Shown piece by piece: positions 1 through 38,629 of a stretch of 38,629 bases of DNA. Numbering within the stretch: the first letter of the stretch is position 1; each line of letters starts with the position of its first letter. The translations under genes and the position numbers were made by a program. Source of the stretch: Chthonomonadaceae bacterium (lineage in GTDB: Bacteria; Armatimonadota; Chthonomonadetes; Chthonomonadales; Chthonomonadaceae); assembly GCA_025352825.1 (NCBI GenBank), contig JANXSG010000044.1, positions 1-38,629 on the forward strand. The letters are read 5' to 3'. The notes below the pieces were generated by a model that saw only the letters and a program-made list of their open reading frames with translations, did not search any database and had not been told where the DNA came from.

Positions 1-308
1 AACAGCCCCAAACCTAAAGGAAGCAGTCCCCAAGCGGAAGGTTTAGGCGCCGCCTTCTGGATAGTGTCTCGTTGAATCCAGAGCAAAAACACCGCAATAG
101 GTATAATAAAAATACCGTGTGCCTGGTTCTCGTCATGGAGCCAGGCATCGGCAGCCAGCCATAAGATAGGCACAGCAATTAATGCCAGGCTTGCCAAGTA
201 GATATAAGTAACAGGCGGCCATTTTTTTATGGCTGCCGTGATATCACGAAAAGTAGGCATTTCTGGCACATGTGCCGAACCGATGTTAGAAATTTCTTCT
301 TGAGACAT
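1..308 (-). CDS. exosortase, N-terminal part (truncated by window edge)
   Basis: The first 102 codons of a membrane protein are visible; the rest, including the catalytic Cys/Arg/His region, lies outside the window. An amphipathic lead of about 30 residues is followed by a membrane segment (about residues 33-53), a WLHDENQAHGIFIIP stretch (about 56-70) and a further hydrophobic run ending LLWIQRD. An (S/A)HG followed by hydrophobic residues and a W-x-x-R is characteristic of the exosortase/EpsH family, the transpeptidase-like membrane enzymes that process PEP-CTERM-type sorting signals. The ATG at 308 lies 10 nt past the stop of the upstream glycosyltransferase, so the two are probably cotranscribed. 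The ribosome site (AAAGATTAAAG) is weak. No PEP-CTERM substrate was recognised among the secreted proteins of this window. Confidence 0.75.
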   Translation of the reverse strand, partial: MSQEEISNIGSAHVPEMPTFRDITAAIKKWPPVTYIYLASLALIAVPILWLAADAWLHDENQAHGIFIIPIAVFLLWIQRDTIQKAAPKPSAWGLLPLGLGL

Positions 309-318
309 GCTTTAATCT

Positions 319-1659
319 TTAACTGGAAGGCACTTTCTCGACATCAATATCCGATTCGACATCCGAACTATATGAAGAATTGGCAGCTGCATGATGTGCC
401 CAACTCTCACTTCTTAGTTCCACTCCAATCTTCTCAGGAGCCGTGTTGGTAATCTCACAAAAAACTTGATAATACTGATGCGCTATCCTGGCAGTGGAGT
501 ACTCCGCTTCCAGAGTACAGCGGGCATTGCGGCCCATTCTTTCGACCTCTGCTGGATCACTCGAAAGCCTGCGCAATGCATGCACCAGACCTGCAGAGTC
601 TCCAGGCTCCAGGTTTACTCCGCAGTTTGCTTCTTCCACCACACGGGCTACTTCGGAATGCGCGTCGATAATAGCAATGATCGCCCGCCCCGCGGCCATG
701 GTACTGTAGAGTTTACTCGGAACACAAAGCCCTTCCATTCCTTGCTCCAGCGTCACTATAGAAACATCAGCAGAAGCAATAAGGTCTTCGAACTCTTCTT
801 CAGGTACAAAGGGGTAGACATGAACATTATGCAATTTCTCCGCAGCAACTCTCTTCGCGATATTAGCACCTTGCGCACCATCCCCCACCAGCACAAATTG
901 AATATTTTTATCGGTATCACGCAGCTCGCTTGCAGCATCCAGAAGTGTATCGAAATTATGGTATCGCCCGAAATTACCTGCATAGAGCGCTACAAATCCA
1001 GTAATCTCATGCTCTCTGCGGAATCGGGTCTGTTTATTTAGCGAGCGGACTTTTTCTGTATCAAAACCGATAGGAATTACAGCGATATCATCTAACTTCA
1101 ATCTGTAATTTTTGTTAATATACTCCCGCATGCATCGCCCAAGCACCACTACTTTGCTGGCAGAATACAGCCAGCGATACTGAACTTTAGCAATCTGTTT
1201 GACTGCCCAGTTACTCTTGGGCACAATACCCAGAACAATTGCACGGTCAGGTTCGAGATCATACGTTATATAGACGAAGGGAGTTTTCGTCAATTTTTTA
1301 TAAATCTGTGCTGCCATCGGCGTGGTAGGCGGTGCCGTTCCCACCAAAACTACATCGAATTTACCCAGTCGCAACATCCTAAAGAGAGCGGCAAAACTAA
1401 AGGCAACATTGGCAAATAACCTGCCAGGAAGTGAGGGCGTATTAGATCGCGGTGTCTGCAATCGATGAATACAAACGCCGCACCAATCCTCTAGGTGTGG
1501 CAGAGGTTGATTCGATCTATATAAATTTCTGCTCGTTACTACGTCAATTTGTACATCAGGATAATTTTTCAGTAGATGACGTGATAAATCCGAGAGAACA
1601 GCTCCTGTTCCACCTGTATTATCTGGATAGAAGAACTCGTTTATAACACAGATCCGCAT
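319..1659 (-). CDS. GT4-family glycosyltransferase (WbuB/WcaI-like)
   Basis: A 446-residue glycosyltransferase with GT-B fold features. The N-terminus (MRICVINEFFYPDNTGGTG) gives the first Rossmann strand and glycine-rich acceptor loop. The C-terminal half holds ALYAGNFG, FVLVGDGAQ and the donor-site segment GLCVPSKLYSTMAAGRAII. PSKLYS-x-AAGR is typical of WbuB/WcaI-like family 4 enzymes that add sugars to lipid-linked precursors of exopolysaccharide or O-antigen; the exact sugar is unknown. I chose the ATG at 1659 over the longer open frame starting at 1731 because GGAGG lies 4-5 nt before it and because the protein then begins directly at the first beta strand. It sits between a foldase gene and an exosortase on the same strand, which fits an exosortase-associated exopolysaccharide locus. 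Confidence 0.9.
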   Translation of the reverse strand: MRICVINEFFYPDNTGGTGAVLSDLSRHLLKNYPDVQIDVVTSRNLYRSNQPLPHLEDWCGVCIHRLQTPRSNTPSLPGRLFANVAFSFAALFRMLRLGKFDVVLVGTAPPTTPMAAQIYKKLTKTPFVYITYDLEPDRAIVLGIVPKSNWAVKQIAKVQYRWLYSASKVVVLGRCMREYINKNYRLKLDDIAVIPIGFDTEKVRSLNKQTRFRREHEITGFVALYAGNFGRYHNFDTLLDAASELRDTDKNIQFVLVGDGAQGANIAKRVAAEKLHNVHVYPFVPEEEFEDLIASADVSIVTLEQGMEGLCVPSKLYSTMAAGRAIIAIIDAHSEVARVVEEANCGVNLEPGDSAGLVHALRRLSSDPAEVERMGRNARCTLEAEYSTARIAHQYYQVFCEITNTAPEKIGVELRSESWAHHAAANSSYSSDVESDIDVEKVPSS

Positions 1660-1821
1660 GCGGCCTCCGGCGTAAAGATAGAATAGGCCAAGAATCCAGT
1701 TTAATTTGCTACAATGCATTTCAAACGTCAAGGCTTGGGGTACATCAAGATAGAATAAGATCAGTGATAATTTTTATTAAATAAAATACCTGAATATTTA
1801 GCTATCAAACTTATCAAACAC

Positions 1822-2844
1822 CTATTTGGTATTCGGTGTCACTTCATATTGTTTCCAGAAAGCCTGAATATTGGCCTTTTTCTGAAAATCAGCAAAGTCT
1901 TTTTGCGTCTGCTTTGCGTTTTGAGGCAGCCCCTTGGCCAGTAGTGCACCCATTCGGGACTGCTCCTTAACTTTATCAAAAGGTTGAGTCATCTCCTGCT
2001 TTTTGTCCAGTGAGTGGATGATCCACCATTTTCCAGCAAACTTCTGGGGCCCTAGCTGGCCACCTACTTTAAGTCCAAATACTGCATTCTCCAGTTCAGG
2101 AATTTTAGGTGATCCTTGCGTAGTTCTCAGAATGGGCGGAAGCAAACCGCCATTAGTCTTACTCGAGTCCTCGCTGTATTTCTTCGCTGCTTCACCGAAA
2201 CTCATGCCCTTGGCCATTTCCGACAAAGCCGCATTGCATTTCGCTTCGCTAGATGTCACGATTACTGCAATCCGCATACTGGACGGATGGTAGTACAGCG
2301 CTTTCGAATTCTTCGAGTCAATATTTTGATCGTAGAAATGGCGAACTTCAGCATCAGTAACCGTAACACCTTTGTTGATAACTGCTGCTTCGGAAAGACT
2401 GACCTGAAGGGTTCGGTGCACTTCAGGCGAAGGTACATCTGATTTTTTATCGGAAGCAGTATTCAATCCTTTGTAGGCTTTAAGTATCTCGGATTCCGAA
2501 GGAGCAACTCCTTTTTGCTTCGCAAATTGAACGTAGAGTTCGTCATTGATCATTTTGCGCATCACTTGCTGACCCGCTGCACGTTCCATCTGCGCGAAAA
2601 AGTCATCTTTAGTAATGATGTTCCCATTAATCGCCATGATGACATCGCGTGACTTGGCACGTTGTCTCGAAATAAGCGCGCCTATTCCGATACCAATGCA
2701 AATAGAAATAATAGCAACAGTAAGACTTTTCCAGGGGAAACTTTTGTTTGTCGAACGTGTCTTCTTTCGCCGCGTATCTGTACCGCTTCGATAGACATTA
2801 CTGTTTTGGATATCTCGCGGAGTTCCTGAAGTGGATACTTGCAT
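1822..2844 (-). CDS. membrane-anchored parvulin-type peptidyl-prolyl isomerase (PpiC/SurA-like)
   Basis: This 340-residue protein has a basic cytoplasmic N-terminus, one membrane anchor (about residues 41-59), a SurA-N-like helical domain beginning AINGNIITKDDF (about 71-180), and a parvulin domain (about 185-285). The parvulin domain shows RIAVIVTSS, FGEAAKKYSEDSSKTNGGLLPP and AVFGLKVGGQLGPQKFAGKWWII. The anchor followed by the foldase domain implies a periplasmic chaperone/isomerase. Exopolysaccharide loci with exosortases often carry a PpiC-like protein (EpsD), and here the gene lies directly upstream of a glycosyltransferase and an exosortase on the same strand, so an EpsD-like role is plausible but inferred. 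A general PrsA/SurA-type foldase is the alternative. The ATG at 2844 follows AGGTGAAAGTGAAGAG. Confidence 0.85.
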   Translation of the reverse strand: MQVSTSGTPRDIQNSNVYRSGTDTRRKKTRSTNKSFPWKSLTVAIISICIGIGIGALISRQRAKSRDVIMAINGNIITKDDFFAQMERAAGQQVMRKMINDELYVQFAKQKGVAPSESEILKAYKGLNTASDKKSDVPSPEVHRTLQVSLSEAAVINKGVTVTDAEVRHFYDQNIDSKNSKALYYHPSSMRIAVIVTSSEAKCNAALSEMAKGMSFGEAAKKYSEDSSKTNGGLLPPILRTTQGSPKIPELENAVFGLKVGGQLGPQKFAGKWWIIHSLDKKQEMTQPFDKVKEQSRMGALLAKGLPQNAKQTQKDFADFQKKANIQAFWKQYEVTPNTK

Positions 2845-3573
2845 CTCTTCACTTTCACCTTTGTATAAACAATTATAAGATTATTTCAGCCAGATCATCG
2901 ACACAATTATGCGAGGGCAAACCCTTTCCCTAAGCCTTATCTATCACGATAGCACAGCTCGAAACTATCGGAAAGAATATCTGTTGAACAGAAAATATCC
3001 TTAAACTATAGTTGATTATATAACTGCCCTGTCGTGTGGAACTAGAAAAAAACGAATGGTTTATCAACCTAAAGAGTGCTGTTTTATGTAATAAGGATTG
3101 ATTTCACATAAATACAAAAAAGTACATGCTAGGGAATGGGGCTATATAAATCAGCTATACTTCTCCCAGAGCGATACACCAAGTTTAGCACAGTGTTGAG
3201 TTATGCACAAAGCGTGCCAAGTCGTTTGATTCGAGACAAATATTTTTTTATTTCAAATTGTATGGGTATACGTACGAGCAATTTACTGTATTCTGACATA
3301 AAATGATACTGGAAAACAAATCTATACAATAACTTAACTTAAAACTTATTAATCTATTTCTACCAGATATCGAATACATATTATTCAAATTGAGAGAGAC
3401 AGCTAATTTTACTTTTTTTATATGAATAGTATTTTTTGCAATAAATATGTATTTTAATATGTCTTTGTTGAATTTAACAGACATTTAGACACGAAAAGAA
3501 TGATGATCATTAGCTTTCCATAATCTCTAGATTTGGGTCGATACTTGCTGTGAGTATACCTAACCTAAATAAT
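2845..3573. other. AT-rich gene-free interval
   Basis: About 730 bases with long A/T runs and markedly lower GC than the flanking genes. The only open frame of any size (3248-3484, minus, 78 codons) is rich in Ile, Asn, Lys and Tyr as expected from random AT-rich sequence. It has no convincing ribosome site and resembles no family I know. No tRNA, hairpin terminator or repeat was seen. A TATAAT hexamer (minus strand, 2872-2877) may serve the foldase gene, but it lacks a good -35. Confidence 0.6.
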
Positions 3574-3602
3574 TTGACAACGGGCGGAACTCTTAGTATA
3601 AT
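3574..3602 (+). promoter_or_regulatory. consensus sigma-70 promoter for the dehydrogenase/DUF6785 operon
   Basis: TTGACA (3574-3579), a 17-nt spacer, and TATAAT (3597-3602) give a perfect consensus promoter, predicting transcription from about 3609. It lies about 65 nt before the ATG of the dehydrogenase at 3666. Confidence 0.8.
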
Positions 3603-3665
3603 TGCCTTGAACGTATATCAATCCCCATTTTATAATATCATTCGACTGGAGTGCAACGATATTCG

Positions 3666-4775
3666 ATGTCAATTCCTGAAACTTCTCGCGCAGCCGTTCT
3701 CCCATTTCCTGATAAAGCTCCTGATGTTCGAAACTACAAAATTCCCAAATTGGAGGATGGGGCCGTCCTTCTCAAGACCATTGCTTCTGAGGTTTGTGGA
3801 ACGGATGTGCATCTCTGGCACGGACGTCTGGCGGGCGTCCCCTATCCTCTCATACCCGGCCATGTGAGTGTGGGAGAAATTGCAGGGCAGCAGGGGACTG
3901 TTCGCGATGTTGATGGCAATCCGCTTTCGGAAGGAGAGATAGTCACCTTCCTGGATGTACATGGCACTTGCGGAGCCTGCTGGTACTGTCTGGTTGCGAA
4001 GGCTTCCACGCGCTGCTCGGAACGTCGTGTGTATGGAATAACATTTGGCGCAGAGGATCTTCCTGGACTTGGAGGCGGGTGGTCGGAGTATATCTATCTC
4101 AAGCCTGGAACCAGAATTCTGCCTCTCACTGCAAACGTGTCTCCGGATACCTGGATTGGTGCCGGATGCGGACTTCCCACTGCAGTACACGCTATTGAGC
4201 TCGCTCAGATCAAACTGGGCGACAGGGTGCTCATTCAAGGAAGTGGCCCGGTCGGCTTAAGCGCATGTGCCCTTGCTGCTCTAAGTGGCGCAGGATGGGT
4301 CGGTGTTATCGGCTCACCAGAACTGCGACTTGAGACTGCCAAGAGGATGGGAGCTGACTGGACGGCAGATGTAATAGAAACAGCTAAGCAGGAGCGTGCC
4401 AAGGCAATACTGGAAATGACAGGTGGCAGAGGGCCAGATATTGTGATCGAAGCAAGCGGTAATCCTGATGCTGTTCTGGAGGGGTGTGAGCTCGTGCGAG
4501 ATGCTGGCCGCTACGTAGTCGTTGGCCAGTATACGGATCACGGGGATGTAGCTCTCAATCCACATATCCATATTAATAAAAAACATCTTGAAATTCGAGG
4601 CTGCTGGGGCTCCGATTTCTCGCATGTATATCGCGCAATGTCCATATTAGATCGTTTTAACGCGCGGTACCATTGGGAATCTCTCATATCCAAGCGATAT
4701 GGCCTGGAAGAAGTAGAACAAGCGCTGCTTGACGTAGAAGAACGCAGAGTCGTCAAGGCTGTGATTACTCCTTGA
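3666..4775 (+). CDS. zinc-dependent medium-chain alcohol/polyol dehydrogenase
   Basis: A 369-residue MDR-superfamily oxidoreductase. The catalytic zinc site is visible as CGTDVH (Cys44), GH in PGHVSVGEIAG (His66) and Cys168. The structural zinc lobe has Cys102, 105, 108 and 117. The NAD(P) Rossmann motif is GSGPVG (about 192-197). The family oxidises alcohols or polyols (sorbitol and threonine dehydrogenases are relatives); the substrate cannot be told from sequence. The usual GHE is GHV here, so the conserved second-shell glutamate is missing. The ATG at 3666 is preferred over a GTG at 3651 because a GGAG (3648-3651) precedes the ATG and overlaps the GTG, although its spacing of 14 nt is long. 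The gene is followed 29 nt later by a multi-pass membrane protein, suggesting a two-gene transcript. Confidence 0.88.
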   Translation: MSIPETSRAAVLPFPDKAPDVRNYKIPKLEDGAVLLKTIASEVCGTDVHLWHGRLAGVPYPLIPGHVSVGEIAGQQGTVRDVDGNPLSEGEIVTFLDVHGTCGACWYCLVAKASTRCSERRVYGITFGAEDLPGLGGGWSEYIYLKPGTRILPLTANVSPDTWIGAGCGLPTAVHAIELAQIKLGDRVLIQGSGPVGLSACALAALSGAGWVGVIGSPELRLETAKRMGADWTADVIETAKQERAKAILEMTGGRGPDIVIEASGNPDAVLEGCELVRDAGRYVVVGQYTDHGDVALNPHIHINKKHLEIRGCWGSDFSHVYRAMSILDRFNARYHWESLISKRYGLEEVEQALLDVEERRVVKAVITP

Positions 4776-4804
4776 TCAACGGTTGATATGATTAGAAGTC
4801 CTCT

Positions 4805-6808
4805 ATGCGAAGAGCCGAAAATAGCCTATCCAATCCGTCTGCAGAAAAGCATATGCCTGCTCTATCGACACTACCACGAAAGGGAGTCACATGTAGAGCA
4901 GTTCTAATTGGATCGATACTAACTCCGATCAATGCGTTTTGGGTTCTGCGTATGGAAGAGGTGATGTTCGGGCCATACCCTTCACTGGTCTCGCTGTTTG
5001 CAAATACCATTTTTATCCTTTTTGTGTTGATGGGGCTGAATTCTCTGCTTCGCCGATATGTACCGCATAGCGCATTGCACCAGGGAGAGATGCTAACCAT
5101 CTATACCATGCTCACGATCTCCACAGGCATGGCAGGCCAGTCCGGATTAAATATCGCTATTGGTATGATTGGGCATGGCGCCTGGTTCGGCACTCCGGAA
5201 AAAGGATGGGATGCGTTTTCTAAATCTTTCCCAGATTGGATGGTTATTAGAAATACAGAGATACTGCGAGGGCACTATCTTGGCAACAGTTCATTCTATC
5301 GACCTGAAATTCTGCATGCATGGATGACCCCTATTCTGGCATGGACACTACTCTTCAGCCTGATTCTCATGGTAGCATACTGCGTGAATGTGTTGGTACG
5401 ACGCCAGTGGGCAGATCATGAGCGGTTGACATTCCCGATCACTTGGCTGCCGATGCAGATGACTGAGGGAGGCAGCGGCAGTCCGCTTTTTCATAACAGG
5501 TTGATGTGGTCGGGATTTATAGTCGCAGCGGGCTTGAACCTCTACAATGGTCTCGCATTTCTTTACCCTGTCATGCGGCCGCTTCCTCTGGGAATTATTG
5601 ATCTCCAGCCGCTTTTCACTGTAAAACCGTGGAGTGCAATCGGCTGGTTTCCAGTTACTCTCTACCCAATCGCAATAGGTCTGGGTTATCTTCTTCCGCT
5701 TGATCTGATCTTTTCATGCTGGTTCTTCTACTTTTTCTGGAAAGCCCAGATGATCATCTCCAATGCGATGGCGTGGGATACCCGTCCGGATTTTCCGTTT
5801 ATAAGGGAACAGGGATTCGGGTCTGTAGTGGGGCTTTTCTGCTACTACCTGTGGTCAGGACGTAAGACTTATGCAGTTATCTTGCGCTCAGCATTCGGCA
5901 GAATCACAGAAACTGCCAAAACGCATAATCCGAATTCATATACAGAAGCCCTCTCCGATAAGACTGCTCTTATTGCAATCGCTATCGGCTTGATCGGGCT
6001 GCTGTTATTCGCATTGGCGATGAAGGTTGCCATCTGGGTCGCGATCATGTTTTTCGCACTATATCTTGCATTCCTGACCGTCGTGACACGTATCAGAACG
6101 GAACTTGGCGCGCCGATCCACGATTTCTCGTTTATGGGGCCAGACAACATCATGACACGTGTACTCGGAACCTCCAGTTTTCGTCAAAATGATCTTGCGT
6201 TTCTATCGCTCAGCTATCCACTTACATATTCACGCAGCAACGATACGATGCCAATTGCACTGGAAAGTATGCAGATGGCTAAATCGAGTCAAATTGATGC
6301 GAGAAGGATGTTCGGCGTGATTCTGTTTACGACGGTTTTAGGTGCTCTCAGTACATTTTGGGCATACGAACATCAGGCGTATCAGTTAGGGGCATCGGCT
6401 AAATGGAATGCAGGAACTCACTTTGCCAGAGAGAGCTACGAAAGAATGGTAAGCTGGAATGGAGGGATGCTGGATGCTCATTCGAACACCGGCGGTACAA
6501 TCGCACTCGGAGCAGGACTGCTGCTGACGCTGGCCCTGATGGCGCTTCGGCAGGATATACCAGGTTTCCCTTTTCATCCCATCGGATTCGCAGTATCCTC
6601 AGCATGGGCTATCAACATCGTTTGGCTGCCACTCTTCATCGCGTGGATATGCAAGGGGCTGACGATGCACTACGGCGGCCTGCGAATCTATCGAATGCTT
6701 CTGCCCTTTTTCCTGGGTTTAATACTCGGAGACTGTGTTATGGGTTCCATTTGGGGTCTTCTCAGCCTTGCACTCAACATGCGTACCTACAACTTCTTCG
6801 GCGTATGA
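4805..6808 (+). CDS. large polytopic membrane protein, DUF6785/DUF6784-like
   Basis: A 667-residue protein with about a dozen or more hydrophobic segments spread from residue 30 to the end, and no signal peptide, so an inner-membrane protein. Recognisable stretches are TPINAFWVLRMEEV near the N-terminus, VRRQWADHERLTFPI (about residues 198-212), ELGAPIHDFSFMGPDN in the middle and a hydrophobic C-terminus. The WADHERLTFP element resembles the loop found in OPT-type oligopeptide/metal-chelate transporters. From memory the overall protein matches the DUF6785/DUF6784 family common in Armatimonadota and Planctomycetota; its function is undescribed. It is 29 nt downstream of a zinc dehydrogenase under a consensus promoter, so uptake of a substrate related to that enzyme is a testable idea, not a conclusion. 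The start is weakly supported; an ATG at 4853 is possible. Confidence 0.75.
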   Translation: MRRAENSLSNPSAEKHMPALSTLPRKGVTCRAVLIGSILTPINAFWVLRMEEVMFGPYPSLVSLFANTIFILFVLMGLNSLLRRYVPHSALHQGEMLTIYTMLTISTGMAGQSGLNIAIGMIGHGAWFGTPEKGWDAFSKSFPDWMVIRNTEILRGHYLGNSSFYRPEILHAWMTPILAWTLLFSLILMVAYCVNVLVRRQWADHERLTFPITWLPMQMTEGGSGSPLFHNRLMWSGFIVAAGLNLYNGLAFLYPVMRPLPLGIIDLQPLFTVKPWSAIGWFPVTLYPIAIGLGYLLPLDLIFSCWFFYFFWKAQMIISNAMAWDTRPDFPFIREQGFGSVVGLFCYYLWSGRKTYAVILRSAFGRITETAKTHNPNSYTEALSDKTALIAIAIGLIGLLLFALAMKVAIWVAIMFFALYLAFLTVVTRIRTELGAPIHDFSFMGPDNIMTRVLGTSSFRQNDLAFLSLSYPLTYSRSNDTMPIALESMQMAKSSQIDARRMFGVILFTTVLGALSTFWAYEHQAYQLGASAKWNAGTHFARESYERMVSWNGGMLDAHSNTGGTIALGAGLLLTLALMALRQDIPGFPFHPIGFAVSSAWAINIVWLPLFIAWICKGLTMHYGGLRIYRMLLPFFLGLILGDCVMGSIWGLLSLALNMRTYNFFGV

Positions 6809-6900
6809 CTCAACGAAAGACATATCCTGTCCAGACATCACTCACACCAGGTTTGCGGGAGCATCGACCTAACTGAGGGTATGCACCTGGATAAATTGAA

Positions 6901-7329
6901 CTATTCTGAATTTGAACCAGGGTCAAACAGAGATAGTAGCACCTGTACAGAAGCATCAGGTTGTGGCTTCTCCTGTACCGCTTCAAAATTTGAACTCTCC
7001 ACCATAGATTCAGATTTTGATTTCTCCATGAGGGCCTTTTTGAGTGCGATAGTCGCCTTTCTTTTCTCGGTTCTAGCGGCCCACTTGATACTGTTTTCGT
7101 TAATACTATGAAACGCCTTCTCCAGCTTAACCAAAAATTTGGGATCGATTTTAACTAATAATTCTCTTAATTCGATTAATTTTGCCGCCTTTTCAGGATC
7201 GTATTTATCAATATTTTCAGTTTAGAAACTCATTCTATCAACTGATCCTGCCGCAGATATTTCGGTTTCATCCCTATGCGCAATAGTTAACTTCATTCTA
7301 TCATTCGACTTATTTGGGAGCACATACAT
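6901..7329 (-). pseudogene. possible broken small gene with one in-frame TAA
   Basis: On the minus strand one reading frame stays open from 7377 to a TAG at 6901-6903, apart from a single TAA at 7222-7224. From the ATG at 7329 it reads MYVLPNKSNDRMKLTIAH..., then the TAA, then TENIDKYDPEKAAKLIELRE..., continuing into a Lys/Glu-rich amphipathic helical stretch and a polar tail. The composition (charged helix heptads, few rare residues) looks like real protein and not chance translation. I do not recognise a family. An intact 77-codon piece starts at the ATG at 7134. Alternatives are two small genes or non-coding sequence. It is downstream of, and on the same strand as, the secreted propeller protein gene. 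Confidence 0.35.
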
Positions 7330-7372
7330 CCCCTCTCTGTGCAGTTTATAAAAATATCGATTGATCTTTCCA

Positions 7373-9634
7373 CTATTTTATGGGCGCTGAAATGAATCCA
7401 TAGTATCTACCCATCCAGTACGCCAGAAGCCAGTCCATCGGTTTATCTTCTCGCATCCCGTTAAGGCCGATGGTGATGTGGTAAGGCTCCTGATCCCACA
7501 TCACCAGCCCCATTTCAGAACGAGGAAGTACATTCTTAATGAAACCTTCATCCAGCCCAGGCGTCAGATCCAGCTCGATATCCTCACGTTTGGAGCTGTC
7601 AACAGTCCATTCGATAAGATTCAACGGCCATTCGCGAAGATGGTTTACTCCTGGTTCCAGTGGAGACGATTTACCGGAGAATTTGTTGTAAACAAAATCA
7701 TAGTAAGGGATGTTATCCCTGCTGCAAGACTTATACCAATTCTGTATGCTCTTCTGATAAGTCTCTTTCAACGCCGGATCGATCATGTGCTCCATGAACG
7801 AAGGGTATATATCGCCTAATAATTCATCGACAATATGAGTATGCTCTGCGGGCGTAGCGAAATTGGTATCCATCGCGTTTTGTGCATATCCGTGATTATC
7901 GATGAGATCACGTGATGCCTTCAGATAGCGTGGATTACCCGTCTGATGAAAAGCGACTCCAAGATAAGCCAGCATCTCCAGGGAGTTTCCTGGCCGCTCC
8001 TCGTTCCAAACCGGATCGCTATTCAAAGACTCAGGTGACCAGTTCCCCCACCGTGTCGGTTTGCCATCCATATCCACCAGCAGATATCCGTGATCGACAA
8101 TACCGCCAATCAGAATGTCCACCTGTTTGGCAATTCGCTTCTTTTCAGCCTCATCTGCCGCCAGGTCGTAGTAGGTGGAGAAGCCGCACATGTGCCCATC
8201 CACTTCATCGGAACTGGTATCGATCTTGAAAAGCCACTTGCCATCTTTACTAGGCAGCCATCTTTTGTTGAGAATACGTTCACGCGGATCAGTGCGGTGT
8301 GTGTCGGAAATCTCAATAGGTGTGAAGGTTCGATCCTTCTCATTTTTCGGCTCGGTACCCATTGGAACAACAGTTCTCGCGATGAAATAATTGGTACTGG
8401 TGACAGACTGCAGAAGTTCCAGTGCATGAAACGCCTCTTTTGCATACTCCTGCGCTTGTGGATCGTGCGTTACAGCGTAGCGGAAAGACTCTGCCGCGCA
8501 GTACATCCCGGTGTGCTCGCCATCGTTATCGTCATCGATGATCCAGGTTGAGGAGAGATCGCCCTGCTTATCAAGCATAGTCGGGCCGACTAAGCCTGGT
8601 GGTCGAATATGGCGTTTGCGAAGAATTGCATCGTAGTAGGCTGCCTTCTCCTCCAGTGTCATCTTCTTGCTTCGAATAGAGTCGACACCTGCGGATGTTG
8701 CCACCCAGCCAGTGCCGTCTTTTGCCACCACAACGTCTCTTGCATCGTCGCTCTGCAGCCATCTGCGGCTATGGCGAAGACTCCAGCTTTTGCCATCCCA
8801 CCGAACTACACCTAATTTTGTCGCTACCCATAGCCGCCCGTCCGGCCCCTGTGAGATAGCGCGTGCGTTTCTGTTTGGAATCTTCTGCGGAGAGGAAAGA
8901 GAATTGACTCTTTGAAGTCCGTGATAGTGGTCCAGCCCGCCAGTGGAACCAATCCAGAGATCACCTTGAGCATCCATCGTGAGCGCATTTATATTGCTGC
9001 TTAGAAGGACATCCGGCTTACCTAAACGTTTTGAGACAGAAGCGAGCTGATCTAGAGACTGAGCATAGAGCCCGCTGGGAGTCCCGATCAGCAGCTGGTT
9101 ATCATCAGTAGGCATCAAAGCCCGGATTACGGGATGCCATCTGCCTTTTATCTTTGCCCATCCACTTTTGCCGAGTCTCCAGATACCATCGGGTCCGCCT
9201 GCGAACAGCGACTCTTTACCATCAGAACCTACTCGCCCGTGTACTACTCCAATAGGGGTGTGCCCCAGGCTTGTGGGCAAAACCTGATCCATGGTAACGG
9301 AATAAAGGCCATCCCAGCCTCCGCCCCATATCTTACCGGTCGAATCTACGAACATCGAATTCACCGGCCCAATTTCAGCTCCGCCTGGAGGAGTTTTCCA
9401 CTTTCCGTTCTCAAGATAGCGTACACCTGCGCCAGTTCCTGCCCAGACTCTCTGCTGAGCATCTAAAACAATCGAACGAACATCGTTTTCGGCTGGAGTA
9501 GAAAGTAGATATGCCTCGTGGTAATCCTGCATATAGGGAGTATCTTGAACTGGAACTGAATTCTGCGCAAAAGACGTCGTGGCTGTAAGCAGCATTATAT
9601 AGGAAATAGCGATAGTTTTAACAAAGCGGATCAA
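7373..9634 (-). CDS. secreted beta-propeller plus (alpha/alpha)-barrel-like protein
   Basis: A 753-residue protein with a cleavable signal peptide (predicted cut after SFA, residue 23). Residues about 45-330 contain successive two-component-regulator-type propeller blades: recurring D-x-x-G-x-(I/L)-W-x-G/A units such as DSTGKIWGGGWDGLY, DAQGDLWIGSTGGLD and GPDGRLWVATKLGVV. Residues about 340-753 are Trp/Tyr/His-rich and helical, with sequences such as NYFIARTVVP, HMCGFSTYYDLAADEAE and GNSLEMLAYLGVAFHQTG, resembling (alpha/alpha) toroid glycan-active enzymes. In known proteins these blades normally sit in front of histidine kinases; none is present here, so this looks like a stand-alone exported protein. 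The catalytic activity is not assignable. Start is a TTG at 9634, supported by GAAAGGAA upstream. It converges on the DUF6785-like gene. Confidence 0.75.
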   Translation of the reverse strand: MIRFVKTIAISYIMLLTATTSFAQNSVPVQDTPYMQDYHEAYLLSTPAENDVRSIVLDAQQRVWAGTGAGVRYLENGKWKTPPGGAEIGPVNSMFVDSTGKIWGGGWDGLYSVTMDQVLPTSLGHTPIGVVHGRVGSDGKESLFAGGPDGIWRLGKSGWAKIKGRWHPVIRALMPTDDNQLLIGTPSGLYAQSLDQLASVSKRLGKPDVLLSSNINALTMDAQGDLWIGSTGGLDHYHGLQRVNSLSSPQKIPNRNARAISQGPDGRLWVATKLGVVRWDGKSWSLRHSRRWLQSDDARDVVVAKDGTGWVATSAGVDSIRSKKMTLEEKAAYYDAILRKRHIRPPGLVGPTMLDKQGDLSSTWIIDDDNDGEHTGMYCAAESFRYAVTHDPQAQEYAKEAFHALELLQSVTSTNYFIARTVVPMGTEPKNEKDRTFTPIEISDTHRTDPRERILNKRWLPSKDGKWLFKIDTSSDEVDGHMCGFSTYYDLAADEAEKKRIAKQVDILIGGIVDHGYLLVDMDGKPTRWGNWSPESLNSDPVWNEERPGNSLEMLAYLGVAFHQTGNPRYLKASRDLIDNHGYAQNAMDTNFATPAEHTHIVDELLGDIYPSFMEHMIDPALKETYQKSIQNWYKSCSRDNIPYYDFVYNKFSGKSSPLEPGVNHLREWPLNLIEWTVDSSKREDIELDLTPGLDEGFIKNVLPRSEMGLVMWDQEPYHITIGLNGMREDKPMDWLLAYWMGRYYGFISAPIK

Positions 9635-9760
9635 TATGAGTTCCTTTCAAATACCTAATTTCTAATAGTAAGTATCCTTGTAGATAATGGATACAAGTTC
9701 GTTACAATAAGGATGGACTCCTCTTGTAATACTAGGTAAAGCGTGGATTTGATTCTCGAA

Positions 9761-10112
9761 CAAGCCCTCACCCCCCGGCTCCCTCTCCCGAAGCTTCGGG
9801 AGAGGGAGAGCTAGAGTAAGGGATTTACTGTATTCCTTCAAGCTTAAACTAATCCCAATCGGTTTACCACTTGGTAGGAAACAGGATACATATGATTACT
9901 ACTCCCCCTCTCCCGAAGCTTCGGGAGAGGGGGTAGGGAGGGCGGGTCAAAAGTCTTTCTGAAATTTTCGATTGAAAAAAAACGCTCTACAATGCCCATA
10001 CAAGCGATGAAGATTTTTTTGACGCTGATCTGCCATTGAAAAATAGCGACTTTTAGCCCATTTACAGTCCGAAAGAGACTTTTGACCCACCCTCCAGGGG
10101 GGTGAGGGCTTG
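9761..10112. repeat. 352-bp composite palindromic element with perfect 16-bp inverted ends
   Basis: The ends CAAGCCCTCACCCCCC (9761-9776) and GGGGGGTGAGGGCTTG (10097-10112) are exact inverted repeats. Inside are a perfect 30-nt palindrome centred on AAGCTT (9779-9808), a second perfect 30-nt palindrome with the same core (9904-9933), and an inverted pair with one mismatch, GGAGGGCGGGTCAAAAGTC (9937-9955) against 10077-10095. The left half (about 9761-9945) is paralogous to 12707-13141. No coding potential was seen. It fills most of the gap between the propeller gene and the fumarase gene. Confidence 0.8.
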
Positions 10113-10190
10113 AATTTCCAGCAAGTTACAGGTAGTATTAGTATGGTGTGTGTGAATCTCATAACATTTATCAATCCAAGGAATTATTAG

Positions 10191-11705
10191 ATGAACCAGT
10201 TAGGCGAAAGCATTCTCGCGCTCATTACTGAAACGGCTACCAACCTTCCCGCTGATGTGCGTAAGGCGATGAAACGGGCCAGTTCAAAGGAAAAAAAAGG
10301 CACTCAGGCTGATCAGGCGCTTCAAATTATCAACCTCAATATAGATATGGCGGAGCGAAACGTCTCCCCTATCTGTCAGGACACAGGTATGCCCACCTTT
10401 ATTGTGCATACACCGGTTGGGGTTAACCAGATTGTGATCCGTAGAGAGATTATTGCATCCGTCGAGGAAGCTACGCGCCGAGGTAAACTGCGTCCGAATT
10501 CCGTGGATAGTATTACAGGAAAGAACTCTGGACTGAATATTGGGCCGGGAACCCCTGTTATCCATTTCGATCAGTGGGAAGAGGATGAAATTGAGATCAA
10601 ACTGCTGCTCAAGGGCGGAGGCTGCGAGAATAAGAATATCCAATACTCGCTGCCTGCTGAACTGGAGCATGTGGGAACCGCAGGGCGTGATCTCGAAGGC
10701 GTCTATAAATGTATTATGCACTCGATATGGCAGGCACAGGGACAGGGCTGCAGCGCAGGATTTCTAGGTGTTGGCATTGGTGGGGATCGAACTAGCGGAT
10801 ATGCTGCAGCGAAAGATCAACTGTTTCGCGACGTCGAGGATGTGAACCCCAATCCGGCTCTTGCAGAAATCGAGAGGCGCGTGATGGCACATGCTGACTC
10901 CCTGGGAATTGGCACGATGGGTTTTGGCGGGGATGTGACCCTGCTAGGCTGTAAAACAGGAGCAATAAACCGACTGCCGGCCTCTTTCTTTGTCTCTGTA
11001 GCCTACGAATGCTGGGCTTTCCGCCGCCTTGGAGTGCGGCTAGACCCGGTTACGGGAGCGATCAACAGCTGGCAGTTCCGCGACGAGAATCCTGAAAATC
11101 TTGCCGGTGCGGAAGGTATCCCTACCACAGGGCGAGAGTTCACTTTTAATACACCTCTCTCTGAAGAAGATGTTCGACAGCTTAAAGTGGGAGACGTCGT
11201 TATCCTGAATGGGCCAATGTATACTGGTAGGGATGCACTCCATAAGTACCTTTCAACTCACGATTCCCCCGTCGACTTGCACGGAGCAGCGCTCTATCAT
11301 TGTGGGCCTGTAATGCTGAAAGACGATGCGGGGAAATGGATTGTAAAGGCTGCTGGACCAACCACAAGTATCCGAGAAGAGCCCTACCAGGCAGATATTC
11401 TACGCAAATTCGGCGTGCGCGCTGTCATAGGCAAAGGCGGGATGGGCATGAAAACCCTTGCAGGGTTAAAAGAGTATGGTGCTGTCTACCTTAACGCAAT
11501 CGGAGGAGCCGCGCAGTTTTACGCCGAAAAATTCACAGATGTAACCGGTGTCGAATTTCTGGAGGAGATGGGTGTTCCAGAAGCTCTCTGGCATCTGACT
11601 ACGAAGGGATTCATTGCAGTGGTGACGATGGATAGCCATGGTGGAAGTCTGCACGCGGTGGTTGAAGCGGCGAGCGGCAACAAGCTGGAACTACTGGCGG
11701 TATAG
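10191..11705 (+). CDS. fumA: class I (iron-sulfur) fumarate hydratase, single chain
   Basis: A 504-residue protein that joins the alpha (about 1-280) and beta (about 300-500) parts of class I fumarase. It catalyses reversible hydration of fumarate to malate in the cytosolic TCA cycle with a [4Fe-4S] cluster. Visible landmarks are SPICQDTGMPTF (Cys62), GGGCENKNIQ, FLGVGIGGDRTSGYA, GTMGFGGDVTLLGCKTG and, in the beta part, GRDALHKYL, GPTTSIREEPY and VIGKGGMGMKT. E. coli FumA is slightly longer (548). A related hydro-lyase such as tartrate dehydratase is the main alternative, but the fused chain and TCA role favour fumarase. The ATG at 10191 follows AAGGAATTATTAG. A weak promoter-like TTGAAT...TAGTAT lies about 60 nt upstream, at the edge of the composite repeat. 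Confidence 0.92.
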   Translation: MNQLGESILALITETATNLPADVRKAMKRASSKEKKGTQADQALQIINLNIDMAERNVSPICQDTGMPTFIVHTPVGVNQIVIRREIIASVEEATRRGKLRPNSVDSITGKNSGLNIGPGTPVIHFDQWEEDEIEIKLLLKGGGCENKNIQYSLPAELEHVGTAGRDLEGVYKCIMHSIWQAQGQGCSAGFLGVGIGGDRTSGYAAAKDQLFRDVEDVNPNPALAEIERRVMAHADSLGIGTMGFGGDVTLLGCKTGAINRLPASFFVSVAYECWAFRRLGVRLDPVTGAINSWQFRDENPENLAGAEGIPTTGREFTFNTPLSEEDVRQLKVGDVVILNGPMYTGRDALHKYLSTHDSPVDLHGAALYHCGPVMLKDDAGKWIVKAAGPTTSIREEPYQADILRKFGVRAVIGKGGMGMKTLAGLKEYGAVYLNAIGGAAQFYAEKFTDVTGVEFLEEMGVPEALWHLTTKGFIAVVTMDSHGGSLHAVVEAASGNKLELLAV

Positions 11706-11729
11706 ATACTCTCGTTTTATCCAGCATTC

Positions 11730-12635
11730 GTGTATATATTAAATGAAAGTGAAATTTTGGAAGCAATCGTACTTTTCTCTCATGGCTCACTTCTATGCGG
11801 AGTTGGCGAAACCCTGAAAATCCATGCAGAACGTCTGAGCAATAGAAACCTGGCGCCTATTATCGAGATCGGGTTTTTAAACTACAGTGAACCGTCGTTT
11901 CTTCAGGCAGTAACTGCTTGTGCAGAGCGTGGAGCCACTCGAATAACGGTGTTACCCTACTTTCTTGCACCAGGCTATTTCGTTAACACAGCACTCCCAA
12001 AATCGGTAAATGAAGCGAAACTTCAATATCCAGAGTTAGAGTTCGTGACAGCGGAACCCATTGGCTATAATCAAGCTTTAGCATCGGCCATCGTTGAGAG
12101 CGCTGCACGGGCACGGCCAAAAGAGTTTTGGTATGAAGATAGAGACAGAGCGCTTCAATCCTGCAGAATGCTGGAAAGCTGTCCACTATACCCTCCGTCG
12201 GGATGCCCCAAACTCATATCCTCCTCACCACTTAATGGTGAACGACAAGTTGACGCACGCTCGAATTCACTGGAGGATGCGGCGCTTCTTGCTCTCGTCC
12301 ACGGAAGCCCAACAGCTTCCGCGAATGATCAGTTTTTCGAGATTCTAGAAGAGATAAAAGCGAGTGCACTTTTTGCGCATGTACAACAAGGTTTTTTGGA
12401 GTGTAACGAACCGTCCATCCCTGCAGCTATAGACCTGTGCGCTGCGACGGGAGTAAAGAAAATTCTCGTAGTTCCATATTTTCTGCATACGGGGAAGCAT
12501 GTAGTCAAAGATCTCCCGACGCTCCTCAGTGAAGGATCCCTCCGCCATCCCGATGTAGAGTTTTTTATGGGAGATTTTCTGGGCCGTTCTTCCATCATCA
12601 CCGATATTCTCGCAAAGAGAATGATTTCAACCTAA
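11730..12635 (+). CDS. tandem-domain CbiX/SirB-like chelatase
   Basis: About 301 residues with two class II chelatase-type domains. The first starts VLFSHGSLLCGVGE and continues with EIGFLNYSEPSF and ITVLPYFLAPGYFV. The second starts LALVHGSPTASANDQ and continues with GFLECNEPSIPAAI and ILVVPYFLHTGKHV. HGS and PYFL-x-(P/T)G are the metal/tetrapyrrole site signatures of sirohydrochlorin cobalto- or ferrochelatases (CbiX/SirB), which insert Co or Fe for cobalamin or siroheme synthesis. No other tetrapyrrole genes are nearby, and a B12-dependent metH occurs 8 kb away. A linker of about 50 residues with several Cys (SCRMLESCPLYPPSGCP) separates the domains and could bind metal or a cluster; that is inference. 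The start is uncertain: the GTG at 11730 is taken because no in-frame ATG exists. It lies 24 nt after the fumarase and is probably cotranscribed. Confidence 0.8.
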   Translation: MYILNESEILEAIVLFSHGSLLCGVGETLKIHAERLSNRNLAPIIEIGFLNYSEPSFLQAVTACAERGATRITVLPYFLAPGYFVNTALPKSVNEAKLQYPELEFVTAEPIGYNQALASAIVESAARARPKEFWYEDRDRALQSCRMLESCPLYPPSGCPKLISSSPLNGERQVDARSNSLEDAALLALVHGSPTASANDQFFEILEEIKASALFAHVQQGFLECNEPSIPAAIDLCAATGVKKILVVPYFLHTGKHVVKDLPTLLSEGSLRHPDVEFFMGDFLGRSSIITDILAKRMIST

Positions 12636-12706
12636 CATAATGAGTAGATCTGCATAGGAGACTCTTACAAAATTTAAGCAGGCAACAGAATCGAGACATC
12701 TATTAC

Positions 12707-13141
12707 CTCAACCCCCGGCCCCCTCTCCCAGGCTGCTCGATAGCTCGCAAGGGAGAGGGGGAGCGAGAGCAAGGGATTTTCTGTATTCCTTCAAATTTAG
12801 TAACTAATGAGGTAATTACAAAAGTCATAGAGTTCACAATTTACTATTATTTTTTTTACTTAACCCCCTGTCCCCCTTCCCTGATTCCCTCGTAACTCGG
12901 AGGGAAGGGGGAATCTTGATCGTTAATTCTCCCCCTTCCCTAAAGCAAACTGCTTTATCGTTTGCGTGTGCAGGGAAGGCGCCCGGGGGTTAGGTGAAAA
13001 AAATTGACGATATTACAATAACTATCGACTTTTGCAATTACCTCTAATCTCGCATAGTTTTCCCATTTTGTGGGAAACAGCATACAAATGAATACTACTC
13101 CCCCTCTCCCGAAGCTTCAGGAGAGGGGGCCGGGGGGTGAG
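12707..13141. repeat. inverted-arm palindromic element, interrupted by a MITE
   Basis: The outer arms CTCAACCCCCGGCCCCC (12707-12723) and GGGGGCCGGGGGGTGAG (13125-13141) are inverted with one mismatch. The inner palindromes are CCCCCTCTCCC (12719-12729) against 12751-12761, and 13100-13129 around AAGCTT. Flank text such as CTGTATTCCTTCAA and GGAAACAG.ATACA.ATG is shared with the element at 9761, so the two are paralogous. Removing the 240 bases of the inserted MITE plus one target copy leaves a unit of about 195 bp, similar to the other family members. Confidence 0.75.
12809..13044. mobile_element. 236-bp MITE-like element with 18-bp terminal inverted repeats and TAAT target duplication
   Basis: The left end GAGGTAATTACAAAAGTC (12809-12826) and right end GACTTTTGCAATTACCTC (13027-13044) are inverted with one mismatch. 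Both sides are flanked by TAAT (12805-12808 and 13045-13048), a direct duplication. The interior has nested GC-rich palindromes (CCCCCTTCCCT 12872-12882 with 12901-12911; CCTTCCCT against 12972-12979) and no coding frame. The paralogous element at 9.8 kb has only one TAAT (9850-9853) at the matching place, which marks the insertion. Confidence 0.75.
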
Positions 13142-13245
13142 GACTTTGAGTGTTTCTTTTACTTTGAGACTCTTGCAATTACCTCATCTGTATTACATAT
13201 TCTTATTTTGCTTGGTACTGGCTCTACCAGGATAGGATACAACTC

Positions 13246-15930
13246 ATGCCCCGAATTCAAATTTCCATTACGAGATTTCTGTTAACTCTTACTGCTTTCA
13301 CGCTTTTTATACCTGTCACCGTCCGCAGTGTTGGGGCAGAAGTTACTTCCGAAGTGCTTCAAAACGGCGGTTTCGAAAAGGGTGACGGGGAGACCGCGTC
13401 CGGATGGAATCCATTCGAATCGGGCTACGAGATGGATCAAAATCAGCATCGAAACGGCGGTTTGAGCATACGATGTTTCAGCAACGCACTTAGCCAGAAA
13501 AAAGGCGCTACTGTCGAGCTAAAACTCAATCAATCCCGCGCTACTCCTTTACAGATCGTCGGCTGGAGCCGTGCTCAAAATGTGAGCGGCACCAAAAACA
13601 CCGATTATTCCCTTTATATCGATCTTACGTATACCGACGGTACTACATTATGGGGATTGACAGCGCCGTTTTCCACTGGAACCCACGACTGGGAACGCCG
13701 ACAAATTCTTGTGCTCCCTGCTAAACCCATAAAATCACTTACCTTGTACTGTCTTCTGCGAAATCATACAGGGGTTGCATGGTTCGACGATATATCAGCT
13801 ACGCAACTCGCGGGTGAACGACTTTTCGACAGTCAGAACATATCCTTCGAACCTACAGCCCACAGTCCATCCGTGTTGGATACCTCCTCCGCCGGTGGAC
13901 TGACACTCTCCTGGAACAAGCAGGGCGATATTGTTAGAGTAAAAACCGGTAAGCAAGAGAGCGCTACTAAGACCAACGGTGGGTTCTTTGTTCGGGATGC
14001 TATAGATGGAATCACCGTCGTTCCGATGCATGGCAGCATGGTTCCCTCTAAAATCGGCGGATACAACATTTACGGAAGCGTCAAAGATATGCAGCTTACC
14101 TTTAGCGCGAATGTCAAGACGAAAGTGGACGCAATTATTGTCGATGGCGAAGTGACCGATACCGCGAAACGAGATCGGGCAGTCACGGTCTATTTTGCAA
14201 TTCCAGTTGACGCCATAGGCTGGAACTGGGGACAGGATATCCGCATAAGCGAAAAGATCACGTCCGGCAGGGAGTACACCAATCAAACTCGCGTGAATGT
14301 TGGAGCGACAGGGGGGATATCGTTATATCCATTTGCCTCGATCACTTCTCCATCCGAAGGAATAATGATCTCGAATCAGATGGACTGGCCGAGTGTATAC
14401 CGCATCTTCTACAACAGTGCTCAGCGTCAGTTCGTTATAGCTTGGGATTTTGCCCTCACCAGTAAAACATCGGCATGGCCAGCGCGTAATGCGAGATTTC
14501 GGTGTCGGATTTCAGGGATGTCCGGCAGTGAAGCAGCCTGGGGATTCCGATCAGCCGCCTCCAAATTCTATAAGCTGAATGCACCTAATTATGACCGAAA
14601 GGCAAAAAAAGATGGTATCTGGTTGCCTTTCACGGATCCAGCAACCGTGCAAAACGTTCAAGACTTCCATTTCGCATACCATGAAGGTGACAACAGTATC
14701 AAGAGCGACGATATGCAGGGAATCCTCAGTTTTCGATATACGGAACCGATGAGTTTCTGGATGTCGATGCCTCCTTCCATGCCGCGAACGTATGAAAACG
14801 CCATCCATCTGCTGAATAAAATGGCGGAATCTAGCGAAGCTGCTGCTGGAGATGAGCCAGGAAAACCTAATCACCAGATGGAGGCACGCGCAACGATAAA
14901 CAGCGGTACAACAGACCCTAACGGGCGCTTCAATCTCGAATTCAGGAATGAACCGTGGGCGAATGGAGCTGTCTTCACGCTGAATCCCAATCCGGAGCTT
15001 CCCTCCACACCGGATAAACCTACGAAAGCCTCGATCTCATACTCAGCGGAGAAGGCTGACGCGATGTATGCCCGCAAGACGATTCCTGCGCGTGGTGAAC
15101 AGGATGGCGAGTATCTCGACTCCGTTGAATCCTGGTCGGACAATCAGGACTACCGGCTATCGAACATTGCGGCCTGCCCCTACCCCATCACGTTCGACAC
15201 AGACAGCCGGCGCCCATGCATTCCGCAGTGGTATGCGACCCATATGTTCGCTCGTTACCTGCGGGACGACCTGCACAACCGGGGAAAGCTGCTATTCGCC
15301 AACAGCACGCCCATTCAGTTTTCGATATTTTCTTCGGTGTTGGATGTCATGGGAATTGAGGTGAACTGGCTGGATGATAAGGGGCAATATACTCCCAACA
15401 GCGATGAGATATTCGATCTGCGGCGCACACTGAGCAATCAGAAGCCCTATCTTCTGCTTCAGAATACTAATTTCGATAAGTTCACAGTGGATATGGTTGA
15501 GAAGTATATGCAGAGAAGCATGTTCTACGGGGTCTTCCCTAGTATGTTCAGTGTGGATGCAGCCAGCAGCCCGTACTGGGAGAATCCCGCATGGTACAAT
15601 CGCGACCGTGCTCTTTTCAAGAAGTATATACCGCTGGTCTCACTTATCTCTGCAGCGGGCTGGGAGCCTGTCACTCATGCGCGCTCCTCCAATGAAGCGG
15701 TATGGGTGGAACGCTACGGGACAAAATTCTTTACTGTCTGCAATCCGAAGGATACTCCTCAGAAAACCTTACTAAACATCGATTTGCTGTCGATTGGGCA
15801 GATGGGCCGTGAAATCCATGCAACGGAACTTATCTCCGGAAAAGAAATTCCCGCACAGGCAGTAGGCAGCGCTCTCAGAATTTCACTGCAGCTTCCTCCG
15901 GATTATACCGGATTGATTCAACTAAGATAG
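13246..15930 (+). CDS. large secreted protein of unknown function (possible glycan-binding/hydrolase)
   Basis: An 894-residue protein with a signal peptide (predicted cleavage after about residue 31, SVGA). Residues about 38-200 begin NGGFEKGDGETASGW and end GVAWFDDISATQL, the outline of a carbohydrate-binding jelly-roll module (CBM4/9/22-like). The middle (about 210-470) is beta-rich with GWNWGQDIRIS and QMDWPSVYRIFYN. The C-terminal third has QWYATHMFARYLRDDL, PYWENPAWYNRDRALFKKY and ends in a short beta domain with ELISGKEIPA, like the tail of glycoside hydrolases with a TIM barrel. I cannot name a family or catalytic residues. The ATG at 13246 follows AGGATA. The gene overlaps the convergent DUF2252 gene by 9 bases at the stop codons. 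Confidence 0.7.
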   Translation: MPRIQISITRFLLTLTAFTLFIPVTVRSVGAEVTSEVLQNGGFEKGDGETASGWNPFESGYEMDQNQHRNGGLSIRCFSNALSQKKGATVELKLNQSRATPLQIVGWSRAQNVSGTKNTDYSLYIDLTYTDGTTLWGLTAPFSTGTHDWERRQILVLPAKPIKSLTLYCLLRNHTGVAWFDDISATQLAGERLFDSQNISFEPTAHSPSVLDTSSAGGLTLSWNKQGDIVRVKTGKQESATKTNGGFFVRDAIDGITVVPMHGSMVPSKIGGYNIYGSVKDMQLTFSANVKTKVDAIIVDGEVTDTAKRDRAVTVYFAIPVDAIGWNWGQDIRISEKITSGREYTNQTRVNVGATGGISLYPFASITSPSEGIMISNQMDWPSVYRIFYNSAQRQFVIAWDFALTSKTSAWPARNARFRCRISGMSGSEAAWGFRSAASKFYKLNAPNYDRKAKKDGIWLPFTDPATVQNVQDFHFAYHEGDNSIKSDDMQGILSFRYTEPMSFWMSMPPSMPRTYENAIHLLNKMAESSEAAAGDEPGKPNHQMEARATINSGTTDPNGRFNLEFRNEPWANGAVFTLNPNPELPSTPDKPTKASISYSAEKADAMYARKTIPARGEQDGEYLDSVESWSDNQDYRLSNIAACPYPITFDTDSRRPCIPQWYATHMFARYLRDDLHNRGKLLFANSTPIQFSIFSSVLDVMGIEVNWLDDKGQYTPNSDEIFDLRRTLSNQKPYLLLQNTNFDKFTVDMVEKYMQRSMFYGVFPSMFSVDAASSPYWENPAWYNRDRALFKKYIPLVSLISAAGWEPVTHARSSNEAVWVERYGTKFFTVCNPKDTPQKTLLNIDLLSIGQMGREIHATELISGKEIPAQAVGSALRISLQLPPDYTGLIQLR

Positions 15931-17004
15931 ATGATTCCGCCAGACTGTCCAGTCGTTTCGGACACTCTCCGCCATCAGTGCGGCAGATTTCCTGAGCCAG
16001 CTCTTTTTCCGGCTGCTCAAATCTTTGATGACTTCCTGGATTACCGTATCGCTGCCGAGGTGGATGTTTGCCGTCTCCCAGCCCATGGAGGTGAGCAGAT
16101 GAGCCTCATCTCGCTCGTTGGCAAGCGATGTCAGCTCGATACGGGAACAGTCGGGAGCCAGTCGGCGCAATATCCATTGTCCCTGCAGAGTAACGAACGG
16201 ATCTTTGCACCTCACCGCTCGGTCTATAGCTGCCTGGTAGTAGATCTCACTATCTTGAGGTGAGGAAGAGAGAAATTCGCTGCCGGGCGGCACCAGAGCT
16301 TTGGCTTCCCGCGCGATCATTCCGCCCTTCCAATTTGCCAATGCGACATATCTCGGCCGTCCCAGATTTCCCAATCCAGCGATTCGGTGCCGGACATCGT
16401 AAGGGAGGTTAATCTCAGGCAGTACATGTTCGATTGCTGCCCGTGCGCTCTCCGGAATAGCCTTCTTTACCAGCGGAAGATTTTGCATTTTTTTCCAAAA
16501 GATCACGGGGTCTGGCAGCGAACCTGTTGCCATCGTTCTCAGTAATGGATTCTCTTCTGCCAGGACAAATGCCTTACCACCGGCATGAATGGAGTCGTGA
16601 TATCCCGAAAGTATTGTATCACAAGCATCCTGTACAGTTAGTTTAAGATGATCCGCTTCAATAGCCAGAACTGCACTCGCTGCAAGTCGTATCAGGTCGT
16701 TTGTATACGGCAGATGGCACGCCTCATCAAAATCGTTCACTCCCCATATTAGTCGCCCTTCCGAATCCCGCCATGAGCCGAAGTTTTCGACGTGCAGATC
16801 TCCCACTGCCAAGACTGATGGCGCTTCCGCTGCTTCACCACACACCTTCGGCCACACTTGAGACCATCTATAAAAAGTTGCACGCAGCAGTTCAAACGGG
16901 TTTTTGGCCATGATCTGGTGTTTGAGCGCGATATCGTGTTCAATGAGCGGAGTAAAACTCGCCAGCCACTTCTCATACGCTTCTGTTGCATGCACTATAT
17001 TCAT
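15922..17004 (-). CDS. DUF2252 family protein
   Basis: A 360-residue protein of the DUF2252 family, whose fold is thought to resemble aminoglycoside phosphotransferase/kinase-like proteins; no function is established. Diagnostic stretches are VLAVGDLHVENFGSW (a D-x-H-x-x-N loop-like element), WGVNDFDEACHLPYTNDLIRLAAS and GLGNLGRPRYVALANWKGG. The open frame continues to a TTG at 17025, but the ATG at 17004 (MNIVHATEAYEKW) is the more likely start; neither has a good ribosome site. The 3' end overlaps the end of the secreted-protein gene tail-to-tail. Confidence 0.85.
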   Translation of the reverse strand: MNIVHATEAYEKWLASFTPLIEHDIALKHQIMAKNPFELLRATFYRWSQVWPKVCGEAAEAPSVLAVGDLHVENFGSWRDSEGRLIWGVNDFDEACHLPYTNDLIRLAASAVLAIEADHLKLTVQDACDTILSGYHDSIHAGGKAFVLAEENPLLRTMATGSLPDPVIFWKKMQNLPLVKKAIPESARAAIEHVLPEINLPYDVRHRIAGLGNLGRPRYVALANWKGGMIAREAKALVPPGSEFLSSSPQDSEIYYQAAIDRAVRCKDPFVTLQGQWILRRLAPDCSRIELTSLANERDEAHLLTSMGWETANIHLGSDTVIQEVIKDLSSRKKSWLRKSAALMAESVRNDWTVWRNHLS

Positions 17005-17038
17005 AGGAACTGCCCGCTTTAACAACTATTTCACACTA

Positions 17039-17200
17039 CAATAAGGATTCTACTGTTAGGAAAGAGTATTTGTTGCAGAGATTGAAAATCCCCGCCTTTA
17101 AAAACAGCCGTCTTTCAGAACAATAAGGATTCTACTGATAGGAAAGAGTTTTGTTGCAGAGATTGAAAATCCCTGCCTTTAAAAAACAGCCGTCTTTCAG
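17039..17200. repeat. two tandem copies of an 80-bp unit (82-bp period)
   Basis: Copies at 17039-17118 and 17121-17200 both start CAATAAGGATTCTACTG and end ACAGCCGTCTTTCAG, with a few substitutions and one-base indels. Read on the minus strand they give an open frame (KAGIFNLCNK...), but that is a by-product of the repeat. The sequence looks like a dispersed intergenic repeat duplicated locally; it separates the divergent DUF2252 and MgtC genes. Confidence 0.8.
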
Positions 17201-17252
17201 ATGGGAACCGATTAAAACGCATGGCGCTTGAAAGACGCTTGTTTTACTAGAA

Positions 17253-17309
17253 GGGGGTTGAAAACCCCCGGAATCGTTTGAATTCGTCCCGGGTGTTTTC
17301 AACTCCCGG
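17253..17309. repeat. two adjacent GC-rich hairpins
   Basis: GGGGGTT-GAA-AACCCCC (17253-17269) is a perfect hairpin. CCGGGTGTT-TTC-AACTCCCGG (17289-17309) is a second with one mismatch. The two stems resemble each other (GGG.GTT...AAC.CCC). They end just before the ribosome site of the MgtC-family gene, so they may lie in its leader. Confidence 0.6.
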
Positions 17310-17328
17310 ATTTGGAGAGGAAACCCAT

Positions 17329-18057
17329 ATGCCTTCAGAAAGTTTCTTCGGTATTCATATAGATATGCTTTCGTTGTCGGGCAGACTTTTTGCACTCTTA
17401 ATTGCAATGCTGTGCGGCGGGTTGATCGGCCTGGAACGTCAGTATCATGGAAACGCCGCCGGCCTTCGCACTCACATACTGGTCTGTGTTGGTTCGACAA
17501 TCATCACCATGACTTCAGTGGAGATAGGGATGGGTGTCCGCGGCGGAAATAGGGGTGATCCAGGGCATATTGCGGCGCAGATCGTTTCGGGGATTGGGTT
17601 TCTAGGTGCCGGAACTATCATGCGGGAGGGTGTAAACGTTCATGGCCTGACGACTGCTGCGAGTATATGGGCTGTGGCGGGAATTGGAATATCGATAGGC
17701 GCCAGTCCGCATCTGGGCGAACTCGGTATTATGGCAACCATAGTTGTAATGGTAACTCTTCTGCTTCTCACCCAGCTCGAAAAGATGCTAAAATTCAAAC
17801 CAACCAGTTCTCGACTGGAATTGGAAGTCCGCGAAACTGATCACGGCCCTGCACGCCTGCTTGATCTGCTGAGTTCGAAAGGGATCACTGTCTTTGGTGT
17901 TCGTTCAGAACCTGCCGGAGACTCGAAACCAACCGACCCGATGAATGCAAGAAGACTGATGCACCTGCGCGTTGAACTGCCCCGAACGTTCGACAGAAAC
18001 CAGTTCAACACCCTCCTGGCCGAGGAAGAGTGCATTATCTCATTCCACCTGGATTGA
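17329..18057 (+). CDS. MgtC/SapB family inner-membrane protein
   Basis: A 242-residue protein with an N-terminal MgtC/SapB membrane domain (about residues 14-150; four or five helices) and a soluble C-terminal domain (about 155-242). Family signatures are GGLIGLERQYHGNAAGLRTH (31-50), AAQIVSGIGFLGAGTI (82-97) and HGLTTAASIWAVAGIG (105-120). MgtC proteins are linked to growth at low magnesium and to modulation of ATP synthase in pathogens; in environmental bacteria the role is unclear. The ATG at 17329 is chosen over the longer frame (TTG at 17278) because GGAGAGG precedes it and the upstream codons lie in a palindromic repeat. Confidence 0.9.
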   Translation: MPSESFFGIHIDMLSLSGRLFALLIAMLCGGLIGLERQYHGNAAGLRTHILVCVGSTIITMTSVEIGMGVRGGNRGDPGHIAAQIVSGIGFLGAGTIMREGVNVHGLTTAASIWAVAGIGISIGASPHLGELGIMATIVVMVTLLLLTQLEKMLKFKPTSSRLELEVRETDHGPARLLDLLSSKGITVFGVRSEPAGDSKPTDPMNARRLMHLRVELPRTFDRNQFNTLLAEEECIISFHLD

Positions 18058-18210
18058 GGTTTGGCATCTGACCCTCTCTCTTACAAATTGCCCGTACCTC
18101 GATAGGTGAACGTGATGATACCGCATATACAAGAGGAAATTTGTCTAAAAGAGAGAATATGTACTATGAAAAGTAATGAAAAATGAAGCTCAAATTTGCT
18201 TTATAAGTAG

Positions 18211-18239
18211 TTGACATACTATAATACAGGTGGTATAAT
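18211..18239 (+). promoter_or_regulatory. consensus sigma-70 promoter upstream of the methyltransferase pseudogene
   Basis: TTGACA (18211-18216), a 17-nt spacer and TATAAT (18234-18239) match the consensus exactly. The predicted start of transcription is near 18246, at the edge of an interleaved inverted repeat. Confidence 0.8.
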
Positions 18240-18249
18240 GTCTACGTAA

Positions 18250-18282
18250 ATGCAATCAACTTAACACTGATTGCATAAGTTG
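18250..18282 (+). promoter_or_regulatory. interleaved inverted repeats (possible operator or RNA pseudoknot)
   Basis: ATGCAATCA (18250-18258) pairs with TGATTGCAT (18268-18276). CAACTTA (18257-18263) pairs with TAAGTTG (18276-18282). The second stem uses the loop of the first, so the RNA could form an H-type pseudoknot or two exclusive hairpins, or the DNA could be a double operator. It begins within a few bases of the predicted transcription start. Confidence 0.5.
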
Positions 18283-18455
18283 AAGATATTTTCTTCCCCT
18301 TCAGAAGTGGTTCGAATCGTATCTCAACTAATTGTATTGTGAACCAAGAAGCGCTGTGTCCCCGATTTTGGATATCAGCTTTAGCCACTAAGAAATGTTT
18401 ATATGGTTTTATAAATGCAGAGGGTAACCAGGCGTATTAACCGAGGCAGAGTTCA

Positions 18456-19415
18456 ATGCCAGATTTACAGACAACCCTACAAATCCAAGAAGATATAGAC
18501 GGTGTGCAAACTATGAGTCCTCAATTACCAACCAATGACGAGAGTGACTTTCATCAGTTAGTGGCAGAAGAACTGTCAATTGGGCGCCGCGGGCGCAATG
18601 GCAAAAACATCGCGTTTGGATGGTATGGAGGCAAATATTCTCACCTCGGATGGCTTCTACCGCTTTTACCTGAGAGCAACCACTACTATGAACCGTTTGG
18701 AGGATCTGCTGCTGTTCTTATAAACCGTTCACCATCTCCAGTTGAAACATATAATGATCTCGACGGCGAAGTAGTGAACTTCTTTCGAGTGATCCGTACC
18801 TAACGCGATTCGCTAGTAGAGGCAATTGCTCTAACTCCATTCAGCCGCGAAGAGCTTGTCCTTGCAACTCGCGAATCTTTAGAAGGAGTTAACGATTTTG
18901 AACGTGCCCGCCGGTTTTATGTACGCGCTCGACAAACGCGCACAGGACTTGCACAAACGGCCTCTCCTGGTCGGTGGGCAACGTGTCGCAATACCAGCCG
19001 CCGAGGAATGAGCGGAGCCGTTTCACGATGGCTCGGTAGTAGTTATGATCTTGTCGATATTGCTGCGCGTCTATTACGAGTTCAGATTGACAATCGTAAA
19101 GCCGTAGAAGTTATCCGAGCTTATGATAGCCCAAATACCCTATTCTACTGTGATCCGCCATATCCGCACGAGAGCAGAGGTGACTCAAAGGCGTATGGCT
19201 TCGAAATGACTGACACACAGCACCGAGACCTTGCAAAAGTGCTTCGCTCGGTTAAAGGGAAGGTTGCTTTATCGTAGTATAAATGCGCTCTTATGGAAGA
19301 ACTATACAGTGATTGGGCTTGCAACCTAGCCCCTGAACGGATGTGTCATTCTATTAAGCAAATCCGGCAGGAAGCTCTTTGGACGAACTACACTATTGAT
19401 GGGTTAAGTGAATAA
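18456..19415 (+). pseudogene. D12-class N6-adenine DNA methyltransferase, two in-frame stops
   Basis: One frame from the ATG at 18456 to a TAA at 19413-19415 (319 codons) reads as a full D12 (Dam-like) adenine methyltransferase, but it is broken by TAA at 18801-18803 and TAG at 19275-19277. The S-adenosylmethionine site is GWYGGKYSHLGWLLPLL...YYEPFGGSAAVL. The catalytic motif is FYCDPPYPHESRGDSKAYG. After the first stop the frame continues RDSLVEAIALTPFSREEL; after the second it continues YKCALMEELYSDW and MCHSIKQ, all family-like. Because each reading segment remains family-like, decay seems recent. No single segment contains both the cofactor site and the DPPY motif, so activity is unlikely unless the stops are suppressed. 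It is the methylase half of a type II restriction-modification locus. Confidence 0.8.
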
Positions 19416-19417
19416 CA

Positions 19418-20514
19418 GTGCGACTAAGCCCTTTTCACACGAGATGTAGAAATATACTTATTCAGCGATGGCAGGCTGTCTTAGAGCGAGATGATATATC
19501 ATTGGACATTCTTGCAAATAGTTCTGGCATAATTCGTAATCTACTTCGTGCACCAAAGGGAAAATCCTCTTCATTTAGATTTTTCCTTCCGACACAACTA
19601 CTGGCAAAACAAGCAGACCCTACGCGTGACAGCCATGCGTTTCAGCTTCGTGAAGGCGACGGACATACATTCAACGCCCGCGATGTTGCCAAACACGTTG
19701 TTGTTCCCTTAAACCGACAAAATGGATCACCATTAGGATCGTCTGGCGATCCATATGTTAACAATCCACTTCGGCTGCCTGGACTTTCCCCTCAGTACCG
19801 CGAACAACAAGCAGACAAATTACTCTGGGATTCGCTTTGCGAGATTATGGATGGAGTTGAAACAAATGACGATCCGGAATATGTTTGCAGCCTACTTGAT
19901 CAGGTGCTTCTTGAAATGCGGCGGTTGATTGAGGAACTGACTATTCAATACGCGGTGCCTCAACGAATTAGCCATCCGGTACTCATGGAACATATACGAG
20001 AATACTTGATTCCTAAAACAGGCGGCAGACGATTGCATGCAGTCTGTATTGCACTTCTTCGCACATCGGGGATCATTGGGGCATATATGACGAGGTTAGC
20101 AGCGGAGCGATTAACGCTGCCGACGCGCCTGGCCGGCGACCGGCGGATATAGAATGCCGTAAAAACGGACGTACTTTACTAGCGGTTGAGGTTAAAGATG
20201 TCACCCCTACACTTGAGCTTCTGGAAGATAAGATATTAAGCTCCCGTTTGGCTCAAGTCTGGGAACTGATATTTCTAGTTCGAGCAACACCGATGACATC
20301 CGGTACTGAAGTTCAGCTGAAAGCAGACCACGAATATTCTGCAGGACATAATATTTATCTGCTTCCAGCGGATAACTTTATTTCCAATACTCTTGCATGG
20401 CTCGGTGAGCCAGGGCGCCACCGATTTACTGAGCTTATCGGCGAGGTACTTGACGAGTTCGGAAACGATTATACAGACCACCGAGCATGGGCAGACATTC
20501 TTTACCATTGGTAG
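19418..20514 (+). pseudogene. type II restriction endonuclease (SacI-like), frameshifted
   Basis: The frame beginning at the GTG at 19418, two bases after the methyltransferase stop, runs to a TAG at 20150-20152. From about 20074 the next frame continues the protein: HWGIYDEVSSGAINAADAPG, then RRPADIEC, LLAVEVKD and LELLEDKILSSRL, ending at a TAG at 20512-20514. A single lost base near 20072-20074 explains the break. PAD...(about 14 residues)...EVK is the D...ExK nuclease core, and the ADIEC/AVEVKD pattern with the preceding NAADAPGRR matches, from memory, the SacI family of restriction enzymes. The family assignment is moderately certain; the endonuclease fold and its pairing with the adjacent methyltransferase are more secure. 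The longest intact piece lacks the active site. Confidence 0.7.
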
Positions 20515-20543
20515 TAGATATATCACCCAAATGATCCACTTCT

Positions 20544-24227
<3,684 letters not shown>

Positions 24228-24270
24228 CTTATCTACTCTCGTACACTATTTCATTCAAATACAATTCTTT

Positions 24271-24299
24271 GCTATATCCATATCGTTAGATCTTATCAA
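24271..24299 (-). promoter_or_regulatory. probable promoter for metH
   Basis: On the minus strand TTGATA (24299-24294), a 17-nt spacer and TATAGC (24276-24271) make a moderate sigma-70 match, in the 79-base gap before metH. Confidence 0.4.
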
Positions 24300-24306
24300 A
24301 GGCAGG

Positions 24307-25251
24307 TTATAGTCTCATATCTGCTAAAGTCTTTGCATCAAGGATACTTTTTGAAAGGTTTTCCAATTCGACTTCGGAATCAATCGCCTCAATTTTCTTT
24401 ACGACACTATCCGGAATTTCTCCAAATTTTTGGGTCAGTAATTTCAGCATGATATTACGCTCGCCTTGCAAAAGCCCTTTCCGGATGCCTTGTTCTATGC
24501 CTTGTTCTAAACCCCGTTTCTCGTATATACTTTTATAGTGTTCTCGAAAAAGTTCATCGACATTTATCATCTCATATGCCTTCCCAATGTCTCCGCGAAT
24601 AGACAGCTTTTTATACTCGGCTTCATCGCTTTGACTCAAGGTTAAGTTGGATTCTACCAAAAATGCCAACAGCGACTTTCTAGCTGGATCCATCGGGCTA
24701 GTCGATAGTTGTAATAAAGTCTGATACTTCTGAGCCTGCCTGCCAAATTTACTCGGTTTCATCATCGAACTAAGACTTGCTCCGAGCGGGTTTCCCGAAG
24801 TCAAATAATCATCTGCCAGCAAGTCCGGCAGACCAACTACTGAATAATTGAATGTTAGAATATCTTTTTCGAAAAGGCTTGCTTTGTAAACCTCTTCTGT
24901 CAGACCACCAGCACCTGGAGAGAGATAGAGCGCTACTGGAAATATAGGTATTTTGACCCTTAACCAAAGTAAAGCGTAATATTCGTACATCCAATACGAA
25001 AACTCGCGATCTCGCTTTGATTGTATCTCCACATGGAGCAGAATTAATTCTGGTTCACCTTCCAAAGTATACACCTGAGCAACTACGTCAGGTTCCCGCT
25101 GACTGCCTTCAGGCAGATCGGTGAATAGTTCCTTATCCAGGAATGTCACACGATTAAAGTCGAGGCGAGCAGCAATATTGGGATAGAACAGTTCAAGGAA
25201 TTCACGAAAGAAAGCGTGCAGGAGTTCCTTGAAAAGCTAGTCAAATGGCAT
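24307..25251 (-). pseudogene. Rpn-family PD-(D/E)xK nuclease/putative transposase with early TAG
   Basis: From the ATG at 25251 the frame reads MPFD, then a TAG (25239-25237), then LFKELLHAFFREFLELFYP and on without a break to 24307. The family normally has (D/H)-x-LFKELL here, so the TAG probably replaced a sense codon such as CAG. The remaining open part (from a GTG at 25149, 280 codons) contains DKELFTDLPEGSQREPDVVAQV and LHVEIQSKRDREFSYWMYEYYALL (the D...ExQ nuclease core). Its C-terminus has a helical DUF4351-like tail with GLEQGIEQGIRKGLLQGE. Rpn proteins are associated with DNA breakage and recombination. A downstream start would lose the first conserved helix. The stop makes this a likely pseudogene, though a shortened product is possible. 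Confidence 0.65.
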
Positions 25252-25337
25252 TGGCGGTCTCGCGTGAACTCTTACTAAGATTATGCTTATTGTACCACAA
25301 GCCAATCCACGGTGTTATGACCCAAATGATTTACATC

Positions 25338-26093
25338 CTATAGTCCCGCCTGCGTGATTCTACCGCCTGTAACAGGCAGGTAAGCGCCTGTTACATAGTT
25401 CGCGAGGCCGCTCAGAAAGAAAACACAGCCATTACCAATCTCGTCAGCGCTTCCGTGCACTCGAAGAGGAATGGATTTTGCGAAAGATTTCGAATCTTCC
25501 GACTCTGTGTCGACTTTTTCATCGGCCATCCAGCCTGGAGCGACCATATTCACCGTGATATTTTCTGGTCCCAACTCGACTGCCAGCGACCTGGAAAGGC
25601 CAACCATAGCTCCTTTACCGGCCATATAGATCGCCCAGCCCGCCGGAGCCATATTCCAGATTTCGGTAACGATATTGACTATGCGGCCACCACCCTGTTC
25701 CTTCATTATCGGCCGCGCTGCTTTGATCGTGTTCACTACAGCCTGGCATCCAAAATCAAATGAGTTTGCAAAGTCGGCAGAAGTGGCTTCCGATAGCGGG
25801 CCGTTCTGTTTTCCTCCAATCGCGTTATTCACTACTCCATCTAGTCGGGAGAATCGAGCAAGAATCTCAGAGGTCATCTTCTGAACTTGATCGAAATCCC
25901 GAACATCGGCCTGGAATGCTTCCGCGTCGCCACCCGCTTCACGAATATCCTTAACTACCTTCTCGGATTTTTCACGACTAGCAGAGTAGTTCACAGCTAC
26001 CTTAGCGCCTTCCCTTGCCAAAACTTTTGAAATATTCACTCCCAGCCCGCGTGCACCGCCGGTAACCAGTACGACTTTTCCTTGCAATAACAT
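25338..26093 (-). CDS. short-chain dehydrogenase/reductase (FabG-like)
   Basis: A 251-residue classical SDR with the cofactor motif TGGARGLG (11-18), NNAIGG (89-94, where NNAG is usual), and the catalytic pair Tyr156/Lys160 in YMAGK. A PENITVNMVAPGW strand-loop follows, and the C-terminus is typical (YVTGAYLPVTGG). The position of the catalytic serine, 13 residues before the tyrosine, is Thr143 (NIVTEIW). Threonine can sometimes substitute. The substrate is unknown; FabG-type 3-oxoacyl-ACP reduction or sugar/polyol oxidation are possible. Start ATG at 26093 follows TGAGGAGCGAAAG. Confidence 0.9.
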   Translation of the reverse strand: MLLQGKVVLVTGGARGLGVNISKVLAREGAKVAVNYSASREKSEKVVKDIREAGGDAEAFQADVRDFDQVQKMTSEILARFSRLDGVVNNAIGGKQNGPLSEATSADFANSFDFGCQAVVNTIKAARPIMKEQGGGRIVNIVTEIWNMAPAGWAIYMAGKGAMVGLSRSLAVELGPENITVNMVAPGWMADEKVDTESEDSKSFAKSIPLRVHGSADEIGNGCVFFLSGLANYVTGAYLPVTGGRITQAGL

Positions 26094-26231
26094 CTTTCGC
26101 TCCTCAGATATAGTTTGTCTGATCTCTGTGTTCTGTTACAGAGGTAAATAATCCTGCCGATCAACGCCTTCAAACAGCTCGTTAGTACCTTTGAAGTTAA
26201 CTTGCGTTCAAAATAAACGCAAGTGGTATTC

Positions 26232-26353
26232 GCGACGAAATGAATTTCTTCACTGGTAGCCTCCGGCTTTCTGTCCTTAGGACGGGTTAACGAGAAAATA
26301 TGTGCGAAGCACAAACGGCGGAACGCCACAAGCGAAGAAATTTATTTCGTCGC
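26232..26353. repeat. 122-bp MITE-like inverted-repeat element flanked by 15-bp direct repeats
   Basis: GCGACGAAATGAATTTCTTC (26232-26251) and its inverse at 26334-26353 match at 19 of 20 positions. Small internal hairpins (GTCCT-T-AGGAC; GTGC-GAA-GCAC) lie between them. Identical 15-mers flank the element at a distance (26166-26180, 26371-26385). No coding frame is supported. Confidence 0.7.
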
Positions 26354-26408
26354 ATCCTCCTATTGGTTCTGCCTTCAAACAGCTCATAATGATTGACAAT
26401 ATATTCAC

Positions 26409-26437
26409 TTGATAAATTCAAGACTTTCTGATATAAT
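26409..26437 (+). promoter_or_regulatory. sigma-70 promoter for the ankyrin-repeat gene
   Basis: TTGATA (26409-26414), a 17-nt spacer and a perfect TATAAT (26432-26437), about 130 nt before the ATG at 26568. Confidence 0.65.
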
Positions 26438-26567
26438 AATATTGTGCCACGAAGTCCGCCACCATGTCCGCGGAAAGGGCCGAGCCCAACTTTATAATTT
26501 TCCAGATCAGCTAACCTTCTTTCAGCCTGAATAAGCGAACGACAGGCCTTAATGAAAGGAGGTCATC

Positions 26568-28016
26568 ATGACCAAACCCCTTCCCGACTCTCCAAACCTG
26601 GAGCAGTTCAAGAACCAGGCCAAGGAACTGCTCAAATCGTTAAAGGTGGGCTATCCAGAAGCCGCAAATCGATTTATTGAGAGTCACCCCGAGTTTGAGA
26701 AAACCACTCTTAAAGATGTCTTTAACTCACCTCTTAACCTCGCCGATGCCCAAATTGTACTTGCGCGAGAATATGGCTATCCAAGCTGGCCGAAACTAAA
26801 AGCCTACATCGACAGTATTCCCCTGCATGGAAAGTTGAAATCTGCAATCGATGCAAACGATGTAGCGCTTGTCAAACAGCTCATCCGTGGAAATCCAGAA
26901 CTTATTCAGGCTCCCATCGGTTATGCCAAACAAGGGCCGCTAACATGGGCTGCAGAATGTCGTGGGCCGGCAACTCCTCCTACAGTGGATCGACTTGAGA
27001 TTGCACGTTTCTTGATTTCAGCCGGCGCTGATATCCATGAGCTCGGCGACAGCCCTCTCATGCGGGCAGCTCTAAATGGGGGGCGAATACCCATGATGGA
27101 ACTGCTTCTCTCTTACGGGGCTGATGTAAATGCTCACTGGAATGGCAACTACCCCATCATCCTTGCTCCCTGTGAGACAGTAAATCCGGTTGGGCTCAAG
27201 TGGCTTCTAGATCACGGGGCAGATCCGAATCCACACTGCGAAGCGGAAAACGATTGGGGCTCTCCCCTAGATATGGTAATCGGCACCTATTCGCGAAGCA
27301 GGAATCAGAGTGAATGTATCGATCTGCTCATAAATGCTGGAGGAACAGGACAATACAGCGCATTTCCAAGCATGTTCATCCATCGTGGGCGCTTAGACCT
27401 GCTTAAAGAGTCGATAGATGCTGATCCTGACTTGGTTCATCAGCGATTTCCAGAATTATACTACGGCTCTACCGGAGCTAGGAATTTAACACTGAAGGGC
27501 TGTACACTGCTCCATGTGGCCACAGAGTACGGAGATCTTCTGGCAGCAAAACTGCTCGTCTCGAATGGTGCTGACGTGAACGCAACGGCGATGATCGATA
27601 ACGATGGAGTTGGCGGCCAGACCCCGATCTATCACGCCGTCACACAGCACTTCGACTATGCTCTGGATACGGCGAGGTTTCTTATCGAGAGCGGCGCCGA
27701 TCTTACAGTACGTGCAAAACTCCCATCTGCCTACGATAAGCCTGATGAAACCGTAGAGGTAACTCCCCTGGGGTATGCCGCTAGATTTCCCGGGAAACAG
27801 TGGGAAACATCGCTAACGTTCGACCTATTGCGGGAGTTCGGCGCGCCGGCAGGTGATATCTACACAGCCGCAAAACTAGGAATGATCGATGAACTGAAGG
27901 ATTTGTTGGCAGCAGGTGGTGATCGAAACAGCTCCGATCCTTATGGTGAAACAGCTATTCAAGCAGCACAATCGAGGGGGCATGCAAACATTGTAGAACT
28001 GCTCAGCAAGACTTGA
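26568..28016 (+). CDS. ankyrin-repeat protein
   Basis: A 482-residue protein without a signal peptide or membrane helices, so probably cytoplasmic. Residues 1-85 form a helical N-terminal module (NLEQFKNQAKELLKSL ... LADAQIVLAREYGYPSWPKL) that precedes ankyrin repeats in many soil bacteria. From about residue 90 to the end come ankyrin repeats with recognisable cores such as ARFLISAGADIHELGDSPLM, LLLSYGADVNAHWN, LLDHGADPNPH, TLLHVATEYGDLLAAKLLV and ETAIQAAQSRGHANIVELLS. Ankyrin stacks mediate protein contacts; the partner is unknown. Start is well supported by AAAGGAGG eight nt upstream. Confidence 0.92.
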   Translation: MTKPLPDSPNLEQFKNQAKELLKSLKVGYPEAANRFIESHPEFEKTTLKDVFNSPLNLADAQIVLAREYGYPSWPKLKAYIDSIPLHGKLKSAIDANDVALVKQLIRGNPELIQAPIGYAKQGPLTWAAECRGPATPPTVDRLEIARFLISAGADIHELGDSPLMRAALNGGRIPMMELLLSYGADVNAHWNGNYPIILAPCETVNPVGLKWLLDHGADPNPHCEAENDWGSPLDMVIGTYSRSRNQSECIDLLINAGGTGQYSAFPSMFIHRGRLDLLKESIDADPDLVHQRFPELYYGSTGARNLTLKGCTLLHVATEYGDLLAAKLLVSNGADVNATAMIDNDGVGGQTPIYHAVTQHFDYALDTARFLIESGADLTVRAKLPSAYDKPDETVEVTPLGYAARFPGKQWETSLTFDLLREFGAPAGDIYTAAKLGMIDELKDLLAAGGDRNSSDPYGETAIQAAQSRGHANIVELLSKT

Positions 28017-28017
28017 T

Positions 28018-28143
28018 ATGATTCAAGCAGGAAGACAGGAATAAAGGAAGACAGGAAAGAATGTGCTTTTTCTTAAATATCTTGCTCGGGTGGTCTATGA
28101 TGATTCCTGACTTCCCTCATTCCTGAATTCCTGGTTGAATCAT
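28018..28143. repeat. 126-bp imperfect inverted repeat
   Basis: The left arm (28018-28056, beginning ATGATTCAAGCAGGAA) and right arm (28105-28143, ending TTCCTGGTTGAATCAT) pair over 39 positions with about six mismatches. The arms contain purine-rich GGAAGACAGGA motifs. It lies immediately after the ankyrin gene stop and could fold into a long RNA hairpin, but no U-tract follows. Confidence 0.7.
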
Positions 28144-28231
28144 GAGATTCTAAACATTCCAGATTATATATGCTAATCTGCTGATCGTTGGAGATAAACA
28201 TTCCTGAATTGAACAGGGTACATTATTGGTT

Positions 28232-29686
28232 ATGAACGAGACCTGTGATTTCACAGTAAAAATGATAGATACAATCTCGAAATATGAGATGTTTTCAGCC
28301 GGTATGAAACTTCTCATTGGTGTTTCAGGCGGGCAGGACTCAGTTGCGCTACTGCATGCACTTCATACTCAATGTCATGTTTTGGGATGCACTCTGATAG
28401 CAGCACACATCAACCATTCGTTTCGAGGTGAAGAGTCCGATGCTGACACTGATTATGTACGCGATCTTGCTGTAAAACTCGGTATCGAGTACAGGATCAT
28501 TAAAATTGACGTCCCTGCGATGAAGAAGCGTCTGCATCTCTCTTCGCAGGAGGCCGCACGTAAGGCCAGGCATGAGGCGCTAAAACAAATCGCGAAAGAG
28601 ACTGACGCGGATAGAATCCTTATTGCCCATACGCTAGATGATAGAATTGAGACAATGCTGCACAATCTCTTCCGGGGAACTGGCCTCGCCGGTTTACGTG
28701 GACTTCCATCGGTAGATCTACCAATTACACGGCCTCTCATCGAACACTCCAGAGCAGAAACCACAAACTATTGCAAGGTAAATAACCTGCAACCCCGTAT
28801 CGATTCTACCAATACTAAACTAGAGTATTTGCGTAATCGTACTCGAGCGGAACTGCTGCCATACCTCAGGACGTACTACAATCAAGAAGTAAATAGTGCA
28901 CTGTTGAGGCTCGCATTGATTGCAGAGGAGGAGTCTGCATATCTAGACACACTAGCTGAGGAGGCGCTTCGAGATATAGTGGAAATTTCACTGCCGTCCA
29001 GTATATCCATTTCTTGCTCAAAATTTGAGAGCCTTGATCTTCCGATTCGACGAAGGGTCGTTCGAGGGGCAATGAAATATGTGCGTGGAGGTTTGGTAGA
29101 TATCTCATTTGAAATAACAAATAACCTGGCATACGCGCTCTGCAGCATATCTCATACTTCGCGAATGCTTCCCATCTTTCATGGGGAGCACGTCGTTATC
29201 AATTCGAATGGCCAAGTTATCCATATTTTCAGGAAGTCTAATGAGAGTGAATTAGTGCCGTGGAGATATATTCTTCCCGCACCTGCGGAGATATTCCTGC
29301 GAGAATCGAAATGCACCGTCACTACGCAGTTATTCCAAACATACGGAGAAGCCAAAGAAGCATTATTCGCACAAAGTTGCTCCTACATATTTAAGGCCAA
29401 CAGTATATCTCTACCCTTAAAAATACGAAGCTGGCATGCAGGGGATAGATTAAGGCCTTATGGCTTGAACGGTACGAAGAAAGTTCAAGATATTTTCACA
29501 GACTGCAAAATTCCGAGATCTGTGAGGATGACTATTCCAATAATCACAGATGCCAATAGTAGTATAACTCTGTTAATCGGAACATTAGTGCACTGCGATC
29601 TGGTCTTGAAATCGATGACAGCAGACATGAATGATAATGAACCAGGCGGCTTTCTTACTATCTCGATTCATCAGTGCCCAGATTAA
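28232..29686 (+). CDS. tilS: tRNA(Ile)-lysidine synthase
   Basis: A 484-residue protein that attaches lysine to C34 of the AUA-reading isoleucine tRNA, an essential decoding modification. The N-terminal PP-loop ATPase has SGGQDS (32-37). It continues with LIAAHINHSFRGEESDAD, AHTLDDRIETMLHNLFRGTGLAGLRGL and RPL, all typical of TilS. The C-terminal part includes the TilS-C-like sequence SWHAGDRLRPYGLNGTKKVQDIFTD. The ATG at 28232 is taken; the frame also opens at a TTG two codons earlier. The ribosome site is weak (AGGGT). Bacterial neighbours of tilS are often hpt and ftsH; ftsH follows here at 29829, a classical pairing. Confidence 0.95.
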   Translation: MNETCDFTVKMIDTISKYEMFSAGMKLLIGVSGGQDSVALLHALHTQCHVLGCTLIAAHINHSFRGEESDADTDYVRDLAVKLGIEYRIIKIDVPAMKKRLHLSSQEAARKARHEALKQIAKETDADRILIAHTLDDRIETMLHNLFRGTGLAGLRGLPSVDLPITRPLIEHSRAETTNYCKVNNLQPRIDSTNTKLEYLRNRTRAELLPYLRTYYNQEVNSALLRLALIAEEESAYLDTLAEEALRDIVEISLPSSISISCSKFESLDLPIRRRVVRGAMKYVRGGLVDISFEITNNLAYALCSISHTSRMLPIFHGEHVVINSNGQVIHIFRKSNESELVPWRYILPAPAEIFLRESKCTVTTQLFQTYGEAKEALFAQSCSYIFKANSISLPLKIRSWHAGDRLRPYGLNGTKKVQDIFTDCKIPRSVRMTIPIITDANSSITLLIGTLVHCDLVLKSMTADMNDNEPGGFLTISIHQCPD

Positions 29687-29765
29687 TTTCAGTCTTGTAT
29701 AGTGAGCAGGATGAGTTTTAAATAGTCATCAAACGAGTATGAGTACCGGATAACTTTTAAAGTTA

Positions 29766-29774
29766 TGTTATAAT
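29766..29774 (+). promoter_or_regulatory. extended -10 promoter for ftsH
   Basis: TGTTATAAT (TG-n-TATAAT) forms an extended -10 with a perfect hexamer at 29769-29774. No good -35 lies 17 nt upstream, as is usual for extended -10 promoters. It is in the gap between tilS and ftsH, about 55 nt before the start codon. Confidence 0.5.
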
Positions 29775-29828
29775 ATAGCATTGTGAAACAGCCTGTAATG
29801 CATCTGTGCAGTACAGGAGGAGGTCGAT

Positions 29829-31796
29829 TTGAAGACTGGGAATAATGGTACTCGCATCGTAGTACTACTGATTATTATTGCTCTGCTGATCGTTGTGTTT
29901 AGTTCTAATATGTTGCGCGGATTAAATGGAACAACAGAATCGCTCACTTATTACAACTTCCTCGAGAAAGTTCAGACTAACGCGAAGTCTATTGAGCGTG
30001 TTGTCTTTCAGAAAGACGAACTTATTGGTCAGTATCGCAGCGCACCCGGATCGAATGGAGAGAGTAAGCAGTTCTCGGTAGTGCTGCCAGATTCTCAGGA
30101 AGCCAGAGCTAGTCTGGGAGAAAAATTACACCAACAGAGTATTAATTTTGAGTACAAGCGTCCCATTTTAAGTGATGGCATGCAGACACTGCTCACCATG
30201 GTGTTGCTGCCTGTGGTTTTTTTAACTATATTCTGGCTCTTCTTTGTACGCCAAGCTCAGTCTGGTGGAAACCAGGCTCTCAATTTTGGGCGAAGCCGTG
30301 CAAAACGACTCACCGATTCTGTACCCAAGATTACTTTCGATGAGGTGGCAGGCGTAGAAGAGGCCAAACAAGAGCTGCAGGAGATAGTGGAGTTTCTTAA
30401 GAATGCCAAGAAGTTTCAGGCGCTAGGAGCTAAGATACCTAAAGGTGTCCTCCTGTTAGGACCCCCTGGTTGTGGAAAGACGATGCTCGCACGCGCCGTA
30501 GCGGGTGAAGCAGGTGTTCCGTTCTTTCATATATCCGGTTCCGACTTTGTCGAGATGTTTGTAGGAGTTGGGGCGAGCCGAGTTCGTGATCTATTCGACA
30601 CTGCCAAGAGCAACCGGCCATCACTCATTTTTATTGATGAGATCGATGCAGTCGGAAGACAGCGCGGCGCAGGTCTTGGCGGAGGTCACGACGAGCGTGA
30701 GCAGACTCTTAATCAACTTCTGGTTGAGATGGACGGTTTTGACCCTAATGCTGGTGTCATTATGATTGCGGCAACAAACCGACCTGATGTACTGGATCCC
30801 GCACTGCTTCGACCTGGCAGATTCGATAGAAGAGTAGTGGTAGATGCTCCGGATGTCATAGGTAGAAAGGCTATTTTCAATGTGCATCTCCGAGGTAAGC
30901 CCACCGAAGACGATATAAACGTGGATACACTTGCAAAGCTGACTCCTGGCTTTACAGGCGCAGATATCATGAACGTTGTAAACGAAGCCGCCATCCTAGC
31001 CGCACGACGTGACAAGAGCAAAATTAGTATGTCTGAGTTTGATGAGGCTCGTGATCGTGTGCTAATGGGCCCAGAACGTAAAACACGAATGAACAGCGTG
31101 CGAAAACTGAGGGTAGTGGCCTTCCACGAATTAGGACATGCCATTGTAGCCGCGAAGATCCCAAATGCCGATCCGGTGTACAAGATCACGGTAATTCCAA
31201 GAGGTATGAGCGGGGGCGCTACCTGGTATCTTCCAAAAGAGGAAAGCCTCAGAACCAAGCAGGATATGCTGGATGACATTACATCGTACCTGGGTGGGCG
31301 AGTGGCTGAAGAGCTGGTATTTGGTGATGTCACCACCGGGGCGGTCAGTGATCTGGACGGCGCCACCAATATTGCACGGGCAATGGTCTGCGAATATGGT
31401 ATGAGCGACCGGCTGGGTATGGTACGCCTTGGAAAGCGGCATGGTAATCCATTTCTGGGCCGAGACATCATGGAAGACAGAGACTATAGTGAGGATGTGG
31501 CGCGCGCGATAGATGAAGAAGTACGCGCATTCATTGACCAGGGCTACGAGCGCGCTCGGCAAATTCTAACCGAATTCCGACCGAAGATGGATGAGATTGC
31601 CGAGATATTGCTGGTCAAAGAGACACTGACCAGAGAAGAGTTTCTCGCTCTTCTGAACGATGAGGCTACCGGCGAGCAGATAATTCAAGGGCTTATGCTG
31701 CCGCCTCCCTCTCCACCTCCAACATCTGGATTGGATGCTGCAGTGGATCCTGAGCCGCCAAGAATACAGACTCGATTACGACCGGAACCGGCATAG
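29829..31796 (+). CDS. ftsH: ATP-dependent zinc metalloprotease FtsH
   Basis: A 655-residue membrane-bound AAA+ protease that degrades damaged membrane and regulatory proteins. Two membrane segments are visible (about 10-28 and 117-141) flanking a small periplasmic domain. The AAA module has Walker A GPPGCGKT (211-218), Walker [16 protein letters not shown] and the pore loop [10 protein letters not shown]. The zinc protease site is HELGH (433-437) and the third ligand region is [15 protein letters not shown]. The C-terminus is Pro-rich. Start is a TTG at 29829, clearly set by AGGAGGAGG (29815-29823). Confidence 0.97.
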
Positions 31797-31824
31797 CAGC
31801 GGCTTCTTGCATGAGATAAATTCC

Positions 31825-31855
31825 AACGGTCTGCCAAATCTAAAGGCAGGCCGTT
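31825..31855 (+). terminator. hairpin between ftsH and coaX
   Basis: AACGGTCTGCC (31825-31835) pairs with GGCAGGCCGTT (31845-31855), 11 pairs including one G-U, around a 9-base loop. No U-tract follows, so it is either a weak terminator or an RNA-processing/stability element in a shared ftsH-coaX transcript. Confidence 0.45.
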
Positions 31856-31867
31856 CGGCTGTTAGAT

Positions 31868-31873
31868 GAGGAG
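31868..31873 (+). promoter_or_regulatory. ribosome-binding site that sets the coaX start
   Basis: GAGGAG lies 7 nt before the GTG at 31881 and overlaps the alternative ATG at 31866, which itself has no upstream site. This favours the GTG. Confidence 0.6.
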
Positions 31874-31880
31874 TACTGGG

Positions 31881-32660
31881 GTGCTTTTAGCAATAGATGT
31901 GGGCAATACCAATGTGGTGTTAGGAGTCTATTCTGGGACTGGAGATAACGCAGTTCTCTCCGGTAACTGGCGTATTCGCACGGATAGAGACCGAACCACG
32001 GATGAACACGGAATGCTGGTAAAGCACCTGCTTGAGCATATGGGAATTGCACTGAGTGAGATTGATAACATCGCCATTTCAAGCGTTGTCCCGACGATGA
32101 GCGAGACGCTTACGGATCTATCTTTAAAGTATTTTCATTCGGAACCATTCATCGTTAGCTCCAAGATTAATTTAGGATTTGATATCAAATATCAGCCTGC
32201 TTCTGATGTGGGTGCGGACCGCCTATGCAACGCTGTGGGAGCTTTCGCAAAATATGGTGGGCCGTCGATTGTCGTGGATTTCGGTACCGCTACCACGTTC
32301 GATGCAGTCGGGGATAACGGTGATTATCTAGGCGGCGCCATCATCCCCGGAATTGGAATCTCCATGGATGCCCTCTTCAAGCAGGCGGCGCGCCTCTATC
32401 GTGTGGAACTGGTGGCACCTCCTTTCGCAATCGGTACCAACACCGTTCATGCCATGCAGAGCGGGCTGGTATTCGGATATGCCGGACAGACAGACGCAAT
32501 GGTGGACAGAATGAGAGAAGAGTTGGGCGGTAATGCGAGAGTAATTGCGACGGGAGGTCTGGCTGAATTGATATCAAAGGAGAGTAAGACCATCGAAACC
32601 GTAGATCAGTTGGTAACTCTCGACGGTCTTAGGCGCTTGTACGAGCGACAGCAGAAATAG
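31881..32660 (+). CDS. coaX: type III pantothenate kinase
   Basis: A 259-residue ASKHA-fold kinase that phosphorylates pantothenate, the first step of coenzyme A synthesis. Motifs are the N-terminal phosphate loop LLAIDVGNTNVVLGVY, the pantothenate/dimer region ADRLCNAVGAF, the second phosphate loop IVVDFGTATTFDAV and GGAIIPGIGISMDALF, ending ATGGLAELI. The family starts at (M/L)LLAIDVGNTN, and GAGGAG precedes the GTG at 31881; an ATG at 31866 would add five residues. It follows ftsH by 84 bases, on the same strand. Confidence 0.95.
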   Translation: MLLAIDVGNTNVVLGVYSGTGDNAVLSGNWRIRTDRDRTTDEHGMLVKHLLEHMGIALSEIDNIAISSVVPTMSETLTDLSLKYFHSEPFIVSSKINLGFDIKYQPASDVGADRLCNAVGAFAKYGGPSIVVDFGTATTFDAVGDNGDYLGGAIIPGIGISMDALFKQAARLYRVELVAPPFAIGTNTVHAMQSGLVFGYAGQTDAMVDRMREELGGNARVIATGGLAELISKESKTIETVDQLVTLDGLRRLYERQQK

Positions 32661-32672
32661 CAGTTCACCAAT

Positions 32673-33332
32673 TCAATTCTGAGGGCGTGTGAGAAGTGAA
32701 GCCCCTACCGCTGCCACCATACAGACCGCTGAAAGCATTATCACATAGAATAACGCGGTCTTATCATCACCAGATGAGACGGCATCGTAAACTGCAAGCG
32801 GCATTGTCTGAGTAAGCCCAGGAATATTTCCTGCAATCATCAGGGTCGCCCCAAAATCCCCCAGCGCCCGTGCAAAGGCAAGCCCGAGGCCAGCCAATAG
32901 CGATGGCATTGCCAGTGGAGCAATAATCCATCGAAATGTTTGGAACTCCGTGGCTCCCATTTCGCGCGCGGCATCCAGAAACTCGCTGCCTACCCCTGCA
33001 ATCCCTGTCTGGGCGGTTCGAATGAACATAGGAATACTCACGATACACGCTGCTAACGAGGCACCCTGCCAGGTAAAAACGAGATCTATGCCTAACACTG
33101 TATGGATAACTTTTCCAATTGCATTTGTTTTTCCGAATACAACCAGCAGATAGTAGCCCATCACTGTAGGCGGGAGTACCATCGGAAGCAGTGTTATACC
33201 TTCCCAAACAGGGCGTATTGGAATTCTCTTTTTTGCTAAGAAGTAAGCGGATGGCAGTCCGATAATGATGGTGAGTACAGTGGCAGCAATCGAAACCTTC
33301 AGGGAGATAAATAGTGGGGATAAATCAGTCAT
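32673..33332 (-). CDS. modB: molybdate ABC transporter permease
   Basis: A 219-residue inner-membrane permease with five or so hydrophobic segments. It has the ABC-contact EAA loop in EFLDAAREMGATEFQTFRWIIAPLAMPSL, followed by GLAFARALGDFGATLMIAGN and PGLTQTMPLAVY, all characteristic of ModB (molybdate/tungstate). It follows modA by 12 bases on the same strand. No modC ATPase gene follows; instead the convergent coaX ends 12 bases away. The permease must use an ATPase encoded elsewhere, unless it is non-functional. Confidence 0.92.
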   Translation of the reverse strand: MTDLSPLFISLKVSIAATVLTIIIGLPSAYFLAKKRIPIRPVWEGITLLPMVLPPTVMGYYLLVVFGKTNAIGKVIHTVLGIDLVFTWQGASLAACIVSIPMFIRTAQTGIAGVGSEFLDAAREMGATEFQTFRWIIAPLAMPSLLAGLGLAFARALGDFGATLMIAGNIPGLTQTMPLAVYDAVSSGDDKTALFYVIMLSAVCMVAAVGASLLTRPQN

Positions 33333-33344
33333 GATGAGAAGAAC

Positions 33345-34142
33345 TCAGCGGGAAATCTTCTGCTTCTTTTCTGGTGGAAAGCGGAAACTGTATCTCTTGA
33401 GAACAGACTTTCCCTCCACGCTCTGCAAAAACTTAGTAAAACTCCGCGCTTCTTTTTCGTGCCGAGTGCTGCAGAGAACAGCCACACTCTGTTCAATCGG
33501 ACGATAGAGATTTACAGGGATGGGTAATTTTTTTCCCTTCCCGCTCCCCATCGATGCAGAAACAATAGCTGCTTCCGCGTTCCCTGTCTGAGCAAACTGA
33601 AATGCTTGGCGTACATTCTCACCGTAGACCAGTTTTGGCGTAATTGCCGTGTAAATTCCTGCTTTTTTCAATGCTTCGACAGCTGCTTTTCCATACGGTG
33701 CATGCTGCGGGTTCGCGATTGAAATGTGGTATATGGATTCTGAGTTGAGATCCGAAATTTTCTTGATCGAAAGTTTGCTTTCTGCTGGAATCCACACCAC
33801 CAAACTGCCTATAGCATATATTTTATCAGTATCTGATATTGTGAGCTTTTTCGAAGTTAGCTGCTGAATATAGGAGTTGCTAGCAGAAGCAAAAACATCG
33901 TATGGAGCCCCATGTTCGATCTGCTGAGTTAATTGTCCAGATGCTCCGAAAATAAGTTCTATTTTACAACCGGTCCTCCTGGTAAACAGTTCCGCAACCT
34001 CCTTGAATGCATCTGTTAAGTCCGCTGCAGCTGCTACACGAATTGATACTTTTTCCGCTCTCATCGCGCCTGCGGAAAGAGATGTCAATAGTAGGAACAA
34101 GAACAATGTAGAGGTAATTTCAAAAATCGGATTTACACGCAT
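33345..34142 (-). CDS. modA: molybdate-binding periplasmic protein
   Basis: A 265-residue solute-binding protein. A signal peptide (about 1-26) precedes VSIRVAAAADLTDAFKEVA, then IELIFGASGQLTQQIEHGAPYDVFASAS, IANPQHAPYGKAAVEALKKAG and QTGNAEAAIVSAS, all ModA hallmarks of molybdate or tungstate binding. The ATG at 34142 and its GAGGG ribosome site fall inside a MITE-like repeat (34111-34375). The first 11 or so residues (MRVNPIFEITS) are therefore partly encoded by the end of that element. TTG codons 12 and 14 codons downstream, outside the element, could be the ancestral start. Confidence 0.92.
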   Translation of the reverse strand: MRVNPIFEITSTLFLFLLLTSLSAGAMRAEKVSIRVAAAADLTDAFKEVAELFTRRTGCKIELIFGASGQLTQQIEHGAPYDVFASASNSYIQQLTSKKLTISDTDKIYAIGSLVVWIPAESKLSIKKISDLNSESIYHISIANPQHAPYGKAAVEALKKAGIYTAITPKLVYGENVRQAFQFAQTGNAEAAIVSASMGSGKGKKLPIPVNLYRPIEQSVAVLCSTRHEKEARSFTKFLQSVEGKSVLKRYSFRFPPEKKQKISR

Positions 34143-34375
34143 ATTTCAGCCCTCACCCCCTACCCCTTCTCCCAAAACACAGGAGAGGGGGTGACTTTAA
34201 ATTGTTGGTTTACAGTCTCGCATTTCGTGAGATTTATACTTATATTTAGATCAATAACTCAAATACTATTGAAAAACCGACGCCTTAGTCACCCCCTCTC
34301 CTGTTTTTGGGAGAGGGGGACGGGGTGAGGGCGTAAACGAGTTTTTAACTACTTTGAAACTTTGGCAATTACCTC
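34111..34375. mobile_element. 265-bp MITE-like element carrying the modA start region
   Basis: The left end GAGGTAATTTCAAAAATC (34111-34128) and the inverse of the right end (34375 back to 34358, GAGGTAATTGCCAAAGTT) agree at 14 of 18 positions. They match the ends of the MITE at 12809-13044. Inside is an inverted pair of about 46 bp (34149-34195 and 34288-34332) with CACCCCCTCTCCTG...GGGAGAGGGGG stems. No clean target duplication is visible, so the exact boundaries are less sure than for the 12.8-kb copy. Confidence 0.55.
34233..34262 (-). promoter_or_regulatory. possible promoter inside the MITE, reading toward modA
   Basis: On the minus strand TTGAGT (34262-34257), an 18-nt spacer and TATAAA (34238-34233) lie in the AT-rich centre of the element, about 90 nt before the modA ATG. 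Confidence 0.35.
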
Positions 34376-34416
34376 TGCATATATAAAGTTATTTTTTTTA
34401 ATACTGAAAACCCAAT

Positions 34417-35436
34417 CTAATCCTTAACATATGCAGCTCTAGAAATTCGATCTCGTACTGCATCCCACTCCTCGCCCTCGGGAACGGCATCTACTACAAT
34501 TACAGAGAGGCTGTATCCATCAAGTTCGTGAAGCGCAGCGTAGAGGTAGTGGGCATATTCCTGAGCATTCTGGGGTAATTTTCTTATAATACATCCCTCT
34601 ATCGTACGGCAGGATTCCAGAGTGAGCCATCCTACACTTTCTCCCGAAGAAGCTAAGAGTCGGATACGTTCGGAACTATTCGATGCAGATATTTCCAGTC
34701 GTGCTTTTGGTGCATAGTGCCTGAGCATCATTCCGGGTGATGGAAGCGATTCGTTAGAATTTACCGGCGCATCCATTCTTGATCGCATAATTGGCCCAAT
34801 CACAGATTCTAGCACCCCGGGAGTGATTAATCCGGGGCGCAGGATCTTAGGTAATTCCGATGTAAGATCAATAACGGTCGACTCTAATCCCCTACTTGTC
34901 GGGCCGCCATCCAGGATCATATTTATACGTCCATTTAGTCCTTCCAGAACATGGCTGGCGAGTGTCGGCGACAACTGCTCAGATCGGTTTGCACTCGGCG
35001 CGGCTATCGGAACCCGAGCTGCTCTGATCAACCCGAGTGCAATAGGATGAGCAGGTATTCGAATCGCAACCGTAGGATTTCCTGCTGTGACAATATACGG
35101 AACCATATCATTTTTCCATAGCACCAGAGTTAGTGGTCCCGGCCAGAAAGAAGCGGCTAGCTTATCGGCGTAATTGGGCCAGTCGGAAGTTAAGGACTGT
35201 GCCGATTCAATGGAACCTACATGTACGATCAGCGGATTATGGGATGGCCGCCCTTTTGCACGGAAAATTCCTTCAACCGCCTTTGAATCCAGAGCGTTGG
35301 CTCCTAGTCCATATACTGTCTCCGTCGGAAATGCCACAATCTCGCCCCGGAGAATAGCTGCTGCTGCCTCTGCAAGAATTTCAGGATCTGGTTGATCGGG
35401 ATCCATCTGCACAAATCTCGTTTGGATCCGACTCAT
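34417..35436 (-). CDS. tsaC: threonylcarbamoyl-AMP synthase (Sua5/YrdC type)
   Basis: A 339-residue Sua5-type enzyme making threonylcarbamoyl-AMP from threonine, bicarbonate and ATP for the universal t6A37 tRNA modification. The YrdC domain (about 17-205) has GEIVAFPTETVYGLGANA, KGRPSHNPLIVHV (61-73), FWPGPLTLVL and PIAAPSANRSEQLSPT. A linker leads to a C-terminal Sua5 domain (about 230-339) with LPSPGMMLRHYAPKA. It is the long form, like yeast Sua5, not the short E. coli TsaC. The ATG at 35436 diverges from the BtpA-family gene; modA-modB lie downstream on the same strand after the MITE. Confidence 0.95.
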   Translation of the reverse strand: MSRIQTRFVQMDPDQPDPEILAEAAAAILRGEIVAFPTETVYGLGANALDSKAVEGIFRAKGRPSHNPLIVHVGSIESAQSLTSDWPNYADKLAASFWPGPLTLVLWKNDMVPYIVTAGNPTVAIRIPAHPIALGLIRAARVPIAAPSANRSEQLSPTLASHVLEGLNGRINMILDGGPTSRGLESTVIDLTSELPKILRPGLITPGVLESVIGPIMRSRMDAPVNSNESLPSPGMMLRHYAPKARLEISASNSSERIRLLASSGESVGWLTLESCRTIEGCIIRKLPQNAQEYAHYLYAALHELDGYSLSVIVVDAVPEGEEWDAVRDRISRAAYVKD

Positions 35437-35534
35437 AGATTTTCAAAACTCCATATATTGTCTGATTACGAATATTTTTTTTAAGTTCTACATTTATGAT
35501 GATTATTCATGCTACTATCTTCGCATGATTTCTT

Positions 35535-35545
35535 GAGGTGGGGGG
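35535..35545 (+). promoter_or_regulatory. ribosome-binding site suggesting a TTG start for the BtpA-family gene
   Basis: GAGGTGGGGGG is the only good Shine-Dalgarno site near this gene and lies downstream of the first in-frame ATG (35509). It points to the TTG at 35554 (8 nt away) or, less well, 35548. Confidence 0.5.
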
Positions 35546-35553
35546 AATTGAAT

Positions 35554-36366
35554 TTGATACACAGAGATTGGGGAGGGCTCACTTCATCATTTTGGGAACA
35601 GAAGCCACTCATTGGTATGGTTCACCTGAAAGCGTTACCAGGCAGTGTGCTGGAATCAAGCTATGGATTGGATGATACCATAAGTTTTGCCATGAACGAT
35701 GCGATAGCTCTCGAAGCTGGAGGAGCATCTGCTCTCATGATAGAAAACTTTTTTGATGTTCCTTTTGCTTCTGGTACTGTCGCGCGACATATTATCATTG
35801 GGATGTCTTTAGCTGTTGCTGAAATACGAAAAACGGTATCTATCCCGATTGGTGTGAATGTACTTCGAAACGATGCTGTTGGCGCGCTCTCTATTGCTCA
35901 TATCTGCAAGGCACAGTTTGTACGCGTGAATGTCTTTGTCGGAGTTGCCGTTACCGATCAGGGGATTATCCACGGCGCGGCGCGTGAAATAGTAACCCTT
36001 CGCAAGGAACTAAATGCCGATGTCGCGATCTGTGCGGATGTATTCGTCAAACATGCCACACAGCTTGGGGGAGGAAACATCGGCGACGCCGCTCGAGATG
36101 CAGTTCATAGAGGATTGGCAGATGCAATCATTGTGAGCGGAGTCGCAACCGGATCAGAGACTTCATTAGCTGATTTAAAAGCAGTTCGGAATGCAGTCCC
36201 GAAAACACCTATCCTTGTTGGAAGCGGCTTCAACATCTCTACCGCCCACAATCTTCTACAATATGCAAATGGAGCAATAGTCGGTACAAGCCTCAAAAAG
36301 GATAGAATAGTTGAAAATTCGGTAGATATCGAGCGTGTTAAAGCGCTGAGAGCAGAGATGAAATAG
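35554..36366 (+). CDS. BtpA/SgcQ family protein
   Basis: About 270 residues with a TIM-barrel-like fold, beginning WEQKPLIGMVHLKALPGS, followed by AIALEAGGASALMIENFFDVPF, IGVNVLRNDAVGALSIAH, AQFVRVNVFVGVAVTDQGIIHG and DAIIVSGVATGSETSLADLKAV. The family includes BtpA, needed for photosystem I accumulation in cyanobacteria, and SgcQ of a sugar-catabolism operon; the biochemical activity is unclear. No photosystem genes are present here, so a sugar-related or unknown role is more likely. The frame opens at an ATG at 35509, but the GAGGTGGGGGG site supports a TTG near 35554. The phosphate-binding-like GSGFN...IVGTSLK end is intact. Confidence 0.88.
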   Translation: MIHRDWGGLTSSFWEQKPLIGMVHLKALPGSVLESSYGLDDTISFAMNDAIALEAGGASALMIENFFDVPFASGTVARHIIIGMSLAVAEIRKTVSIPIGVNVLRNDAVGALSIAHICKAQFVRVNVFVGVAVTDQGIIHGAAREIVTLRKELNADVAICADVFVKHATQLGGGNIGDAARDAVHRGLADAIIVSGVATGSETSLADLKAVRNAVPKTPILVGSGFNISTAHNLLQYANGAIVGTSLKKDRIVENSVDIERVKALRAEMK

Positions 36367-36399
36367 TCCCGGCACTAAAGTACCGCGTCAATATTTGAA

Positions 36400-37050
36400 C
36401 TAGATCCATTCAAAACCAACAGCATTCAGAAATGCTCGCGCGATGATCATGCTGCCTATATGGCCGGGGTGTACACGATCCCAGCTGAGTGTCGCCGGGT
36501 AGAAGGTCTTCAGTGCGTCATTGAAAGCGCTCTGGGTATCTACAAAAATCGTCTGATATTTACTGGATATTTCCCGTACTGCAGCGACATACCTATCCAT
36601 CTGTGCACGCATCATATCGGACGGATTTGGCTCAATATAAAAAGGAGACATGAGTACGATCCCTTTTACAAGGGAATTCGTATTCGCTACCAGTTCATCC
36701 AGCGTTGCAGTGTACTCCTCTAAGCATACATGCGACTCTTTTTGAAGAGGTGAATCGAATTGACGCCAGACATCATTATCCCCAATCATGACTGACAGCC
36801 AGTCTGGTTTCAAATCGATCACATCTGACTGCCATCGCGCCTTCAGATCGCGTACAGTGTTTCCGCTCGAACCCATATTTACTACTCGTATTCCTCGTTC
36901 CGGATAGATCGTTCCGAGAAGTGCGTCGACATTCGCGACGTATCCTTTTCCAACTGCCTGAAACAGTCCCTCTCCAATCGGCGTTGCCCGATCGCAATCC
37001 GTGATCGAATCACCAATCATAACCAGCTTACTGCCTGCCTCAATTTTCAT
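36400..37050 (-). CDS. SGNH/GDSL-family hydrolase
   Basis: A 216-residue esterase/lipase-like hydrolase with all four SGNH blocks: GDSI (nucleophile Ser15), the glycine block near NMGSSGN, GDND (90-93) and DRVHPG (Asp191/His194). Closest in look to the GDSL lipases acting on sugar acetyl esters or lysophospholipids; the substrate is unknown. No signal peptide, so cytoplasmic. Start ATG at 37050 follows AGGAG with 9-nt spacing. It lies 22 bases after a DUF4337 gene on the same strand. Confidence 0.92.
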   Translation of the reverse strand: MKIEAGSKLVMIGDSITDCDRATPIGEGLFQAVGKGYVANVDALLGTIYPERGIRVVNMGSSGNTVRDLKARWQSDVIDLKPDWLSVMIGDNDVWRQFDSPLQKESHVCLEEYTATLDELVANTNSLVKGIVLMSPFYIEPNPSDMMRAQMDRYVAAVREISSKYQTIFVDTQSAFNDALKTFYPATLSWDRVHPGHIGSMIIARAFLNAVGFEWI

Positions 37051-37072
37051 AGTTCAAACTCCTATCCATTGA

Positions 37073-37684
37073 TCAAGTACCAAGCAGCCTGGCGAATAGA
37101 TCCGAGTGGATTTTAAGATTAAAAAGCCCCGCGAGACCGAATAAGACTCCAAACACAGTGGGAAACATTGCTAAAGCGAATAGCCAGCGCTTCTGAGTAA
37201 GCGAGGTGACAGCGAATAGTGAGATGGATATCGCCAGTAGTGCATCAGAAAGATCGAACTGATCATCATGAAAATTTAACTGATCGTACTGAGTATCGTA
37301 TCCTTTTGCATCCTTTTCAAGCCCTGGGAGTTCGGTAGTCAGCTTAGCAACAAGACTTTTATACTTCTCTAACTTCATTTTTATTACATTAGAAGCGCTA
37401 GAAACTGGCATAGCAGATTGAATTGTAATATTATCAAGTTCAGCTTGTGCCGCCTGAAGCCTTCCTTTTTTCGCCTGGTACCAGTTCCAGCCATCTATCG
37501 ATTTTGCCTGTGCCTGCTGCATCGCCTGTACAATATTATCGTCCTTAACTTTACCGATACCCATAAATGTAGCAAGAATGGCAACCATGATTGCCACCCA
37601 GTTATTCAGTTTACTTTTTCTGTTTTCTGCATGATTCTCGGCATCATCATCGTTGTCAAGCATCTGCATTGGATCAACGTCCAC
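37073..37684 (-). CDS. DUF4337 family membrane protein
   Basis: A 203-residue protein with one N-terminal membrane helix (NNWVAIMVAILATFMGI, about 26-42), a predominantly helical middle containing WNWYQAKKGRLQAAQ and a charged coiled-coil-like region, and two C-terminal membrane helices (about 145-160 and 170-192). The W-x-x-Y-Q-A-K and membrane layout fit DUF4337, which has no assigned function. The frame extends back to 37750, but those codons are read from a palindromic repeat; the GTG at 37684 with AAGGAG six nt upstream is the better start. A dnaE gene lies upstream on the same strand, separated by the repeat. Confidence 0.85.
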   Translation of the reverse strand: MDVDPMQMLDNDDDAENHAENRKSKLNNWVAIMVAILATFMGIGKVKDDNIVQAMQQAQAKSIDGWNWYQAKKGRLQAAQAELDNITIQSAMPVSSASNVIKMKLEKYKSLVAKLTTELPGLEKDAKGYDTQYDQLNFHDDQFDLSDALLAISISLFAVTSLTQKRWLFALAMFPTVFGVLFGLAGLFNLKIHSDLFARLLGT

Positions 37685-37690
37685 AAGGAT

Positions 37691-37696
37691 CTCCTT
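37691..37696 (-). promoter_or_regulatory. ribosome-binding site that sets the DUF4337 start
   Basis: AAGGAG on the minus strand, six nt before the GTG at 37684; it excludes the repeat-derived upstream codons. Confidence 0.6.
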
Positions 37697-37702
37697 AATT
37701 TT

Positions 37703-37879
37703 GCCCTCACCCCCGACCCCTCTCCCAAAAACAGGAGAGGGGAGATTCAAGCATGAGGTTTATTAAAAATGTTAAATTTGAATTCACATTACTATTTCTA
37801 AATACCATAAACGTGTGGAAACCAATGATTTGTGTTCCCTTTCTCCTGTTTTTGGGAGAGGGGTTCAGGGGGAGAGGGG
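37703..37879. repeat. 177-bp inverted-arm palindromic element
   Basis: The left arm (37703-37742, GCCCTCACCCCCGACCCC...) and right arm (37837-37879) are inverted copies sharing CTCTCCCAAAAACAGGAG. The AT-rich centre has no gene. It matches the arms at 34149-34332. The right arm begins 9 nt after the dnaE stop and folds as a hairpin in the dnaE transcript, so it may help end or protect that mRNA. Confidence 0.7.
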
Positions 37880-37888
37880 AAAAAATCT

Positions 37889-38629
37889 CTACTCTACCCA
37901 CACTGTTTGTTTTCCCAGAAGTCGTTCAATCGCAGAGCGGAAAGACTCCGTATACTCGGCCAGCATAGGCGTCTTCAACGTATGATTCTGCCCTCTATCC
38001 AATACATGAAGCCGCACTTCCTGCGCTTCTCCATTTCCTCGGTGCTGTTCCAATGTTTCATGCACAAATCTGAACGCATGCCTTTTGGTCTCATCGAGTC
38101 GAATGTGTATTGTATGCGGCCCTGAATTGGCATTCGAAGCGCCACTTCCCAGCGGTGTCACTTCGTCGACGAGGATTTCGACGATATGCCCGCCTTCTTC
38201 ATCATCGCGCATGCGATCTCGATGACTCGCCTTTCCGCGCAACAGCACAACCTTATCTTTCCCTATGTGCTGTTTCTGGCTTTCAAAAACGTGCGGAAAA
38301 ATGGTACAAGCAACGGAACCTGTCATGTCTTCGAGAGTGAAAAAACACATCGGTTCCCCGCTCTTTTTTGCAGTGAATGGCTTCACGGAAGTAATAATAC
38401 CTCCCACCTGGATCTCCTGCCTATCCGCCATACCGGAAAGGTCGATCACGCGGACAGCATTTGAACGCTCAAAGCGTGGAATATATGTCTGCAGCGGATG
38501 CTCGGAGATATACAATCCTAGCAGCTCCCGTTCAAAACCGAGTATCTGATCTCGTGGAAACTCTGGCAGATCGGGGATAGCTATATCCTGGGCTTTTCCA
38601 ATGTTTTCATCTTCCCCAAACATATCCAT
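37889..38629 (-). CDS. dnaE: DNA polymerase III alpha subunit, C-terminal part
   Basis: The last 246 residues of the replicative polymerase; the 5' part lies beyond the window. Visible are the tail of the thumb/fingers region (ILGFERELLGLYISEHPLQTY), the OB-fold domain (EIQVGGIITSVKPFTAKKSGEPM, FFTLEDMTGSVACTIFPHVFE) and the C-terminal tau/clamp-interacting region. The methionine at the window edge is internal, not the start. The stop is a TAG at 37889-37891. Confidence 0.95.
   Translation of the reverse strand: MDMFGEDENIGKAQDIAIPDLPEFPRDQILGFERELLGLYISEHPLQTYIPRFERSNAVRVIDLSGMADRQEIQVGGIITSVKPFTAKKSGEPMCFFTLEDMTGSVACTIFPHVFESQKQHIGKDKVVLLRGKASHRDRMRDDEEGGHIVEILVDEVTPLGSGASNANSGPHTIHIRLDETKRHAFRFVHETLEQHRGNGEAQEVRLHVLDRGQNHTLKTPMLAEYTESFRSAIERLLGKQTVWVE

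Follow-up and report, generated by a model that had tools for sequence, protein, structure and literature searches.

The window analysed here (38,629 nucleotides) is the entire contig C297 of a 4.87-Mb, 298-contig Chthonomonadaceae assembly (G000) that is 95% complete. It carries a short non-coding element, hereafter MITE-1, within a longer palindromic double-hairpin repeat (the host repeat), together with a paralogue of that repeat that contains a second, different element, MITE-2. The features are as follows.

9761–9937, plus strand: paralogous host repeat without MITE-1, with a single TAAT at 9850–9853
9938–10094, no strand assigned: MITE-2, 157 bp, ends GAGGGYGGGTCAAAAGTC, flanks TAGG/CAGG, inserted into the paralogue's distal arm
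10095–10110, plus strand: remainder of the paralogue's arm past MITE-2, CAGGGGGGTGAGGGCT
12658–12675, plus strand: degenerate sequence that is probably the host repeat's outer left end, GAGACTCTTACAAAATTT
12706–12804, plus strand: left half of the host double-hairpin repeat
12805–12808, no strand assigned: TAAT target site duplication, left copy
12809–13044, no strand assigned: MITE-1, 236 bp, non-coding, with a double-hairpin core
12809–12826, plus strand: left terminal inverted repeat of MITE-1, GAGGTAATTACAAAAGTC
13027–13044, minus strand: right terminal inverted repeat of MITE-1, GACTTTTGCAATTACCTC, which reads GAGGTAATTGCAAAAGTC on the minus strand
13045–13048, no strand assigned: TAAT target site duplication, right copy
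13049–13141, plus strand: right half of the host double-hairpin repeat
13168–13185, minus strand: outer right end of the host repeat, a further MITE-1-type end, GACTCTTGCAATTACCTC, with one mismatch
34111–34375, no strand assigned: third MITE-1-type element, 265 bp, with a different hairpin core

The original prediction had placed an element with 18-bp inverted ends and TAAT flanks at 12809–13044, and these coordinates are right to the base. The two ends are complementary except for one A/G mismatch, and no open reading frame of at least 80 amino acids was found within the 236 bp. The element thus has the properties of a MITE: it is short (<600 bp) and transposase-less, has inverted ends and a duplication of fixed length, is present in multiple copies, and shares its ends with IS5-like relics. 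It folds far more strongly than shuffled sequences (z about −9) because its arms dictate this. No RNA family or tRNA was found in the window, and a simple scan detected no terminator-like sites. The nearest relative of the window copy, locus L002, which carries the relic-type end GAGCCTTGTTCAAAAGTCGGG, is only 86% identical, and the insertion is therefore probably not recent.

The unfilled paralogue

When the flanks of MITE-1 are joined with one TAAT removed, they align with the paralogue over 9761–9945, with small gaps that mainly reflect loop length in one hairpin. The non-palindromic middle of this alignment was scored alone, so that hairpin composition could not mislead, and reached 80, compared with a mean of 14.0 (standard deviation 2.2, maximum 26) for 2000 shuffles. 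An independent repeat search recovered the same relationship as two direct repeats, D2 (9858–9941 and 13054–13137, 85%) and D3 (9798–9846 and 12751–12799, 88%). The paralogue contains one TAAT (9850–9853) and the filled copy two, around MITE-1. The matching flanks across a single TAAT at 9761–9945, as originally proposed, are thus homologous by both alignment and repeat search, and the option that they are unrelated fails. The term ‘empty site’ is apt in that MITE-1 is absent, but the paralogue harbours a different element (9938–10094) about 90 bp further along. Beyond what had been annotated originally, the paralogue runs past 9945 to about 10110, split by that element.

Likewise missing from the earlier annotation were the terminal copy at 13168–13185 and the third end-bounded copy at 34111–34375. 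The former supplies the host repeat with an outer end of MITE-1 type, and the sub-terminal sequence of the host resembles, by eye, one of the other classes of the family (the 265-bp class described below). The host repeat is therefore probably itself an older MITE with a related end, making this a case of a MITE within a MITE, with less confidence in the left boundary, where the candidate end is weak.

The MITE-1 family and its candidate transposase

Allowing up to three mismatches, the end pattern of MITE-1 has 265 matches in the genome, compared with 17 for a reversed control. The copies are dispersed over many contigs, and other elements have the same boundaries, as the original prediction required; detailed examination in this genome covered individual loci. 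Among 67 non-redundant end pairs, defined in loci from this genome and its relatives, 27 are flanked by an exact 4-bp target duplication (1.26 expected; maximum of 6 in 5000 shuffles) and 3 by a 5-bp duplication (0.15 expected). The duplicated targets are A+T-rich. The other 40 pairs have no exact 4-bp duplication, as would result from decay, recombination or the mispairing of ends. Identity is 99% between two 222-bp copies at unrelated places and 97% between two 265-bp copies. A search of a plasmid collection with MITE-1 gave no match, and a sequence that may be a second end type, GTAATATCAAAATCGGTTGAATTC, is present in only three copies.

The same ends bound unrelated interiors, so that several core types occur with one end pair:

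about 220 bp, with a CCTAACCCCC double-hairpin core, the class to which the window copy belongs by alignment
about 265 bp, with CCCTCACCCCC cores
about 175–200 bp, with CGACGAAATGAATTTC arms
58 bp, the shortest MITE-1-type elements

In two relatives of the same order (G020 and G025), elements of 85–89 bp with GAGGTAATTGCAAAATTC ends show many exact 4-bp duplications, and MITE-1-type elements of 99 and 120 bp were found in family relatives. A 1141-bp end-bounded stretch in G025 (L088, contig C163, 1001–2141) was considered as an autonomous element and rejected; it comprises a gene resembling, by eye, a nickel/cobalt transporter between two small MITE-1-type elements, with no obvious outer duplication.

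The search for a transposase with matching terminal repeats returned IS5-like relics and relatives whose ends match or are related, but no intact copy of this group in the genome of the window, where only fragments (C213, C95, C139 and C149) were found; we therefore infer the parent from relics and relatives. In the order relatives, two broken transposase elements of ~1.4 kb were identified, one (G020, contig C7) with GAGGTAATTGCAAAAT exact at both termini and the other (G025, contig C211) with GAGGTAATTGCAAAAT at one end only, the opposite terminus reading CAGGTAATTGCAAAATT. Both copies are broken by stops, and their target duplications are not clean. With one stop rendered as X, the G025 protein matches the Pfam profiles DDE_Tnp_1 (40.1 bits, cut-off 23) and DUF772 (34.5 bits, cut-off 23.1), and scores below the NCBIfam equivalog cut-offs, with 76.5 bits for IS5_4 (cut-off 140) and 75.7 bits for IS1182 (cut-off 270). 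The C213 relic in the genome of the window retains both ends (GAGGTAATTGCAAAAGTG and GAGCCTTGTGCAAAAGTC) and is 54–68% identical to the transposase of the order relatives in its better-preserved parts, bringing the number of genomes with IS5-like relics bearing matching ends to three. More distant relatives of the transposase (36–47% identity) with GAGCCTCTTGCAAAAGTC-like ends are present in Nitrospinota, Desulfobulbaceae, Lentisphaerales and Spirochaetes, and the full-length Nitrospinota copy, at 46% identity, has AGTA on both flanks.

In the IS5 subgroup the target duplication is about 4 bp, and the duplication length in the MITE-1 family matches it. The comparison with IS5-family and IS1182-like insertion sequences (DUF772 + DDE_Tnp_1) also extends to the ends, which transposase relics and relatives carry in identical or related form (GAG....TTGCAAAAGTC); the full elements, however, are about 1.3–1.5 kb long and carry a transposase, which the window element lacks. 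The shared ends and the duplication length suggest that the IS5-like transposase lineage moved the window copy. The mobility of MITE-1 in this genome has apparently ended, or depends on a source outside the assembly, and an intact transposase gene could lie in unassembled sequence. No PF13359 (DDE_Tnp_4) match was found in the genome of the window.

Two further transposase types in this genome were tried as the engine and rejected. An intact IS4-type element with a 412-aa transposase (L110, contig C70, 1–1713) lies inside an element of the same MITE class as MITE-1; it has its own ends, merely interrupts the MITE with an imperfect ~10-bp duplication, and represents a third kind of nesting. Neither of the two Y1 (RAYT) genes is flanked by MITE-1 cores; both (L254 on contig C171 and L255 on contig C294) lie beside short GCACTAAAGTACC-containing repeats, and they look like a separate REP/RAYT system.

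Insertion and the competing explanations

We hold with high confidence that 12809–13044 is a MITE inserted via a DDE transposase into a palindromic repeat, with duplication of TAAT and with an IS5/IS1182-like source most likely acting in trans. The pre-existing palindromic host repeat would have served as the target, into which the DDE reaction would have inserted the non-autonomous MITE-1, duplicating 4 bp; the enzyme would most likely have come from an IS5/IS1182-like element sharing the 18-bp ends of MITE-1. The transposition of one non-coding element into another, as initially claimed, is borne out by the exact boundaries and target duplication, the alignment with the unfilled homologous paralogue, the hundreds of other ends that form the genome-wide family, and the IS relics with matching or related ends.

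Cut-and-paste elements are capable of precise excision, and if the ancestor of the paralogue had been filled and had lost the element together with one TAAT, the same single TAAT would remain. However, four other host-type repeats (L140, L141, L146 and L150) also have no element at the TAAT point, which makes insertion the simpler direction, and relatives of the element lie at unrelated sites, with 4-bp duplications of their own. Derivation of the paralogue by excision is therefore highly improbable, and MITE-1 is mobile under either reading. As to the enzyme, a different DDE family that shares the terminal motif by chance would be compatible with the lack of an intact parent in the genome and with the presence of IS4-type and IS1182-type transposases. 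Against this, the strongest inverted repeats flanking the IS4- and IS1182-type copies bear no relation to the MITE-1 ends, the intact IS4 on C70 does nothing more than interrupt a MITE-1 copy, and matching ends are found on the IS5-like relics, so that we regard such an origin as very unlikely.

The ends and TAAT could also be incidental to a REP/BIME-like palindromic repeat spread by homologous recombination or by a Y1 transposase rather than a DDE enzyme. In the genome, some cores of the window element's class do keep both recognisable ends, others one and others none, and two Y1 transposases are encoded. Yet Y1 transposition does not leave exact 4-bp duplications at defined 18-bp ends, and the observed excess of such duplications already contradicts this explanation; the location of the Y1 genes beside other short repeats also speaks against it. 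Moreover, at least one seemingly end-less core (L015) has decayed ends within a CATA duplication, and decay therefore explains some of the end-less cores. This account is almost certainly wrong, and insertion by a DDE transposase remains the preferred reading.

Bacterial MITEs paired with an IS are well established, for example MITEAba12 (PMC6382973) and the QMITEs of Coxiella (PMC5896051; reviewed in PMC10969869). The elements described here are likewise short, non-coding and multicopy, with IS-shared inverted ends and a target duplication, but differ in their interchangeable double-hairpin cores, with unrelated types on one end pair and some of them nested. Small repeats inside one another, annotated as repeats split by another repeat, are known from pneumococcal BOX, RUP and SPRITE elements (PMC3049150), which belong to a different bacterium and differ in ends and engine. 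The literature searched yielded no study of MITEs or IS repeats in Armatimonadota or Chthonomonadales, and the locus provides a clean, self-contained case of MITE transposition in this group, in which a single set of ends links several unrelated types of hairpin core with a transposase lineage represented in several phyla.

MITE-2 in the arms of double-hairpin repeats

MITE-2 is MITE-like and non-coding, and its ends have GAGG and CAAAAGTC in common with those of MITE-1. With MITE-1 in the host repeat and MITE-2 in the paralogue, two different MITEs hit two sister repeats at different points. A whole-genome search with the MITE-2 interior gave 40 scored matches among 55 candidates, all 93–100% identical. 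At 29 of 30 inspected loci, picked by the interior only, the element lies, by pattern, in the C-run/G-run arms of double-hairpin repeats, and the remaining copy also adjoins a C-run. An exact 4-bp duplication (CTAA, CCGG, TCGG, TTGG, CCAA, etc.) was found for 12 of the 17 copies with both flanks readable; in the window copy, three of four bases match between the flanks (TAGG/CAGG). No transposase with MITE-2 ends was found, and a search of a phage collection with MITE-2 gave no match.

The MITE-2 family thus appears to be confined to double-hairpin repeats. A tentative explanation, which we consider somewhat doubtful, is that MITE-2 is an obligate hitch-hiker whose machinery recognises the C-run/G-run arms, perhaps as an extruded cruciform, so that one repeat family would provide the only sites into which another inserts. 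REP palindromes are known targets of insertion sequences such as IS1397 (PMC1525189), which share with MITE-2 a preferred site within a dispersed palindromic repeat; those elements are autonomous, whereas MITE-2 is a non-coding element of 157 bp whose target is itself mobile or was so formerly. Overall, the locus is a hierarchical nesting of known kinds of element; its more unusual aspect is that MITE-2 appears restricted to a different repeat family. Nesting of this type (a MITE in the host repeat and MITE-2 in the host arms) is one route to large intergenic hairpin repeats, and also explains assembly breaks at such repeats.

Many contigs of the assembly end inside MITE-2 (e.g. C10, C221, C230, C233, C239 and C240), as would be expected if this highly uniform repeat interrupts the assembly. 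The 18-bp MITE-2 end GAGGGYGGGTCAAAAGTC was also found exactly in 25 viral contigs (L289–L313), compared with 0 and 1 for two controls, and the MITE-1 end had 0 matches in viral contigs. In two of these contigs that were examined, GAGGGYGGGTCAAAAGTC lies between open reading frames that look, by eye, HNH-endonuclease-like and small-terminase-like, where HK97-type phages may have cos, with no second inverted copy nearby. Elsewhere in the window, 17021–17201 contains an imperfect tandem pair of units (AACAATAAGGATTCTACTG...TTTGTTGCAGAGATTGAAAATCCC) with a spacing of about 82 bp.
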